A DNA stretch of 64,000 bases. It comes from an uncultured Paracoccaceae bacterium. GTDB lineage: Bacteria > Pseudomonadota > Alphaproteobacteria > Rhodobacterales > Rhodobacteraceae. The stretch covers positions 1,488,001-1,552,000 of the forward strand of contig CANNCO010000001.1 of the NCBI GenBank assembly GCA_947503175.1. The letters are read 5' to 3'. Shown here piece after piece: positions 1-64,000 of the stretch. The translations under genes and the position numbers were made by a program. The notes below the pieces were generated by a model, which saw nothing but the letters and a program-made list of their open reading frames with translations, did not search any database and was not told the origin of the DNA. The stretch's first letter is position 1; each line of letters starts with the position of its first letter.

Positions 1-40
1 GGAATGCCTTCCGGGGCCTTCAGGGGAGAGGACGGAAACC

Positions 41-250
41 ATGAGTGACGAAGACTTCAACATGTCGATGCGGAAATTCCTCAAGCAGGTGGGCGTCACC
101 TCGCAGCAGGAAATCGAACAGGCGGTACGCGCCGCGCAGGGTTCGGGTAAAATCTCCGGCGGGTCGGTCAAGGCGCGGATGGTTCTGACCATCGACGAGA
201 TCGGGATGAGCCACACGGTCGAAGGCGATATCAAGACCGGAGGCGCGTAA
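41..250 (+). CDS. DUF6494 family small protein
   Basis: A 69-residue acidic cytosolic protein with no signal peptide or membrane segment. It resembles the small DUF6494 proteins that sit before mrp/apbC in alphaproteobacteria; no biochemical function is known to me. A purine-rich ribosome site (GGGGAGAGGA) precedes the ATG. The stop codon is directly followed by the GTG start of the Mrp ATPase, so the two are almost certainly co-transcribed and translationally coupled. That position suggests an accessory role in iron-sulfur or cofactor-protein maturation, but this is inference from context only. The family name rests on recall of the sequence pattern. Confidence 0.75.
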   Translation: MSDEDFNMSMRKFLKQVGVTSQQEIEQAVRAAQGSGKISGGSVKARMVLTIDEIGMSHTVEGDIKTGGA

Positions 251-1321
251 GTGTCTGTGACCCGCGAGGACGTCCTCGACGTCCTGAAGAAGATCACGAA
301 CCCCGCCACCGGGACCGATCTGGTCTCTTCCGATATCGTGCGTGCGCTTACCGTCGACGCCGGCAATGTGCGCTTCGTCATGGAGGTCGATCCGGCCCAT
401 GGCACGGCGATGGAGCCTGTGCGTCTGGACGCGGTGGAAAGGATCGAGGCCCTGCCGGGCGTGGATCAGGTTTCTGCCTTGCTGACGGCCCATTCGGCCC
501 CGAAACCACCTCCCGACCTGAAGATCGGCGGCCATCCGACGCCGCAGAAGGGGCCCGCCAAGGTGCCCGGCGTCAACGCGATCCTTGCCATCGCCTCCGG
601 CAAGGGCGGCGTCGGCAAGTCCACGGTCTCCGCCAACCTCGCCGTGGCGCTCGCCGCCGAGGGCAAGAAGGTCGGTATGCTCGATGCCGATGTCTATGGC
701 CCGTCGCAGCCCCGGATGCTGGGCATCTCGGGCCGCCCTGCCAGCCCGGATGGCAAGACCATCCTGCCCTTGCGCAACCACGGTGTCACGCTCATGTCCA
801 TCGGCCTGATGACGAAAGAGGACGAGGCCGTGGTGTGGCGCGGACCCATGCTCATGGGCGCGCTTCAGCAGATGCTGGGACAGGTCCAGTGGGGCCAGCT
901 TGACGTCATGATCGTCGATCTGCCGCCCGGTACGGGCGACGTGCAGATGACGCTGACCCAGAAGGCCGAGGTGACCGGCGCGATCATCGTCTCGACCCCG
1001 CAGGACGTGGCGCTTCTCGACGCCCGCAAGGCGGTGAACATGTTCGAGAAGATGAACACGAAAATCTTCGGCATGATCGAAAACATGTCCACCTATATCT
1101 GCCCCCAATGCGGGCACGAGGCGCATATCTTTGGCCATGGCGGCGCGAAAGCCGATGCAGAGCGCATGGGCCTGCCCTTCCTCGGGGAAATCCCGCTGGA
1201 TCTGGACATCCGGACCGCCGCCGATGGCGGTGCGCCCATCGTCGCCGCAAAACCCCAGAGTTCGCAGGCGCAGGCTTTCCGCACGATCGCACGCGGATTG
1301 ATCGACGATGGCGTTGTCTGA
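251..1321 (+). CDS. mrp: Mrp/NBP35 (ApbC) family iron-sulfur carrier ATPase
   Basis: A 356-residue cytosolic P-loop ATPase of the Mrp/ApbC/NBP35 family, which binds and transfers iron-sulfur clusters. Residues 1-80 form a MIP18/DUF59-type domain. The deviant Walker A GKGGVGKST is at about 117-125, followed by the Mrp signature around residues 140-155 (DADVYGPSQPRM). A CPQC pair near 284-287 matches the cluster-binding CxxC of the family. Translation starts at a GTG immediately after the preceding stop codon. The 3' end overlaps the next gene by 14 bases, so this is the second gene of a compact four-gene unit. Length and domain order are typical. Confidence 0.95.
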   Translation: MSVTREDVLDVLKKITNPATGTDLVSSDIVRALTVDAGNVRFVMEVDPAHGTAMEPVRLDAVERIEALPGVDQVSALLTAHSAPKPPPDLKIGGHPTPQKGPAKVPGVNAILAIASGKGGVGKSTVSANLAVALAAEGKKVGMLDADVYGPSQPRMLGISGRPASPDGKTILPLRNHGVTLMSIGLMTKEDEAVVWRGPMLMGALQQMLGQVQWGQLDVMIVDLPPGTGDVQMTLTQKAEVTGAIIVSTPQDVALLDARKAVNMFEKMNTKIFGMIENMSTYICPQCGHEAHIFGHGGAKADAERMGLPFLGEIPLDLDIRTAADGGAPIVAAKPQSSQAQAFRTIARGLIDDGVV

Positions 1322-2042
1322 GGAAACGCTTGAGACAGAGCCCAGCCTTCCCCCACTCTTCCGGGGCAGGGTTGCAAGCGATCCCTTCGCCGCGGCTGTG
1401 GCCGAGGCACGGGCGGAGTGCGACCCCGGCCTCATCACCCACAACATCCGCCCCGATCACCTGACGGCGGCGGTCGTCCTTGCACCCGAATCGCCCTTGC
1501 GCGATGCGGTGGCCATGGTGCTTGCGCTTGGTAACGGGTTTGCCGACGCCTTCGGCGCGCTGGCGCCTTCCGAGACCGCCTGCCAGTTCGACTGGCCTTC
1601 CGGCATCCGCATCAATGGCGCGCGCTGCGGGTCGCTCCGCGCCGCCGCATCCAGCCGCGACCCTGACGAAGAGCCTGACTGGCTGGTGATCGGTCTGGAC
1701 GTTCCATTCTTCGCCGAGGCCGACGCGGAACCGGGCGAAACCCCTGACACGACGACGCTGTGGGAGGAAGGCTGCGCCGATATCGAACCCCTGCGCCTTC
1801 TGGAGAGCTGGTCGCGTCATCAGCTTATCTGGATCAACGAATGGCTTGACGGCGGCACTGCGAAACTCCATCGCGACTGGCTGGGCCGCGCCTTCTCGCT
1901 TAACAAGGACGTGACGCTGACGCATGGGGGCGAAACGCTGACCGGCACCTTCCTTGGACTGGACGATCGCGGCGGTATGGTGTTGAAAACCGCATCCCGT
2001 GAACGGCTTCTGCCGCTGACCGGCGTGCTGGAGGAGATCTGA
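1308..2042 (+). CDS. Biotin/lipoate protein ligase-like protein with DUF4444 domain
   Basis: A 244-residue protein whose first two thirds resemble the BPL/LplA fold, including a WPSGIRINGARCGSL stretch comparable to the WPND(I/V)xxNGxKxxGIL motif of biotin ligases. The last ~60 residues match the small beta-barrel DUF4444 domain. I do not find the glycine/arginine-rich biotinyl-AMP loop of true ligases (GRGRxGRxW) or the lipoate-ligase RRxxGGG motif, so catalysis of biotin or lipoate transfer is doubtful. It overlaps mrp by 14 bases, and its stop overlaps the next start (TGATG). Family assignment is fairly firm; function is unknown. Confidence 0.8.
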   Translation: MALSEETLETEPSLPPLFRGRVASDPFAAAVAEARAECDPGLITHNIRPDHLTAAVVLAPESPLRDAVAMVLALGNGFADAFGALAPSETACQFDWPSGIRINGARCGSLRAAASSRDPDEEPDWLVIGLDVPFFAEADAEPGETPDTTTLWEEGCADIEPLRLLESWSRHQLIWINEWLDGGTAKLHRDWLGRAFSLNKDVTLTHGGETLTGTFLGLDDRGGMVLKTASRERLLPLTGVLEEI

Positions 2043-2521
2043 TGCGGAAACTTGCGCGCACCATTCGATTCGACGATTCGGACGAAAACGTCTTTTCACG
2101 CCCGGCGGATGCCGGCGAATGGGCGATCCCGGGCGGGTTCGAGTTCTCGAACTGGTCCGAAGCCGACATGACCGGCAAGGGGCGTCAGGCCTTCGCCAAT
2201 GGCTGGCTGTCGCTCGACGGGTTCGGACGCGCCACTTTCGTCGCCGTGGCGCAGATCGAAGAGACCGAGATCGAGTCGCTGACCACCCGCCTCGCCGAAC
2301 ACTTCGTGGCGCTTTATGGCGCTCCCGATGTGGACGCGGCCATGGGCACGGCCCGCGAAGAACTCGCCTATATGGAGGAGCTCTGCGAAGATCACGATCC
2401 CAACACGCTTCTCGTGGTCCAGCGCGAACTGACGGGATCGGGCGTGCGCGAAAGCTTCCGCGCGATCCAGCCCTCCGAGGCGGAGCTGGATCTTGTGGCG
2501 GTTCACGGGTCGGTCGACTAG
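2042..2521 (+). CDS. DUF6505 family protein
   Basis: A 159-residue soluble acidic protein with no recognisable catalytic motif and no export signal. It resembles the DUF6505 family, found mainly in Rhodobacterales and relatives. The ATG shares a base with the stop codon of the preceding ligase-like gene, so it is the fourth and last member of the DUF6494-mrp-DUF4444-DUF6505 unit. The tight coupling implies a common process (cofactor or iron-sulfur protein maturation is the obvious guess from Mrp), but nothing in this protein itself shows that. Confidence 0.75.
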   Translation: MRKLARTIRFDDSDENVFSRPADAGEWAIPGGFEFSNWSEADMTGKGRQAFANGWLSLDGFGRATFVAVAQIEETEIESLTTRLAEHFVALYGAPDVDAAMGTAREELAYMEELCEDHDPNTLLVVQRELTGSGVRESFRAIQPSEAELDLVAVHGSVD

Positions 2522-2605
2522 GATCCCCGCTGCACCGCGGCCTTTGGACGGTGCACGTCTTTGCCATACGCCAGAGCCGACCAAAACCGGAGGGTCCCGA
2601 TCATC

Positions 2606-3214
2606 ATGTCGCTGGAATTTCTTCTCACATCGCTCGTCGTCGTCCTCCTGCCCGGAACCGGTGTAATCTATACCCTCGCCATCGGTCTTGGACGCGGGTT
2701 CAAGGCCAGCATTGCCGCCGCGTTCGGATGTACCCTTGGAATTGTACCCGCCGCTCTCGCCAGCATCATCGGCCTTGCCGCCCTGCTCCACACCAGCGCG
2801 CTCGCATTTCAGGTCCTCAAGTACCTCGGCGTGGTCTACCTCTTCTACATGGCATGGAAGATCCTGAAGGATGACACTGTCATGGAAGTGTCTGAAAACA
2901 AGTCTCAATCCGGCTACCGGCGCATCGCTGTGACGGGAACATTGCTGAACGTTCTCAACCCGAAACTGTCCCTGTTCTTCCTTGCATTCCTGCCCCAGTT
3001 CATTTCGCCAACCGCCGCCAATGCAACGGCGTCACTCATCTGGCTGGCGGTTGTCTTTATGGTGATGACGTTTCTCGTCTTCGTGCTCTATGGCGCCTTC
3101 GCAGCTTACGCCCGCGACTACGTCATCCGGCGACCATCGGTCATGCAGTGGATCAAACGCTCTTTCGCCGGAACCTTCGGGTTCCTTGGCGCGAAACTCG
3201 CGGTCTCGAACTGA
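2606..3214 (+). CDS. LysE/RhtB family translocator
   Basis: A 202-residue inner-membrane protein with about six hydrophobic segments. It has the N-terminal PGTGVIYT-like stretch and the central NPKLSLFFLAFLPQF motif typical of LysE/RhtB exporters of amino acids and derivatives. I placed the start at the second in-frame ATG, because a good Shine-Dalgarno (GGAGGG) lies about 11 bases upstream and the protein then begins with the first transmembrane helix; an earlier ATG would add 15 polar residues. Substrate cannot be deduced. It is convergent with the SLC13 permease gene 26 bases downstream. Confidence 0.88.
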   Translation: MSLEFLLTSLVVVLLPGTGVIYTLAIGLGRGFKASIAAAFGCTLGIVPAALASIIGLAALLHTSALAFQVLKYLGVVYLFYMAWKILKDDTVMEVSENKSQSGYRRIAVTGTLLNVLNPKLSLFFLAFLPQFISPTAANATASLIWLAVVFMVMTFLVFVLYGAFAAYARDYVIRRPSVMQWIKRSFAGTFGFLGAKLAVSN

Positions 3215-3240
3215 CCGGGGATCAGCAGCGACGCGCAGCT

Positions 3241-5022
3241 TTATAGCGGCCAGAAGACCAGAATCGACGGGATCGACACCGCGACCACAAGGATCTCAAG
3301 CGGCAGTCCCATCCGCCAGTAGTCGCCGAAGGAATAGCCCCCCGGCCCAAGGATCAGCGTGTTGTTCTTGTGACCGATGGGCGTGAGGAACGCACAGGAC
3401 GCCGCCACCGCCACGGCCATCAGGAACGGGTCCGGGTTAACGCCCAAGGTCTCGGCCATCCCGATCCCCACCGGGGCCGCCACGATCGCCGTTGCCGTGT
3501 TGTTGAGCACATCCGACAGCGTCATCGTCACCACCATCAGCACGGTCAGCACCGCCCATGCGGGCCACCCCTCCGTCAGTCCCACGATAGCGTTCGCGAT
3601 CAGGTCCGTCCCGCCCGAAACCTCCAGTGCCGCACCCAGCGGGATCATCGAGCCCAGGAGCACAACAACCGGCCATTCGACGTGATCGTAAAGCTCGGCC
3701 AGGGGCAGAATTCGGGTAAGAACATAGGCCACCACCACGATCCCCAGAGCGACCGGCAGGTACAGAAGCCCGACCGATGCCGCCAGAACCGCGGCACCGA
3801 AGATCCCCATGGCCAGCCAGACCTTGGTCTGATCGGTCACCGCCAGCCCGCGATCGGCCAAGGGTAAGGCCCCCAGCCAGTCGGTCACATCGGCACCCTC
3901 GCCCTCGGGTGTCAGGAGCAACAGGATATCGCCCGACCGCACCGGCGTCTTGCGCACCCGCTTGGTGATCCTCCGCCCCTGCCGGGAGATGCCCAAGAGC
4001 ACCGTCCGCCGCCGCCACGCCAGACCCACCGCCTGCGCTGTCTTGCCGACGATCCGCGCCGTTTCGGGTACGACGACTTCGATCACCGACACGCCCGCGC
4101 CTTCGGCCCGCAGACGCTCTTCAGCCGCATTATCGGCAAGGCTGAGCGACAGCGCCGCGCGGAACTCGTCCAGCGCCTCGGGCGCGGCCTCGATCACCAA
4201 GGCATCGTCGGCCCGCAGGACCGCGTTTCGCTGCGTGCCGTAGCGCCGCTTGCCGTCGCGGACGAGGCCAAGGATCGCCACGTCGTTCTTTTCGGCCACC
4301 TCATCCAGTTCGAACACCCGCTGGCCGATGGATTTCGACCCCTCGGGCACCACGAGTTCGGCGATATAGGCAGCCACATCCCCCATCATCGCAGCGCCGC
4401 CATCCCCGGTCTCGCCCTTTGGGATAAGCCGCCAGCCGATCAATGCGACAAACAGCAATCCCGCCAGCGCCGTCACGCCCCCCACGGGTGCGAAATCGAA
4501 CATCCTGAACGGCTCGCCCAGCGATTCCTCGCGGATCGCCGCGATGATGATGTTGGGCGGCGTTCCGATCAGCGTGACCATGCCCCCAAGGATCGTACAA
4601 AATGACAGGGGCATAAGGCTGAGGCGCACCGACCGCCCCGCCTTCCGCGCCGTCTGAATGTCAACCGGCATAAGAAGGGCAAGTGCCGCCACGTTATTCA
4701 TGAATGCCGACAGAACCCCGCCAATGCCGCCCATCAGCGTGATATGCCCGCCCAGCGACCGGCCCGAATCCACCAGCGTCCGGGTGATCAGGAACACCGC
4801 CCCCGACCGGACCAGCCCGGCCGATACGATCAGAACCAGCGCCACGATCAGCGTCGCAGGGTGGCCAAAGCCCGAAAATGCCTCGGATGTAGGCACCACG
4901 CCCAGAACGACACCCAGCAACAGTGCCGAAAACGCTACAAGGTCATAGCGAAACCGCCCCCAGATCAAGAGGCCGAACACCGCCCCGAACAGGGAAAAAA
5001 GGATGATCTGATCCATCGTCAT
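3241..5022 (-). CDS. SLC13 family permease with RCK_C domains (copy 1)
   Basis: A 593-residue inner-membrane transporter of the SLC13/DASS (CitMHS-like) superfamily. Two hydrophobic blocks (about residues 1-195 and 400-593) flank a soluble central region (about 210-375) holding two TrkA-C/RCK_C ligand-sensing domains. Repeated transport-domain motifs are visible (SAFMNNVAALALLMP and LNNTATAIVAAPVGIG). The family moves dicarboxylates, sulfate and other oxyanions with sodium; the versions with central RCK_C domains are often annotated for sulfate, but the substrate here is unproven. A second, related permease lies 3.5 kb away beyond betC. Single-gene unit, divergent from the L,D-transpeptidase gene. 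Confidence 0.92.
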   Translation of the reverse strand: MTMDQIILFSLFGAVFGLLIWGRFRYDLVAFSALLLGVVLGVVPTSEAFSGFGHPATLIVALVLIVSAGLVRSGAVFLITRTLVDSGRSLGGHITLMGGIGGVLSAFMNNVAALALLMPVDIQTARKAGRSVRLSLMPLSFCTILGGMVTLIGTPPNIIIAAIREESLGEPFRMFDFAPVGGVTALAGLLFVALIGWRLIPKGETGDGGAAMMGDVAAYIAELVVPEGSKSIGQRVFELDEVAEKNDVAILGLVRDGKRRYGTQRNAVLRADDALVIEAAPEALDEFRAALSLSLADNAAEERLRAEGAGVSVIEVVVPETARIVGKTAQAVGLAWRRRTVLLGISRQGRRITKRVRKTPVRSGDILLLLTPEGEGADVTDWLGALPLADRGLAVTDQTKVWLAMGIFGAAVLAASVGLLYLPVALGIVVVAYVLTRILPLAELYDHVEWPVVVLLGSMIPLGAALEVSGGTDLIANAIVGLTEGWPAWAVLTVLMVVTMTLSDVLNNTATAIVAAPVGIGMAETLGVNPDPFLMAVAVAASCAFLTPIGHKNNTLILGPGGYSFGDYWRMGLPLEILVVAVSIPSILVFWPL

Positions 5023-5239
5023 CGGTGCGTCCGAGCCCCCAGGAATTCACGGGTTTCAGCGCACCATAGACGACGCATCCGCGCATGACAGCCTTACAGG
5101 CGTGGATTGGCCAAGGCTCCCATGGGGCGGGTCTCTGCGGTCACATATTCGTGAACGAGAATGTTATTAGCCGCCAGCCCTTTAAGAGGTTAGAGGAATA
5201 CCGAAATTAAGCGCAAGAGCAGAGTATAGGAGGTCCCGC

Positions 5240-5815
5240 ATGTCCCCCACCAAGTTGTCCCGCCGCAAGCTTCTCGTGGCAGGCACAGCCGTCCTTGCCA
5301 CGCCCATGCTTGCACGGACGGCGAGTGCATTGGACTTTCCGCGGGCCGTCACACGCGGCAATACGGCAAGCTTCATCGCCCAGAACTGGCAGGATCACTT
5401 CGATCAGCTGGGTGTTGCCACCATCCTTTGCGACACCGGCTCGCGGGCGCTGCACTACTGGAATGCGGACGGCACAGATTACCGCGTCTACCCCACCTCC
5501 GTTCCCATGACTGAAGAACTGACCCGCCGTGGCCTGACCAAGGTCGTCCGCAAGAAGGTCGGCCCAAGCTGGACGCCCACAGCCTCCATGCGCGAGCGTG
5601 ATCCCAGCCTGCCCGAGTTCATGCCCGCAGGTCCCGGCAACCCCCTCGGGACCCATGCGCTCTACCTGTCCTGGCCCGCCTATCTGGTTCACGGCACCCA
5701 TGACACGCGCAAGATCGGGCGGCGTTCGTCCTCGGGCTGCATCGGGCTTTTCAACGACAAGATCGCAGAACTCTATGAGCTTTGCCCGGTGGGCACGCAA
5801 GTCCGCCTGATCTGA
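5240..5815 (+). CDS. L,D-transpeptidase (YkuD domain), exported
   Basis: A 191-residue periplasmic cell-wall enzyme of the YkuD/ErfK family, which forms 3-3 peptidoglycan cross-links or anchors lipoprotein. The N-terminus (SRRKLLVAGTAVLATP, cut near residue 30 at TASA) has paired arginines and looks like a Tat-type signal. The catalytic block HGTHDTRKIGRRSSSGCIGLF is complete, with His151/His154 and the nucleophile Cys167. It is shorter than LysM-bearing relatives, consisting of little more than signal and catalytic domain. A near-perfect ribosome site (AGGAGGT at 5228-5234) confirms the start. No operon partner is apparent. Confidence 0.92.
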   Translation: MSPTKLSRRKLLVAGTAVLATPMLARTASALDFPRAVTRGNTASFIAQNWQDHFDQLGVATILCDTGSRALHYWNADGTDYRVYPTSVPMTEELTRRGLTKVVRKKVGPSWTPTASMRERDPSLPEFMPAGPGNPLGTHALYLSWPAYLVHGTHDTRKIGRRSSSGCIGLFNDKIAELYELCPVGTQVRLI

Positions 5816-5973
5816 GTTTCTGCTCAATCATACGATGGGCGATTGAAGGCTGCGGGCCTGTTCTCCCTCCGTCCCTGCCCTTTTTCGCAGCAAGGCGTTG
5901 ACCAGAATCAACTCCAGCCGGGTCGTTGAGTTGCATCACTGCGCTCAATCGAAAGCTCTTGCGAACGAACACT

Positions 5974-6762
5974 ATGAGTCAACTCACGGGAAAGATCGCG
6001 CTGGTCACCGGTGGCACGCGCAGCGTCGGTCGGGGCATTGCGCTTGGGTTGGGAGAAGCCGGGGCAACCGTCTATGTGACAGGCCGGTCGGTCACCGACC
6101 GCGGCGTGTCCGACATCACAAAGGCTGGCGGCAAAGGTATCGCGGTCCCTTGCGACCACAGCGACGATGACGCCGTCCGCGCAGTGTTTGAGCGGATCGC
6201 AGATCAGTCCGGGCGGCTGGACATTCTCGTCAACAACGCGTGGGGCGGCTATGCCCGCTTGCGCGACCGGTCGGCCAACAAGGGCTTCAAGTGGAAAGAC
6301 CCGTTCTGGACCCAGCCCCTCGACCTCTGGGACGAGATGCACCGGGTCGGCGTGCGGTCCAACTATGTGGCCGCAAGTTACGCCGCACCTGTGATGATCG
6401 CCCAAGGCAGCGGTCTGATCGTCAACATCTCCTTCTATGCGGCGCGAAGATACTACGGCAACGTCGCCTATGGCGCGGCCAAGGCCGCAACCGATGCGAT
6501 GAGTCGTGACATGGCGCACCAGTTGAAGCCCCATGGCGTGTCCGTGGTGTCGCTCTACCCCGGGCATGTGATCGACAAGAAGAAAGGCAAGATGCCCAAA
6601 CGCGAAACGGCCCGGTTCGTGGGCCGCGCCGTGGCTGCCCTTGCCGCCGATCCCGATGTGATGGCACGCTCCGGAGACATCCAGCAAGCCGCCCTGCTCG
6701 CGCAGGACTATGGGTTCACCGATGTGGACGGGGTCCAGCCCCGGCCTTATGCCCGTTTATAG
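5974..6762 (+). CDS. SDR family oxidoreductase (DHRS1-like)
   Basis: A 262-residue NAD(P)-dependent short-chain dehydrogenase/reductase. It shows the cofactor motif TGGTRSVGRG near residues 11-20, the NNAWGG structural motif and the active-site YGAAK (Tyr166, Lys170) with an upstream Ser in NISFY. The sequence around WKDPFWTQPLDLWDEMHRVGVRSNY resembles the DHRS1 subgroup. I chose the ATG giving MSQLTGKIALVTGG; an upstream in-frame ATG would add 16 unlikely residues. The substrate is not evident. A short inverted repeat (GTTGA-N6-TCAAC, 5897-5912) lies upstream and a hairpin terminator follows. It appears to be a single-gene unit. Confidence 0.88.
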   Translation: MSQLTGKIALVTGGTRSVGRGIALGLGEAGATVYVTGRSVTDRGVSDITKAGGKGIAVPCDHSDDDAVRAVFERIADQSGRLDILVNNAWGGYARLRDRSANKGFKWKDPFWTQPLDLWDEMHRVGVRSNYVAASYAAPVMIAQGSGLIVNISFYAARRYYGNVAYGAAKAATDAMSRDMAHQLKPHGVSVVSLYPGHVIDKKKGKMPKRETARFVGRAVAALAADPDVMARSGDIQQAALLAQDYGFTDVDGVQPRPYARL

Positions 6763-6780
6763 ACCCTGAACGCCTCTTGA

Positions 6781-6804
6781 AGCGACAGCCCCGATGTCGC
6801 TTTT
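6781..6804 (+). terminator. Intrinsic terminator after the SDR gene
   Basis: AGCGACA and TGTCGCT form a perfect 7-bp stem with a 7-base loop (GCCCCGA), followed by TTT. It begins 18 bases after the SDR stop codon and precedes the betC leader, so it should separate the two genes. Confidence 0.7.
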
Positions 6805-6935
6805 CGGCTGGCACCGGCGGCAGCCTCCGCCTAGGCTCACCCCCATGACCCATGCCGCCCGCAAGCCGATGTATTTCCAGCCGCCACCGGGACCCCTGAA
6901 AGCCCCTAAACACCCGCTTTTCAGGAGAGATCCCA

Positions 6936-8456
6936 ATGGACCGTCCCAATATCGTTCTGATCATGGCCGATCAGCTCGCGCCGCAATTCACCGGCACCTA
7001 TGGCCACCCCGTTGTCAAAACCCCGCATATGGACGCGCTGGCCGCGCGCGGCACGCGGTTCGATGCGGCCTATTGCAACGCGCCCCTTTGCGCACCGTCG
7101 CGGTTTTCCTTCATGTCGGGCCAACTGGTCACGCGCATCGCCGCCTATGACAATGCCAGCGAGTTTCCCGCCGCCATTCCGACCTTTGCCCACTACCTGA
7201 GGATGATGGGCTATCGCACGTGTCTGTCGGGCAAAATGCACTTTGTTGGTCCCGACCAGTTGCATGGGTTCGAGGAACGTCTGACGACCGATGTCTATCC
7301 CTCGGACCATGCCTGGACACCCGACTGGGAACTGCCGGATGAGCGGATCGACAAATGGTACCACAACATGGATTCGGTGCGTGAAGCGGGGATGGCCGCG
7401 ACCACGTTTCAGATCGAGTATGACGAGGAAACGAGCTTTTTCGCGCGGCGCAAGATCTTTGACTACGCCATGTCGAACACCATGCCCTTCGCGATGGTGA
7501 TCAGCTTCATCCACCCCCATGACCCTTATGTCGCCCGACCCGAATGGTGGAACCTCTACGATCCGGACCAGATCGACATGCCATCCACCGGGCCTGCGGA
7601 CGATCCGCATACCAAGCGTCTGATGGTGGGGATCGAGGCGGACAAGGTCGCGGTGACCGATGACGAGGTGCGCAATGCGCGCCACGGCTATTACGCCAAT
7701 ACAAGCTATGTGGACAGCAAGCTGGGCGAAATCGTTCAGGCCCTGACCGAAGCTGAACTGATCGACAACACGGTGATCATCGTGACCGCGGATCACGGCG
7801 ATATGCTGGGCGAGCGGGGGCTGTGGTACAAGATGAACTTCTTCGAGCATTCCGCGCGTGTACCACTGATTTTTGCCGGTCCGGGCGTGAAGCAGGGCAC
7901 GGTTGGAGAGCCGGTTTCACTGGTCGATCTGCTGCCCACGATGGTCGAGATCGGCGCGGCGGGCGGCCAGGCGCCCGCACCGGGGATGCCGGTCGACGGC
8001 CGGTCGATCTGGCCTCTGACGCAGGGGGCTGCGGAAGGCGATGGCGAGGTTCTGGGCGAATACTGTGCCGAGATCGCCAGCCACCCGATCTTCATGATCC
8101 GGCGCGGCCGGTTCAAGTATATCCACTGCGATGTGGACCCGCCGCAGCTTTACGATCTCGAAACCGATCCGATGGAACGAACCAATCTGGCGGGCGATCC
8201 CGCCCACGCAGAGCGTGCGGCGGCGTTTGCGACGGAGGTCGCAGAGCGGTGGGACGGCGTGGCGATCCGCAAGGATGTTCTTGCAACCCAGAAACAGCGC
8301 CGCGCGGTCCACGCCGCAATGGAGACGGGGATGTTCACCAGTTGGGACTACCAGCCGGTCCGTGACGCAAGCCAGGAATTCGTGCGGAACCACATCGCCT
8401 GGACAGAGGCCGCCGAACGGATGCGGTTCCCACCCTTTGCGCGGGAGACAAAGTGA
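6936..8456 (+). CDS. betC: Choline-sulfatase
   Basis: A 506-residue type I sulfatase of the alkaline-phosphatase superfamily that hydrolyses choline-O-sulfate to choline and sulfate. Metal ligands are in ADQ (Asp12, Gln13) and TADHG (Asp286, His287). Cys52 in CAPSR is the residue converted to formylglycine by a sulfatase-maturing enzyme, which is not encoded in this window. The C-terminal tail (WDYQPVRDAS...RMRFPPFARE) is characteristic of choline sulfatases and supports the specific name. It has a good ribosome site (AGGAGAG). No betA, betB or betI neighbours are present; an SLC13 permease converges on it from downstream. Confidence 0.9.
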   Translation: MDRPNIVLIMADQLAPQFTGTYGHPVVKTPHMDALAARGTRFDAAYCNAPLCAPSRFSFMSGQLVTRIAAYDNASEFPAAIPTFAHYLRMMGYRTCLSGKMHFVGPDQLHGFEERLTTDVYPSDHAWTPDWELPDERIDKWYHNMDSVREAGMAATTFQIEYDEETSFFARRKIFDYAMSNTMPFAMVISFIHPHDPYVARPEWWNLYDPDQIDMPSTGPADDPHTKRLMVGIEADKVAVTDDEVRNARHGYYANTSYVDSKLGEIVQALTEAELIDNTVIIVTADHGDMLGERGLWYKMNFFEHSARVPLIFAGPGVKQGTVGEPVSLVDLLPTMVEIGAAGGQAPAPGMPVDGRSIWPLTQGAAEGDGEVLGEYCAEIASHPIFMIRRGRFKYIHCDVDPPQLYDLETDPMERTNLAGDPAHAERAAAFATEVAERWDGVAIRKDVLATQKQRRAVHAAMETGMFTSWDYQPVRDASQEFVRNHIAWTEAAERMRFPPFARETK

Positions 8457-8467
8457 GCACCGAAGAC

Positions 8468-8529
8468 GAGTATTTGAAGAACAATGAAACTCAGGAGGCA
8501 CCCGGGATTTCATTGTTCCGAAAATACTC
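8468..8529. terminator. 22-bp inverted repeat between convergent betC and SLC13 genes
   Basis: Arms 8468-8489 (GAGTATTT-GAA-GAACAATGAAA) and 8508-8529 (TTTCATTGTTC-CGA-AAATACTC) pair at 19 of 22 positions around an 18-base loop. It starts 12 bases after the betC stop. Its right arm belongs to the 49-bp 3'-end repeat that ends the SLC13 gene; its left arm is a partial inverted copy of the same repeat. It probably acts as a bidirectional terminator or 3'-end stabiliser. Confidence 0.65.
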
Positions 8530-8556
8530 CCGCCGGAGGCATGCCCGTCAGGGCAT
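8508..8556 (-). repeat. 3'-end repeat, copy A (contains SLC13 stop codon)
   Basis: A 49-bp element matching copy B (10419-10467) at 46 of 49 positions. On the minus strand it contains a perfect 6-bp hairpin ATGCCC-TGAC-GGGCAT whose loop holds the TGA stop of the SLC13 gene, then CCTCCGGCGGGAG (a second short stem) and ATTTT. The last codons of the gene (Met-Pro-stop) therefore lie inside the repeat. Similar GGCGGGAGTATTT tails are, to my recollection, widespread at gene ends in Rhodobacterales. Confidence 0.75.
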
Positions 8557-10347
8557 CAATGGCCAGATCACAGGGATCAGGGCCGAGGCCAGAAGACCGA
8601 CACTCAGGTTCAGCGGAATGCCCACCTTCAGGAAGTCGGTGAACCGGTAGCCGCCGGGCCCGTAGACCAGCATGTTGGTCTGATAACCGATGGGTGTCGC
8701 GAAACTGGCACTGGCCGCCACCATGACGGCGACGACCAGAGGCCGCGGGTCGATGCCCAGCGCCGTGGCCAGCCCGATCGCGATCGGCGTCACGACAACC
8801 GCCACCGCGTTGTTCGACACAAGCTCGGTCAAGACGCTGGTCAGAAGGTAGATCGACCAGATCAGCAGAAAGGGCGGCAGCCCCCCAAGCGTCGGCGCCA
8901 TTGTCTCGACGATCAGCTTCACCGCGCCCGACGCGTCCAGTGCCGCCCCGATGGCCAGCATTGCGAAGATCAGCGCCAGAAGCCGCCCGTCGACAAATCC
9001 GAACGCCTCGTCGGCATCGATGCAGCGGGTCAGCAGCACCACCGCAACCGCCAGCACCGCCAGAAGAAAGATCGGCGCCACGTTGAAGGCCGCCAGCCCC
9101 ACGATCCCCAACAGCGCCAGAAGCGCCACCGGCGCATGGCGGCGGCGATAGGCCCGTGCCGAGGGCTGCGCCACATCCACCAGTTCCATATCCTGCGCCA
9201 GCCGCCGGATGTCCTCGGGCGCGCCCTCCAGAAGCAGCGTATCGCCCACGCGCACAACCAGGTCATCCAGTTGCCGCCCGATATTCTGGTTCCGCCGATG
9301 CACCGCCAAGGGATAAACGCCGTAGCGCCGCCTGAGCCGCAGCGAGCCCAGGGACCGCCCCACCATCCGCGCACCGGGCGTGATCAGCACCTCGACCGTC
9401 GTCGTCTCGACCGATGACAGCTTGTCGACGATCCGAAGCGCCGGGTTCTGTTGCAAACCCAGAAGTTCGGTCATCTCGGTGCGCAAAACGACCCGGTCGC
9501 CGGGTTCCAGCAAGACGCCCTGAAGATTCCGCCGGAGTGACGCGTCTCCCCGCAGAACATCGATCAGACGCACGCCATCGCGCCGGAACAAATCGACCTG
9601 GGTGACTTCCTCGCCGATCAGCGCACTGTCTTCCGGCAGCGCCACCTCGGTGAAGAACTTCATCTTCGACCGCGCACTGAGCATATCCGCCATGCTCTCC
9701 CGCTCGGGCAGAAGGCGCGGCCCGATGAACCGCAGATAGATCATCCCCCAGATCACCAGCACGATGGCCAGGGGTGTTACCTCGAAGATCGTGAACGCCG
9801 CCAGCCCGTTCGACCGCGCCACGCCATCGACCAGAAGATTGGTCGAGGTTCCGATCAGTGTCAGCGTTCCGCCAAGAATCGCACCATAACTCAACGGTAT
9901 CAGGAGCTTCGACGCCTGCGTGCCCAACCGCCGCGCCAGTTGTACAAAGACCGGGATCATCACCACCACAACCGGCGTGTTCGACACGACCGCCGAGGCG
10001 ACGACCACAAACCCCATCATCGCCGCAATCGCCGTTTTCGGGCGCAGCGCCGCCTGCCGCTCGGCCCGGCCGGTGAACCAGTCCAGCGCACCCGTGCGCA
10101 CCAGCGCCCCCATCACGATGAACATCGCGGCAATCGTCCAGGGTGCGGGGTTTGACAGCACCGACAGAGCATCGGCATAGGGCAGAATGCCGAGGATCAG
10201 CATCGCCGCGACCCCACCGATCGCCACCACTTCGGTGGGATAGCGTTCGCGCACGAACATCACGAACATCACGGCGACGACGGCCAGCGATACAAGCGCC
10301 TCGGTCATCGGGCCGAAGGTGAAAAGCTCCATGCGCGTCCCTGCCAA
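8548..10347 (-). CDS. SLC13 family permease with RCK_C domains (copy 2)
   Basis: A 599-residue inner-membrane permease with the same plan as the copy at 3.2-5.0 kb. Two hydrophobic halves surround about 200 central soluble residues with two RCK_C domains (GDRVVLRTEM and VRVGDTLLLEGAPED segments). Transport-domain motifs include VVSNTPVVVVMIPVF and LVSNNAVAVVVTPIAIG. The family transports dicarboxylates, sulfate and related oxyanions. Its convergence with choline sulfatase makes sulfate or a sulfated osmolyte an attractive but unproven substrate. The final Met-Pro-stop is supplied by a 3'-end repeat shared with the neighbouring DMT gene. Confidence 0.92.
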   Translation of the reverse strand: MAGTRMELFTFGPMTEALVSLAVVAVMFVMFVRERYPTEVVAIGGVAAMLILGILPYADALSVLSNPAPWTIAAMFIVMGALVRTGALDWFTGRAERQAALRPKTAIAAMMGFVVVASAVVSNTPVVVVMIPVFVQLARRLGTQASKLLIPLSYGAILGGTLTLIGTSTNLLVDGVARSNGLAAFTIFEVTPLAIVLVIWGMIYLRFIGPRLLPERESMADMLSARSKMKFFTEVALPEDSALIGEEVTQVDLFRRDGVRLIDVLRGDASLRRNLQGVLLEPGDRVVLRTEMTELLGLQQNPALRIVDKLSSVETTTVEVLITPGARMVGRSLGSLRLRRRYGVYPLAVHRRNQNIGRQLDDLVVRVGDTLLLEGAPEDIRRLAQDMELVDVAQPSARAYRRRHAPVALLALLGIVGLAAFNVAPIFLLAVLAVAVVLLTRCIDADEAFGFVDGRLLALIFAMLAIGAALDASGAVKLIVETMAPTLGGLPPFLLIWSIYLLTSVLTELVSNNAVAVVVTPIAIGLATALGIDPRPLVVAVMVAASASFATPIGYQTNMLVYGPGGYRFTDFLKVGIPLNLSVGLLASALIPVIWPLMP

Positions 10348-10418
10348 TGCCGCCCGGCCACCAGTCTGACCGCTTGCGCCGGCGTCCGCAAGCGCTGCCC
10401 TCCCAAGGCGTCGCGCGG

Positions 10419-10467
10419 TTTCATTGTTCCCGAAATACTCCCACCGGAGGCATGCCCGTCAGGGCAT
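10419..10467 (-). repeat. 3'-end repeat, copy B (contains DMT transporter stop codon)
   Basis: A second copy of the 49-bp element, with three differences from copy A at 8508-8556. The same hairpin ATGCCC-TGAC-GGGCAT carries the TGA stop of the DMT gene in the same reading phase, so this gene also ends Met-Pro-stop. The GC stem CCTCCGG(T)GGGAG and the TATTT tail follow. The repeat is directly oriented relative to copy A. Confidence 0.75.
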
Positions 10468-11364
10468 CGCTGCCATGCGCGGACGGGGCTGCACGAGGAA
10501 AAGCCCGGTAAACATCAGCGCCGTTGCAGCCCAGATCCAGCCCGAATAGCTCTCACCCAGCAGCACCATCGACCACGCAACGCCGAACCCCGTCACCAGA
10601 TAGCTGACCTGTACCGCAAACACCGCACCCGCCAAACCCACCAGCCAGACGTAACCGGAATAGGCCAGCGCATGCAGGACCGCACTTGTGACCAGCGCCA
10701 GATCGGCCACGCCCCAGGGCGGGCGCGGATCGATGAACTCCCCCGTGGCAATGGCGAGTGGCAGCGCAATTACCGCACCCACCAGCGATCCGCCCGCCAG
10801 AACCTGAAGCGGGTCCAGCCCCTCGGTCCCCCATTTCGCGACGACGTTGCCTTCAAGCGCGTAAACGAAGGGCGCCACCAGCGCCAAGGGAATGAAGGCG
10901 ACCATCGCCCGCTCGGGCAGGCTCGCTTCCGGCAGAACGATCACCAGCACGCCCGCAAGCCCCACCATCAGCCCGAACACCCGCCGGGTCCGGTAGGTTT
11001 CGTTCCCCAGCATCAGCGCCACGGGAAACGCGAAAATCGGCACCATCGAGAGAAGAATAGCAATCAGACCGGCGGGCAGATGCCGGACCGCCTCGTAACT
11101 GGCAGAGTTGGGAATGACCGTCCCCAGAACGCCGATGATCAGGTAAATCCGCAGATGCCGCAGCCCGAAGGGCATCTCCTTCCCACGCAGGGCATTGAGT
11201 ACTCCCAGAAACGCGGCCCCAATGGTCAGCTGCCAGAAAATCAGGCCCGGCGCACGATATCCTTCGCTCACCGCAAGTTTCGACAGTGGCTGGGTAAACC
11301 CCCAAATCGCGCCGACCACCAGAAGCCCCAGAAAAGGCACCAGCACGGCGCGCGACAGGGTCAC
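10459..11364 (-). CDS. DMT superfamily transporter (EamA)
   Basis: A 301-residue inner-membrane protein with ten predicted helices in two EamA repeats, typical of drug/metabolite exporters such as RhaT/YdcZ relatives. Internal-repeat positions are visible in LSMVPIFAFPVALML and VQVSYLVTGFGVAWSMVLLGE. No substrate can be named. Its start codon overlaps the stop of the upstream YmdB-like phosphoesterase gene by four bases (ATGA), so both are in one transcript. The 3' end lies in a 49-bp repeat that provides the stop codon and a hairpin. Confidence 0.88.
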   Translation of the reverse strand: MTLSRAVLVPFLGLLVVGAIWGFTQPLSKLAVSEGYRAPGLIFWQLTIGAAFLGVLNALRGKEMPFGLRHLRIYLIIGVLGTVIPNSASYEAVRHLPAGLIAILLSMVPIFAFPVALMLGNETYRTRRVFGLMVGLAGVLVIVLPEASLPERAMVAFIPLALVAPFVYALEGNVVAKWGTEGLDPLQVLAGGSLVGAVIALPLAIATGEFIDPRPPWGVADLALVTSAVLHALAYSGYVWLVGLAGAVFAVQVSYLVTGFGVAWSMVLLGESYSGWIWAATALMFTGLFLVQPRPRMAAMP

Positions 11365-12173
11365 AGGGCGGCCTCTGCCAGCCGTCCCCCCTGCCGGATC
11401 GCGGCTACCTTGACTGCAACGCCCGTCCGGTCATCGGTCTCGATGAACAGGCCTGACAGCGTCGCCTCGCCCATGGCAGGCGAAAACCGCCCCTTGGGCA
11501 TCCCGGTGATGAAGCGCCGCAAAGGTTCGTCCTTGTCCATCCCGATGACCGAGTTGTAATCGCCGCACATCCCGGCATCGGTCTGATAGGCGGTTCCACC
11601 CGGCAGGATCATCGCATCAGCCGTCGGCACATGAGTGTGGGTGCCCACGACGATGCTGGCCCGCCCGTCGCAGTAATGCCCCATCGCCATCTTCTCGCTC
11701 GTCGCCTCACAATGCATATCCACAAGGCTCGCCTGCACCATCCCGCTCCGGGGATGCGCCTTCAGGACGGCATCGATAGCGCTGAACGGATCGTCAAAGG
11801 GACGCTTCATGAACACCTGCCCCAGAACCTGCGCCACCAGTACCTTCCGCCCCCGGCCCGCCTCGAACACGCCCGCGCCGCGCCCTGGCGCATCCTTGGC
11901 AAAATTCAGGGGCCGCAGGATGCGCGGCTCCGACGCGATGAATTGCAGCATGTCCTTCTGATCGAACGCATGATCGCCCAGCGTGATCACATCCGCGCCG
12001 GCCTCCAAAAGCACCTTGGCATGCTGCCCGGACAGGCCCACACCACTGGTGGCGTTCTCGGCATTGATCACGATGAAATCCAGTTTCCAGTCAGCGCGCA
12101 GACCCGCCAGACGGTCTTTCACCGCCGCGCGGCCCGCCCGCCCCATCACGTCGCCCAGAAACAGAATTCTCAT
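11361..12173 (-). CDS. YmdB family (TIGR00282-type) metallophosphoesterase
   Basis: A 270-residue cytosolic metallophosphoesterase related to YmdB, a phosphodiesterase active on 2',3'-cyclic nucleotides in Gram-positives. Conserved dimetal motifs are LFLGDVMG, VINAENATSG, GDHAFDQ, HCEATSEK and VVGTHTHVPTAD. I started it at the ATG giving MRILFLGDVMGR; an upstream ATG would add 12 residues not seen in the family. The gene is translationally coupled to the DMT transporter through an ATGA overlap. Physiological role in alphaproteobacteria is not established. Confidence 0.9.
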   Translation of the reverse strand: MRILFLGDVMGRAGRAAVKDRLAGLRADWKLDFIVINAENATSGVGLSGQHAKVLLEAGADVITLGDHAFDQKDMLQFIASEPRILRPLNFAKDAPGRGAGVFEAGRGRKVLVAQVLGQVFMKRPFDDPFSAIDAVLKAHPRSGMVQASLVDMHCEATSEKMAMGHYCDGRASIVVGTHTHVPTADAMILPGGTAYQTDAGMCGDYNSVIGMDKDEPLRRFITGMPKGRFSPAMGEATLSGLFIETDDRTGVAVKVAAIRQGGRLAEAAL

Positions 12174-12364
12174 GGGATCAGCCCTATGGTGCCAGGCGCG
12201 CAAGGGCAAGCCGCAAGAGAGCCGCGGGGGCCCGCGTCCGGGCAGAAGCCGGCCCGTCCCCGAGGTGGCGCGACGACAGCGATGTCAGATCTCTATCCCA
12301 GGCCCGAGTGCGATCTACCTGTGAGGTAAAGCTGCGCATCCCGCGCAACCGGCCTTTGCGAAAA

Positions 12365-12826
12365 TCAGTTTCCGTCGAAGAAATCGCCCGGATTGAAACG
12401 GCCCAAATTGCCGAAGGCCTGTCGCAGGAAACCGATCCCTTGTGTGTTCTCGGTCGTCACACGGCGGGACAAGCGCACCACGCGGCCGCGTTCCAGTCCG
12501 AAGCGTTCGATGTTCGTCACGACGCCTGCATCGTCGAAACTGACGGCCAGAACCTGACGGTCGATCTCTTCGGGTGCGCGCCACGCGAAGTTCCGGTAGC
12601 GCGATTCGATGTAGTACCAGCCGCTTTCGCTGAGAATGCCCGAAACGCCGGGGCGCCCGATTGAACTTGCCACCGTATCGCGGGTATCGACACCGACGAT
12701 GACGTTCGCGAGGTCCTCTTCGGGCGGCATATAACCGTGGTCACGGAATGTAGCGCCGCAGGCCGCGAGGGCGATAAAGCACAGCGCGCAAAACAAAAGT
12801 CGGGTTGCCGCCGAAATCTGCACCAT
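12365..12826 (-). CDS. bamE: Outer membrane protein assembly factor BamE (SmpA/OmlA lipoprotein)
   Basis: A 153-residue lipoprotein. The signal peptide ends in a lipobox (ALAAC, lipidated Cys23). Residues 30-110 match the SmpA/OmlA fold, including the DTRDTVASSIGRP and WYYIESRYRNFAW segments typical of alphaproteobacterial BamE. It sits in the periplasmic face of the outer membrane as part of the BamABCDE beta-barrel insertion complex. I chose the ATG that directly starts the signal peptide; an open frame extends further upstream but with no signal character. It is divergent from the DUF177 gene across about 70 bases. Confidence 0.9.
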   Translation of the reverse strand: MVQISAATRLLFCALCFIALAACGATFRDHGYMPPEEDLANVIVGVDTRDTVASSIGRPGVSGILSESGWYYIESRYRNFAWRAPEEIDRQVLAVSFDDAGVVTNIERFGLERGRVVRLSRRVTTENTQGIGFLRQAFGNLGRFNPGDFFDGN

Positions 12827-12894
12827 GTCTGCCCCTTGCCAATCGCCATCCCTGCCGTTTATCCGCTTACAGAAGGAATGGACCCGGTTCAAGA

Positions 12895-13464
12895 ATGGAA
12901 CAGGATATGACCGCCGCCGTAACCTCCCGTACAATGCGCATCGCCGATCTTCCGACGACAAGGCACACTGCGTTCGAGCTTGCCCCCGATGTCGAGGTGC
13001 GGCGCGCGATTGCGGACGAACTTGGGATCGAAACCGTGAAGAAGCTGCGCCTTGCGGGCGAGATCGCACCCATGGGCAAGGCCGACTGGCAGTTGACGGC
13101 GCGGCTGGGGGCGACCGTGGTCCAGTCCTGTGTTGTCACCCTGAAACCGGTGACGACCCGCATCGACGAGGACCTGACGCGCATTTACCTGGCCGATATG
13201 CCCGAACCGGATGTGGAAGCGGATGCCGAGATCGAGATGCCCGAGGATGACAGGCTGGAGGCGCTGCCCGCAACCCTCGACCTGCATCGGATCATGGTCG
13301 AGGCGCTGGCCCTTGCCCTGCCGCTTTATCCGCGCGCCGAAGGTGCGGAACTGACCGAGGCGCAGTTTACTGAGCCCGGAACCGCGCCCATGACCGACGA
13401 GGATGCACGCCCCTTTGCGGCTCTCAAGGGCCTGCGGGACAAGCTTGGGAAAGACGGTGGATGA
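12895..13464 (+). CDS. DUF177 (YceD) family protein
   Basis: A cytosolic protein of about 189 residues matching the YceD/DUF177 family, which is encoded next to rpmF in most bacteria and in plants is needed for 23S rRNA accumulation. The conserved core VVQSCVVTLKPVTTRIDEDL and the acidic middle (DRLEALPATLDLHRIMVEALAL) are present. Two start codons four residues apart are possible (12895 or 12907); neither has a strong ribosome site. It heads the conserved DUF177-rpmF-plsX-fabH order, supporting a ribosome-assembly link. Confidence 0.9.
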   Translation: MEQDMTAAVTSRTMRIADLPTTRHTAFELAPDVEVRRAIADELGIETVKKLRLAGEIAPMGKADWQLTARLGATVVQSCVVTLKPVTTRIDEDLTRIYLADMPEPDVEADAEIEMPEDDRLEALPATLDLHRIMVEALALALPLYPRAEGAELTEAQFTEPGTAPMTDEDARPFAALKGLRDKLGKDGG

Positions 13465-13491
13465 AAGGCGCGGGAGCGCCCCAGAAAAGGC

Positions 13492-13519
13492 TTGCGCTTC
13501 ACCTGAATCGCAGTATGTT
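13492..13519 (+). promoter_or_regulatory. Possible sigma-70 promoter for rpmF
   Basis: TTGCGC and TATGTT are separated by 16 bases, about 110 bases before rpmF in the gap after DUF177. The match to consensus is moderate; a strong extra promoter for a ribosomal protein gene would be expected here. Confidence 0.35.
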
Positions 13520-13627
13520 CCGCGGCTCGCTGAAAAGAGATATTGGACATGGCCCCTGTCCTGAGTTACAGGGCTGTGCAACGATGAAACAGAGGGGCAA
13601 GATGCCCCGCCAGACCGAGGTTGAGAC

Positions 13628-13837
13628 ATGGCTGTCCCTCAGAACAGAGTTACCCGCTCCCGCCGGAACATGCGCCGCGCGCATGACGCATTGGTTGCCG
13701 CGAACCCGGCAGAATGCCCGAACTGCGGCGAGCTGAAGCGCCCGCATCACGTCTGTGGTGCCTGTGGTCACTACGACGATCGCGAAATCGTCGCACAGGC
13801 CGACGAGATCGATCTGGACGACGAAGACGCGGCGTAG
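13628..13837 (+). CDS. rpmF: 50S ribosomal protein L32
   Basis: A 69-residue basic ribosomal protein of the large subunit. The sequence starts [19 protein letters not shown] as in alphaproteobacterial L32 and contains two CxxC pairs (CPNC and CGAC), so this is the zinc-binding C+ form. The acidic tail [11 protein letters not shown] is typical of Rhodobacterales. A GAGG ribosome site lies 7 bases before the ATG. It is followed 29 bases later by plsX. Confidence 0.97.
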
Positions 13838-13866
13838 CGCGCGTGATCCGCGCACGGGGCTGACAG

Positions 13867-14964
13867 ATGGCAGATGGCCAGACCAACGGGACAGCCCCGC
13901 ACGGACGCACCATTATCTCCGTCGACGCCATGGGCGGCGACCAGGGACCGGCGGCGGTTGTCGCCGGTATTGCCGCGTCTGCGCATAAGAACCCCGATAT
14001 CGGGTTCATCCTGCACGGCCCTGCCAAGGAACTGGAGCCGCTGGTCACCAAGCGGCGTCTGAACGACCGCTGCGAGATCCGCGACACGCGCGGCGTCGTC
14101 CGGATGGATGACAAGCCGTCGCAGGTGATGCGCAACGGTCAGGATACGTCCATGTGGTCGGCGATCGAAGCCGTGCGGAATGGCGAGGCGGAGGTCTGTG
14201 TCTCTTGCGGCAATACCGGCGCGCTGATGCTGTTGTCGGTCATGCGGCTTCGCAAGTTACCGGGCGTGAACCGGCCCGCCATCGCCTGTCTCTGGCCCTC
14301 GCGGAATCCCGAAGGGTTCAACGTGATGCTGGATGTGGGGGCCGATATCCGCGCCGACGAGCACGATCTTCTGCAATATGCGCTGATGGGCATGTCCTAC
14401 GCCCGGAACGGGCTGGGCCTGAAACGTCCGCGCGTGGGCATCCTGAACCTTGGCACGGAAGAGCATAAAGGCAGGGCCGAGTTAAAGGCCGCCCATGACC
14501 TCGTGGCGGAAGAAGCGCCGAAAGCCGATTTCGAGTTTGTGGGCTTCGTCGAAGGCGGCGATATTCCGTCGGACAGGGTGGATGTCATCGTCACGGACGG
14601 GTTTACCGGGAACGTCGCCTTGAAAACCGGCGAAGGTACGGCATCGCTGATCCGGGAGTTCCTCCATGATGCGTTCAAGGCCACGCCCCTGTCGCGGATC
14701 GCGGCGCTGTTGGCGCTGACCTCGCTTCGCCGGCTGGGCAAGCGCATCGATCCCCGCCGTGTAAATGGCGGTGTGTTTTTGGGGCTGAACGGCACTGTCG
14801 TCAAATCCCACGGCAGTGCGGACGCCACCGGTGTGTCGGCCGCCATCAAACTGGCTTTCAAACTTGCGCAGTCCGGCTTCAACGAACGTTTGGCCGCACG
14901 GGTTGCATCCGCCCCGCCCCCGCGCCAAGATGTGCCTGCGGATGGGGCTGAGAGCGGAAAATAA
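13867..14964 (+). CDS. plsX: Phosphate acyltransferase PlsX
   Basis: A 365-residue peripheral enzyme that converts acyl-ACP and phosphate to acyl-phosphate, the donor for PlsY in phospholipid synthesis. Signature segments ISVDAMGGDQGP near the N-terminus, CVSCGNTGALM and the ILNLGTEEHKG block are intact, and the length is normal. It lies between rpmF and fabH with only two bases separating its stop from the fabH ATG, the usual lipid-ribosome operon. The C-terminal ~20 residues are Pro/Ala-rich and probably disordered. Confidence 0.97.
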   Translation: MADGQTNGTAPHGRTIISVDAMGGDQGPAAVVAGIAASAHKNPDIGFILHGPAKELEPLVTKRRLNDRCEIRDTRGVVRMDDKPSQVMRNGQDTSMWSAIEAVRNGEAEVCVSCGNTGALMLLSVMRLRKLPGVNRPAIACLWPSRNPEGFNVMLDVGADIRADEHDLLQYALMGMSYARNGLGLKRPRVGILNLGTEEHKGRAELKAAHDLVAEEAPKADFEFVGFVEGGDIPSDRVDVIVTDGFTGNVALKTGEGTASLIREFLHDAFKATPLSRIAALLALTSLRRLGKRIDPRRVNGGVFLGLNGTVVKSHGSADATGVSAAIKLAFKLAQSGFNERLAARVASAPPPRQDVPADGAESGK

Positions 14965-14966
14965 CA

Positions 14967-15938
14967 ATGACAACACGCGCCGTCGTGCGGGGCATCGGGC
15001 ACTATCTGCCCGAACGTATCGTGCCAAACGTCGAATTCGAGAAGATCGTCGAGACCACGGACGAGTGGATTCGGTCACGGTCGGGCATTGAGCGGCGCCA
15101 TTTCGCGGCAGAAGACGAAACCACATCGCAGATGGCTGCCAACGCGGCCCGCGCGGCCCTTGCCGATGCCGGCCTTGAGGCGGGCGATATCGACGCGCTG
15201 ATCGTGGCCACGTCGACCGCCGATCTGACCTTTCCGTCGGCGGCGACCATGGTGCAGGCAGAGCTTGGCATGGAAACCGGCTATGCCTTTGATGTGCAGG
15301 CGGTTTGTGCGGGGTTCGTGTTTGCGCTGTCCAATGCCAATGCGCTGATCATCTCTGGCCAAGCCAACCGTGTGATGGTGATCGGGGCCGAAACCTTTAG
15401 CCGGATCATGGACTGGACCGACCGGGGCACCTGTGTCCTGTTCGGCGATGGCGCGGGCGCGCTGATCCTTGAAACGGGGACAGGTGACGGTACGACCGCC
15501 GACCGCGGCATCCTCTCGGTTGATCTGAATTCGGACGGGCGCCACCGGGACATCCTTTACGTGGATGGCGGCGTGTCGACCCAAAGCACCGGGCATCTGC
15601 GGATGGAAGGCAAGGAAGTCTTCCGCCATGCCGTCGAAAAGCTGGCCCAGACTGCCCACACGGCGTTGGAAAAGGTCGGGCTGTCGGGCGATGACGTGGA
15701 CTGGATCGTACCGCATCAGGCGAACCTGCGGATCATCAAATCGACCGCACAGCGCATGAATGTGCCGATGGAGCGGGTCGTCGTCACGGTTCAGGACCAC
15801 GGCAACACCTCGGCCGCATCGATCCCGCTGGCCCTTTCAGTGGGCGTGGAGCGGGGCCAGATCAAGACCGGAGACCTGATCGTGACCGAAGCAATCGGGG
15901 GCGGTTTGGCGTGGGGCGCGGTCGTCCTGCGGTGGTAG
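14967..15938 (+). CDS. fabH: Beta-ketoacyl-ACP synthase III
   Basis: A 323-residue cytosolic condensing enzyme that starts fatty-acid synthesis from acetyl-CoA and malonyl-ACP. The catalytic triad is visible: Cys114 in AVCAGF, His250 in VPHQAN and Asn280 in GNTSAAS. Length and motifs are standard. It follows plsX by two bases and precedes ihfA by 97 bases, where a separate promoter is likely. Confidence 0.97.
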   Translation: MTTRAVVRGIGHYLPERIVPNVEFEKIVETTDEWIRSRSGIERRHFAAEDETTSQMAANAARAALADAGLEAGDIDALIVATSTADLTFPSAATMVQAELGMETGYAFDVQAVCAGFVFALSNANALIISGQANRVMVIGAETFSRIMDWTDRGTCVLFGDGAGALILETGTGDGTTADRGILSVDLNSDGRHRDILYVDGGVSTQSTGHLRMEGKEVFRHAVEKLAQTAHTALEKVGLSGDDVDWIVPHQANLRIIKSTAQRMNVPMERVVVTVQDHGNTSAASIPLALSVGVERGQIKTGDLIVTEAIGGGLAWGAVVLRW

Positions 15939-15978
15939 GCAAAGCACTGCTTTTACGCAGCCTTGCAAGTTGTTGATA

Positions 15979-16008
15979 TTGACTCGGAAAATTCCGTTGC
16001 CCTATGGT
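15979..16008 (+). promoter_or_regulatory. Possible sigma-70 promoter for ihfA-merR
   Basis: TTGACT and TATGGT are separated by 18 bases, ending 28 bases before the ihfA ATG, in an AT-richer gap. The -35 is close to consensus. It would give ihfA a transcription start independent of the plsX-fabH operon. Confidence 0.4.
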
Positions 16009-16035
16009 TGCTTAATTGGCGCAAGGGGATGATAG

Positions 16036-16338
16036 ATGAGCGAAAAGACTTTGACACGTATGGACTTGAGCGAAGCGGTGTTTCGCGAGGTGGGGTTATC
16101 CCGCAATGAATCCGCACAGTTAGTCGAAAGCGTCCTGACCCACATGTCGGATGCGCTGGTGGCCGGTCAGTCGGTCAAGATCTCGTCCTTCGGCACATTC
16201 AGCGTCCGCGACAAGGCCGCCCGGATCGGCCGCAATCCCAAGACCGGTGAAGAGGTTCCCATCCACCCCCGCCGGGTCCTGACCTTCCGTCCGTCGCATC
16301 TGATGAAAGATCGCGTGGCGGCAGGCAACAAGCGGTAA
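16036..16338 (+). CDS. ihfA: Integration host factor subunit alpha
   Basis: A 100-residue DNA-bending protein that pairs with IhfB and acts in transcription, recombination and nucleoid structure. The HU/IHF core is clear: [21 protein letters not shown] and the arm sequence [20 protein letters not shown] with the intercalating proline. AGGGG 7 bases upstream of the ATG is the ribosome site. The merR-type gene follows after 4 bases, a conserved ihfA-merR pairing in this group. Confidence 0.96.
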
Positions 16339-16342
16339 ACAC

Positions 16343-17104
16343 ATGAAAAAATCCCCGGACGCCTTCCGGACCATCTCGGAAGTGGCCGAGTGGCTGGATG
16401 TGCCGACGCATGTTCTGCGCTTCTGGGAAAGCCGGTTTTCACAGGTCAAACCTGTGAAACGCGCTGGCGGGCGGCGCTATTACCGTCCGACGGATATGCA
16501 GCTGATCGGCGGCATCAAGGTGCTTTTGCACGACGAAGGCATGACCATCCGGGGCGTGCAGAAGCTGTTGCGCGAAGAGGGCGTGAAACACGTGGCCGGG
16601 TTCTCGCAGCCTCTGGACTCCGAAACGCCCGAGATGATCGACATCGCGGCACGCGAACTGCCGGAAGAGGCAGAGGGCGAAAGCGATGTGATTGCAATTC
16701 TGCGGGAGGCCGAAGCCGCAGAGCCGGAGGCCGTATCCAAACCGGCCCCACCTGCCGAAGCGGATGCCGCGGAAGAAAAGTCCCAGGTTCTGTCCTTTGG
16801 TTCGGTCCGGGACCCGGCACCGGAACTGCCGCTTGACCCACCACCAGCGAAGAGCGAAGAGGTGGCAGAGCCTGCCCCCGAGCCGGAAGCCGCACCCGAA
16901 CCGGAGCCAGCGGCCGCGGTTATTCCGCCGACACCCGACGTTCCGGCCACCGATCCCGCGGATAACGCGCCGGCCCATGCACAGGAAGCCGGCCCCGTGG
17001 CAAAGCTGATCGCCCGGAACAGGTCGCTTCCGCCGCCCGATGGCGTCAAGATCGAAGAGGTCGTTGCGGCCCTCCGCGCGGTGCGCGACCGCTCTGCTTC
17101 CTAA
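16343..17104 (+). CDS. MerR family transcriptional regulator with acidic/proline-rich tail
   Basis: A 253-residue protein. The first ~75 residues are a MerR winged helix ([22 protein letters not shown], then [14 protein letters not shown]). The remaining ~170 residues are rich in Pro, Glu and Ala (for example [18 protein letters not shown]) and are probably disordered. No cysteine cluster for metals and no drug-binding domain is visible, so it is not a classic MerR sensor. A last short conserved block ([29 protein letters not shown], residues about 218-246) suggests a docking segment. It sits 4 bases after ihfA. Target genes are unknown. Confidence 0.9.
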
Positions 17105-17156
17105 TTCCGGTTCCCCCCTTGCCCTGCCCGCCATATTGGGTATGTAAGGCCAGCGT

Positions 17157-17233
17157 CGGGCTATGGCGCAGCCTGGTAGCGCGTCCGTCTGGGGGACGGA
17201 AGGTCGCAGGTTCGAGTCCTGCTAGCCCGACCA
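17157..17233 (+). tRNA. tRNA-Pro (anticodon GGG)
   Basis: A 77-base cloverleaf with acceptor stem CGGGCTA/TAGCCCG, D arm GCGC...GCGC, anticodon stem TCCGT/ACGGA with loop CTGGGGG (anticodon GGG at 17191-17193), T arm GCAGG-TTCGAGT-CCTGC, discriminator A and an encoded CCA end. It reads CCC and CCU proline codons. Confidence 0.97.
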
Positions 17234-17239
17234 GTTCCG

Positions 17240-17270
17240 AACGCCCGCGCCCCCATGGTGGCGGGCGTTT
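17240..17270 (+). terminator. Intrinsic terminator after tRNA-Pro
   Basis: ACGCCCGC (17241-17248) and GCGGGCGT (17261-17268) form an 8-bp GC-rich stem around a 12-base loop, followed by TT, seven bases past the tRNA CCA end. The dcd start lies 18 bases beyond it. Confidence 0.75.
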
Positions 17271-17288
17271 CGCTGCCCGGAGAATGCG

Positions 17289-18365
17289 ATGACCGGCGTC
17301 CTGCCATCCCAGACCTTGCGTGAACTGATCGCCGACGGCAGCATTGCCGCCGATCCCGCTGTGATCCCGGAGCAGATTCAACCGGCCTCGCTCGATCTGC
17401 GTCTGGGAGCGGTCGCCTACCGCGTTCGGGCGAGCTTTCTTGCGGGCGCCGATGCGCCTGTCGCGGATCGACTGGCCGAGTTCGAGATGCACCGGATCGA
17501 CCTGACAGAGGGCGCGGTTCTGGAAAAGGGCTGTGTCTATGTCGTGCCGCTGATGGAACGGTTGGCCCTGCCTGCTGGCATCCAGGCTGTCGCCAATGCC
17601 AAGTCCTCGACCGGGCGGCTTGATCTTCTGACCCGTGTCATCACCGATGGCGGGACGGAGTTCGACCGGATCCCGCCGGGCTATGCCGGCCCGCTTTATG
17701 CCGAGATCTGTCCCCGCTCTTTCTCGGTCCTTGTCCGGCCCGGAATGCGCCTGAACCAGATCCGGTTTCGGGCGGGTCATGCTGTTCTGGACGACGCAGC
17801 CCTTGCAGCCCTCCATGGCGAGACGCCCCTTGTTCCCGGCGATGCCGTCATTTCCGAAGGACTGGGGTTTTCGGTCGATCTGCGTCCGGCAGACAGTAAT
17901 CTGGTGGGCTACCGCGCGAAACCCCATACCGGCGTTATCGACCTTGACCGGATCGGCGGATACGATCCGGCGGAGTTCTGGGAAGAGTTGCGGACGACCG
18001 AGGGCCGGATCATCCTCGATCCCGGCGCGTTCTATATTCTGGTCAGCCGCGAGGCTGTAACGATCCCGCCCGGTTACGCGGCCGAAATGGCCCCCTACAT
18101 GGCCATGGTGGGCGAATTCCGGGTGCATTACGCGGGTTTCTTCGATCCGGGCTTTGGCTGGGCAGAGGCGGGCGGTGCAGGCTCACGCGGTGTCTTGGAG
18201 GTCCGTTGCCACGAAGCCCCCTTCGTCCTCGAACACGGTCAGGTCGTGGGGCGGCTGGTCTATGAACGCATGGCGGAACTGCCCGAGACGCTTTATGGAC
18301 GCGAGATCGCATCGAATTATCAGGGGCAAGGGCTGAAGCTGTCGAAGCATTTCCGGGCGCCCTGA
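17289..18365 (+). CDS. dcd: 2'-deoxycytidine 5'-triphosphate deaminase (double-domain Dcd)
   Basis: A 358-residue enzyme, nearly twice the length of E. coli Dcd (about 193), made of two tandem dCTP deaminase/dUTPase-fold domains (about 1-190 and 195-358). It deaminates dCTP to dUTP in thymidylate precursor supply. The first half holds ANAKSSTGRLDL and GYAGPLYAEI; the second repeats the pattern in MAPYMAMVGEFRVHYAGFFDPGFG and GVLEVRCHEAPF. Each half carries a Glu at the position of the Dcd catalytic Glu. This fused form is usual in Rhodobacterales. It lies downstream of tRNA-Pro. Confidence 0.9.
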   Translation: MTGVLPSQTLRELIADGSIAADPAVIPEQIQPASLDLRLGAVAYRVRASFLAGADAPVADRLAEFEMHRIDLTEGAVLEKGCVYVVPLMERLALPAGIQAVANAKSSTGRLDLLTRVITDGGTEFDRIPPGYAGPLYAEICPRSFSVLVRPGMRLNQIRFRAGHAVLDDAALAALHGETPLVPGDAVISEGLGFSVDLRPADSNLVGYRAKPHTGVIDLDRIGGYDPAEFWEELRTTEGRIILDPGAFYILVSREAVTIPPGYAAEMAPYMAMVGEFRVHYAGFFDPGFGWAEAGGAGSRGVLEVRCHEAPFVLEHGQVVGRLVYERMAELPETLYGREIASNYQGQGLKLSKHFRAP

Positions 18366-18423
18366 TCCGGACAGTTCCCGTCTGAAACGGGCGCACCGCC
18401 CGTTCGATGATTTGCCCAGGGTG

Positions 18424-19098
18424 CTAGTCTTCGGTGTCTTCCGGCTCGCCTTCCACCTCGTCAGCATCGCTGTCTTCGAACATGTCCGGCTCTTCCGTTT
18501 CCGGCATGTCCTCTTCCTCACCCGGCGGCGGCCGGTTGTCGAGAAGGCCAGCAGAGCGCAACTCCTTGAGCCCCGGCAGATCGCGGGCGGATTCCAGTCC
18601 GAAATGATCCAGAAAGGACTGCGTGACCACGAAAGTAACCGGTCGGCCCGGGGTCATCCGCCTGCGGCCAAACCGGATCCAGTCGAGTTCCAGAAGCTGG
18701 TCGATCGTGCCGCGCGATACGGACACGCCGCGGATCTCTTCGATCTCGGCGCGGGAGACGGGTTGATGATAGGCGACGATGGCCAGCGTCTCGATCGCCG
18801 CGCGCGACAGCTTGCGCGTCTCGACCGTTTCCTTCTGCATCAGGAAACCCAGATCTGGCGCCGTCCGGATGGCCCATGCGTCACTTACCTTGACGACCTG
18901 TACGCCCCGGCCCTCGTACCGCTTTCGCAGCAATTCCAGCGCCGCCGCGGCATCGGCTCCGTGGGGCATCCGGGCATTCAGATCCGCGACGCTCACCGGT
19001 TCGGCAGAGGCGAACAGGACGGCTTCCACCATCCGCTCCTGTTCTCCCATGGGCGGGGCTTCGAACAGGCTTTCGTTGGTCTCAGGCGCTTCACTCAC
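18424..19098 (-). CDS. scpB: Segregation and condensation protein B
   Basis: A 224-residue kleisin-associated winged-helix protein that dimerises and binds ScpA in the SMC-ScpAB condensin complex. The ScpB core is visible in RMVEAVLFASAEPV, LSRAAIETLAIVAYHQPVSRAEIEEIRG and GRPVTFVVTQSFLDHFGL. The last ~35 residues are strongly acidic (EEEDMPETEEPDMF...). The start overlaps the scpA stop by 8 bases, so the pair is translationally coupled in the nagZ-scpA-scpB unit. Confidence 0.96.
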   Translation of the reverse strand: MSEAPETNESLFEAPPMGEQERMVEAVLFASAEPVSVADLNARMPHGADAAAALELLRKRYEGRGVQVVKVSDAWAIRTAPDLGFLMQKETVETRKLSRAAIETLAIVAYHQPVSRAEIEEIRGVSVSRGTIDQLLELDWIRFGRRRMTPGRPVTFVVTQSFLDHFGLESARDLPGLKELRSAGLLDNRPPPGEEEDMPETEEPDMFEDSDADEVEGEPEDTED

Positions 19099-19885
19099 CC
19101 CGCAAACTCCGCAACTGAATGGGCGCGAAAAGGCCCTGTTGGCGCAGTTCCGCGCGTCCCGCTTTCACCAGTTCCAGTGAGGCCGCAAAGGTCGCCGCAG
19201 TGGCCGAGCGGCGGCGTGCCGGGTCCACTTCCCACCCTTCGGGCAGGTAGCTGGAAAGATCGGTCCAGTCGCCCGCAAACCCGATCATGCCGCGCATCCG
19301 GTCCAGCGCCTGCTCCATCGTCAGCACGTTGTCGCGATCCATCACATATGGTCGAAATTCGTCCCGCGTCCTGAGACGCGCATAGCCTTGCATGAGATCG
19401 AGAAGTGTCGCGGTATATGTCACGCGCCTGATGCGCGTCACGTCCTCCGGAATACCGCGAACGAAGAAATCGCGCCCCTTCTGGTCCCGCGCCATCAAGC
19501 GGGCGGCCACATCGCGCATCGCCTGAAGCCGCTCAAGCTGAAAAGCCAGATGGGCCGCCAGATCCTCGCCCGACGGGCCCTCGTCACCCGGTTCGGGGGG
19601 CAGCAGCAGTCGGGATTTGAGGAAGGTCAGCCAGGCCGCCATAACCAGATAGTCTGCGGCAAGTTCGATCCGCAACTCTTTGGCTTGTTTCACGAATTCC
19701 AGATATTGCTGTGCCAGTGCCAGAACCGAAATGCGCCGCAGATCGACCTTCTGGGTCCGCGAGAGCGTCAGCAACAGGTCCAAGGGCCCCTCGAACCCGT
19801 CAACATCGACGATCAGCGCCTCGGCCGCCAGCCGGGCGTCCACATGCACGACCGTGCCGTCGGTGGTGTCGTCAGTCGATGTCAT
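19091..19885 (-). CDS. scpA: Segregation and condensation protein A (kleisin)
   Basis: A 264-residue kleisin that bridges SMC heads in bacterial condensin. Diagnostic segments are VDGFEGPLDLLLTLSRTQKVDL near residues 28-49 and LAADYLVMAAWLTFLKSRLLLP. I chose the ATG giving MTSTDDTTDG, 14 bases inside the nagZ 3' end; a longer open frame upstream runs back through nagZ in another frame and has no kleisin similarity. It overlaps scpB by 8 bases. Confidence 0.95.
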   Translation of the reverse strand: MTSTDDTTDGTVVHVDARLAAEALIVDVDGFEGPLDLLLTLSRTQKVDLRRISVLALAQQYLEFVKQAKELRIELAADYLVMAAWLTFLKSRLLLPPEPGDEGPSGEDLAAHLAFQLERLQAMRDVAARLMARDQKGRDFFVRGIPEDVTRIRRVTYTATLLDLMQGYARLRTRDEFRPYVMDRDNVLTMEQALDRMRGMIGFAGDWTDLSSYLPEGWEVDPARRRSATAATFAASLELVKAGRAELRQQGLFAPIQLRSLRGE

Positions 19886-20885
19886 AAACCCTGCCTTGAA
19901 GAAGCGCCTCAAGTTCGGCTTCTGCGGCTGGGATGTCAATCGGCTCTGGCGCATTCCGCAAGCGCAAAGCAGCCTCCGCGCGGGCTTCGGTTTCGGCATC
20001 AAATCTGCCTGCCTGCCCGGCGATCTCCCGCATCTCGGCAAGATCGCCATTGCAATGCAGAATCAGGTCGCACCCGGCCGCGAGCGCGGCCCGTGTCCGG
20101 TCGGTCATCGTGCCGCCAAGCGCCTCCATCGACAGGTCGTCGGTCATCAGAAGGCCATCGAACCCGATCTCGTGCCGGATCAGGCCGATCATGCGTTGCG
20201 AGACAGTGGCCGCATGTTCCCCGTCATAGGCGGAGTAGACCATGTGCGCCGTCATACCCAAAGGCAGATCCGCGAGGGCCGCGAAGGGCGCAAAGTCCTG
20301 CGCCTTCAGATCTTCGGGCGATGCGTCAGTCGCGGGAAGTCCAAGATGGCTGTCCACGGTGCCCCGCCCATGTCCGGGAACATGCTTCACAACCGGAAGG
20401 ACGCCGCCTGCCACAAGACCCGTTGCCACCGCCCGCCCGATTCGGGTCACCGATCCGGCATCCGTTCCGTAGCAGCGGTTCAACAGGAATGGATGGGTCA
20501 CATCGGTCGCGACATCGACAAGGGGGGCACAGTTCACGTCGATGCCAAGGTCACGCAGTTCATCGGCGATCAGGCGGTAACGCAGGAACATGGAGCGCTC
20601 GGCGTGCTCACCAGCATGCCGCGCCTGATCAAGCGGGGGATGCCACGAACGCGCAAGGGGCGGCTTCAGGCGCTGAACACGCCCACCTTCCTGATCTATC
20701 AGTATGGGCGCGTCGCGACCCACTGCGTTTCGCAACTCGGTCGTCAGCGCCCTGATCTGGTCTGCGCTCTCTATATTGCGGGCAAACAGGATAAAGCCCC
20801 ATGGGGCGGCCTCGCGGAAAAAAGCCGCCTCATCCGGCAACAGGCGCGGTCCGGCGCAGCCCAGAATATGCGCGCCGATTCGCAC
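19872..20885 (-). CDS. nagZ: Beta-N-acetylhexosaminidase NagZ
   Basis: A 337-residue cytosolic glycoside hydrolase family 3 enzyme that removes N-acetylglucosamine from anhydromuropeptides during cell-wall recycling. It has the catalytic loop KHVPGHGRGTVDSH with the His/Asp general acid pair, and the nucleophile Asp in LMTDDLSMEALGG. The usual single TIM-barrel length indicates the NagZ type. It is followed by scpA with a 14-base overlap and preceded by the SPOR protein 7 bases upstream. AnmK, another recycling enzyme, is encoded elsewhere in this window. Confidence 0.95.
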   Translation of the reverse strand: MRIGAHILGCAGPRLLPDEAAFFREAAPWGFILFARNIESADQIRALTTELRNAVGRDAPILIDQEGGRVQRLKPPLARSWHPPLDQARHAGEHAERSMFLRYRLIADELRDLGIDVNCAPLVDVATDVTHPFLLNRCYGTDAGSVTRIGRAVATGLVAGGVLPVVKHVPGHGRGTVDSHLGLPATDASPEDLKAQDFAPFAALADLPLGMTAHMVYSAYDGEHAATVSQRMIGLIRHEIGFDGLLMTDDLSMEALGGTMTDRTRAALAAGCDLILHCNGDLAEMREIAGQAGRFDAETEARAEAALRLRNAPEPIDIPAAEAELEALLQGRVYDID

Positions 20886-20892
20886 CCTCAGT

Positions 20893-21819
20893 TCACCGTC
20901 GGATCACGGGGATACAATTGGCGTTGTCCGCCACGAGCACCGCACAGAACCGGCGGGCATCGTTCAGATCCTCGAACCCTAGAGCGCGGAGACGATAGAA
21001 TGTCGTACCGCCCGCCGAAGCCTCCTGGATCACACGTTGCTTGCCATCAAGGAAATCGCCGAACCGGTTGTCCAGCCCGGCCCATGCTTCCCGGGCACCC
21101 GCGATGCTGGGATAAGCGCCAAGCTGAACCAGTCGGGTCCCCGGCGGGATCTGCGCCGGATCGACGTCAAGCCCGCCAGAACTGGAAAGGGCCACGACCG
21201 TTTCGGCCTCGGGCGCGCCCGACACGATCTGTATCTGTGCCGATGCCTGAAAGAGCTCTGCCGGTCGTGCGACCGGGCGCGGCGATTGTGTGACACCAGC
21301 AACCGACGCCGGAATGATATTGACCGGCACGCCTGTGAAAACGGCGTTGGTGACAGTCGCCTCTTCGCCCAAGGCCTCGGCAATTGCCAGTTCTATCGGG
21401 GACTTAGCCCGTGTTTCGGCTTCGGCCACCTGCTCCGGTGTCGCCGAGGGCTCATCCGGGATAAGGGCCGCAACCGGCTGATCCTCGTCGGTCAGTTCAA
21501 CCGGAGGCGGCGCCAGAACCACCATGGCCGTCGGGTCTTCCTCGGCCCCGGTCGACGCCACGCGCGTGACCGAAAGATCCTGATGTTCGGCCTGCATTCC
21601 CCCGGGATTCTCCGGCGCAATCCGCATCGGTCCTTCCAGCGCGCGCACGACCGGCACGCCGGTCACATCCCGCACCAGAAGCTGGTATCCCCAGATCACA
21701 AGGCCCGCCATCAGTGCGAAGGACACGATCGCCCCGGCCCAGTTCATGACCGTGCCCATCGGCAGGCCATCGTCCCCATCGAAGGAGTCGGACTCCCCCT
21801 GAGTATAGCTGTAAGTCAT
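20893..21819 (-). CDS. SPOR domain-containing membrane protein
   Basis: A 308-residue bitopic protein: short cytoplasmic N-terminus, one transmembrane helix (about 27-49, WAGAIVSFALMAGLVIWGY), a long Pro/Ala/Glu-rich periplasmic linker and a C-terminal SPOR domain (about 225-305, TRLVQLGAYPSIAGAREAW... FYRLRALGFEDLNDARRFC). SPOR domains bind denuded glycan strands at the division septum, so a role in cell division or septal wall remodelling is likely. It lies between argS and nagZ, an order common in alphaproteobacteria. Confidence 0.93.
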   Translation of the reverse strand: MTYSYTQGESDSFDGDDGLPMGTVMNWAGAIVSFALMAGLVIWGYQLLVRDVTGVPVVRALEGPMRIAPENPGGMQAEHQDLSVTRVASTGAEEDPTAMVVLAPPPVELTDEDQPVAALIPDEPSATPEQVAEAETRAKSPIELAIAEALGEEATVTNAVFTGVPVNIIPASVAGVTQSPRPVARPAELFQASAQIQIVSGAPEAETVVALSSSGGLDVDPAQIPPGTRLVQLGAYPSIAGAREAWAGLDNRFGDFLDGKQRVIQEASAGGTTFYRLRALGFEDLNDARRFCAVLVADNANCIPVIRR

Positions 21820-21897
21820 TCCGCCTCGCTCGCGCAGCCGGTACGTTGCCAGCCGCTGTCTTGCCTGTTTGCCTGGCTCCGATTGAGACGCTTGTTG

Positions 21898-23622
21898 TCA
21901 GCGCATTTCTTCGACCGGAGTCACGCCTAGAATACCCAATCCTGCTGAAATAACAACGCCGACGGCCCGTGGCAGGGCGATTTTGGCTGCTGTCGCGTCG
22001 GGATCATCTTCGTGGACGAAGCGAAGTTCGGGGTGGTCGTTGCCCTTGTTCCAGAGCGCGTGGAACTCAGAAGCCAATTCATAAAGATAGAATGCCACCC
22101 GGTGCGGCTCATGATTGCGCGCCGCAATCTCGATCAGCCGCGGCCATTCCGCAATCTTGCGGGCAACCGTGTATTCTTGCGCGTCCTCGAGTTTCGGATG
22201 ATCCGAGATCGGCAGACCAAGCTCTTCGGTCTTGCGGATCACCGACCGAACCCGGGCATGGGCGTACTGGACGTAGAAGACGGGGTTGTCCTTCGACTGC
22301 TCGGTGACCCGGGCGAAGTCGAAATCCAGCGGCGCGTCGTTCTTGCGCGTCAGCAGGTGGAACCGCACTACATCCGCCCCGACCTCATCGACCACATCGC
22401 GCAGGGTGACAAAGGTCCCTGCCCGCTTGGACATCTTGAACGGTTCGCCGTTCTTGTAGAGCCGGACAAGCTGGGTCAGCTTTACGTCCAACGGCACCGA
22501 CCCGTCCGAAAGCGCCGAAACGGTCGCCTTGATCCGCTTCACATAGCCGCCGTGATCGGCGCCGAAGATATCGATCAACTCGTCGAAATCCCGGCTGACC
22601 TTGTCATAGTGATACGCGATATCGGGGGCGAAATAGGTCCAGCCGCCATCGGATTTCTTGACCGGGCGGTCCACGTCATCGCCGTGTTCGGTAGACCGGA
22701 ACAAGGTTTGCTCGCGCGGTTCCCAATCCTCGGGCATCTTGCCCTTCGGCGGCTCAAGCTTGCCCTCGTAGATCAGGCCCTTATCTTCCAGCGCCTTCAG
22801 CGCGGCTTCGATCCTACCGCTGCCGTACAGGGACTTCTCGCTGAAATAGACATCCATGGTCACGCCAAGGGCGGCCAGATCGCCCCGGATCAGGTCCATC
22901 ATGGCTTCGGTCGCGAACTCGCGCACCTCTTCCAGCCAGTATTGCTCGCCCTTGTCGAGAAACTGATCGCCGTATTTCTCTTTTAGTGCCTCACCCACCG
23001 CGACCAGATAGTCGCCCGGGTAAAGCCCCTCTGCAATCTCGGGGTCCAGGCCATGGGCCTCGCGGTAACGCTCATAGGCCGACCGCGCCAGCACGTCGAC
23101 CTGCGCCCCGCCATCATTGATGTAGTATTCGCGCGTAACATCGTAGCCCGCCGCCTCAAGCAGGTTCGACAGGGCATCGCCGAAGACCGCGCCCCGCGTG
23201 TGACCCACATGCAAAGGCCCAGTCGGGTTGGCAGAGACAAACTCCACGTTCACCTTCACATGCGCGCCCATGCCGGAATGGCCGAAGCCGGGTCCTGCAT
23301 CGATCGCCTCAGCCACGACATCATGCCAGACGGCGCCATCGAGGATCAGGTTGATGAAGCCCGGCCCGGCCACATCGGCCACCGCAATGCGCGGATCGGA
23401 TTTCAGCCGCTCGGTCAGAACTGTGGCGATCTCGCGCGGGTTCTTCGACGCGGGCTTGGCCAGAACCATGGCAGCATTGGTCGCCATGTCGCCATGGGCC
23501 GCGTCGCGCGGCGGCTCGACCGTGACGGGACCGTAGTTCAAGCCAGACGGCAATTCACCATCGGCGACCATCGCATCAAGCGTTTCAACGACGAGCGTGC
23601 GGATATCTGAGAATATGTTCAT
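21898..23622 (-). CDS. argS: Arginyl-tRNA synthetase
   Basis: A 574-residue class I aminoacyl-tRNA synthetase that charges tRNA-Arg. Visible landmarks: N-terminal Add-1 domain (about 1-110), the HIGH-type motif in [20 protein letters not shown], a KMSK-type loop [13 protein letters not shown] and the C-terminal DALR anticodon-binding domain with [14 protein letters not shown] and the terminal PVEEMR. The length is normal. It heads the argS-SPOR-nagZ-scpA-scpB run on the minus strand. Confidence 0.97.
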
Positions 23623-23863
23623 GGCCCGTGCGTCTTACCATTCGCGGCGCGGCGGTCAATCACAGGTCTCGGATTTGCGGAATTTCGGTCACTGTCGGCG
23701 CTTGACGGACAATCCGGGCATCAGCCAGCGATTGTCTAAATCATCGGCATCGAATGTGAGGTTTTTCCGAGCAGGACGCTGTCTTTGCCGTATGAAGGTC
23801 ACTTTTGTGGATGTATCCTCCTCACCCGGGGGGCAGCCGACTGTGAACACGGAAAGACACATC

Positions 23864-24823
23864 ATGACCCGAGAGCTTGCGACACGACTCACCCGCTCGA
23901 AGATCGCGCTTGGCGCGGCGACGCTCGCACTGGCGACGGCCTTTGCGGCAGCCCCGTCGATCGTCCCCGGCGACATGGACGGCGCAGCCTATGCCAAAGG
24001 CAACGACAACGGCAAGGGTGGCGGCAATGGCAAAGGCGGCGAAAACGGTAAGGGCAAAGACAAGGGCGGCAAGGGCGCCGACAAAGGCAAGAAAGACAAA
24101 CATGCCGGCAAGGCCAGCCGTGGAAGTCCTTCGAAGGCCAGCCCCGGCAAGTCCAAAAAAGTCGTTCTGGCAAGCACCGATACGGATGCCGAACTGACGG
24201 AACTCCATCCGAGCCAGAAAGGCAGATGGAACGCATCGAATGCCAATCAGGCCGCGCTTGATGCCCATATCAGAAACGGCAACTTCAACGGCACCATCGG
24301 TGCGCTTTCGCAATACCAACTGGCAGCGAAGGCCGCCGCTGGCGACGAGTTGAACGAGTACGAAAAAGCCGCGCTCGACAACTTCGTGACAGTCGAGGAT
24401 GTGACATTCACGGATGGTGAACTGGCAGCACTTCTGAACGGTGACGGTGCGACGCCCGATCTGCCAGTCTTTGAGGTTTCGGACGGTGTCGCGAGCTGCA
24501 TCTCAAATTGCGATGCTGAAGGCTTTGATCCGGACACGATCGACGCGGACGCAAATCAGGCACTGGCCGATTTCCAGGATGCCGGACAGCAGGCGGCTGA
24601 AGAACAGGCCTATGGCGACTTCTTTACTGCCTCCGAACAGAGGATCATCGACGAGTCGAACAAGGTACTGACCGATGATCAGAACGAAACTCTGCTTGAC
24701 GGTATCGCCACAGATCTTGGTGTGACCCGCACGGACGGCGTTTTGTCCGAGGACGGTCAAGACCTGAGCGAGTTACTGGATGTGGCGCCCGAAGAGGAAG
24801 AAATCGTTCTGGTCGTCGAATAG
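23864..24823 (+). CDS. Exported protein with Lys/Gly-rich low-complexity segment, unknown function
   Basis: A 319-residue predicted secreted protein. An N-terminal signal (ALGAATLALATAFAAAPS) is followed by a segment of ~45 residues made almost only of Gly, Lys, Asn and Asp (about 46-90), then a more ordered part beginning LHPSQKGRWNASNANQAALDAHI, a form I associate with uncharacterised Rhodobacterales proteins. The C-terminal half is strongly acidic and has one close Cys pair (SCISNC). The ATG at this position has a GGAAAG ribosome site; a longer frame upstream lacks signal character. A basic segment followed by an acidic one suggests a surface or envelope polyampholyte. Function unknown. 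Confidence 0.75.
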   Translation: MTRELATRLTRSKIALGAATLALATAFAAAPSIVPGDMDGAAYAKGNDNGKGGGNGKGGENGKGKDKGGKGADKGKKDKHAGKASRGSPSKASPGKSKKVVLASTDTDAELTELHPSQKGRWNASNANQAALDAHIRNGNFNGTIGALSQYQLAAKAAAGDELNEYEKAALDNFVTVEDVTFTDGELAALLNGDGATPDLPVFEVSDGVASCISNCDAEGFDPDTIDADANQALADFQDAGQQAAEEQAYGDFFTASEQRIIDESNKVLTDDQNETLLDGIATDLGVTRTDGVLSEDGQDLSELLDVAPEEEEIVLVVE

Positions 24824-24848
24824 CCATACGACCTCAGAAACCTGACCG

Positions 24849-24871
24849 GGGCGGCTTGGCCAGTGCCGCCC
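24849..24871. terminator. Hairpin between convergent genes
   Basis: GGGCGGC and GCCGCCC form a 7-bp perfect GC stem with a 9-base loop, 25 bases after the secreted-protein gene and 13 bases before the end of dgt. The U-tract is weak on both strands. Probably a shared terminator. Confidence 0.5.
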
Positions 24872-24884
24872 TGTTCGATGCAGA

Positions 24885-26024
24885 TCACCCGGTGACGAGC
24901 CGCTCGTGGCACTGGATCGCAAAACGGTCGGTCATCCCGGCGATGTAATCTGACACGATCCTTGCCAGCGCGGTTTCGCCCGACACCTCTTCCACATCCT
25001 TACGCCATTGCTTTGGCAACCGGTCGGGGTGTTCCATGAAGAACGGAAACAGCCCCTCGATCACCTGCGTGACCTCGGCCCGTTTCTTCACGACCGCAGG
25101 CGCGCGGTACATGCGGTCGAACAGGAACTCCCGCGTCACCTTCAGATCGCGCCAGAGCGCGTCCGAGAAACGGATAACCCCGCGCCCCGCTTTGCGAATA
25201 TCGGTGACCGACTGCGGGGCGATCTCCGCGAGATTCGCGTTCGCAACGGCAATCACGTCTTCGACGAGGATACCGAAGAAACGGCGCAGGGCCTCGTGTC
25301 GCCTGCGGTAGTAATTCAGGCCGGGATAAAGCTTGTCGACCCGGGCAAAACAGTCCCTCAGGATCGGGAGCTCCGCCAATTCGTCAGTTGAAAATAGCTC
25401 GGCCCGCAACCCGTCATGCAGGTCGTGATGGTTATAGGCCACGTCATCGGCGATCGCGGCCACCTGCGCCTCGGCACTGGCATGGGTTTCAAGCTCAAGG
25501 TCGTGATACCGCTGATATGCGGCCAGGGCCCATGGCAAATCGCCGGTGACCGGACCGTTATGCTTGGCCAGCCCTTCGAGCGTCTCCCAGGTCAGGTTCA
25601 GCCCATCAAATTCGGCATAGTGCCGTTCCAGATGCGTCACGATACGGATCGCCTGTGCGTTGTGATCGAACCCGCCATAGGGCGCCATCAGCACGCCGAG
25701 CGCGTCCTCGCCCGTGTGACCGAAAGGCGGATGGCCCAGATCGTGTGCCAGCGCCAGCGCCTCGGTCAGTTCGGCGTTCAGACCGAGAACCCCGGAAAGG
25801 GTCCGCGCGACCTGAGCGACTTCAAGCGAATGGGTCAGCCGCGTGCGGTAATAATCCCCCTCATGTTCGATGAAGACCTGTGTCTTGTGCTTCAGCCGCC
25901 GAAAGGCGCTGGCATGGATAATCCGGTCGCGATCCCGCTGATAGCAGGTGCGAAACGTGCTTTCCTCTTCCGCAAATAGCCGCCCCCGGCTCGCGCCTGG
26001 ATCGGATGCATATGGTTGCATCAT
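24885..26024 (-). CDS. dgt: Deoxyguanosinetriphosphate triphosphohydrolase-like protein
   Basis: A 379-residue HD-domain enzyme of the dGTPase (SAMHD1-like) family that removes triphosphate from dNTPs. The HD metal motif is seen in RLTHSLEVAQVARTL and LAHDLGHPPFGHTGEDAL, with further ligands in ADDVAYNHHDLHD. This is the short class found in alphaproteobacteria rather than the 505-residue E. coli Dgt. Two adjacent ATG codons are possible starts (26024 or 26021); upstream in-frame sequence is hydrophobic and atypical. It is a single-gene unit convergent with the secreted-protein gene. Confidence 0.92.
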   Translation of the reverse strand: MMQPYASDPGASRGRLFAEEESTFRTCYQRDRDRIIHASAFRRLKHKTQVFIEHEGDYYRTRLTHSLEVAQVARTLSGVLGLNAELTEALALAHDLGHPPFGHTGEDALGVLMAPYGGFDHNAQAIRIVTHLERHYAEFDGLNLTWETLEGLAKHNGPVTGDLPWALAAYQRYHDLELETHASAEAQVAAIADDVAYNHHDLHDGLRAELFSTDELAELPILRDCFARVDKLYPGLNYYRRRHEALRRFFGILVEDVIAVANANLAEIAPQSVTDIRKAGRGVIRFSDALWRDLKVTREFLFDRMYRAPAVVKKRAEVTQVIEGLFPFFMEHPDRLPKQWRKDVEEVSGETALARIVSDYIAGMTDRFAIQCHERLVTG

Positions 26025-26295
26025 GTCCTGCCTGTCCTGTCCCGGGGGCTTTATAGCCGCAATCGCAAGGAAGGCGAAGATGCGGTGTGGCCGGATTGTG
26101 CCCAATCATCGGTGCATTAGCCGGTACTAGCGTGAAGGCCTCGTCCGAAAAAGGGGTATCCGTGGCGGTTGATCCCGAGGACTCGAGACAGGTCTTGGTT
26201 CACGAAGCCTAATGCATCGCATGACTTGCCCCGGATCCGATTGGCCTCGGAGACTTACAATCGATCGCAAGGGGGGTATCGGTGGCTTTCGGCAG

Positions 26296-26706
26296 CTATG
26301 ATCGGATCACCGAAATCCCGCGTGCCGTCAGCACATTTTCCAGACAGCCGGTGGGTGGTATATCTCCGCTGAACGTCGAGACTTTCGAGCCGTCCTGAAG
26401 GTGGATCACCACATGCGTGCTGTCGCTCCAATCGGTAATCTCGACCTTAGCGATCTCGGTCAGCGGGATCTTTTGCGGCTTGCGCCATGGCGATAGGATC
26501 AGATGCGTATCGTCAAGCCGCAATCCCGAAATCGGATTGCCGAGCAACAGATAGGCAAAGCCAAGGCTTGTCAGGCCCCAGATCGTCCAGATGTACCACG
26601 GCGCCCCGTTGGTCAGGGCGATCCATAAAAGAAACGCCTGTACACAGGCACCCAGCCAGACGCTGGTACGCCGTCCCGGGCAGCGGTATTCGTAAGCCTG
26701 TTCCAT
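26296..26706 (-). CDS. Two-helix membrane protein with PH-like C-terminus, unknown function
   Basis: A 136-residue protein with two adjacent hydrophobic helices (about 15-58, VWLGACVQAFLLWIALTN and WYIWTIWGLTSLGFAYLLLG). The cytosolic C-terminal half (GLRLDDTHLILSPWRKPQKIPLTEIAKVEI) looks like the start of a bacterial PH-type (bPH2/YdbT-like) beta domain. It lies 85 bases from the divergent nucleoside hydrolase gene. The 190-base gap on its 3' side, before the dgt leader, shows no further gene. Assignment to a named family is uncertain. Confidence 0.7.
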   Translation of the reverse strand: MEQAYEYRCPGRRTSVWLGACVQAFLLWIALTNGAPWYIWTIWGLTSLGFAYLLLGNPISGLRLDDTHLILSPWRKPQKIPLTEIAKVEITDWSDSTHVVIHLQDGSKVSTFSGDIPPTGCLENVLTARGISVIRS

Positions 26707-26791
26707 TGGGTCAGGGATAGCCGGGTTTCATGGCGGTCGTATGGCAATTGCGTCTCTGGACAATGGCAATGCCGGGGGTCACTTTGCGGCC

Positions 26792-27730
26792 ATGAGACGC
26801 AAGATCATTATCGATACCGATCCGGGTCAGGACGATGCAGTGGCGATCCTTCTGGCGCTGGCCAGCCCCGAGAATATCGAGGTTCTGGGGATCACGGCGG
26901 TGGCCGGGAACGTCCCCCTGCCACTGACGCAAAGGAACGCGCGCATCGTCTGCGAACTGGCCGGTCATACGAGCATTCCGGTCTTTGCGGGCTGCGAAGC
27001 GCCCCTATCGCGGAAACTGGTGACGGCAGAGCATGTGCACGGCAAGACCGGACTAGACGGGCCGCAACTGCCAGACCCGACCATGGCGCTGCAGGATGCG
27101 CATGGGGTCGATTTCATCATCGAGACGTTACGGCGCGAGGCCGCCGGGTCGGTCACGCTTTGCCCGATCGGGCCACTGACCAATATCGCAACCGCATTCC
27201 AGCGCGCACCGGATATCATCGGGCGGGTGCAGGAGATCGTGCTCATGGGCGGTGCTTACTTCGAGGTCGGCAACATCACCCCGGCGGCAGAGTTCAACAT
27301 CTATGTCGATCCGGAAGCGGCTGATATCGTGTTCAAATCCGGTGTGACGACCACTGTCATGCCGCTTGACGTAACGCATAAGGCGCTGACCACCGCATCA
27401 CATGTGCAGGGCTTTCGTAGCATGGGCACCCATGTGGGGCGGATGGTGGCCGAGTGGACCGATTTCTTCGAACGCTACGACAAGGAGAAGTATGCAAGCG
27501 AAGGCGCGCCGCTGCATGACCCCTGCGTGATTGCATATCTGATCGAACCGGAGATGTTTCAGGGACGCCATGTGAATGTCGAGGTGGAGACCGGGTCGGA
27601 CCTGACCCTTGGCATGACGGTCGCCGACTGGTGGGGCGTCACCGACCGGCCAAAAAACGCGCAGTTCATGGGATCGGTGGACGCGGATGCCTATTTCAGT
27701 CTTCTGACCTCTCGCATCGCCCGGTTATGA
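26792..27730 (+). CDS. Nucleoside hydrolase (inosine-uridine preferring type)
   Basis: A 312-residue enzyme of the nucleoside hydrolase superfamily that splits ribonucleosides into base and ribose. The calcium-binding signature DTDPGQDDAVAIL sits at the N-terminus, and further ligand residues occur in VLMGGAYFEVGNITPAAEFNIYVDPEAA and in LHDPCVIAYLI. I chose the ATG giving MRRKIIIDTDPGQDD; an earlier in-frame ATG would add 17 residues. It leads a run of plus-strand genes (GNAT, BKACE, SelO), suggesting a catabolic operon, though the substrates do not obviously connect. Confidence 0.93.
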   Translation: MRRKIIIDTDPGQDDAVAILLALASPENIEVLGITAVAGNVPLPLTQRNARIVCELAGHTSIPVFAGCEAPLSRKLVTAEHVHGKTGLDGPQLPDPTMALQDAHGVDFIIETLRREAAGSVTLCPIGPLTNIATAFQRAPDIIGRVQEIVLMGGAYFEVGNITPAAEFNIYVDPEAADIVFKSGVTTTVMPLDVTHKALTTASHVQGFRSMGTHVGRMVAEWTDFFERYDKEKYASEGAPLHDPCVIAYLIEPEMFQGRHVNVEVETGSDLTLGMTVADWWGVTDRPKNAQFMGSVDADAYFSLLTSRIARL

Positions 27731-27758
27731 CCGGGCCCGAACCGGAAAGACATGACCG

Positions 27759-28217
27759 ATGAGCGCCGCACTGCACCTTGCCGGGCCGGAGGATCTGGCA
27801 GCCCTCATGCCGATGGTGGCTGCCTATCACGAAGAGGAAGGCATCACGTCGGATGACGAGCACCGGCAGGCGGCACTTGGGCCCCTGCTGGAGGCAAGCC
27901 CGATGGGATGTGTCTATCTGATCGGGCCGCGGCGGGCACCGATCGGCTATCTTGCCATCACCTTCGGCTGGTCGATCGAGTTCGGCGGGATGGACGGGTT
28001 CATCGACGAGTTTTTCATCCGTCCCGGCGTGCGCGGGCGGGGCGTGGGGTCAGAGGTTCTGCACGCGCTTCTGCCGCAGATGGATGCGGCGGGTATCCAT
28101 GCGCTTCACCTCGAGGCATCCAGCGACCGGCCCCGGCTGGCGAAACTGTATTCCCGCGCCGGGTTCCGGCTGCGGGACGGGTACCACCTGATGACCAGAA
28201 CGGCGCGCAAGCGGTGA
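27759..28217 (+). CDS. GNAT family N-acetyltransferase
   Basis: A 152-residue acetyl-CoA-dependent acetyltransferase. Motif A of the GNAT fold is seen in DEFFIRPGVRGRGVGSEVLHALL, and the C-terminal segment LYSRAGFRLRDGYHLMTR is typical. The acceptor is unknown. Its TGA stop overlaps the ATG of the downstream BKACE gene by one base (TGATG), so the two are coupled. It lies 28 bases after the nucleoside hydrolase gene. Confidence 0.88.
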   Translation: MSAALHLAGPEDLAALMPMVAAYHEEEGITSDDEHRQAALGPLLEASPMGCVYLIGPRRAPIGYLAITFGWSIEFGGMDGFIDEFFIRPGVRGRGVGSEVLHALLPQMDAAGIHALHLEASSDRPRLAKLYSRAGFRLRDGYHLMTRTARKR

Positions 28218-29110
28218 TGCGTCCGGTCTGGCTTGAGGCGGCACTTAACGGCCCGTGGTCGCGGGATCATCAGCCGTTGATCCCGGTCACGGCGAATGAG
28301 ATCGTGGCGGATGCGCTGGCCGCCGCGGATGCGGGCGCGGCGATCGTGCATTTCCACGCCTATGACCCGGAAACGGGGCGTCAACGCGACGACTACGACA
28401 TCTATGCCCCGATCATCGAGCGGATCAGGGGCGCGCGGGACGTGATCTGTTACCCCACCCTGCCCTTCATGGGTGGCGCGGACGCCGCGGCCCCGATGGA
28501 TGCGGCCGCGCGGTTCGAGGCAGTGGACCGGCTGGTTGATGCAGGGCTGATCGAATGGTCGGTCGTCGATCCGGGATCGACCCATATTGCGCGGTTTGAT
28601 GGTATTCGGGAAGGCCGCGAGGGGTTCACCTATTCCAACCCGGAGGCCCATGTAAGGCACGGGCTGGAGCTGGCGCAAGCGCGCGGTATCACGCCGTCCT
28701 ATGCGATTTATGAACCCGGATTCCTGCGGCTCGGCGCCGCGCTGGCCGCCGCCTATCCCGGCGCGCCGGTCCCGATTTACAGGTTCATGTTCTCTGACGA
28801 TCTGAGTTTCGGATTTCCGCCGCGGGAATGGGCTCTGGACGCCTATCTGGCGCTTCTGGACGAGACGGCTCCCGGCGCGCCGTGGATGGTGGCGGGGCTG
28901 GGCGTCGACATCGGGCCGCTGATCCCGTTGACTGTGGCACGCGGCGGGCATGTGCGGACAGGGTTGGAGGATGCGCGGTTTGGCTGCGAGACCGGGAATG
29001 CCGCGCTTGTGGCGCAGGCGGCGGGCCTGATTGAAGATGCCGGCGGTGGGCTGGCGACGGTCGCCGAAGTACGTGCCGAGTTGGCCTACGCCACTGGCAA
29101 TGGCCCCTGA
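28217..29110 (+). CDS. BKACE family (beta-keto acid cleavage, DUF849) enzyme
   Basis: A 297-residue TIM-barrel enzyme of the BKACE/Kce family, which condenses a beta-keto acid with acetyl-CoA to give acetoacetate and a CoA ester. Zinc-binding His-X-His is in AAIVHFHAYDPETGRQ, and the distal GHVRTGLEDAR motif with its Glu is intact. The usual Arg of HxHxRD is Tyr here (HFHAYD), marking a subgroup of unknown specificity. The start overlaps the GNAT stop; an open frame extends further upstream through the GNAT gene but is only a shadow. Substrate not predictable. Confidence 0.85.
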   Translation: MRPVWLEAALNGPWSRDHQPLIPVTANEIVADALAAADAGAAIVHFHAYDPETGRQRDDYDIYAPIIERIRGARDVICYPTLPFMGGADAAAPMDAAARFEAVDRLVDAGLIEWSVVDPGSTHIARFDGIREGREGFTYSNPEAHVRHGLELAQARGITPSYAIYEPGFLRLGAALAAAYPGAPVPIYRFMFSDDLSFGFPPREWALDAYLALLDETAPGAPWMVAGLGVDIGPLIPLTVARGGHVRTGLEDARFGCETGNAALVAQAAGLIEDAGGGLATVAEVRAELAYATGNGP

Positions 29111-29129
29111 AAGGACCTAAATCCAGCCT

Positions 29130-30560
29130 ATGACCCTGCATATCCCCTTTGACAACAGCTATGGCCGCCTGCCGGAGCGGTTTTATGCGCGGCAGGGCCC
29201 TGCCCCCGTACCCGCGCCGAAGATGGTGAAAGTGAACGACGATCTGGCGCGCGAACTGGGGATCGACCCGGACGTGCTGCGTTCGGATGACGGCGTTGCG
29301 GTTCTGGCCGGGAATGCGGTGCCCGAGGGCGCAGATCCGCTGGCGCAGGTCTATGCCGGGCACCAGTTCGGTGGCTGGTCGCCGCAACTGGGCGACGGGC
29401 GGGCGCTGCTCTTGGGCGAGGTCGTGGATACCTCCGGAACGCGGCGGGATATCCAGCTCAAGGGGTCCGGTCGGACACCATACAGCCGGATGGGCGACGG
29501 GCGGGCATGGTTGGGCCCGGTGATGCGGGAATACATCGTCTCCGAGGCAATGCATGCGCTTGGGATCCCCACGACGCGGGCCTTGGCGGCAGTGACCACC
29601 GGCGCGCCGGTTCTGCGCGAGGCCCCCTATCCCGGCGCGGTGCTCACACGCGTGGCGACCAGCCATATCCGTGTGGGGACGTTTCAGTTCTTTGCATCGC
29701 GACAGGACGAAGACGCCCTGCGGCGGCTGACCGACCACGCCCTTGCGCGCCATTACCCCGAGGCCGAGGGTGCGCTTGGGCTGCTGGATGCGGTGATTTC
29801 CGCACAGGCCAAGCTCGTGGCGCAGTGGATGGGCGCGGGCTTTATCCACGGGGTCATGAACACCGACAATACGGCCATATCGGGCGAAACCATCGATTAT
29901 GGTCCCTGCGCCTTCATGGATACCTATGAGCCGGGCAAGGTGTTTTCGTCCATCGACCAGTTCGGGCGCTACGCCTATAATAAGCAGCCCGATATCATGG
30001 TCTGGAACCTTGCGCAGTTTGCCACGGCGATCCTGCCGCTGATCGACAAGGATCAGAACACGGCCATCGAAGTCGCGACCGACTCCGTGAACCGCTTTCC
30101 CGAACTGTTCCGCGCGGCGTGGCTGGAGGTGTTCCGACACAAGATCGGGCTGGCCGATGTCGAAGACGGAGATGCTGAACTGATCCACCGCCTCTTGGAC
30201 CTGATGGCCAAAGGCGAGGCGGACTTCACCAACTTCTTCCGGGCCTTGGGCGGGAATGATGCGGTCGATCAGGTGCTGGACCGCGAGGCGTTCGATGCCT
30301 GGGCCGCCGACTGGCAGGCCCGAGTCGACCGTGACAGTGGCGATGCGGCAGATATCATGGCGCGCGCAAACCCCGTTCTGACCCCACGCAACCACCGGAT
30401 CGAAGAGGCAATTGAGGCGGGCGTCGCGGGTGATTTCGCGCCGTTCGAACGGTTGCATGGCGCGTTGGCCGCACCGTTTGACGAAGATGATGCGACCGAG
30501 GATCTGCGGCGCCCACCCGCGCCCGATGAGGAAGTGCGTCAGACCTTCTGTGGGACGTGA
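29130..30560 (+). CDS. selO: Protein adenylyltransferase SelO (YdiU family)
   Basis: A 476-residue pseudokinase-fold enzyme that transfers AMP from ATP to Ser/Thr/Tyr of target proteins and is tied to redox stress in E. coli. Conserved blocks include [18 protein letters not shown], the nucleotide-binding [21 protein letters not shown] and the metal/catalytic stretch [20 protein letters not shown]. Like most bacterial forms it ends FCGT, with ordinary Cys (TGT) where many eukaryotic SelO proteins carry selenocysteine. It is 19 bases after the BKACE gene and followed by a 209-base gap before phzF. Confidence 0.95.
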
Positions 30561-30769
30561 GCGGCGGGTCGGTTCATCGGCCACAGCCCAGCCGAGAACA
30601 GCGCCAGCGAGACGAAGCCGAAGGCATCGAGCCTGTCTTTACGGTCGATTGCGCGCCTCCTGTCGGCAGGGGTGGCGGGCAAGCTGTGGGAAGTCAAGCC
30701 GAAGGGCTGGCAGGCCGCGACGCGCTGTGCCATGGATCGGTCAGCCGCCACGATACTCACGAGACCCAA

Positions 30770-31630
30770 ATGACTCGCTTTCTGATCCTCGATGTGTTCA
30801 CGGATGCCCCTTTCGGGGGCAATCCGCTGGCTGTCATTCCCGATGCAACGGGGTTGTCCGAAGAGATCCTGCAGAGAATTGCACGAGAGTTCAATTTCTC
30901 GGAATCGACCTTTGTCTATCCGCCCGAGGATCCTGCCCATACCGCGCGGGTGCGGATTTTCACGCCAACGACGGAGCTGCCTTTTGCCGGGCATCCGACC
31001 GTTGGAACCGCGCTGGCGCTGGCGGGCTTGGGGCATGGGCCTGAGATGGTGTTGGAACTCGGTGTCGGTCCGATCCCGGTGACGGCACGGGATGGCCGGG
31101 CGGAGTTTACGACCCGCGTGCCGCTGACACGGGGTGCGCAACCCGTTGCGGGCGAGTTGGCTGAGTGCCTGTCGCTGGCTCCTGAGGCGATCAGAACGGA
31201 TCGCCATGGGCCGGAAATGGCGGGGGTCGGGCTGACATTCTGTTTGGTCGAGCTTGCAGACAAGGCTGGACTCGGCGCTGCAACCCCCGATCTGGCGGCG
31301 TTTCGGCGGGCAGCGGATACCTATTCGGACCGGCCGAATTTCGGTGTATTCTGCTACGCCCGCAACGGGAACGACATATTTGCAAGGATGTTCGCGCCCA
31401 CGGGCGGCATTCCCGAGGACCCTGCGACAGGTTCTGCCTCGGCTGCACTGACGGCCTTTCTTGCGACGCTGGAGGGGCAGGATATCTCGCTTGCCATCAC
31501 TCAAGGGGTCGAGATGGGGCGCCCGTCGCGGATCGATACTTCGGCCATGGTGGAAAACGGCGAGGTCACGGCGACGACGGTGGCAGGCAACGCGGTTCAG
31601 GTCGCCGAGGGCACGCTGACCCTGCCCTGA
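30770..31630 (+). CDS. PhzF family isomerase/epimerase-like protein
   Basis: A 286-residue protein with the duplicated diaminopimelate-epimerase-like fold of PhzF. Typical segments are FLILDVFTDAPFGGNPLAVI at the N-terminus, the catalytic Glu in EFNFSESTFVYP, ELPFAGHPTVGTA and GIPEDPATGSASAAL. Most such proteins are not in phenazine clusters and act on unknown small metabolites; no other phenazine genes are seen here. I placed the start at the ATG giving MTRFLILDV; the frame is open further upstream but without similarity. Confidence 0.92.
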   Translation: MTRFLILDVFTDAPFGGNPLAVIPDATGLSEEILQRIAREFNFSESTFVYPPEDPAHTARVRIFTPTTELPFAGHPTVGTALALAGLGHGPEMVLELGVGPIPVTARDGRAEFTTRVPLTRGAQPVAGELAECLSLAPEAIRTDRHGPEMAGVGLTFCLVELADKAGLGAATPDLAAFRRAADTYSDRPNFGVFCYARNGNDIFARMFAPTGGIPEDPATGSASAALTAFLATLEGQDISLAITQGVEMGRPSRIDTSAMVENGEVTATTVAGNAVQVAEGTLTLP

Positions 31631-31691
31631 ACCCTTTCCCTTTGCCCCTGAATTTCCTATCAATCGGGACCGATGGGTGAGACGGACCGAG

Positions 31692-32117
31692 ATGCCAGAG
31701 ACGATCATCGAACGCTGCGAGGCCAAGGGCCTGCGCCTGACCGACCAGCGCCGCATTATTGCCGGTGTGCTGGAAGAGGCCGACGATCACCCGGATGTGG
31801 AAGAGCTCTATGCCCGGGCCGCCGCTGCCGATCCGCGCATTTCGCTTGCCACGGTCTATCGCACCGTGAAGCTCTTCGAAGAGGCCGGGATCATCGAGAA
31901 GCTGGAATTTGGCGACGGGCGCGCCCGGTATGAGGATGCGGAGCGCGACCACCACGATCATCTGATCGATATCCAGTCGGGCGAGGTGATCGAGTTCGTA
32001 GACCCTGACATCGAAGAACTTCAGGAACGTATCGCAAGACGGCTGGGCTATGAGTTGCGCGGGCACAAGCTTGAGCTTTACGGGGTGCCTCGGAAAAAGA
32101 GGACCGAAGGCTCCTGA
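31692..32117 (+). CDS. fur: Fur family metal-responsive repressor (probably Mur-like)
   Basis: A 141-residue winged-helix regulator of the Fur family. The DNA-binding domain (about 1-80) includes GLRLTDQRRIIAGVL and the recognition helix region RISLATVYRTVKLFEEAGII. Metal ligands are in ERDHHDHLIDIQSGEVIEF. The HHDHLID pattern matches alphaproteobacterial Fur, which in this class usually senses manganese (Mur), rather than Irr with its poly-His heme site. Start chosen at MPETIIERCEAKGLR. No metal transporter is adjacent, so targets are elsewhere. Confidence 0.9.
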   Translation: MPETIIERCEAKGLRLTDQRRIIAGVLEEADDHPDVEELYARAAAADPRISLATVYRTVKLFEEAGIIEKLEFGDGRARYEDAERDHHDHLIDIQSGEVIEFVDPDIEELQERIARRLGYELRGHKLELYGVPRKKRTEGS

Positions 32118-32228
32118 ACTACATCGTGGTTGCTCGGCTTTGCCTCCGCGCCCGAGGCGCGCGGCATGGAGTGAGTGCTGTGCTTTGCGCGCGTCGGGCT
32201 TCGATCTAGGATCGGACGGGAGATCTGA

Positions 32229-33098
32229 ATGCCCCAAGCTGTTCTGGAGAACGAGCCTGCAATCCGTTTGGCGGCCTTTCTTGGCGTTCTGGCCGTCATG
32301 GCGGTCTGGGAGGTCTGGACCCCGCGCAGGCGGGTCGAGATACCGCGACTTCTGCGCTGGTCCAACAATCTTGGCGTTGTCCTGCTGGACACCGTACTTG
32401 TGAGGCTCGCATTCCCGGTTTTGGCGGTCGGACTTGCCGTCCTTGCCGAAGAGAACGCATGGGGGCTTTTCAACCGGATCGATGTTCCGGGCTGGATCGC
32501 GATCTTGGTCGCCATCCTCGTGCTCGATCTTGCGATCTACCTTCAGCACGTCCTGTTCCACGCGGTGCCGTCGTTATGGCGCCTGCACCGGATGCACCAT
32601 GCGGACCTCGAATTCGATGTCACCACGGGCCTGCGGTTTCATCCAGTCGAAATCCTGCTTTCGATGGGCCTCAAGCTGGGTGTCGTCATGGCGATCGGGC
32701 CGCCGGCCATTGCGGTACTGATCTTCGAGGTCCTTCTGAACGCGACCGCGATGTTCAATCATTCGAACATAAGGCTGCCGTCGCGCGTCGATGCGCTGCT
32801 TCGGCTGATCGTCGTCACACCGGACATGCACCGCGTTCATCACTCGGTGAACCCGTCGGAGACCAACAGCAATTTCGGGTTCAACCTGCCTTGGTGGGAT
32901 CGCCTGCTTGGGACGTATCTGGCGCAACCGCGGGACGGCCACGAAGGGATGACAATCGGGATCGAGCAGTTTCGAAACAGGCGTGAGTTGTGGCTTGACC
33001 GGATGCTGATTCAACCCTTTCGCGGTCCGGCAAGCGGCTATCCGATAAACCGACCGGGGAAACCGACACCGGCGGATGAACGAAAGCGGCACCGCTGA
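32229..33098 (+). CDS. Sterol desaturase / fatty acid hydroxylase family membrane protein
   Basis: A 289-residue integral membrane di-iron enzyme. Four to five hydrophobic helices surround the histidine clusters HVLFH, HRMHH (in WRLHRMHHADLEF) and HRVHH (in DMHRVHHSVNP), the ligand set of the FA_hydroxylase superfamily. Members hydroxylate or desaturate lipids; the substrate here, possibly an ornithine lipid, carotenoid or fatty acid, cannot be told. It appears to be a single gene between fur and a DMT transporter, with no lipid-pathway neighbours. Confidence 0.9.
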   Translation: MPQAVLENEPAIRLAAFLGVLAVMAVWEVWTPRRRVEIPRLLRWSNNLGVVLLDTVLVRLAFPVLAVGLAVLAEENAWGLFNRIDVPGWIAILVAILVLDLAIYLQHVLFHAVPSLWRLHRMHHADLEFDVTTGLRFHPVEILLSMGLKLGVVMAIGPPAIAVLIFEVLLNATAMFNHSNIRLPSRVDALLRLIVVTPDMHRVHHSVNPSETNSNFGFNLPWWDRLLGTYLAQPRDGHEGMTIGIEQFRNRRELWLDRMLIQPFRGPASGYPINRPGKPTPADERKRHR

Positions 33099-33203
33099 GC
33101 GAATGGCGGTAGAGCGTACCGACCGCATTCCGAAGCTGTCCTTCTTCGAGGGAACGGATGCCGCCCCTTCCCTTCCGCGGCACGCTCCGGCATAGCGGTT
33201 CGC

Positions 33204-34103
33204 ATGACCCCTGCACCTCATTCGGCCAATTTGCGCGGCATGATCCTGATGACCACCGCGATGTTCTGTTTCGCGACCGCGGATGCGGTGATCAAGGTTC
33301 TGTCGGCCACCCATTCCAATGGTCAGATCATCTGGATCGCCGGGATCGGCGGCACGCTGGTCTTTGCAATCGCCGCCCTGATCGCACGGCAGCGGCTGAT
33401 CACACAGGATGTCCTGGCACCCGCCGTAATGCTGCGCGTTCTCACCGAAGCAGTGGGAACCATCGGGATCGTCAGCGCGCTGTCGCTGGCGCCCCTGTCC
33501 ACGGTCGTGGCGATCATGCAATCGGTGCCGCTTCTGGTCACAAGCGGTGCCGCGCTGTTTCTGGGGGAACGTGTGGGCTGGCGGCGCTGGGCAGCGATCC
33601 TGATCGGGCTTGCAGGCGTGCTGATCATCCTACGCCCCGGAACCGACAGCTTTACCCCGGCCGCCCTTCTGGCCGTGCTTGCGGCAGTCTCTCTGGCTGG
33701 GCGGGACCTGTGCACACGGCTTGTGCCCCATACTGCCACCAACTTTCAGTTGGGCATCTGGGGCTTTACCGGGCTGATCCCTGCCGGGTTCGTCCTTGTC
33801 GCCTTTGAAACCGCGGGGTCCGGTCCGTTCACGCCCCTGATCACGGCCCAATATGTCGCGATCACGCTTCTGACCGCCGCCGCGATCCTCACGATCACCA
33901 TGGCCATGCGCGTGGGCGATGTGGCCGTGGTCTCCCCGTTCCGCTACACGCGGCTGTTATTCGGGCTTCTGCTGGCCGTTCTATGGTTCGGCGAAAGCCC
34001 CGATGCCCCGACCTGGATCGGCGCGGCGATTGTCGCGGGCTCGGGCCTTTATACCTTCTACCGCGAACGCGCAGGGCGGATGGGTGCGACAGCGAAAGTG
34101 TGA
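33204..34103 (+). CDS. DMT superfamily transporter (EamA)
   Basis: A 299-residue inner-membrane protein with about ten helices in two EamA repeats. Repeat features are ALSLAPLSTVVAIMQSVPLLVTSGAALFLGE in the first half and VGDVAVVSPFRYTRLLFGLLLAVLWFGE in the second. The substrate is unknown. The TGA stop is followed directly by a 14-base palindrome that probably belongs to the eno control region, so the gene ends where the eno promoter begins. Confidence 0.9.
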   Translation: MTPAPHSANLRGMILMTTAMFCFATADAVIKVLSATHSNGQIIWIAGIGGTLVFAIAALIARQRLITQDVLAPAVMLRVLTEAVGTIGIVSALSLAPLSTVVAIMQSVPLLVTSGAALFLGERVGWRRWAAILIGLAGVLIILRPGTDSFTPAALLAVLAAVSLAGRDLCTRLVPHTATNFQLGIWGFTGLIPAGFVLVAFETAGSGPFTPLITAQYVAITLLTAAAILTITMAMRVGDVAVVSPFRYTRLLFGLLLAVLWFGESPDAPTWIGAAIVAGSGLYTFYRERAGRMGATAKV

Positions 34104-35474
<1,371 letters not shown>

Positions 35475-35486
35475 GCTGGCCCGCCA

Positions 35487-35927
35487 ATGGCATCAGTAAT
35501 GACGGCAGATGAGATCATCACCCAACTGGACCTCGCGCCCCATCCCGAAGGCGGACATTACCGCCAGACGTGGATTGACGAGAGGTCGGAAGGACGGCCT
35601 TCAGGCACCTGCATCTACTTCCTTTTGAAACAGGGGGAGGCAAGCCACTGGCACCGGGTCGATGCCACCGAGATCTGGCATTTCTATGCGGGTGCGCCCT
35701 TGGTCCTGTCACTTGCCGAAAGCGAAGCGGGTCCGGCAGTTGATCATATGCTGGGCCCCGATCTGGCCGCGGGCACGGTCCCCCAGATTATCGTGCCGAA
35801 GGATCACTGGCAGGCTGCCCGGGCGACCGACGGCTGGGCGCTGGTCGGCTGCACGGTCAGTCCCGGTTTTTCCTTCGACGGGTTCACCCTGGCACCGCCC
35901 GGGTTCGGCATCCCGCGCGAACCCTGA
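35487..35927 (+). CDS. Cupin (DUF985) family protein
   Basis: A 146-residue single-domain cupin of the DUF985/Cupin_5 type. Characteristic segments are LAPHPEGGHYRQTW, the metal-site stretch SHWHRVDATEIWHFYAGAPL and the C-terminal ALVGCTVSPGFSFDGFTLA. Related proteins include an uncharacterised RmlC-like sugar-binding cupin. A second ATG four codons in (35499) is an alternative start. It is 12 bases after eno, so the two may be co-transcribed; function unknown. Confidence 0.88.
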   Translation: MASVMTADEIITQLDLAPHPEGGHYRQTWIDERSEGRPSGTCIYFLLKQGEASHWHRVDATEIWHFYAGAPLVLSLAESEAGPAVDHMLGPDLAAGTVPQIIVPKDHWQAARATDGWALVGCTVSPGFSFDGFTLAPPGFGIPREP

Positions 35928-35976
35928 ATGCGGCACCAAATCATGCAAGGGAATGCGCAGCAGGCGCTCCGCCGGA

Positions 35977-37083
35977 TTATGCCTGCCCCAGCGGGCGGCT
36001 GATCTGGCCGCCGCCCACCGGGGCTGCGATGCCTGTCGTGCCCGGTGCCGTCGTGGGCAGACCGCAAAGCACCCGGACCGCGAGATAGGCAAAGGCCTGG
36101 GCCTCCAGAAGATCGCCATCCAGCCCGACCGCTTCAACCGGTTCGACCGGGCAGTCAAGCGCCGCTCCGATCATCTTCATCAGAACCGGGTTTTTCCGGC
36201 CTCCGCCCGTCACCAGCACCCGTGCCGGCGGCGTTGGACAATGGCTGATCCCGTCCATAACCGACGCGGCGACGACCGCCGTCAGGGTCGCGGCTGCATC
36301 GGCATCGGACAAGTTCTCAACCATCGCCGCCAGTCCGGGAAACCCGTCCCGGTCCAGTGACTTGGGCGGCATCTTCGCAAAATAGGAATGCTTCAGAAAC
36401 CTCTCGGGCACACCCTCGGCAACCTTCCCCATCGCCGCCAATGCCCCATCCAGATCGAAGCGATGACCGGTGCGTTCTGCCACAAGATCGTCGATGGGTG
36501 CGTTGGCCGGCCCCGTATCGAAGGCCAGAAGTGCACCGGGGGTTTCGGGCGCCGCGATGCGCGGATCGACCCATGTGAGATTTCCGACGCCGCCAAGGTT
36601 CAGGAAAGCCAACGGATCGGTCGCCCCGACCCAGATTGCGCAGGCATGGTGAAAGAATGGCGCAAGCGGCGCCCCCTGCCCGCCCATCCGCATATCCGTC
36701 GATCGGAAATCCCAGACGACCGGGCATTGCAGGATTTCGGCGAGCACCGAGCCATCGCCGGTTTGGTAGGTTTGACCGACTTCGGGCGCATGCCAAAGGG
36801 TCTGGCCGTGAAACCCGACCAGATCCGGCGCGTCGAACTCCGACAAAAGTACCGCATGCGCGGTCTCCACCACTTCAGCGGCGGCGGCCACGGCGTTGGG
36901 TTTGGCCGTCCAGCCAAGGGCCGCGCGCAGTGTTGCGCGTTCCGCGTCGGTATAGGCTCGGTATCTGCCGGGTCCGAAGCCCTCGATCACGCGCCCGTCT
37001 GTCACGACGACCGCCGCATCGACGCCATCCATCGAGGTGCCCGACATGGCCCCCAATGACCGGACCATACCCTGATCTGTCAT
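35977..37083 (-). CDS. anmK: Anhydro-N-acetylmuramic acid kinase
   Basis: A 368-residue cytosolic enzyme that opens and phosphorylates 1,6-anhydro-MurNAc to MurNAc-6-phosphate in peptidoglycan recycling. The ASKHA-fold signatures are [17 protein letters not shown] at the N-terminus, the nucleotide loop [11 protein letters not shown] and [14 protein letters not shown]. Length is normal. It is divergent from tyrS with 65 bases between start codons, and no other recycling gene is adjacent; nagZ lies 15 kb away. Confidence 0.95.
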
Positions 37084-37148
37084 GGCTTTCCCTTACCGCC
37101 CCCCACCGCTATAGAACGGCGCTGAAGACAGAGCATAACCGAGTTGTG

Positions 37149-38402
37149 ATGACCTACCACCCGAAATCCGATTTCCTCGCCACGATCATCGCGCGGGGGT
37201 TTCTCGCAGACTGCACGGATCTGCAGGGCCTTGACGAGGCGCTGATCGACGGCACCGTGCCAGCCTATATCGGTTATGATGCGACGGCAGAGTCGCTGCA
37301 TGTGGGGCATCTTCTGAATGTCATGCTGTTGCGCTGGTACCAGAAGACCGGTCACCGGCCGATTACGCTCATGGGAGGCGGCACCACGAAAGTGGGCGAC
37401 CCGTCCTTCCGGTCGGATGAACGGCCCTTGCTGACGCCGGAAGCCATCGACACAAACATCGCGTCGATGAAGGGCGTCTTCGCGAAATACCTCGACTATG
37501 GCGACACGGGCTCGGGCGCGTTGATGCTGAACAACGCGGAATGGCTGGACGACCTGAATTACCTCGATTTCCTGCGCGATATCGGGCGGCATTTCTCGAT
37601 CAACCGGATGCTGGCCTTTGAAAGCGTGAAGTCGCGGCTCGACCGGGAGCAGTCGCTGTCATTTCTGGAGTTCAACTACATGATCCTGCAGGCCTATGAT
37701 TTCATGGAACTGCACCGCCGTTACGGCTGCCTGTTGCAGATGGGCGGCTCGGACCAGTGGGGCAACATCGTCAACGGCGTCGACCTGACCCGTCGCGTGC
37801 TGGACCGCGAGGTGTTTGGCCTCACGACCCCCCTTCTGACCACGTCGGACGGGCGCAAGATGGGCAAGAGCCAGGGCGGCGCCATATGGCTGAACGCCGA
37901 TATGCTCTCGCCTTACGAGTTCTGGCAGTTCTGGCGAAACACCACAGACGCGGATGTGGGGCGGTTCCTGAAGCTTTATACCGAGTTGCCGCTGGATGAA
38001 TGCGACCGTCTCGCCGCTCTGGGTGGTGCCGAAATCAACGAAGCGAAGATCCGGCTTGCCAACGAGGTGACGACGCTTTGCCATGGGGTCGACGCCGCGC
38101 ATGCTGCCGAAGCCACCGCGCGCGAGGTGTTCGAAAGGGGCGGCATCGGCGATGACCTGCCGACCCTTTCGCTCAGTGCCGATGATGTCGCAGGCGGGAT
38201 TTCGGTCGTGCAACTGATCGTCCGCTCGGGCCTCGCCAAGTCCGGAAAGGACGCCAAACGGCTGATCGCGGAAGGCGGCGCACGGCTTGACGATATGCCG
38301 CTGACCAATGCGGGGCTTATGCTGGATGCCGCAGCACTTGCCGCACCCGTCAAGTTGTCGGCCGGGAAGAAGCGGCACGCGCTGGTGACCGTTGCCGATT
38401 GA
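37149..38402 (+). CDS. tyrS: Tyrosyl-tRNA synthetase
   Basis: A 417-residue class I synthetase charging tRNA-Tyr. The HIGH motif appears as HVGH (residues 51-54), tyrosine-recognition residues are in [10 protein letters not shown] and [14 protein letters not shown], and the KMSKS loop is KMGKS (from Lys237). A C-terminal S4-like RNA-binding domain (about 350-417, [21 protein letters not shown]) is present. I chose the ATG giving MTYHPKSDF; the frame is open upstream but antisense to anmK. It is divergent from anmK. Confidence 0.97.
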
Positions 38403-38454
38403 GGACGGTTTGTCGTCCAGCGCCGTGACGCGGTCCCGTTATCCGTCGTGACGC

Positions 38455-38482
38455 TTGCAATGACGCCCGCGTCGCCTAACTA
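38455..38482 (+). promoter_or_regulatory. Possible promoter for the ABC-F leader
   Basis: TTGCAA (38455-38460) and TAACTA (38477-38482) with a 16-base spacer lie about 18 bases before the leader hairpin. Transcription would start near 38489-38492, just upstream of the attenuator stem, which fits the proposed leader RNA. The match to consensus is moderate. Confidence 0.35.
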
Positions 38483-38499
38483 GACTACGAGACCAACAC

Positions 38500-38574
38500 G
38501 ACAGGAGCTTTGCTCGACATGGACATGAACCTCGCCGCCAGCCGCCATCCGGTTTCCCTGCGAGAAGTCCTGTC
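38500..38574 (+). promoter_or_regulatory. Leader hairpin enclosing the ABC-F ribosome site (putative translational attenuator)
   Basis: The right arm CGAGAAGTCCTGTC (38561-38574) pairs base for base over 14 bp with the left arm GACAGGA-CTT-CTCG (38500-38516, with one- and two-base bulges). The right arm contains the ABC-F Shine-Dalgarno GAGAAG and ends two bases before its ATG. The left arm contains AGGAG, the ribosome site of a 34-codon leader ORF whose first codons fill the loop. Ribosomes occupying or stalled on the leader would free the ABC-F start. Confidence 0.55.
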
Positions 38575-38623
38575 CCATGCCTGCATCTGTCACCCTGTCC
38601 GGCCTGTCCTGGTCCACACCTGA
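38519..38623 (+). CDS. Putative 34-residue leader peptide upstream of ABC-F
   Basis: A short ORF starting MDMNLAASRHPVSL, preceded by AGGAG 11 bases before its ATG, a better ribosome site than that of the ABC-F gene. It lies in the +1 frame relative to ABC-F and overlaps its first 47 bases, ending at TGA 38621-38623. Its first 14 codons lie in the loop of the 14-bp hairpin. Leader peptides of this sort control antibiotic-resistance ABC-F and erm genes by ribosome stalling; no stalling motif is recognised here, so the role is inferred from architecture alone. Confidence 0.4.
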   Translation: MDMNLAASRHPVSLREVLSHACICHPVRPVLVHT

Positions 38624-40154
38624 CGGCACCCCGCTTTTTACCGACCTGAACCTGAGCCTCGGGGCCGAACGCACCGGCATTGTTGGGCGCAATGGTACGG
38701 GCAAGACCACGCTTCTGCGGCTGATCGCCGGAGAGTTGCCCGCGGCATCGGGCCATGTGCAGGTGTCCGGCACGCTTGCGGTGCTGCGTCAGGATGTAGG
38801 GGCTCGGCCCGGCGAAACCATTGCCGATCTGTTCGGCGCGCAGCCTGCGCTTGACCTTCTCGACAGGGCCGAAGCGGGGCGTGCCGATGCCGATGAACTG
38901 GCCAGAGCCGATTGGGCACTGCCGGCCCGCATCGCGGCCGCGATGCTGCGATGCGGCCTGACAGGCGATCCGCGAACTCTCCTGTCGACCCTGTCCGGCG
39001 GGCAGCGCACCCGCGCCGCCCTTGCGGCCCTGACATTCGCCGATCCGGATTTCCTGCTGCTCGATGAACCTACAAACAATCTCGACCGGGACGGGCGTCA
39101 GGCCGTTACCGACCTGATCCGGGCGTGGCGGGGTGGCGCGATCATTGTCAGCCATGACCGCGCGCTGCTGGACGAGATGGATGCCATGATCGAACTGACC
39201 ACCATTGGCGTCACCCGATATGGCGGCAACTACAGCGATTTCCGGGCGCAGAAGGCGACGGAACTGGACGCGGCCCATCGGAGCCTTGCCAATGCCGAGA
39301 AGGACCGCGCCGAGATCGCACGGCGCGCCCAACAGGCGGCAGAGCGCAAGGCGCGCAAGGACAGCCGTGGGCGGAAAGCCCGCGCCAAAGGCGACCAGCC
39401 CAAGATTCTGATGGATGCCGCGAAAGAACGGTCAGAGGCATCGGGCAGCGCAAACACCCGCCTGCGCGAGGCACGGCGTGACGCTGCCGAAACCGCGCTT
39501 TCCGACGCGCGCGGCAAAATCGAAATCCTGCAAACCCTGCACATGGAGATCGGCTCGACCGGACTGCCGCGTGGTAAGACGGTGCTGCGGTTTGACGGGC
39601 TGACGGGCGGCCACGACCCGGCGCATCCCGTGATCCGCGATCTGTCGCTGACGATCACCGGGCCGGAGCGTATCGCAATCACCGGGCCGAACGGCAGCGG
39701 CAAGACGACCCTGCTGGCGCTGATCAGCGGCCAGCTTCAGCCGCAGCACGGTATGGCAGAAGTTCAGGTGCCCTTCACGCTTCTGGACCAGCATGTGAGC
39801 CTGCTGGATCCGGACCTCACGCTGCGCGAGAACTATCTGCGGCTGAACCCCGAAGCGCGGGAGAACGAGGCCCATTCAGCGCTGGCACGGTTCCGCTTTC
39901 GCGCAGAGGACGCGCTGCAAAGAGCCGGCAGTCTGAGCGGTGGTGAGAAATTGCGCGCGGGCCTTGCCTGTACGCTGGGACAACCCACACCACCTGCGCT
40001 TTTGATACTGGATGAGCCGACCAATCACCTTGACCTGGACGGGATCGAAGCGCTGGAAGACACGCTTGCGGCCTATGACGGCGCCCTGATCGTCGTCAGT
40101 CACGACGAACGGTTTCTGGAAAGCCTCGCCCCGGACCGACGACTGGAGTTGTAG
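38577..40154 (+). CDS. ABC-F family ATPase (soluble, two nucleotide-binding domains)
   Basis: A 525-residue cytosolic protein without membrane segments, with tandem ABC domains. The first Walker A is GRNGTGKTT (37-45), the signature LSGGQRTR and Walker B FLLLDEPTNNLD; the second Walker A is GPNGSGKTT (about 369-377), the signature LSGGEKLR and LLILDEPTNHLD. The interdomain linker (about 220-320) is long, charged and Arg/Lys/Glu-rich, like the ribosome-probing P-site tRNA interaction motif. ABC-F proteins act on ribosomes, as translation factors or antibiotic protection factors. The leader ORF and hairpin suggest inducible expression. Confidence 0.9.
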   Translation: MPASVTLSGLSWSTPDGTPLFTDLNLSLGAERTGIVGRNGTGKTTLLRLIAGELPAASGHVQVSGTLAVLRQDVGARPGETIADLFGAQPALDLLDRAEAGRADADELARADWALPARIAAAMLRCGLTGDPRTLLSTLSGGQRTRAALAALTFADPDFLLLDEPTNNLDRDGRQAVTDLIRAWRGGAIIVSHDRALLDEMDAMIELTTIGVTRYGGNYSDFRAQKATELDAAHRSLANAEKDRAEIARRAQQAAERKARKDSRGRKARAKGDQPKILMDAAKERSEASGSANTRLREARRDAAETALSDARGKIEILQTLHMEIGSTGLPRGKTVLRFDGLTGGHDPAHPVIRDLSLTITGPERIAITGPNGSGKTTLLALISGQLQPQHGMAEVQVPFTLLDQHVSLLDPDLTLRENYLRLNPEARENEAHSALARFRFRAEDALQRAGSLSGGEKLRAGLACTLGQPTPPALLILDEPTNHLDLDGIEALEDTLAAYDGALIVVSHDERFLESLAPDRRLEL

Positions 40155-40185
40155 GGCACGGTTGCAGATGGTCCGCGCGTGACGG

Positions 40186-41169
40186 TCAGACCTCGGCCCT
40201 CTCAAGCCACGCGTCATAAGTCAGATAAGGCCTGCCGTCTTCAAAGCCATACATCGCGGCCGGGGTCTCAGCCCCGAGAGGCTCGACCACGACGCGGGCC
40301 AGCGCGTACCGGCCACGCAGGTCGTCGGTGGGAACCGCATCCAGAAGACGCTCGACCTCTCCTTCCCGCGACAGGGGAACGGCATATTTCGCTTTCGTGT
40401 AGGCGCGCTCGATCAGACTCGTATGGATCAGATCCAGAAGCGCCGACCCGGCCTCGGCGAGATCGGGCAGTGATGCGGGATCGTTGATGCCGGCCCGAAC
40501 GCCCGAAGCAAGGAAGCCAAGCGCGGTCGCCCGGTCGCAATCGGGTTGCGTAGCGATCCATTCCACGGCTTCGATCAGTTCCTCGTCAGGCGCATCCCAG
40601 TCGCAGGAGGCGGCCAGCGCGTGCCAGGTTTCAGGTTCCTGCGCCGACAGCCACACGATCAGGCCATCGGGCATCTCGATGTCGCGTTCGGCAAGCCAGA
40701 CCTCATGAAGCTCGGCATCCGCGTCGTCCTCAACCGGGGCCGCGTCCTCCGCCGCCGCCAGGGCTTCAAGCCCGGCGAACCATGCGGCGCGTTCTGCCCG
40801 CGCCGTGACGTCTTCGCCCTTCGAGAGCTTCTGGGCATAGGCTTCGAAATCCTCGTCGCGCAGAAGAACCGACTGGGCCAGTGCCGCAACTGATCGCAGG
40901 TGCTCTTCGGGAAGGTCGGAAACCGTATTGGACCGGTGTTCGGAGACAAGGGCGCGCAATCGGCGATGCATGTCGAGCCGCGGGTCGACAGGGCTGTCCG
41001 GTCGCGCCGGGTGTTTCATCCGGGCTTCGGTCGCGGCCTCGGTGCAGAGGTTATACAACTGTTCTGCCGCGCCCTTTTCATAACGCAGGGGGTCGGGCCG
41101 CGTGCCGCGCCCCTCGATGCCGCCGCGCCGATCAGACCCCAGAAGTCTGCCCAGAACCGTGCCGATCAT
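40186..41169 (-). CDS. DUF4274 domain-containing protein
   Basis: A 327-residue soluble acidic protein. The middle segment (about 190-245, PETWHALAASCDWDAPDEELIEAVEWIATQPDCDRATALGFL) matches the DUF4274 pattern, a small helical domain of unknown function. The rest is helical and Ala/Glu/Asp-rich with no catalytic motif. I chose the ATG giving MIGTVLGRLLG; the frame continues upstream but includes improbable sequence. It converges with ABC-F (31 bases apart) and diverges from the YHS-domain gene. Function unknown. Confidence 0.75.
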   Translation of the reverse strand: MIGTVLGRLLGSDRRGGIEGRGTRPDPLRYEKGAAEQLYNLCTEAATEARMKHPARPDSPVDPRLDMHRRLRALVSEHRSNTVSDLPEEHLRSVAALAQSVLLRDEDFEAYAQKLSKGEDVTARAERAAWFAGLEALAAAEDAAPVEDDADAELHEVWLAERDIEMPDGLIVWLSAQEPETWHALAASCDWDAPDEELIEAVEWIATQPDCDRATALGFLASGVRAGINDPASLPDLAEAGSALLDLIHTSLIERAYTKAKYAVPLSREGEVERLLDAVPTDDLRGRYALARVVVEPLGAETPAAMYGFEDGRPYLTYDAWLERAEV

Positions 41170-41377
41170 ATCGTCCTCCGCTGTCAAACGCCCTTCGGGC
41201 GCTATCATCACACCGCGCAAATTGTTCGACCCAAGAGGGGCGAAACTATGGCCCGAGCCGCGCGCGCGCGGACACACGCGCAGACACAGAAGCGTGAAGC
41301 ACGAAAACGTTGGTTTCCCCGGACCCTCGCCTCGGGCCATGACGAGGGTCCAGATCGCAAGAGAATACGAGGCCCCC

Positions 41378-41899
41378 ATGTACCCTTTCCGCACTTTCAT
41401 CTCCGCCACCGCCCTTTCGCTGATCGCCCTGCCCGCCTTTGCGGGAGAGCAATATGTCGATCCCACCGGCTTTGCCGCATCCGGCCACGATGTCGTGGCC
41501 TATTTCGATCTTGATCAATCCGAGGTGGGCGCGCCGCAGCCGAAGGCCGTTCCGGGCCGTGCAGATATCACTACCGAATGGAACGGTGCGACATGGGCGT
41601 TTTCGACCGCCGAGAACCGCGAGACATTCCTGGCCGATCCCGAACGCTTCGCGCCGCAATATGATGGGCACTGCGCCTATGGCGTGGCGAAGGGTGGCAA
41701 GGTTCCGGGCAACCCAAACCTGTGGCGGATCGTTGACGACAAGCTTTACCTGAACATCACCGAAGCTGTCGTGGGGTTCTGGTCCGAGGACATTCCGGGC
41801 AACATCACGCTTTCGGAAGGAAACTGGCAGCAACTGGAAGCGGCCCCGGCCTCTGATGGTGCGATCCCGGCCTTTACCTCGATGGCGCCTGTCAACTAG
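41378..41899 (+). CDS. YHS domain-containing exported protein
   Basis: A 173-residue protein with an N-terminal signal peptide (FISATALSLIALPAFAG, cut near residue 22) and a YHS domain (about 25-125): YVDPTGFAASGHDVVAYF, then WAFSTAENRETFLADPERFAPQYDGHCAYGVAKGG. YHS domains are small, cysteine-containing, possibly metal-binding modules; exported single-domain versions are common in marine alphaproteobacteria and have no fixed function. It lies upstream of the tauR locus, but the intervening TauR-type repeats face tauR, so it is probably a separate unit. Confidence 0.85.
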   Translation: MYPFRTFISATALSLIALPAFAGEQYVDPTGFAASGHDVVAYFDLDQSEVGAPQPKAVPGRADITTEWNGATWAFSTAENRETFLADPERFAPQYDGHCAYGVAKGGKVPGNPNLWRIVDDKLYLNITEAVVGFWSEDIPGNITLSEGNWQQLEAAPASDGAIPAFTSMAPVN

Positions 41900-41944
41900 C
41901 CAGCATCTGTCGAAAACGAAGCGCCAGGCGCCGGCGCTTCGACC

Positions 41945-41976
41945 GTAAGGCCAGTTTACCCCAGCGTTAGGTCCAG
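41945..41976. promoter_or_regulatory. TauR-type direct repeat upstream of tauR
   Basis: TTAGGTCCAG at 41967-41976 is the exact reverse complement of CTGGACCTAA, the half-site known for TauR of Rhodobacter capsulatus (CTGGACYTAA direct repeats). A weaker copy, GTAAGGCCAG (7 of 10), is at 41945-41954 in the same orientation, 22 bases start to start. It ends 12 bases before the tauR ATG, fitting autoregulation. Confidence 0.55.
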
Positions 41977-41988
41977 TATAGTTACGGG

Positions 41989-43464
41989 ATGGCTATACCG
42001 GCAGAGTCGCTTTTTCTGGACCCCGACACGCAGGGCACCCTCCAGGCACGCATCCAGCAGATGATCGCGTCGGGTATCCTATCGGGACGTCTGCGGCAGG
42101 GCGAAAAGCTGCCCTCGACCCGCAGGCTTGCCCAGCATCTTGGGGTGAGCCGGATCACGGTGACGCTGGCCTATGCGGAACTGGTGGCCGGAGACTACCT
42201 GACATCCGAAGGACGATCCGGGTACTATGTCTCGGAAACGGCGCCGGTCCCGCCCAGTTTCGAGCCGCCGCCGCAGCGGCGCGATGCCGTGGACTGGTCA
42301 CGCGCGATCGGGCACAAATTCTCGGGTGGCACGCCAAACTGGAAACCGCGCGACTGGGCCCGTTACCGCTATCCGTTCATCTATGGCCAGGCCGATCCAA
42401 CGCTGTTCGACCATGCCAACTGGCGACTCTGCGCGTTGCAGGCCCTGGGGCAGAAGGAGTTCGCCACGCTGACCGCGGACCAGTTCGACGGGGATGACCC
42501 GATGCTGGTCGAGTTCATCGCCCGCCAGATCCTGCCCCGGCGCGGGATCGTCGCCCATCCCGACCAGATCCTCGTGACGCTGGGCGCGCAGAACGCACTC
42601 TGGATCGCCGCACAGGTCCTGTTGTCGCAACGCCGCAGCGCGGCGATCGAAGACCCTTGTTATCCGGCCTTGCGGGATATTCTGGCGCAAACGCGCTGCC
42701 ATCTCACACCGGTTCCGGCGGATACCGACGGATTGCCCCCCGACGACATTCCCGACAGGACAGACCTGATCTTTGCCACACCCAGCCATCAATGCCCGAC
42801 CAACGCGACGATGACGCTGGAGCGGCGGCGGGCCCTTCTGGACCGCGCGCAGGAAATCGGCGCACTGATCGTCGAAGACGATTACGAGTTCGAAATGGCG
42901 TTTCTGAAGCCGCCCCTGCCCTCGCTCAAATCGCTGGATCGAGACGGGCGGGTAATCTATGTGGGCAGCTTCTCGAAATCGCTGTTTCCGGGGCTGCGGC
43001 TTGGGTTTCTGATGGGATCGGAGCCATTTATCCGCGAGGCCCGCGCCCTGCGCGCCAGCGTGCTGCGCCATCCGCCGGGGCATCTTCAGCGCTCCGCCGC
43101 CTATTTCCTGTCGCTTGGCCATTACGATGCGCTGGTCGCCCGGATGGCGCGGGCCTTTCACGAACGTCGCTGCGTGATGGAAGATGCAATGACCGAGGCG
43201 GGCCTGACCATTGCGGGCCGCGGCGCTTTCGGCGGGTCGTCCTACTGGATGCAGGCCCCCGAAGGCACCGACACCACGGAACTGGCCGAACGGCTGACCA
43301 AGCGGGACGTATTGATCGAACCCGGCGCGCCGTTCTTTGGCGCGGCGGATGCGGGACGGCGGCATTACAGGCTGGCCTATTCATCGATCCCGTCATCGCG
43401 AATCGGCGAAGGGATCGCCCGGATTGCCGAAGCGGTGGCGGAGCGCAGCCCCGTCTGGACTTAA
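41989..43464 (+). CDS. tauR: MocR-type (GntR/aminotransferase) regulator TauR
   Basis: A 491-residue regulator with an N-terminal GntR winged helix (about 12-85, IQQMIASGILSGRLRQGEKLPSTRRLAQHLGVS) fused to an inactive aminotransferase-like domain that binds PLP through Lys330 (GSFSKSLFPGLRLG). In Rhodobacter, TauR activates taurine catabolism with PLP and taurine as signals. Position directly upstream of xsc and the TauR half-sites on both sides support this name over other MocR regulators. The last codons and the stop lie inside an operator half-site. The start has no obvious Shine-Dalgarno. Confidence 0.85.
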   Translation: MAIPAESLFLDPDTQGTLQARIQQMIASGILSGRLRQGEKLPSTRRLAQHLGVSRITVTLAYAELVAGDYLTSEGRSGYYVSETAPVPPSFEPPPQRRDAVDWSRAIGHKFSGGTPNWKPRDWARYRYPFIYGQADPTLFDHANWRLCALQALGQKEFATLTADQFDGDDPMLVEFIARQILPRRGIVAHPDQILVTLGAQNALWIAAQVLLSQRRSAAIEDPCYPALRDILAQTRCHLTPVPADTDGLPPDDIPDRTDLIFATPSHQCPTNATMTLERRRALLDRAQEIGALIVEDDYEFEMAFLKPPLPSLKSLDRDGRVIYVGSFSKSLFPGLRLGFLMGSEPFIREARALRASVLRHPPGHLQRSAAYFLSLGHYDALVARMARAFHERRCVMEDAMTEAGLTIAGRGAFGGSSYWMQAPEGTDTTELAERLTKRDVLIEPGAPFFGAADAGRRHYRLAYSSIPSSRIGEGIARIAEAVAERSPVWT

Positions 43465-43487
43465 ACCGACCTGACACTTGGACCTAA
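43455..43487. promoter_or_regulatory. TauR-type direct repeat upstream of xsc, overlapping the tauR stop
   Basis: CTGGACTTAA at 43455-43464 matches the CTGGACYTAA half-site exactly, and its TAA is the tauR stop codon. TTGGACCTAA at 43478-43487 matches at 9 of 10 positions. Start-to-start spacing is 23 bases, about two helical turns. It ends 78 bases before the xsc ATG. Direct orientation and spacing match the upstream tauR site, so an activating TauR site is likely. Confidence 0.65.
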
Positions 43488-43565
43488 CCCGTGGTCAGCT
43501 GACGCACTAGATAGCCACCAACGCCCGGACAGCCCGGGCCTGACGCATGACCGGAGGAAAGCCAC

Positions 43566-45347
43566 ATGAAAATGACCACCGAAGAAGCCTTTGTGAAAGT
43601 TCTGCAAAAGCATGGGATCGAACATGCCTTTGGTATTATCGGTTCGGCGATGATGCCGATCTCGGACCTGTTTCCGACAGCCGGTATCAAGTTCTGGGAC
43701 TGCGCCCATGAAGGTTCCGCCGGTTTCATGGCCGATGGCTACACCCGCGCCACCGGCAAGATGTCGATGATGATCGCCCAGAACGGCCCCGGCATCACGA
43801 ACTTCGTCACCCCGGTCAAGACCGCCTACTGGAACCACACACCGCTTCTGCTGGTGACCCCGCAAGCCGCGAACAAGACAATCGGTCAGGGCGGGTTCCA
43901 GGAAGTCGAGCAGATGAAACTGTTCGAAGACATGGTCGCCTATCAGGAAGAAGTTCGTGACCCCAGCCGCGTCGCCGAGGTGCTGACCCGCGTGATTGCC
44001 AAGGCCAAGCGCCTTTCGGGCCCCGCGCAGATCAACTTCCCCCGCGATTTCTGGACACAGGTCGTGGATATCGAAATTCCCGATCCCATTGAATTCGAGC
44101 AGTCGCCGGGCGGCGAAAACTCGGTTTCGGCTGCGGCCAAGCTGATCTCGGAAGCGAAGTTCCCGGTGATCCTGAACGGCGCGGGCGTTGTCCTGTCCGA
44201 GGGTGGAATTGAAGCGTCCCGCGCATTGGCCGAACGGCTTGATGCACCGGTTTGCGTTGGCTACCAGCACAATGACGCCTTCCCCGGCTCGCATCCGCTG
44301 TTTGCGGGACCTTTGGGCTATAACGGGTCGAAGGCCGGTATGGAGTTGATCTCGAAGGCCGACGTGGTCTTGGCCCTTGGCACGCGCCTGAACCCGTTCT
44401 CGACCCTGCCCGGTTACGGCATCGACTACTGGCCCGCCGATGCGAAAGTCATTCAGGTTGATATCAACCCCGACCGGATCGGTTTGACCAAGAAAGTCAG
44501 CGTCGGGATTATCGGCGACGCGGCCAAGGTGGCCAAGGGCATCCTTGCCAATCTTGATGACAGCGCAGGCGATGCGGGCCGCGACGCGCGCAAGAACCTG
44601 ATCGCCGACACGAAATCGCGCTGGAAGCAGGAGCTTTCCTCGCTTGACCACGAACAGGACGATCCCGGCACCACCTGGAACGAGCGGGCCCGCAAGGCCA
44701 AGCCCGAATGGATGAGCCCCCGCATGGCGTGGCGCGCGATCCAGCAGGCGCTGCCGCGCGAGGCGATCATCTCGTCCGACATCGGCAACAACTGCGCCAT
44801 CGGCAACGCTTATCCGGATTTCGACGAGGGACGGAAGTATCTGGCACCGGGTCTGTTCGGCCCCTGCGGTTACGGCCTGCCCTCCATCGCGGGCGCCAAG
44901 ATCGGCCAGCCGAACGTGCCGGTCGTGGGCTTTGCCGGTGACGGTGCCTTCGGGATCGCGGTGAACGAGTTGACCGCCATCGGGCGCGGCGACTGGCCGC
45001 CGATCACGCAGATCGTGTTCCGAAACTACCAGTGGGGCGCGGAAAAGCGGAACTCGACCCTGTGGTTCGATGACAACTTCGTCGGCACCGAACTGGACGA
45101 GGAAGTGTCCTATGCCGGAATCGCCAAGGCCTGCGGCCTCGAAGGTGTGGTTGCACGGACCATGGACGAACTGACCGCAGCGCTGAACACCGCAATCGAA
45201 GATCAGATGAAGCACGGCAAGACCACTCTGATCGAAGCCATGATCAACCAGGAACTGGGCGAGCCGTTCCGCCGCGACGCGATGAAGAAACCGGTCGCAG
45301 TTGCGGGCATCGATCCGGCGGATATGCGGACGCAGGAGCCTGCGTAA
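43566..45347 (+). CDS. xsc: Sulfoacetaldehyde acetyltransferase
   Basis: A 593-residue thiamine-diphosphate enzyme that converts sulfoacetaldehyde and phosphate to acetyl phosphate and sulfite, the desulfonation step shared by taurine, isethionate and related C2 sulfonates. N-terminal KHGIEHAFGIIGSAMMPISDLF with a catalytic Glu in HEGSAGFMADGYTRATGK, and the ThDP-binding stretch GFAGDGAFGIAVNELTAIGRGDWPPITQIVFRNYQWGAEKRN, are those of Xsc rather than acetolactate synthase. It has a good ribosome site (GGAGGA). A small leader hairpin (43523-43539) and a strong terminator (45362-45393) bracket it. Confidence 0.95.
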   Translation: MKMTTEEAFVKVLQKHGIEHAFGIIGSAMMPISDLFPTAGIKFWDCAHEGSAGFMADGYTRATGKMSMMIAQNGPGITNFVTPVKTAYWNHTPLLLVTPQAANKTIGQGGFQEVEQMKLFEDMVAYQEEVRDPSRVAEVLTRVIAKAKRLSGPAQINFPRDFWTQVVDIEIPDPIEFEQSPGGENSVSAAAKLISEAKFPVILNGAGVVLSEGGIEASRALAERLDAPVCVGYQHNDAFPGSHPLFAGPLGYNGSKAGMELISKADVVLALGTRLNPFSTLPGYGIDYWPADAKVIQVDINPDRIGLTKKVSVGIIGDAAKVAKGILANLDDSAGDAGRDARKNLIADTKSRWKQELSSLDHEQDDPGTTWNERARKAKPEWMSPRMAWRAIQQALPREAIISSDIGNNCAIGNAYPDFDEGRKYLAPGLFGPCGYGLPSIAGAKIGQPNVPVVGFAGDGAFGIAVNELTAIGRGDWPPITQIVFRNYQWGAEKRNSTLWFDDNFVGTELDEEVSYAGIAKACGLEGVVARTMDELTAALNTAIEDQMKHGKTTLIEAMINQELGEPFRRDAMKKPVAVAGIDPADMRTQEPA

Positions 45348-45361
45348 GCGTTACAGTGGTG

Positions 45362-45393
45362 GCCGGGGCGCAAAAGACGCGCCCCGGCTTTTT
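45362..45393 (+). terminator. Intrinsic terminator between xsc and pta
   Basis: GCCGGGGCGC and GCGCCCCGGC form a perfect 10-bp stem around a 7-base loop, followed by TTTTT. It lies in the 74-base gap between xsc and pta, so xsc should be made in excess of pta, or pta has its own promoter. Confidence 0.9.
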
Positions 45394-45421
45394 GATTCGC
45401 GAATTTTGCTGAGGAGCCCGG

Positions 45422-46423
45422 ATGGAGGTTCTTGACCGTATCGCCCGGACCTGCCGTGCGGCCGCGCCGCGGATCGTTCTGTCCGAAGGCGGGGATGTCC
45501 GGGTGGTCGAGGCGGCCTGCCGTGCCGCAGCGGACGGTCTTGCGCGTATCAGCATCGTTGGGACGCGCGACCGTTTCGAAGAGTTGTCCAAGGGCCATGC
45601 GGGCGCGGACCGGGTCGAGGTGTTCGATCCCGCAACCTCGGACCTGACGCCGCGCTATGCCGATGCCTATCTGGAACTGCGCCGTCACAAGGGCATGGAT
45701 GCCACCAGAGCGCGCGAGACGATGGAAACGAGGCTGGGCTTTGCTGCAATGATGGTGCGGTCAGGCGATGCGGACGGCACGATCGGTGGCGCGGTGGCAA
45801 CCACGGCGGATACCGTGCGCACCGCATTACAGGTCATCGGCAAGGCACCCGACACGGACGTTGTTTCCAGCTATTTCCTGATGGTTCTGGCAGAGCCGTT
45901 TTCCCACCCCGTGATCTTTGCCGATTGCGGACTGGTGATCGAGCCCGATGCAGGGGAACTTGCCAGCATCGCCATTGCCTCGTCCCGGTCGCTGAATGCG
46001 CTCACAGGCGAAACACCCCGCGTGGGAATGCTGTCCTTTTCCACCAAGGGAAGCGTACCAGCGAAGGCACATCCCTCGCTGCAACGTATTCAGGAGGCAA
46101 CGCGCCTTGTGCAAAGCCGTGCCCCCGATCTGCCGATTGATGGCGAGTTGCAGTTCGATGCGGCGATCCTGCCGGAGATCGCCGCGAAGAAGGCACCCGG
46201 ATCGCCCATCGGCGGGCAGGCGAATGTGCTGATCTTCCCAGACCTGAATGCGGGCAATATCGGCTACAAGATCGCACAGCGGCTGGGCGGCGCGGTGGCG
46301 CTGGGTCCGATCCTTCAGGGGCTGGCGAAACCGGCAAACGATCTGTCGCGCGGGTGCAGTGCCGAAGACATCTACCGGATGATCGCGATTACCGGGGCGC
46401 AGGCCGTGGCGGGCACGAGCTAG
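45422..46423 (+). CDS. pta: Phosphate acetyltransferase
   Basis: A 333-residue short-form phosphotransacetylase (PTA_PTB domain only) that converts acetyl phosphate from Xsc to acetyl-CoA. Segments RIVLSEGGDVRVVEAACRAA, AAMMVRSGDADGTIGGAVATTADTVRTALQVIG and VLIFPDLNAGNIGYKIAQRLGGAVALGPILQGL are typical. It lacks the long N-terminal domain of E. coli Pta, as expected for xsc-linked Pta. The ribosome site GAGGAG precedes the ATG. Its TAG stop and the TAG of the convergent LysR gene share the tetramer CTAG. Confidence 0.95.
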   Translation: MEVLDRIARTCRAAAPRIVLSEGGDVRVVEAACRAAADGLARISIVGTRDRFEELSKGHAGADRVEVFDPATSDLTPRYADAYLELRRHKGMDATRARETMETRLGFAAMMVRSGDADGTIGGAVATTADTVRTALQVIGKAPDTDVVSSYFLMVLAEPFSHPVIFADCGLVIEPDAGELASIAIASSRSLNALTGETPRVGMLSFSTKGSVPAKAHPSLQRIQEATRLVQSRAPDLPIDGELQFDAAILPEIAAKKAPGSPIGGQANVLIFPDLNAGNIGYKIAQRLGGAVALGPILQGLAKPANDLSRGCSAEDIYRMIAITGAQAVAGTS

Positions 46424-47286
46424 CCGATTTCGCGGGCCAGATCGAAAAAGGCGCGCACGAGTTTGCCTTCGCTGCGTTCCGACAGGCAAATCAGCGCCTC
46501 TTCCATCTCAAGCCCGTCATCGGGCACGATCGGGAGCGCGGTCAGGCGGGCGTCCTGCCCTTTTTCAGCCAGCGACACGAAGCCAACGCCACCGCCCGAG
46601 GCCACGATTTCGCGCACCGCCTCGCGCCCTTCCGCCTCGATGACCGGGGTCAGGGTGACGCGGGCCTTCCGTGCCGCCGCCATCAGCTTGTTCCGGGTCT
46701 TTGAGCCCTCTTCGCGCATCACCAGAGGCAGATCGCCCAACTCCCGCAACCCGATGCTGTTGCGTTTCGCCAGATCCGAAGTTTTCGCGACAAGGGCAAC
46801 AATTGGTGTCGTGCGAAGCGAGACGGTTTCAAGCCCCGCCCGGTCCGGGGCACCGCCCAGAACGCCGATATCCGCATCATAGCTTTCAAGCTGTTCCAAT
46901 ACCGTCTGGCTGTTGCCCGCGCGCATGGTGATCCGCACACCCGGGTAGCGGTCGCGGAAGCGTGCCAGAACCTGCAACAGGTGATGGGCGGAATCGGCCA
47001 CGATGGCCAGGTGGCCGGACCTGAGTGCACGGGATTCCGACAAAAGCTCCAGCGCCTGGGTTTCGCTTTCGAACATCCGCCGCGTGATCGCCAGAAGCCG
47101 CGTGCCCGCCTCGGTCAGCGCGACCTGACGTTTCCGGCGGTCGAAAAGCAGGATGTCGTAATCCTTTTCCAACCGCCGCACCTGATCGGAAATCGCCGGC
47201 TGGGTCAGGTGCAATTCCTCTGCCGCACGGGAAAACCCGCCGCAGATCGCAACATGGTGGAAGGCGCGGAGTTGGACATATCGCAA
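46420..47286 (-). CDS. LysR family regulator of aminoethylphosphonate catabolism
   Basis: A 288-residue LysR-type regulator with an N-terminal winged helix (GGFSRAAEELHLTQPAISDQVRRLEKDY) and a periplasmic-binding-like effector domain. It begins at a TTG codon (MRYVQLRAFHHVAI), with AAGG eight bases upstream; no in-frame ATG fits. Start sequence, length and position divergent from phnW match the LysR regulators specifically associated with 2-aminoethylphosphonate operons. The 109-base gap to phnW is AT-rich and holds TGAT/ATCA half-sites. It probably activates phnW-phnA-phnY-pbfA in response to AEP or a metabolite. Confidence 0.9.
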   Translation of the reverse strand: MRYVQLRAFHHVAICGGFSRAAEELHLTQPAISDQVRRLEKDYDILLFDRRKRQVALTEAGTRLLAITRRMFESETQALELLSESRALRSGHLAIVADSAHHLLQVLARFRDRYPGVRITMRAGNSQTVLEQLESYDADIGVLGGAPDRAGLETVSLRTTPIVALVAKTSDLAKRNSIGLRELGDLPLVMREEGSKTRNKLMAAARKARVTLTPVIEAEGREAVREIVASGGGVGFVSLAEKGQDARLTALPIVPDDGLEMEEALICLSERSEGKLVRAFFDLAREIG

Positions 47287-47300
47287 GGGGCAAGCCTTAT

Positions 47301-47348
47301 ATCAGATAAATCTATAGTTTGATCTAAATTAACGATTTTATGTATCAA
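47301..47348. promoter_or_regulatory. LysR operator region between the regulator and phnW
   Basis: A strongly AT-rich stretch in a GC-rich window with half-sites ATCA (47301-47304), TTGAT (47319-47323) and ATCAA (47344-47348). The first pair gives ATCA-N15-TGAT, the second TTGAT-N20-ATCAA, compatible with the recognition plus activation sites of a LysR-type regulator acting on both divergent promoters. Confidence 0.5.
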
Positions 47349-47395
47349 CGGCAATATGAGACATGGGGGCGAGATGTGAGACGGCGGACCCTTTC

Positions 47396-48586
47396 ATGAC
47401 GGCATTGGACACACCCCCCTTCCCTGCACCGGTTCTGGGTGAACCCTACCTTTTGACGCCCGGCCCCCTGACCACAAGCTACGGCGTGAAGGAGGCGATG
47501 CTGCGCGACTGGGGATCGTGGGACGGCGATTTCCGGGCGATGACGGCGGAGTTGCGGGCTAGGCTTCTGGCGATGGCGGGCGATACGGACGGGACGTTCG
47601 ATTGCGTGCCCCTGCAGGGCAGCGGGAGTTACTGTGTCGAGGCGATGCTGGGGTCCTTCGTCCCGAAGGACGGCAAGGTTCTGGTGCTTGCAAACGGGGC
47701 CTATGGCCAGCGCGCCGCCGAGACCCTCCGCTATCTGGGCCGCGATCATACGCTGATCGACAAGGGCGATTTCCTGCCCCCGCGCGGGGCCGAAGTGGCC
47801 AAGGCCCTGGCCGCTGACCTGGCGATTACTCATGTGATCGCGATCCATTGCGAGACAAGCTCGGGCATTCTGAACCCGCTGGCCGAGATTGCTGAAGCGA
47901 CCGAGGCCGCTGGGCGCAAGCTGCTGATCGACAGCATGTCGGCATTTGGCGCTTTGCCCGTGAACGTTCACGACATCCGGTTCGAGGCGCTCGTATCCTC
48001 GGCCAACAAATGTATTGAGGGCGTGCCCGGTTTCGGTTTCGTCATCGCGCGCAAGACCGCGCTGGACGCGGCCAAGGGGATCAGCCATTCGCTTTGCCTC
48101 GATCTGCATGCGCAATGGGCCTACATGAACAAGACCGGGCAATGGCGCTATACGCCGCCCACCCATACGGTCGCAGCCTTCATGGAGGCGCTGCGGTTGC
48201 ATGAGGCCGAGGGCGGGCCTGAGGGGCGGCTCACGCGCTATACCCGGAACCGCGATGTGATGGTGCGGGGCATGCGCGAGGCAGGTTTTGAAACGCTCTT
48301 GGTGGATCGCTGGCTGTCGCCGATCATCGTGACATTCTTTACACCGGCGGACCCCGCGTTTTCATTCGACGGTTTCTATCAGGCGATGAAGAACAAGGGG
48401 TTCATCATCTATCCCGGTAAGCTGACCGCCGTGGACAGTTTCCGGATCGGATGTATCGGACGGATGGACGAACACGTCATGACCCGCGTGGTCGTGGCGG
48501 CGAAAGAGGCGCTGGCAGAGATGGGGGTCACCGATGCCGCCCCGCCCGCAGCGGCGCTCGAGGAACGGGCCCGTCTGGCGGGCTGA
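47396..48586 (+). CDS. phnW: 2-aminoethylphosphonate-pyruvate transaminase
   Basis: A 396-residue fold-type I PLP enzyme that transfers the amino group of 2-aminoethylphosphonate to pyruvate, giving phosphonoacetaldehyde and alanine. Signature segments are [28 protein letters not shown] and [16 protein letters not shown], with the PLP Lys205 in SSANKCIEG. It is about 25 residues longer than Salmonella PhnW, from both termini. I placed the start at MTALDTPPF. It is the first gene of the phosphonate operon, divergent from its LysR regulator. Confidence 0.95.
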
Positions 48587-48628
48587 ACGGATACGGGGCC
48601 GCGTGACGGCCAGACCAAAGGAAGACCA

Positions 48629-49885
48629 ATGAACGACATGTCCCACGCCCCGGTCACGGTGAACGACCGCGCCTATCCCTGGCCCTCGGTGCCCGCGATT
48701 TCGATCTGCCTCGATGGCTGCGAACCGGCCTATCTGGACGAAGCCATCGCCTCCGGGCTGATGCCAACGCTGGAAAAGGTCATGGCGAAGGGCACCGTGC
48801 GCCGGGCGCATTCGGTGATCCCGTCCTTCACCAACCCCAACAACCTGTCCATCGCCACGGGTCGCCCGCCGAAGGTGCACGGGATATGCGGGAACTTCCT
48901 GTACGAGCCCGAGACGGGTCAGGAAGTGATGATGAACGACGTGCGCTTCCTGCGCGCCCAGACGATTTTCAGCGCGTTCTACGAAGCGGGCGCAAAGGTC
49001 GCCATCGTCACGGCCAAGGACAAGCTGCGCGCGCTTCTGGGTGCGGAACTGCGGTTCGACGAAGGCCGCGCCTTCTGTTTCTCGGCCGAGCGGTCCGATG
49101 GCACGACGGTTGCGGAAAACGGGATCGACAACGCCTCGGCCTGGCTTGGAATGCCGGTCCCCGAGGTCTATTCGGCAGAGCTTTCGGAGTTTGTCTTTGC
49201 CGCCGGTGTGAAACTCCTGACGGAAGAGCGCCCGGACGTGATGTACCTGACCACGACGGATTACGTGCAGCACAAATACGCGCCCGGAGATCCGCAGTCC
49301 AACGCATTCTATGAGATGTTCGACCGGTATCTGGCAGAGCTGGACGCGCTTGGCGCCGCCATCGTCGTCACCGCCGATCATGGGATGAAACCAAAGCACG
49401 ACGCCAACGGCGACCCGTCGGTGATTTACGTGCAGGACCTGCTGGACGAGTGGCTGGGCAAGGCCGCGGCGCGGGTGATCCTGCCGATCACTGACCCTTA
49501 CGTGGTGCATCACGGCGCGCTTGGATCTTTTGCCACGGCCTATCTGCCGGAGGGTGCCGACCGTTCAGATATTGTTGTGCGGCTCGATGCGCGGGATGAG
49601 TTGATTGCGGTGATGACCCGCGAAGAGGCCGTTGAGCGGTTCGACCTGCCCGCCGACCGGATCGGCGATATCGTGATGATCTCGGGCGAAAACATGACAA
49701 TCGGAACCTCGGCGCATCGGCACGATCTGGCGGCGCTGAACGAACCCCTGCGCAGCCATGGCGGGCTGACCGAACAAGAGGTACCGTTTATCGTGAACCG
49801 CAAGATGGAGACTCTTGGCGACGCGCCGGAGTTGCGCAACTTCGACGCGTTTCTTTATGCCACAACCGCTGCCGCGAAAGGCTGA
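48629..49885 (+). CDS. phnA: Phosphonoacetate hydrolase
   Basis: A 418-residue alkaline-phosphatase-superfamily zinc enzyme that cleaves the C-P bond of phosphonoacetate to acetate and phosphate. Asp29 in ICLDGCEP, the nucleophile Thr68 in [11 protein letters not shown] (the same number as in Sinorhizobium PhnA), [12 protein letters not shown] and [10 protein letters not shown] supply the metal and catalytic residues. Unlike the PMH-like enzyme nearby it uses Thr, not formylglycine. It follows phnW by 42 bases and precedes phnY by 5. Confidence 0.96.
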
Positions 49886-49890
49886 ACCAT

Positions 49891-51339
49891 ATGAAAGATG
49901 CACGCACCATTCGCCACGAACCCATGCGCATCGCGGGCCGCAAGGTCGATGCCGATGGCGTAGTCGATGTCCATTACCCGTGGGACAACTCCGTAATCGG
50001 AACGGTCCCGGCGGGCAACGCGACCCATGCCCGGGAAGCCTTCGACATTGCAGCGGCCTACACACCGACCCTCACGCGTTATGAGCGGCAGAAAATCCTT
50101 CTGCGTACCGCCGAACTGATCGTCGAGCGGAAGGAGGAGTTCGCCGAGGTGATCACGCTGGAGTTGGGGATTTCCAAGGCCGACAGTTACTACGAAGTGG
50201 GTCGGGCCTTCGATGTCTACACGCTGGCCGGGCAGCTTTGCATTCAGGACGATGGTGAGATCTTTTCCTGCGACCTGACCCCCCACGGCAAGGCGCGCAA
50301 GATCTTTACCCTGCGCGAGCCGCTGAACGCGATTTCGGCGATAACTCCGTTCAATCACCCGCTGAACATGGTCAGCCACAAGATCGCGCCCGCGATTGCG
50401 ACCAACAACTGCATGGTGGTGAAGCCCACGGAACTGACGCCGCTCACAGCGCTATTGCTGGCAGATGTGATCTATGAGGCCGGGTTGCCGCCCGAAATGC
50501 TGTCGGTGGTCACCGGCATGCCCGATGGCATCGGCGACGAGATGATCACCAACCCGAATATCGACCTGATCACCTTCACCGGCGGCGTGCCGGTGGGCAA
50601 GCTGATCGCGTCGAAAGCGGGCTACAAGCGGCAGGTTCTGGAACTGGGCGGGAATGACCCGCTGATCATCCTGAACGACTTGTCGGACGATGATCTGAAG
50701 AAGGCCGCCGAACTGGCGGTACTGGGGGCCACCAAGAACTCCGGCCAGCGGTGCACGGCGGTGAAACGCATCCTGTGTCAGGAAAGCGTGGCCGACCGGT
50801 TCGTGCCGATGGTGCTGGAGCGGGCCAGCAAGATCCGCTACGGCGATCCGATGGACCCCGAGACCGAGCTTGGCACGGTAGTGCATGAACCTGCGGCTGC
50901 CCTGTTTGAAAAGCGCGTTGAGATGGCCGCCGAGGTGGGTGCCGAGGTGCTCTATAACCCCGGTCGTCAGGGTGCGCTTCTGCCCCCCATCGTGGTGGAC
51001 CGGGTGGATCACACGTCCGAACTGGTGATGGAGGAAACCTTTGGTCCCATCGTTCCAATCATCCGTGTGCCCGATGACGACGACGCGGTGATCACCCTGT
51101 CGAATTCCACCGCGTTTGGCCTGTCTTCGGGCGTTTGCACCAATGATTTCAAGCGGATGCAGAAATACATCACAGGGCTCAAGGTCGGCACCGTCAACAT
51201 CTGGGAAGTGCCGGGATACCGGATCGAGATGTCGCCCTTCGGCGGGATCAAGGATAGCGGGAACGGCTATAAGGAGGGCGTGATCGAGGCGATGAAGAGC
51301 TTTACCAACGTGAAAACCTTCTCGCTGCCCTGGGGCTAG
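49891..51339 (+). CDS. phnY: Phosphonoacetaldehyde dehydrogenase
   Basis: A 482-residue NAD-dependent aldehyde dehydrogenase that oxidises phosphonoacetaldehyde to phosphonoacetate, linking PhnW to PhnA. The catalytic Cys288 is in [11 protein letters not shown] and the general base Glu251 in [29 protein letters not shown] is the C-terminal ALDH motif. The name depends on strong operon context, since many ALDHs look alike, but the phnW-phnA-phnY set is diagnostic. It is separated by 5 bases from phnA and 5 from pbfA. No phosphonatase (PhnX) gene is present, so this is the oxidative AEP route. Confidence 0.94.
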
Positions 51340-51344
51340 GCCTC

Positions 51345-52697
51345 ATGGTAATCCGGCATACGGAGGGCGAATCCAACACCTCGGACCTGCGCCGGGACTG
51401 GCAAAACAGGCAGGACGATCCGGCAACGCAGGCGCTTTTGGCGCGCGATGCCGACGCGTTCCTGCACCAGAGCCTATCAAGCCCGTGCGTGTCGACCATC
51501 GCCCGCGCCGAGGGCATCTGGATAGAAGACACCGCCGGACGCCGCTACATGGATTTCCATGGCAATTCCGTGCACCATATCGGCTATGGCCACCCGCGTC
51601 TGAAAGCGGCGATTGCGGCGCAGATGGACGCGCTGCCCTTCGCGCCGCGCCGGTTTGCCTGTGAACCGGCGGTGGAACTTGCCGAAGAGCTGGGCCGGAT
51701 CAGCCCCGGCGATCTGGGCAAGGTTCTGTTCACCACGGGCGGGTCGGATGCCATCGAAGTGGCGCTGCGGCTGGCGCGGGCGGTCACGGGGCGGTTCAAG
51801 ACGGTCAGTTTCTGGGATGCATTTCACGGGGCGGGCTTTGGCGCGGCCTCCGTCGGTGGCGAGGCCACGTTCCGCTCGCATATCGCGGGGCCTCTGATGG
51901 CGGGGACCGAACATGTGGCCCCGTTCCACTGCTATCACTGCGCCTACGGCCATCCCGGACCCGAGGCCTGCGAGCTCGCCTGCGCAAAGATGGTCGATTA
52001 CGTGCTGGAGCGTGAGGGTGACGTGGCCGCCGTCATCGCCGAACCCATGCGTGCCGTCCCGGTCGTGCCGCCGCCGGGCTTCTGGAAGGCGGTGCGCTCC
52101 GCCTGTGACAAGCGCGGTGCCCTGCTGATCCTCGACGAGATCCCCACGGGTCTGGGCAAGACCGGCCGGATGTTCGCCTTCGAACATGACGGGATTGTTC
52201 CGGATATCGCCGTTCTGGGGAAATCGCTTGGGGGTGGCATGCTGCCCATTGCTGCCGTTCTGGCACGCCGCGATCTGGACGTGGCGGGTGATTTCGCCAT
52301 CGGGCATTACACCCACGAAAAGAACCCGGTCACGACGCGGGCCGGGCTGACGACGCTTCAGATCATCCGCGAGGAAGGGCTGGTGGAGCGGTCGGCGGAA
52401 CTGGGTGCCTCCGCGCAAAACCGGTTGCGTGACACGCTGGAAACCTGCCCCATAGTCGGAGATATCCGGGGGCGCGGGCTGATGTTCGGGGTCGAGATCG
52501 TCGAGGATCGGGAGACACGAACCCCAGCACCGGAGCGGGCGGAGAAGATCTATTACCACTGTCTTGAGAAGGGCCTGAGCTTCAAGATCAGCGCTGGCAA
52601 TGTCCTCACCCTGTCGCCGCCGCTTGTCATCGAGAAGAGCGACCTGGAGGCCGCGCTGACGATCGTCACCGGTGCCATTCTTGAAAACGCCGCCTGA
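51345..52697 (+). CDS. pbfA: (R)-1-hydroxy-2-aminoethylphosphonate ammonia-lyase (PbfA-type)
   Basis: A 450-residue class III aminotransferase-fold PLP protein. PLP Lys293 is in VLGKSLGGGMLPIAAVLARR, with LILDEIPTGLGKTG the cofactor-Asp region. In phnW-phnY-phnA operons this relative is PbfA, which does not transaminate but removes ammonia from (R)-1-hydroxy-2-aminoethylphosphonate to give phosphonoacetaldehyde. Operon position (5 bases after phnY, directly abutting the DMT gene) supports that role. A plain aminotransferase for another phosphonate amine is the alternative. Confidence 0.82.
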   Translation: MVIRHTEGESNTSDLRRDWQNRQDDPATQALLARDADAFLHQSLSSPCVSTIARAEGIWIEDTAGRRYMDFHGNSVHHIGYGHPRLKAAIAAQMDALPFAPRRFACEPAVELAEELGRISPGDLGKVLFTTGGSDAIEVALRLARAVTGRFKTVSFWDAFHGAGFGAASVGGEATFRSHIAGPLMAGTEHVAPFHCYHCAYGHPGPEACELACAKMVDYVLEREGDVAAVIAEPMRAVPVVPPPGFWKAVRSACDKRGALLILDEIPTGLGKTGRMFAFEHDGIVPDIAVLGKSLGGGMLPIAAVLARRDLDVAGDFAIGHYTHEKNPVTTRAGLTTLQIIREEGLVERSAELGASAQNRLRDTLETCPIVGDIRGRGLMFGVEIVEDRETRTPAPERAEKIYYHCLEKGLSFKISAGNVLTLSPPLVIEKSDLEAALTIVTGAILENAA

Positions 52698-53537
52698 ATG
52701 AGCAGTGCCGCCCTTGCCCTTGTGCTGGGCGCGGCGGTTTTGCACGCCACTTGGAACGCGATCCTGAAAGGCGGCTCGGGCGACAGGGCCGTGGCGCTGG
52801 CGGGGATTTCGGCGGCCCACGCGATGATCGGGCTGGTGCTGGTGATGCTGTTTCCGATTCCCCATCCCGAAAGCTGGTTCGCGCTTTTCGTCTCCACCTT
52901 AGTGCATTACGCCTATTACGCCCTGCTCTATCAGGGCTACCGGCTGGGCGACCTGTCGCTGGTCTACCCCATCGGCCGTGGGGCCGCGCCGCTTCTGGTC
53001 GCCGTGGCGGCGGTCGTTCTGATCGGCGAGGTTCTAAGCCCGCTGGGGTGGCTTGGCCTGTTCACCATTTGCGGCGGGATCCTTCTTCTGACCATGCAGT
53101 CGTGGAACGGAACGGCCAGCCGGACAGCGATCTGGGTTGCCGCCCTGCTGGGCCTGTCGATTGGTATCTACTCGGCGGCGGACGGGATCGGGATACGGAT
53201 AAGCGAAAGCCCCATGGGATATATGGGCTGGCTGTTCCTGCTGGAGTTCCCGGTGCCCATCGCGATTGCGCTGGCGCGGGTCCGGGCGGGCAAGGTGATC
53301 CCGCCAACCGCGCTGAAATACGGCCTGATTGGCGGTGTCCTGTCGGTGGTGTCCTACGCGATGGTGCTTTACGCCAACACGCTCGCACCGCTCGGCGCGG
53401 TCTCGGCGATCCGGGAATCGAGCGTGATCATCGCCGCCTTGATCGGGGTCGTCCTGTTCAGCGAACGCCCCGTCGGCGGGCGGCTGGTGGCGGCGGCCGT
53501 CGTGGCCGCGGGCGTGATCATGCTGGCCGCGTCCTAG
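52698..53537 (+). CDS. DMT (EamA) membrane protein associated with phosphonate utilisation
   Basis: A 279-residue inner-membrane protein with about nine to ten helices and two EamA repeats (for example YQGYRLGDLSLVYPIGRGAAPLLVAVAAVVLIGE and APLGAVSAIRESSVIIAALIGVVLFSE). It matches the membrane protein family that recurs in 2-aminoethylphosphonate operons. Its ATG directly follows the pbfA stop, so it is the last gene of the operon. It may import AEP-type phosphonates or export a product; direction is unknown. It converges on the PMH-like gene with two bases between stops. Confidence 0.88.
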   Translation: MSSAALALVLGAAVLHATWNAILKGGSGDRAVALAGISAAHAMIGLVLVMLFPIPHPESWFALFVSTLVHYAYYALLYQGYRLGDLSLVYPIGRGAAPLLVAVAAVVLIGEVLSPLGWLGLFTICGGILLLTMQSWNGTASRTAIWVAALLGLSIGIYSAADGIGIRISESPMGYMGWLFLLEFPVPIAIALARVRAGKVIPPTALKYGLIGGVLSVVSYAMVLYANTLAPLGAVSAIRESSVIIAALIGVVLFSERPVGGRLVAAAVVAAGVIMLAAS

Positions 53538-53539
53538 GG

Positions 53540-55045
53540 TCAGGTGCCGATGGAGTGCTGCGTCAAACGCCGGTCGCGTCGCTCCGTCATCCGGTCGATC
53601 AGGCGGCGGGCCATCCGCAAAAGCGTATCGGCGTAAGCGGGGTCGCCCGCAAGGTCGCGGGCCTCCTGCGGGTCATTTTCGAGATCGAACAGCATCGGCG
53701 GTACGCCACCTCCGAAATGCACGTATTTCCAGCGGGTATCGCGCAGGATGCTGGCATGGGCTTGATTGGTCGTGAGGCCCAGCACGTTCTGAAACCGGGT
53801 CGGGTTGTGGGGGTGGCCGAACTCGACCTCATGCAGCACCGCGCCCCGCCATCGGGCGGGCGCCTCACCTCCCGTCAGCGGTAGCAACGACTGCCCGTCC
53901 ATCGCATCGGGCACCGTCACTCCGATCCAGTCCAGAATCGTCGGCGTGACATCGACCGATTCGGTCAATGCCGCCACCTTCTGCCCTGTCTTCCCTGCCC
54001 GCGGCTCTCGGATTATCAGCGGAACCTTGAGCGCCGGGTCGAAGACGCTTTCCTTGCCCCACATGCGTTTGTGGCCCAACATCTCGCCATGATCAGCGGT
54101 CAGAACGATCAGCGTCCGATCCGCCTGACCCGTTTCCTCAAGCCAGTCGAGGACGCGGCCAAGGTGATGGTCGACCTCGGCGACGAGCCCCAAATAGACA
54201 GCCCTGAGATCCGCAGCGATGGCATCTTCCATCCCGGCGCAATCCCCGTCGAACCCCCAGTAAAGCCCGCGAGAGGCCGGTGCCGAGAACCACGCGTCGA
54301 TGAAGGGATGATCCGGCTGGTCTCGCTGGGGCGCAGGGAGCCTCTTTGGATCAACCATCATGTTGTAAGGCGCGGGTGCAACCAGTGGCGGATGTGGCCG
54401 GATATAGGTCAGATGCGCGAACCATGGGGCATCCCGCCGGATGTTCAGCGCGGTCAGTGTCCGGTCGGTCAGATAGGCCGTATCGCTGTCAGCGGCGTCA
54501 TAAAGCGCCGGATCGCGTGGCTTTGGCGCGTTCCCGGACTGGGCAGTGGGGCGAAAGACATCCGCTATGGGACCGTCAGACTCCAGAGCAAAATCATAGC
54601 CCTTCGCGCGCAGATATCCGGGCCATTCAAGCCCGTGGTCCATCCGCATCTCAACCAGTTCACGAAACCCGGGCGCGACCCCTTCATAGGTGTTCAGAAC
54701 CGGGTCCTCGGGGTCGATGCCTTCGGGATCGGGTGCGATGTCGGAATAGCCGAACAGAAGCGGCTCATAGCCCGCCTTCCGCGCTTCGGTCGCGACAGTG
54801 GCGTTGTGACGCGCAAGGGGCGTGCCGTTGCGGATCGCCCGGTGGTTCATCGCATAAAGCCCGGTCAGAAGGCTTGCGCGGGCCGGTCCGCAGGGCACCG
54901 TGACGGTGAAATGTTTGGTGAATGTCGTGCCGGATGCGGCCAGCCTGTCGATATTCGGCGTGTCCATATGGGCGGCCAGCGGCCCGTCCAGAACCTCGGC
55001 CGCCATCTGATCGACCGTGATGAAAAGGACATTGCCCTTTTCCAT
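53540..55045 (-). CDS. Phosphonate monoester hydrolase-like phosphodiesterase (formylglycine enzyme)
   Basis: A 501-residue alkaline-phosphatase-superfamily enzyme closely similar in pattern to Rhizobium phosphonate monoester hydrolase (PMH). Metal ligands Asp12-Gln13 (ITVDQ) carry the same numbers as in that enzyme. Cys52 in VPCGPARAS is the formylglycine nucleophile, with NHRAIRN (Asn73), Tyr100 in FGYSD, RPHPP and TADHGEMLG...GKES completing the site. The position of PMH Thr107 is Asp102 here. It would cleave phosphonate or phosphate monoesters/diesters. It is the last gene of the ABC importer operon and tail-to-tail with the phn operon. No signal peptide, so it acts in the cytosol after uptake. 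Confidence 0.82.
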   Translation of the reverse strand: MEKGNVLFITVDQMAAEVLDGPLAAHMDTPNIDRLAASGTTFTKHFTVTVPCGPARASLLTGLYAMNHRAIRNGTPLARHNATVATEARKAGYEPLLFGYSDIAPDPEGIDPEDPVLNTYEGVAPGFRELVEMRMDHGLEWPGYLRAKGYDFALESDGPIADVFRPTAQSGNAPKPRDPALYDAADSDTAYLTDRTLTALNIRRDAPWFAHLTYIRPHPPLVAPAPYNMMVDPKRLPAPQRDQPDHPFIDAWFSAPASRGLYWGFDGDCAGMEDAIAADLRAVYLGLVAEVDHHLGRVLDWLEETGQADRTLIVLTADHGEMLGHKRMWGKESVFDPALKVPLIIREPRAGKTGQKVAALTESVDVTPTILDWIGVTVPDAMDGQSLLPLTGGEAPARWRGAVLHEVEFGHPHNPTRFQNVLGLTTNQAHASILRDTRWKYVHFGGGVPPMLFDLENDPQEARDLAGDPAYADTLLRMARRLIDRMTERRDRRLTQHSIGT

Positions 55046-55052
55046 CCTGTCC

Positions 55053-56084
55053 TCAGGCAGTCTCAAGCCCCGGCGCATCGTCCTGCGCGCGGGTGAAATC
55101 GAACTCTTCGGCGAAATGGCAGGCGGTGAAGTGGTCGGGCGCCATCTCGCGCAGCGGCGGAACCTCTTTCCGGCACCGGTCCTGCGCGAACTTGCACCGC
55201 GTGTTGAACTTGCAGCCGGGGGGTGGCGATGTGGGCGACGGGATCTCGCCCTCAAGCTTCTCGGTATTGCCACGATCATCCGGATCGAGCGACGGGATCG
55301 CCGACAGAAGCGCCTTGGTATAAGGGTGCCGGGGGCGCGCAAACAGCGACCGGGTGGGCGCGGTTTCGATCAACTGCCCCAGATACATCACCGCCACATG
55401 ATCGCAAACGTGGGCAACGACAGACAGGTCGTGGCTGATGAACAGAAACGAGATGCCCATATCGCGCTGAATGGATTTCAGAAGGTTCAGCACATCGGCC
55501 TGTATCGACACGTCCAGAGCCGCCACGCTCTCATCGGCCACGACGAAGCGTGGACCGGAAACCAGCGCCCGGGCGATGGAAATCCGCTGCCGCTGACCGC
55601 CTGAAAACGCATGTGGAAAGCGGCGCAGGTGTTCGAGGTTCAATCGGCAACTGGCCGCGATTTCGCGCACCCGGGTATCGGTCTCTTCGCGGGTTTTCGT
55701 CAATCCCATCACTTCCAGCGGTTCGGCGATGATGTCACGCACCGTCATGCGCGGTGACAGGGCCGCATAGGGATCCTGAAAGATCAGCTGCGCGCGTTTA
55801 CGGTAATCCTTGAGCTGCTCTTTCGAGAGCTTCCGCAGGTCATACCGCACCTGATTGTCCTGATAGATCACCTCGCCCTCGCTGATCGGTGCGGCTTTCA
55901 GAAGCGCGCGTCCCAGCGTCGTCTTGCCCGACCCGCTTTCGCCCACGAGGCCAAAGAAGCTGCCCTTGTCGATCTCGATCGTCACGCCATCGACGGCGTT
56001 GAGATACGATTTCTGGGTCAGAAGCCCGTGACCGATCTGGTACCGCACGGTCAGGTCCTTCGCACTGATGACCGGATCACTCAT
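55053..56084 (-). CDS. Oligopeptide-type ABC transporter ATP-binding protein (DppF/OppF-like)
   Basis: A 343-residue ATPase of a Dpp/Opp-type importer. It has Walker A GESGSGKTT near 51-59, signature FSGGQRQRISIARAL, Walker B FVVADESVAALD, and the C-terminal oligopeptide-transporter extension with the four-Cys-region pattern PGCKFNTRCKFAQDRC. It energises import together with the preceding DppD-like ATPase, whose stop it overlaps by four bases. The PMH-like gene follows 7 bases downstream. Confidence 0.93.
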   Translation of the reverse strand: MSDPVISAKDLTVRYQIGHGLLTQKSYLNAVDGVTIEIDKGSFFGLVGESGSGKTTLGRALLKAAPISEGEVIYQDNQVRYDLRKLSKEQLKDYRKRAQLIFQDPYAALSPRMTVRDIIAEPLEVMGLTKTREETDTRVREIAASCRLNLEHLRRFPHAFSGGQRQRISIARALVSGPRFVVADESVAALDVSIQADVLNLLKSIQRDMGISFLFISHDLSVVAHVCDHVAVMYLGQLIETAPTRSLFARPRHPYTKALLSAIPSLDPDDRGNTEKLEGEIPSPTSPPPGCKFNTRCKFAQDRCRKEVPPLREMAPDHFTACHFAEEFDFTRAQDDAPGLETA

Positions 56085-57097
56085 TCCGCGGCCCCCTTGC
56101 GCAGTTCCTGTTCGACCAGATGACAGGCTACCTCATGGCCCGGCACCGGCTCTATAAAACCCGGCACCAGCGTCTGACACGGACCCTCCATCGCCACGCT
56201 GCAGCGTGAATGGAACACACAGCCCGAGGGCCGGTTCAGGGGCGACGGGATGTCACCCGGAATGGGCGTCAGCTTGGCCTCCAGATCTTCGAGCTTCGGC
56301 AGCGCGTCGATCAGACCCCGCGTATAGGGATGGGCAGGGTTTCGGATCACCTCGCGCACCGGGCCGGTTTCCACATGGCGGCCCAGATACATCACCGCCA
56401 CCCGGTCCGCCGTCTGGGCGATGACGCCAAGATCATGGGTGATGAACAGGATGCCCATGCCGAACTCGGACACAAGATCGGTCATCAGATCGATCACCTG
56501 CGCCTGAATGGTCACATCTAGCGCAGTCGTGGGTTCGTCCGCGATCAGAAGCTTCGGCTTGGTCGACAATGCCATGGCGATCATCGCGCGTTGGCGCATC
56601 CCGCCCGAGAACTCGAACGCATACTGTTTGAACCGCTTGGCCGGGTCAGGGATGCCGACGCGGGCCAGCATCTCGACCGACAGGTCGGTGGCTTCCTTGG
56701 CGGTCATCTTGCTGTGAAGAAGAAGCTGTTCGACCATCTGGTCGCCCACGGTGATTGCCGGAGCGAAGGATGCCATCGGCTCCTGAAAGATCATCGAGAC
56801 TGCGCCGCCGCGGACCTGGATCATGTCCTTTTCGCGCTTGAGCGACAGGACATCCAAGGGCGCTTCGCCCGGAACGTTCAGGATGATCTTGCTCGACGGA
56901 TCATAGACCGTGTTGCCGCCGTTCAACTGCATCAGCGCCTTGGCGGTGACCGACTTGCCCGATCCGGATTCGCCCACAAGGCCAAGGATCTCACCCGGAG
57001 CGAGGTCGAAACTTACATTCTCGACCGCCGTAATCAGACCCTCGTCGGTCTTGAAGCGGATCGTCAGGTCCTGAACGGAAATCAGCGGCGCCGTCAT
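56081..57097 (-). CDS. Oligopeptide-type ABC transporter ATP-binding protein (DppD/OppD-like)
   Basis: A 338-residue ATPase with Walker A GESGSGKSVTAKALM, the signature FSGGMRQRAMIAMAL, Walker B LLIADEPTTALDVTIQAQVIDLM and the C-terminal oligopeptide extension (PSGCVFHSRCSVAMEGPC). It pairs with the DppF-like subunit. It overlaps the permease gene upstream and the DppF-like gene downstream by four bases each (ATGA), so all are translationally coupled. Confidence 0.93.
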   Translation of the reverse strand: MTAPLISVQDLTIRFKTDEGLITAVENVSFDLAPGEILGLVGESGSGKSVTAKALMQLNGGNTVYDPSSKIILNVPGEAPLDVLSLKREKDMIQVRGGAVSMIFQEPMASFAPAITVGDQMVEQLLLHSKMTAKEATDLSVEMLARVGIPDPAKRFKQYAFEFSGGMRQRAMIAMALSTKPKLLIADEPTTALDVTIQAQVIDLMTDLVSEFGMGILFITHDLGVIAQTADRVAVMYLGRHVETGPVREVIRNPAHPYTRGLIDALPKLEDLEAKLTPIPGDIPSPLNRPSGCVFHSRCSVAMEGPCQTLVPGFIEPVPGHEVACHLVEQELRKGAAE

Positions 57098-58278
57098 TTC
57101 TTGGTGTCCCCGTAAGGGTCAGCCGCATCACGCAACCCGTCGCCGACAAAGACAAAGGCCATGACGAGGGCGATAAAGAAAAACACCGGAATGAAGTACC
57201 ACTGGTAGTTCAGAAGAACGTCCGCCGAGGTCGTGTTCTGCAGCATCACACCCAGCGAATTTACCGGGTCTTTCAGACCCAGTCCGATGAAGCTGAGCGC
57301 CGTTTCCGACAGCACCATATAGGGGAAGGAAATCACCAGATCGACGATGATATAGGACGTGAACGACGGCAGAAGATGCCGCGCGATGATATGCCCCGGC
57401 CCCGCCCCCGACAGTTTCGCCGCCAGCACGTATTCCTGATTTCGCTCGACCAGCAGGTGCGTTCGCACACGCCGCGCCAGTGTCGGCCAGCCGATCAGAC
57501 CGAGGATGATCGATATGAAAAAGAACCGCGCCTCGGAACTCAACTCCGCCGGAAGGAACGCCGCGATCGCCATGAACAACGGGATCGCGGGCACGGTTCG
57601 GACCGCATCGGTGATCATCTGCAATATGCCGTCAATCCAGCCACCGAAATAGCCGGCCACCCCTCCTATGATCAAGGCCAGCACGAAGCTGATCAGCACG
57701 CCAAGGGTGCCCACGGCAAGCGAGGTGTAAATGGCGTGAAGCGTGCGCGAAAAGATGTCTTTGCCGGTGTCGTCCGTGCCGAACAGATGGATCTTGCCCT
57801 CATCCACACCGAACAGCTTGGTCGTGAAGGTCATGCCGAACAGTTTGTAGGGATCGCCCTGAACGAAGAACTGAACATAGCGGCGGTCTTCGGTGTCTAT
57901 CGTCGTGACCCAGCGGAAGTTCGTCGCGAGAGATCGTTCGCGTTTCACGCCATAGATAAAGGGCCGCGCCGAACACCCCGCCTCGTCACAGAACATCGGG
58001 ATCTGTGGCGCGCCGTTCGTGTAATCGGCGTTCCGGCCTGCAATCGTCGGATCATAGGGCGACAGGAACGGCGCGAAAAGGCCCATCAGGACCAGCGCCG
58101 CAAGGACCATGGCCGCGACCATGGCCGAGCGTTTCTTGCGGAAGCGGGCCCAGATCAGCTGGCCCTGCGAGGCGGTGAAATAGGCCTCGCGCGCACGTCT
58201 GCTGACCGCATCTTCGGTTTCGACGATCTGGACATGGGGGCCGGTGGTGGCTGGCACATCATTGGGGTTCTGGCTCAT
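57094..58278 (-). CDS. ABC transporter permease, DppC type with long periplasmic insert
   Basis: A 394-residue inner-membrane permease with about six helices. An N-terminal cytosolic tail of ~45 residues is followed by the first helix (MVAAMVLAALVLMGLFAPFL), then an unusually long periplasmic loop (about 75-190, including paired Cys in FCDEAGC) before the BPD_transp domain. The EAA-type loop is AAKLSGAGPGHIIARHLLPS. Standard DppC is about 300 residues; the large loop, like the long binding protein, fits the subfamily that handles larger ligands. It overlaps the DppD-like gene by 4 bases. Confidence 0.9.
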   Translation of the reverse strand: MSQNPNDVPATTGPHVQIVETEDAVSRRAREAYFTASQGQLIWARFRKKRSAMVAAMVLAALVLMGLFAPFLSPYDPTIAGRNADYTNGAPQIPMFCDEAGCSARPFIYGVKRERSLATNFRWVTTIDTEDRRYVQFFVQGDPYKLFGMTFTTKLFGVDEGKIHLFGTDDTGKDIFSRTLHAIYTSLAVGTLGVLISFVLALIIGGVAGYFGGWIDGILQMITDAVRTVPAIPLFMAIAAFLPAELSSEARFFFISIILGLIGWPTLARRVRTHLLVERNQEYVLAAKLSGAGPGHIIARHLLPSFTSYIIVDLVISFPYMVLSETALSFIGLGLKDPVNSLGVMLQNTTSADVLLNYQWYFIPVFFFIALVMAFVFVGDGLRDAADPYGDTKK

Positions 58279-58281
58279 GCC

Positions 58282-59295
58282 TCAGCCTCCCATCACGGAT
58301 TTGCGCACGCGCGGGTCGATCAGGGCCAGCGCGATATCGGTCAGGAAATTCAGCGTCACGATGGTCGCCGTCAGAAGAAAGATGATCGCGCCCGCGAGCT
58401 GCTGGTCGTTGGACCGCGCGAGGGCTTCGAGAAGCAGCGCGCCCGCCTCGGTCAGGGTCAGGATCAGCGCCACGATCGGCAACTCGTTGAAGATCCGGTT
58501 CAGGTCGAACCCGAGCGAGTTGATGATCGGGCCAAGCGCATGCCGCGCCGGGTAGCGCCACAAAAGCTGCCGGCCATAAAGCCCGCGCGCCCGGGCCGCC
58601 GTCACATAGAGCTTGCCGTTTTCGTCCAGCATCAGCGCCCGGACGGTCTGCAGCGCGAATGCGGTGGCCGACCAGCCCAGAATGAACACGGGCAGCCACG
58701 CGCGCGACAGAAAATCCCAAAGCTTCGCCATCGACCACGGCGCGTCCCGGAACTCATTCGAGAAGAGGCCGGTCAGACTGTCCCCGAACAAGACGGTCGA
58801 GACCAGCATGATCATCAGCGCCAGAAGAAAGTTGGGCATCGCAAGGCCCAGATAGCTGACGAAGCGCAGCGTGCCGTTCAGCGTGGCACTGCCGGACGAG
58901 GCCGAGATGATGCCGACGGGGATCGCGATCAGATAGGCCAGTATTAGTGATGTCAGACAGATCGCTGCGGAGATTAGAAACTTGTCGCCCAGAAGCTGAT
59001 TGATATTGACCCGTAGGATGCAGCTATCCCCGAACTCACCCTTGAAGACCACGTTGCCGACCCAGGACCCCCAGCGCACGAGGAACGGACGGTCAAGCCC
59101 CAGCCGGGCTTTCTCCGCCTCGATATCCTGAACCGAGATGGTGGAGCCTTGGGTGTTCTTGAAGGCGAGATAGCGTTCGGCGCAGGTGCCGGGCACCAGT
59201 TCCATCAGCGAGAATACGATAAGCGAGACCAGAAGCAGGGTGAACACGGCCATCGCGGCACGGATCACGGTGAATTGCAGGAATTGTAGCATCAA
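58282..59295 (-). CDS. ABC transporter permease, DppB type
   Basis: A 337-residue inner-membrane permease with six helices and the DppB-like N-terminus (MMLQFLQFTVIRAAMAVFTLLLVSLIVFSLMELVPG). Cytosolic EAA loop YVTAARARGLYGRQLLWRYPARHALGPI contacts the ATPases. It forms the translocation channel with the DppC-type partner, whose ATG is 3 bases after its stop. A 107-base gap with a strong stem-loop separates it from the binding-protein gene. Confidence 0.92.
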   Translation of the reverse strand: MMLQFLQFTVIRAAMAVFTLLLVSLIVFSLMELVPGTCAERYLAFKNTQGSTISVQDIEAEKARLGLDRPFLVRWGSWVGNVVFKGEFGDSCILRVNINQLLGDKFLISAAICLTSLILAYLIAIPVGIISASSGSATLNGTLRFVSYLGLAMPNFLLALMIMLVSTVLFGDSLTGLFSNEFRDAPWSMAKLWDFLSRAWLPVFILGWSATAFALQTVRALMLDENGKLYVTAARARGLYGRQLLWRYPARHALGPIINSLGFDLNRIFNELPIVALILTLTEAGALLLEALARSNDQQLAGAIIFLLTATIVTLNFLTDIALALIDPRVRKSVMGG

Positions 59296-59352
59296 GGTCC
59301 CCTACGCGCTGATCCGTTGAACCGAGCCTCCCCAGACCCGTGGGATCAGAAG

Positions 59353-59379
59353 GTTCCGGGCGAACGCGCCGCCCGGAAC
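59353..59379 (-). other. Stem-loop between substrate-binding protein and permease genes
   Basis: GTTCCGGGCG and CGCCCGGAAC form a perfect 10-bp stem with a 7-base loop, 24 bases past the binding-protein stop. No U-tract follows on the minus strand, so it is more likely an mRNA-stabilising or processing element that lets the binding protein be made in excess of the permeases than a full terminator. Confidence 0.7.
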
Positions 59380-59402
59380 AATGTCGTCAGTCGCGTCCGT
59401 CC

Positions 59403-61451
59403 TTATTCGTCCAGCCACCACTGGGCAGGCAGATAAGGATAGGTCCGATAGTACTCGTAGGACGTGGTCTTGAACTGCGTCACGTTCTTAAGCGCGTTCC
59501 GGTGGTACAGAGGCGCGGGCGCGCGCACCGTGCCGATGAACAGCATCTCGTCGACCATCTTCTGTGCGAGCTTCAGACCGAGAGCGTTCTGTTCGTCCGA
59601 CCCCGGTGCGGCGCCCTGGAACGCGTCGATGTCGGCGCGCATCTCGGACACCCATTCCGGTGGCTCGACACCGCTCGACCCGCCGCTTTCGATGTACTCG
59701 GCCCAGAGCATGCCGGTCCGAATGTCGAAATACCCGTCGAATGGCGGGATCCAGTAGGTGTTGTCGCCCATGTGAAGCGCGGCCGGCTGGCCTTTCCGCC
59801 ACATCATGACATCAAGCTGGTTCGAGGACTGGGCCGAACGATATTCGTCCGGCGTCACTTCCTTGACCGTCGACTGGACACCGACTTCCGACCAGCTCTG
59901 GCCCACCAGTTCGACAACTTCACCCGCAACGCCCTGCGTCGCGAACTGAAGGTTCAGGACGAGCGGATCGCCGTTGGGCAATTCGCGGAACCCGTCACCG
60001 TCGGTATCGACCATGCCCACTTCGTCCAGAAGCTGCTTGGCAAGCTCGGGATCGTACTGGGCAAACTCCTGCTCCAGTTCCGGCGGGATGAAGTCGGGGC
60101 GCGGCGAAAAGCCGGTGTACTGAACCGGTTCACCCTGACCGAAGAACGCAACCTCGTTGATCTGGTCGCGGTCCATCGCAACCGACATCGCGCGACGGAA
60201 CCGGACATCGCCGAAAACCTCGCGCTTGGCCAGGTCGTTGCTGGTCACGTTGAACGCGAATGTCGCGAACGCGATATCGGGGTTCAACTGGACCGTGAAG
60301 TCGCCACTTTCCTGATTTTCCAACAGTATAGGCGCCGAAGCCAATGTCACCGACTGGGCCTTGTAGTCGGCTTCGCCGTTGACCAGCTTCAGGATACGCA
60401 CCTCGTTATCGTTCGCGTAAAGCTCGTCCTGACGGCTGATATAGGGCAGTTGCTGACCGGTCGTGTCGACCATGTGGAAATACGGGTTCGCCACCAGCTT
60501 GCGCCCTTCGGTCGTGTCGCTGATATAGATGTGGCTTTCCAGTTGCGGCTGCGTGCCTGCGGGCAGCGCATCCACCTTGTCGGGGTTCGACAGCATCGGC
60601 GTGGGCGTATCGGTCCAGTCCGAGTTGCCGTAATAGGCCGAGACAACCGCAATGCCGTTCTCGAACCCGGCGGCCTGCGCAAGCGCGTCAGCCTCGGGAT
60701 TGATGTCGGGATGGAACTGACCCAGGAAATGCTTGGGCTGGAAGGCCGGTGCATAGGTCGTCGCGAAGTGGGCCAGAAGACCCGGCTTGGGCGATGGCAG
60801 GTTGAAGACGACCGTTGTTTCGTCCGGTGTGTCGACCGTCATCCGTTCGCCCGCCACAAGGACATAATCCTTGGGGCTTTCGATGATCTTCGGATCAAGC
60901 GCGAGGTTGTCATACCAGAACTTCACGTCAGCCGAGGTAAACGGCGCGCCGTCCGACCACTTGTGCCCCTGGCGCAGGTTGAACGTGAGCTGTGTGAAAT
61001 CGTCATTCCACTCCCACGACTTGGCGATATTCGGAACGATGGTCTGAAGATCGTCGGCATAGCGCACAAGGTTCACATGGCGGATCGACAGGAAATCGGA
61101 GGTACCGGCCTCGGTCGCGTTCGACAGCGCATTCAGCGTGCCGCCATACTGGCCAACGGAGTCGTAAGGTACGACCACCAGCGGCTCTTCCGGGATCCGT
61201 TCGGACAGTGGTGGCAAGTCGGGATTGCCGCGGATTTCGGCGTTCAGCGCCTCGATTTCCGGATTGGTCGAGAATTCCATCTCGCAGCCCGCAGCCGCTT
61301 CGAATTCCGACAGCTCGTATTGCTGCGGGAATGCCCCCGGAGCAACGCCCTGCATATCCCCCATCGTGATCGCCGGGCAGCTGGCGTAAGCGCCACCTGC
61401 CACAAGTGTTGCGACCCCTGACAGCAGGATCGTTCTCATCTTCGTTGTCAT
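59403..61451 (-). CDS. Family 5 ABC substrate-binding protein, long form
   Basis: A 682-residue periplasmic binding protein of the SBP_bac_5 (Dpp/Opp) family; typical members have 500-560 residues. The signal peptide (MRTILLSGVATLVAGGAYA) is cut before SCPA. Family segments include SWEWNDDFTQLTFNLRQGHKWSDGAPFTSADVKFW and DVRFRRAMSVAMDRDQINEVAFFGQG. I chose the ATG with GGAGG five bases before it; an upstream TTG is the alternative. Long family 5 proteins in Thermotoga and others bind oligosaccharides rather than peptides. Ligand unproven; gene context suggests a phosphonate or phosphate ester. Confidence 0.9.
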   Translation of the reverse strand: MTTKMRTILLSGVATLVAGGAYASCPAITMGDMQGVAPGAFPQQYELSEFEAAAGCEMEFSTNPEIEALNAEIRGNPDLPPLSERIPEEPLVVVPYDSVGQYGGTLNALSNATEAGTSDFLSIRHVNLVRYADDLQTIVPNIAKSWEWNDDFTQLTFNLRQGHKWSDGAPFTSADVKFWYDNLALDPKIIESPKDYVLVAGERMTVDTPDETTVVFNLPSPKPGLLAHFATTYAPAFQPKHFLGQFHPDINPEADALAQAAGFENGIAVVSAYYGNSDWTDTPTPMLSNPDKVDALPAGTQPQLESHIYISDTTEGRKLVANPYFHMVDTTGQQLPYISRQDELYANDNEVRILKLVNGEADYKAQSVTLASAPILLENQESGDFTVQLNPDIAFATFAFNVTSNDLAKREVFGDVRFRRAMSVAMDRDQINEVAFFGQGEPVQYTGFSPRPDFIPPELEQEFAQYDPELAKQLLDEVGMVDTDGDGFRELPNGDPLVLNLQFATQGVAGEVVELVGQSWSEVGVQSTVKEVTPDEYRSAQSSNQLDVMMWRKGQPAALHMGDNTYWIPPFDGYFDIRTGMLWAEYIESGGSSGVEPPEWVSEMRADIDAFQGAAPGSDEQNALGLKLAQKMVDEMLFIGTVRAPAPLYHRNALKNVTQFKTTSYEYYRTYPYLPAQWWLDE

Positions 61452-61465
61452 TATGACCTCCAAAT

Positions 61466-61475
61466 TGCGTACGCA
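61466..61475. promoter_or_regulatory. Palindrome upstream of the ABC operon
   Basis: TGCGTACGCA is a perfect 10-base palindrome with AAT/ATT flanks, 15 bases before the chosen start of the binding-protein gene and just upstream of its GGAGG. It resembles in outline the short GntR/FCD or LacI operators that often control such transporters. It would block transcription start or translation initiation if bound. Confidence 0.35.
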
Positions 61476-61694
61476 TTCCCGGTATGGCCGAGATTTGTAT
61501 CAGTTTTTCTGGCTGCTTGATTACCCATGTTCCCCACATCGACGGTGTCGGCCAAGGTGACGCACTGTCAAGCAATTCTGTCGAGGCACTTTCGGCAGCC
61601 ATTCCGCAATCTAGACACACCGATTGCCTTCATTGCAACCGGTTTCAGCAGGTCTCAACCATGGCGGGCATGAAACTCCGGCCGGAAAAAAGGC

Positions 61695-62798
61695 CTATGC
61701 AGCGTCGCTGCACCGATATTGGGCACGGGCGAGCCATTCATGGGCAATGTCAAATCCCCAGCCGGGCCGATCGGACACGGTCACATGTCCCTCTTCCACC
61801 CTATAGAGGTCCTGTTCGAACAGACCTTCCTGCCAAGGGTAATAGTCGGCACCTTCGATCGACAGCTCCAGATATTTGCCGGCATTGGGAATGGCGCGCA
61901 GAAGGTGCATCGTGAACAGCGTTACAAGCGACAGGTTCGCACAATGGGGCGTGACCGGCAGCCCCGCCTCTGCCGCCATCCGGACGACCCGCAGGGTCCG
62001 GGCGATGCCGCCCAGATACATGACATCCGGCTGCACGATATCGACCGCGCGCATGTCGATCATCCGTTTCCAGATCGGCAGCAGGCAATCCTGTTCCCCC
62101 CCGGTCACGTCGATCGTCAGCGCCTCGGCCACTTCCTTGGTCTGCTCAAGCTCCCAGTAGGGGCATGGCTCCTCGAAGTGGCAGTACCCGTGATCCTCCA
62201 GCATCCGGCCCACCTTGATGGCGCGGGGCGGCGCGTAACAGCTGTTGGCATCGATCAGCAGATCGGCATCGTTGCCCAGCGCACGCCGCATGGTCGGGAT
62301 GATCTCTTCGGTCCGGCCCGGCCATTCGTCCTGCCCCCGGCCCACCTCGGCGCCCGCGCGCACCTTGAAAGCGGTGAATCCTTTCTCTCCCTGCAGCCGG
62401 ATCATCCGCTCGGCCTCGTCCTCCGGCGTGATGTCGCGCTTCATTGACGACGCATAGGCCCGAAGCCGCCCGGGCGCCCCGCCTAGAAGTTCCACCACCG
62501 GCTTTCCGGCGACCTTGCCGCGCATATCCCAGATCGCGGTATCGACCCCGCCCATGGCGCGGCAGATATAGGAGCCCGGGAACTTGTGCTCACGCTCGGT
62601 AACAAAATCCAGAAGGTCGTCCAGATCGGTCGTGTCCCGGTCCAGAACCCACGGCGCGACCTGCCGGTGCAGCACCTGACAGGTAATGTCGGAGTGATAT
62701 GTCGACACCTGCCCCCAGCCCTCTGCCCCATCCTCTACCGTGACCCGGACGAACCCCACGAATTCATTACAAAACGTCTCGATCCGGGTGAGTTTCAT
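61695..62798 (-). CDS. Mandelate racemase/muconate lactonizing enzyme family protein
   Basis: A 367-residue enolase-superfamily enzyme, N-terminal capping domain (1-110) plus TIM barrel. Metal ligands are Asp in LLIDANSCY, Glu in CHFEEPCPYWELE and Glu in TGGEQDCLL. The base positions are a Lys-x-Arg pair (AFKVRAGAE) and the His-Asp dyad (VDIVQPDVMYLGG and TPHCANLSL), which places it in the mandelate racemase subgroup of acid-sugar dehydratases/racemases. The substrate is probably a sugar acid. Its ATG overlaps the GMC oxidoreductase stop by 4 bases; 243 bases separate it from the ABC operon. Confidence 0.88.
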   Translation of the reverse strand: MKLTRIETFCNEFVGFVRVTVEDGAEGWGQVSTYHSDITCQVLHRQVAPWVLDRDTTDLDDLLDFVTEREHKFPGSYICRAMGGVDTAIWDMRGKVAGKPVVELLGGAPGRLRAYASSMKRDITPEDEAERMIRLQGEKGFTAFKVRAGAEVGRGQDEWPGRTEEIIPTMRRALGNDADLLIDANSCYAPPRAIKVGRMLEDHGYCHFEEPCPYWELEQTKEVAEALTIDVTGGEQDCLLPIWKRMIDMRAVDIVQPDVMYLGGIARTLRVVRMAAEAGLPVTPHCANLSLVTLFTMHLLRAIPNAGKYLELSIEGADYYPWQEGLFEQDLYRVEEGHVTVSDRPGWGFDIAHEWLARAQYRCSDAA

Positions 62799-64000
62799 GG
62801 GATGCCCTCCTCTAGGATCAGATCGGCGGCGCGTTCCGCCACCATGATTGTGGGCGCATTGATATTGCCCGACGTGATATTGGGAAAGACCGACGCATCC
62901 ACCACACGCAGGCCCGTCATCCCATGGACCCGCAGATGTGCGTCGGTCACGGATGTCCTGGGGTCGTCGCCCATCCGGCAGGTGGCGCAGGGGTGAAACA
63001 CGGTCCAGGCGTTGTCGCGGATGTAACCGGCGAACGCGGCGTCTTCGGTCATATCCGCCCCCGGCGCGATCTCCGTCTCGATCAGCTTCGCAATCGACGG
63101 CGCTGCGGCGATCCGCCGGATCAGGTGCATGGCACGCAGCGCATCCGCCCCGTCCTGTTCAGTGTCCAGATAGCGCGGCTGGATCACCGGCGCATCGAAC
63201 GGATCGGCAGAGCGCAACGCGATGCTGCCCCGGCTGGTCGGACGGCAGGCGCTGAAGCCAATCAGGAACCCCGGAAATGGATCGGGCGCCATCAGCGGGC
63301 GCTTGCCTGGTGGCGCGCGGGTATAGCTAACGGGCGAGAAATAGAGCTGGATGTCGGGGGCGTCGAGATCTTCGGATGTCCGCACGAACCCGCCACCCTG
63401 ATTGATCGAAAGCGCCAGCGGCCCGCCCCGGGTCAGAAGGTACTCTACCCCCACACGCAGCTTTCCCGTCCAGGGTCCGAGCACCTGATTGAGCGTAGGC
63501 ACGCGAGAGCGATAGAGAAAATCGATCCCCAGATGATCCTGCATATGCTGCCCCACGGCTGGCAGGTCCGCATGGGGCGTAATCCCCAGCGCCCGCAGGT
63601 CAGAGGCCGGGCCGATCCCGCTGAGCATCAGTAGCTGCGGAGAGTTCACGGCACCCGCGCTCAGGATCACCTCCCGGCCCGCATGCGCTTGGTGGTCTTG
63701 CCCCTTATGGCGATAGCGAAGGCCGGTGACGCGCGTTCCCTCGACCGTCAGACCTGTCACATGGGCGCGGGTCTTCAGCACCAGATTGGATCGCTTCAAG
63801 GCAGGGCGCAGATAGCACCGCGCCGTCGATGCCCGTCGCCCGCCCTTCGTTGTGATCTGATAGATCGACAGCCCATCCATCTCTGCGCCGTTGTAATCGG
63901 CGGTCGTTCCAAGTCCCGTCTCTTCCCCGGCCGCCAGCCAGTTCCGGCAAAGCGGGTGCACCGCGTCAGATATATCCTGAACCGCCAGCGGCCCGTCACC
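62795..64000 (-). CDS. GMC family FAD-dependent oxidoreductase (N-terminus beyond window)
   Basis: At least 401 C-terminal residues of a glucose-methanol-choline oxidoreductase; the frame is open to the window edge (GDGPLAVQDISDAV), so the FAD-binding N-terminus is missing here. Visible are the second GMC signature GAVNSPQLLMLSGIGPA, the product of substrate-domain strands and the catalytic His in TVFHPCATCRMG with Asn in SGNINAPTIM. It oxidises an alcohol or polyol. It overlaps the MR/MLE gene by 4 bases, so the two act together, plausibly alcohol/sugar oxidation followed by dehydration. Choline is not implied by context. Confidence 0.9.
   Translation of the reverse strand, partial: GDGPLAVQDISDAVHPLCRNWLAAGEETGLGTTADYNGAEMDGLSIYQITTKGGRRASTARCYLRPALKRSNLVLKTRAHVTGLTVEGTRVTGLRYRHKGQDHQAHAGREVILSAGAVNSPQLLMLSGIGPASDLRALGITPHADLPAVGQHMQDHLGIDFLYRSRVPTLNQVLGPWTGKLRVGVEYLLTRGGPLALSINQGGGFVRTSEDLDAPDIQLYFSPVSYTRAPPGKRPLMAPDPFPGFLIGFSACRPTSRGSIALRSADPFDAPVIQPRYLDTEQDGADALRAMHLIRRIAAAPSIAKLIETEIAPGADMTEDAAFAGYIRDNAWTVFHPCATCRMGDDPRTSVTDAHLRVHGMTGLRVVDASVFPNITSGNINAPTIMVAERAADLILEEGIP

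Follow-up and report, generated by a model that had tools for sequence, protein, structure and literature searches.

A candidate translational attenuator for start-arrested ribosomes upstream of alphaproteobacterial ABC-F genes

The ABC-F locus and its orthologues

The window, by which we mean the whole 64,000-nucleotide stretch of DNA analysed here, carries anmK (minus strand), tyrS (plus strand) and an ABC-F gene (38577-40154), in this order. The interval between tyrS and the ABC-F gene contains a promoter-like pair, an AGGAG and an ORF of 34 codons, which runs out of frame into the ABC-F gene and overlaps its start by 47 nt. An earlier note on this DNA, made from the sequence alone, had placed the AGGAG, the leader ORF, the GAGAAG and the ABC-F ATG exactly where we find them and had recognised the out-of-frame overlap. 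The features of the locus are:

38455-38482, plus strand: predicted promoter, with TTGCAA (38455-38460), a 16 nt spacer and TAACTA (38477-38482)
38503-38507, plus strand: AGGAG, the ribosome site of the leader, from the sequence
38518-38535, plus strand: 5' arm of the conserved stem (CAUGGACA, GA, CUCGC), comprising the leader start codon and codons 2-6; from folds, arm swaps and alignments
38519-38623, plus strand: leader ORF MDMNLAASRHPVSLREVLSHACICHPVRPVLVHT, ATG at 38519, TGA ending at 38623, 34 codons; start position and frame conserved
38560-38579, plus strand: 3' arm of the conserved stem, from the ABC-F ribosome site (GCGAG of GCGAGAAG) through the ATG; from folds, arm swaps and alignments
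38562-38567, plus strand: GAGAAG, the ribosome site of the ABC-F gene, from the sequence
38577-40154, plus strand: ABC-F ATPase, 525 aa, ATG at 38577, two NBDs and a two-helix linker (residues 219-318)
38619-38624, plus strand: ABC-F codons Pro15-Asp16 (CCT GAC), inside which lies the out-of-frame leader stop TGA (38621-38623); from the CCT bias

The structure of the ABC-F protein, which is predicted with confidence (pLDDT 90.3), has linker helices at residues 219-271 and 276-318. VgaL is the best structural match (Z 37.3, rmsd 4.8, 445 aligned), followed by VgaA-LC (35.7), VmlR2 (35.5) and Sal(B) (34.8), with EttA (34.4) close behind. Those that rank highest belong to the pleuromutilin-lincosamide-streptogramin A group of ABC-F resistance proteins. 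The best-scoring family is NCBIfam NF000355 (ribosomal protection-like ABC-F), at 351.5 bits and under the cut-off of 380.

We compared the window with a set of 175 alphaproteobacterial ABC-F orthologue loci, 36-73% identical. As these loci share ancestry, counts do not represent independent events, and the p values given below overstate independence. Orthologues occur patchily: within the family, 24 of 394 genera have one, within the class 19 of 385 genomes, and within the order of G751 86 of 397 genomes. Among the named relatives are Paracoccus, Thioclava, Gemmobacter, Neorhizobium, Sinorhizobium and Azospirillum plasmids. Such a distribution fits an accessory gene and proves nothing about the putative resistance. 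The leader travels with the ABC-F gene, since the neighbouring genes vary among loci. Judged by these comparisons, the element formed by leader and stem is spread across Alphaproteobacteria and is particular neither to the source organism nor to Roseobacters.

Most loci (149/175) belong to an overlap class, in which an ATG leader ORF crosses the ABC-F start. The conservation of the leader frame, for which the earlier note had proposed to look in relatives, is evident here, with 147 of the 149 sharing one frame. The remaining loci comprise one overlap-class leader with a TTG start, 16 short leaders, three start-stop leaders and six loci without a leader; these classes were hand-corrected, and L136, L174, L222 and L256-L260 were assigned by hand. 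Short leaders include some of three codons (MDK and MRK, in L138/L139 and L141) and others of seven codons, MDCAPAS among them. L256-L260 have a different leader, a 9-codon ORF (MKHQATATA, MKQQASATA and similar) ~90-110 nt upstream, which is followed by GC-rich palindromes and is closer to a classical erm-type attenuator. In Paracoccus aminophilus (L170:1456-1501), the ABC-F start is annotated at 1456, near the leader and 45 nt 5' of where the orthologue match begins. Genome G125 has, in addition to an intact ABC-F copy, a second copy (C12:295792-297063) that is broken by two TGA and one TAG.

Frame and stop codon of the leader ORF

The predicted transcription start (~38489) is located 30 nt 5' of the leader ATG in the window sequence. 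It thus falls upstream and not downstream of 38516, as the attenuator proposed in the earlier note would demand. Among 92 non-redundant orthologues, 36 have a strict TTGnnn-N16-18-TAnnnT pattern just 5' of the leader ATG, vs 0.8% in shuffles. The window's own -10, TAACTA, fails this pattern. In the orthologues, the predicted start mostly lies 21-30 nt before the leader ATG, at about 25 nt. The leader also appears to have its own ribosome site, with an SD-like 4-mer in 80% of 111 non-redundant leaders vs 20% in a background window.

When ATGs are counted by position and without selection, they peak at -61/-58/-55/-52 (157 in the 175 orthologues), and few ATGs occur in other frames at equal distance from the ABC-F start. 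On the ABC-F protein tree, 30 of 31 spacing changes within the overlap class are multiples of three. With a frame-blind choice of ATG the figure is 30 of 35; a tie of the ATG at -55 with that at -51 accounts for the four additional changes. The frame is not kept among short and start-stop leaders.

The leader stop sits at +45..47, where the Pro and Asp codons of the T-P-D-G motif of the ABC-F protein contain it as CC[T GA]C. In 120 of 123 overlap-class genes this Pro codon is CCT, vs 7.6% of the Pro codons elsewhere in those genes (z 38.8); in the non-redundant set the figures are 98.8% and 7.5%. Given the kinship of the loci, the strongest control for this bias is the contrast between leader classes: where the leader ends early, is reduced to AUG-stop or is missing, only 2 of 15 loci have CCT at that position. 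Synonymous choices that would stop the leader at +5 to +38 are shunned (1 seen vs 11.1 expected), and those that place the stop at +41/+44 are used (127/133). Most overlap-class leaders stop at +41..+50 inside the ABC-F gene; short and start-stop leaders do not. In L193, L194 and L207 the leaders have shrunk to AUG-UAA or AUG-UGA; the stem is retained, and the ABC-F Pro codon is CCC or CCG, not CCT.

The conserved frame and the CCT bias together argue that ribosomes translate the leader across the ABC-F start and that selection acts on the leader stop. We consider the selected CCT stop strong evidence, obtained from sequence only, for a leader that is read through a gene start. ATG, SD, frame and selected out-of-frame stop thus point to a translated upstream ORF with its own ribosome site, as is typical of ribosome-mediated attenuators. 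Codon-position counts across the orthologues reveal no third-position excess in the leader ORF, which means that the leader is not conserved as a peptide. We also considered the open leader frame as evidence of translation and dropped it, as another frame is equally open (0.85 for the leader vs 0.88).

The clade that has lost the leader comprises five loci (L173, L174, L175, L177 and L220), which come from S. meliloti, S. medicae, Azospirillum oryzae and a further genome. In each of the five, a divergent TetR gene, orthologous among them, lies beside the ABC-F gene, and in four a palindrome around CAGCACG...CGTGCTG, with perfect arms of 10-12 nt, occupies the position of the leader. In L177, a perfect palindrome was not found at this position. 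No other locus has a match to the TetR gene, with 55 loci viewed only to 300 nt upstream. L140 (37% identity), which has no recognisable leader and no TetR match, stands outside this group of five. On sequence grounds, a TetR gene in place of the leader fits a regulatory role for the leader.

The conserved stem and its modelled opening

In the window, the stem consists of the pairs 38518-38525/38571-38579, 38527-38528/38568-38569 and 38531-38535 (CUCGC)/38560-38564 (GCGAG). By summed pairing probabilities, the start codons of the leader and the ABC-F gene face each other (CAUG with CAUG), and the ABC-F ribosome site faces leader codons 2-8. Folds of the window (L001) cut to the element have a z of -2.52, and the mean z over 92 non-redundant leaders is -2.50. 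The fold of the whole region (186 nt) is unremarkable and uninformative (z -0.59).

When arms were swapped between unlike leaders, native arms pair at -18.8 vs -12.0 kcal/mol for swapped arms (Wilcoxon p=3e-16), and a control arm in the same test shows no pairing preference. The window's own arms rank just 0.13 against swapped arms, and the case for the stem rests on the family. In a gapless alignment of 27 Rhizobiales-type leaders, 88% of the cells pair and 13 two-sided changes occur. The covariation score of this alignment is 0.160 vs 0.123 +- 0.007 in shuffled alignments, and none of 500 shuffles reach it. The Paracoccaceae-type alignment A3 has 14 pairs, of which just three have two-sided changes, because these leaders are too alike. 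Aligning leaders that differ in length with MAFFT put the 3' arm out of register, and RNAalifold gave 3 pairs; the gapless sets were used instead. Searched against 199 genomes at E<1e-3, a covariance model of the Rhizobiales-type leader matches solely directly before ABC-F genes. Hits of the model in G929 and G992 are not followed by an ABC-F gene, and we take them as chance. Rfam returned no match to the leader at gathering score or up to E=1. Folds, arm swaps and covariation thus point to a conserved stem in which the leader start codon and first codons are paired with the ABC-F ribosome site and start codon.

This is not the helix of the earlier note, which had paired 38500-38516 with 38561-38574 and had left the first 14 leader codons as the loop. 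That helix can be drawn here and in L004, yet it is not the minimum-energy leader fold and it is not conserved (native -8.9 vs swapped arms -9.2 kcal/mol, p=0.97). As the conserved stem joins 38518-38535 with 38560-38579, the first leader codons lie in the stem and not in a loop. The attenuator reading itself was largely right: a translated leader and a stem that hides the ABC-F ribosome site both find support. Pairing is conserved in relatives, although in a different helix from the one proposed.

That the stem would come apart under a ribosome held on the leader also finds support in the models. In the window, opening -20..+3 of the ABC-F gene is predicted to cost 17.3 kcal/mol in the free RNA and 5.6 when a ribosome occupies the leader AUG, a drop of 11.7. 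The modelled family mean is 16.6 kcal/mol, and 7.0 once a ribosome is placed on the leader start; the drop is at least 3 kcal/mol in 89 of 92 leaders. Control blocks placed elsewhere gave no comparable opening of the ABC-F site in the models. Of 283 genes taken from 400 kb of this genome, 39 are overlapped out of frame by an ORF with an ATG at -70..-45, four with an SD-like site; this base rate is approximate because gene starts were taken as the first ATG. In none of the 283 would a ribosome on such an ATG make the main site cheaper to open by at least 8 kcal/mol. A hidden site that is freed by a ribosome on the upstream ORF, as in ribosome-mediated attenuators, is therefore what the models predict. 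They also bury the leader's own ribosome site about as deeply as the main one (16.2 vs 16.6 kcal/mol), which counts against the attenuator reading; we assume that the leader is first loaded co-transcriptionally, before the 3' arm exists.

The stem persists with leaders of three and seven codons and with start-stop leaders (AUG-UAA/UGA). An initiating ribosome at the leader start is therefore the common denominator of the leader classes.

A possible sensor of arrested ribosomes

Taken together, we propose that the element is probably a ribosome-sensing translational attenuator for the ABC-F gene, triggered by arrest at or near the leader start. Sequence comparison grounds leader translation through the ABC-F start, the selection on the stop, the stem with its covariation and the fixed 5' position. 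Transcription would begin ~25-30 nt 5' of the leader ORF. At rest, one stem would pair the leader start region with the ABC-F ribosome site and start codon. Running leader ribosomes would pass over the ABC-F start, cover it and end ~45 nt past it, upon which the stem would re-close and ABC-F output would stay low. This traffic would explain why the frame is kept only where the leader overlaps, and why the leader stop lies beyond and not near the ABC-F start; the reason for a stop at exactly ~45 nt is less certain.

The trigger would be a ribosome held at the leader start or within a few codons of it. We infer arrest as the signal; it may be caused by drugs of the pleuromutilin, lincosamide or streptogramin A type, which block the first peptide bonds, and the ABC-F protein may protect against these drugs. 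An arrested ribosome would sit on the 5' arm and off the ABC-F site, which, according to the models, would open. The ABC-F protein would then be translated and relieve the arrest. The earlier note had suggested that heavy occupancy of the leader could also expose the ABC-F start. This would not help, because ribosomes on the overlapping ORF cover the ABC-F site; the sequence evidence points instead to arrest at or next to the leader start.

The main rival, with a distance very similar to that of the leader, is coupling of the kind found between the coat and lysis genes of phage MS2. Here, the leader would terminate ~45 nt inside the ABC-F gene and the ribosome would reinitiate backwards on the hidden start, which would give a low constitutive level without sensing. 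The two arrangements share a hairpin-hidden downstream start in an upstream frame that ends 38-50 nt past it. The overlap of 44-50 nt is very near the coat-lysis spacing of MS2 (-50 nt) and fr (-38 nt) (PMC12548453), the leader stop position is under selection, and an upstream frame that ends ~40-50 nt inside a hidden gene is found in most overlap-class loci. However, the phage upstream frame is a real protein gene whose termination activates the downstream one (PMC12548453), whereas a ribosome that terminates at +47 of the ABC-F gene leaves both arms of the stem free to re-pair. Although such coupling works best over short distances, leader stops close to the ABC-F start are shunned (1 vs 11.1 expected). 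Short and start-stop leaders retain the stem without the geometry for coupling, and coupling gives no reason for the replacement by TetR. We thus regard it as unlikely.

Control of transcription by the leader, through Rho-dependent or intrinsic termination, appears very unlikely. A precedent exists in the uORF of the S. meliloti DUF1127 gene, which is alphaproteobacterial, responds to impaired translation initiation and works via transcription attenuation (PMC12218461); attenuation of Gram-positive ABC-F genes is also often transcriptional (PMC12421871). The S. meliloti case nevertheless concerns another gene and a 29-aa uORF well upstream, and in our leader it is the ribosome site and start codon of the ABC-F gene that the conserved stem covers, and no U-tract follows the stem. 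A translational attenuator would still leave room for Rho to act once translation is repressed, as in topAI. We give hardly any weight to an arrest of the ermC or msrD type, in which the leader peptide together with a drug would stall the ribosome at a defined codon. Leader peptides are alike within clades (MDxTLAAFxPSVSLREVLSHAC; MDFxPTAxPIRLAxGEI), but the common residues coincide with the stem arms and the ABC-F ribosome site. Synonymous changes are not in excess in the leader, no conserved motif of the kind expected for peptide-specific arrest emerges, and variants of three codons, seven codons and start-stop exist.

The best reading is hence a start-arrest translational attenuator in a new architecture. 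We see about an even chance for the broader proposal of a class-wide sensor of ribosomes arrested on a start codon. Here, only initiation on the leader would matter (down to AUG-stop), the two start codons would lie face to face in one stem, and the overlap with its purpose-made stop would let running ribosomes repress and arrested ribosomes induce.

ABC-F attenuators have been described in Gram-positive bacteria for vmlR (PMC9226507), cplR, vmlR2 and lsaA (PMC10201436), tiaA and are5sc (PMC12421871) and msrD (PMC10314930). In vmlR, are5sc and tiaA, lincosamide, pleuromutilin or streptogramin A drugs cause start-proximal arrest (PMC9226507, PMC12421871). These systems and our leader have in common a uORF 5' of the ABC-F gene. 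In contrast to the overlapping leader with a single stem on the ribosome site, the Gram-positive uORFs are short and well upstream, and mostly act by terminator and antiterminator. The leader tripeptides MDK (L138/L139) and MRK (L141) are the same as uORF peptides of vmlR, where both are natural variants that support lincomycin induction in B. subtilis (PMC9226507).

The E. coli toiL-topAI system offers a Gram-negative parallel. Here, the uORF and the main ribosome site also lie in one repressive hairpin, and stalling at the start codon relieves the repression (PMC12121999). Ribosome profiling places tetracycline-stalled ribosomes at the uORF start codon, and retapamulin is inferred to act likewise (PMC12121999). 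It differs in serving a toxin-antitoxin operon, as opposed to an ABC-F gene across a whole class. In the passages of that paper on which we draw, a conserved overlap with a selected out-of-frame stop is not described (PMC12121999). In our leader, moreover, the two start codons pair with each other.

In the open-licence literature searched, we found no paper on this leader, which would be the first ABC-F attenuator outside Gram-positive bacteria in those papers. The element, which Rfam lacks, spans a Gram-negative class with plant symbionts and marine and soil bacteria among its members. Its architecture separates arrest on a start codon from peptide-specific arrest as the sensed event, and ties an uncharacterised ABC-F group, in a testable manner, to drugs that prevent formation of the first peptide bonds.

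The logic of start-arrest sensing may extend to related actinobacterial genes. Actinomycetota relatives (L036, L037, L041 and L370-L373, from Streptomyces and Saccharopolyspora) have an upstream GTG-containing segment, GTGGTGCTCGC or GGTGTCTCG, without an obvious SD. This segment pairs with the ABC-F ribosome site in several folds, and these relatives possibly follow the same logic as the alphaproteobacterial leader. On two Streptomyces plasmids (L372 and L373), the related ABC-F gene adjoins a virginiamycin B lyase gene, a neighbour that hints at streptogramins as the drug.
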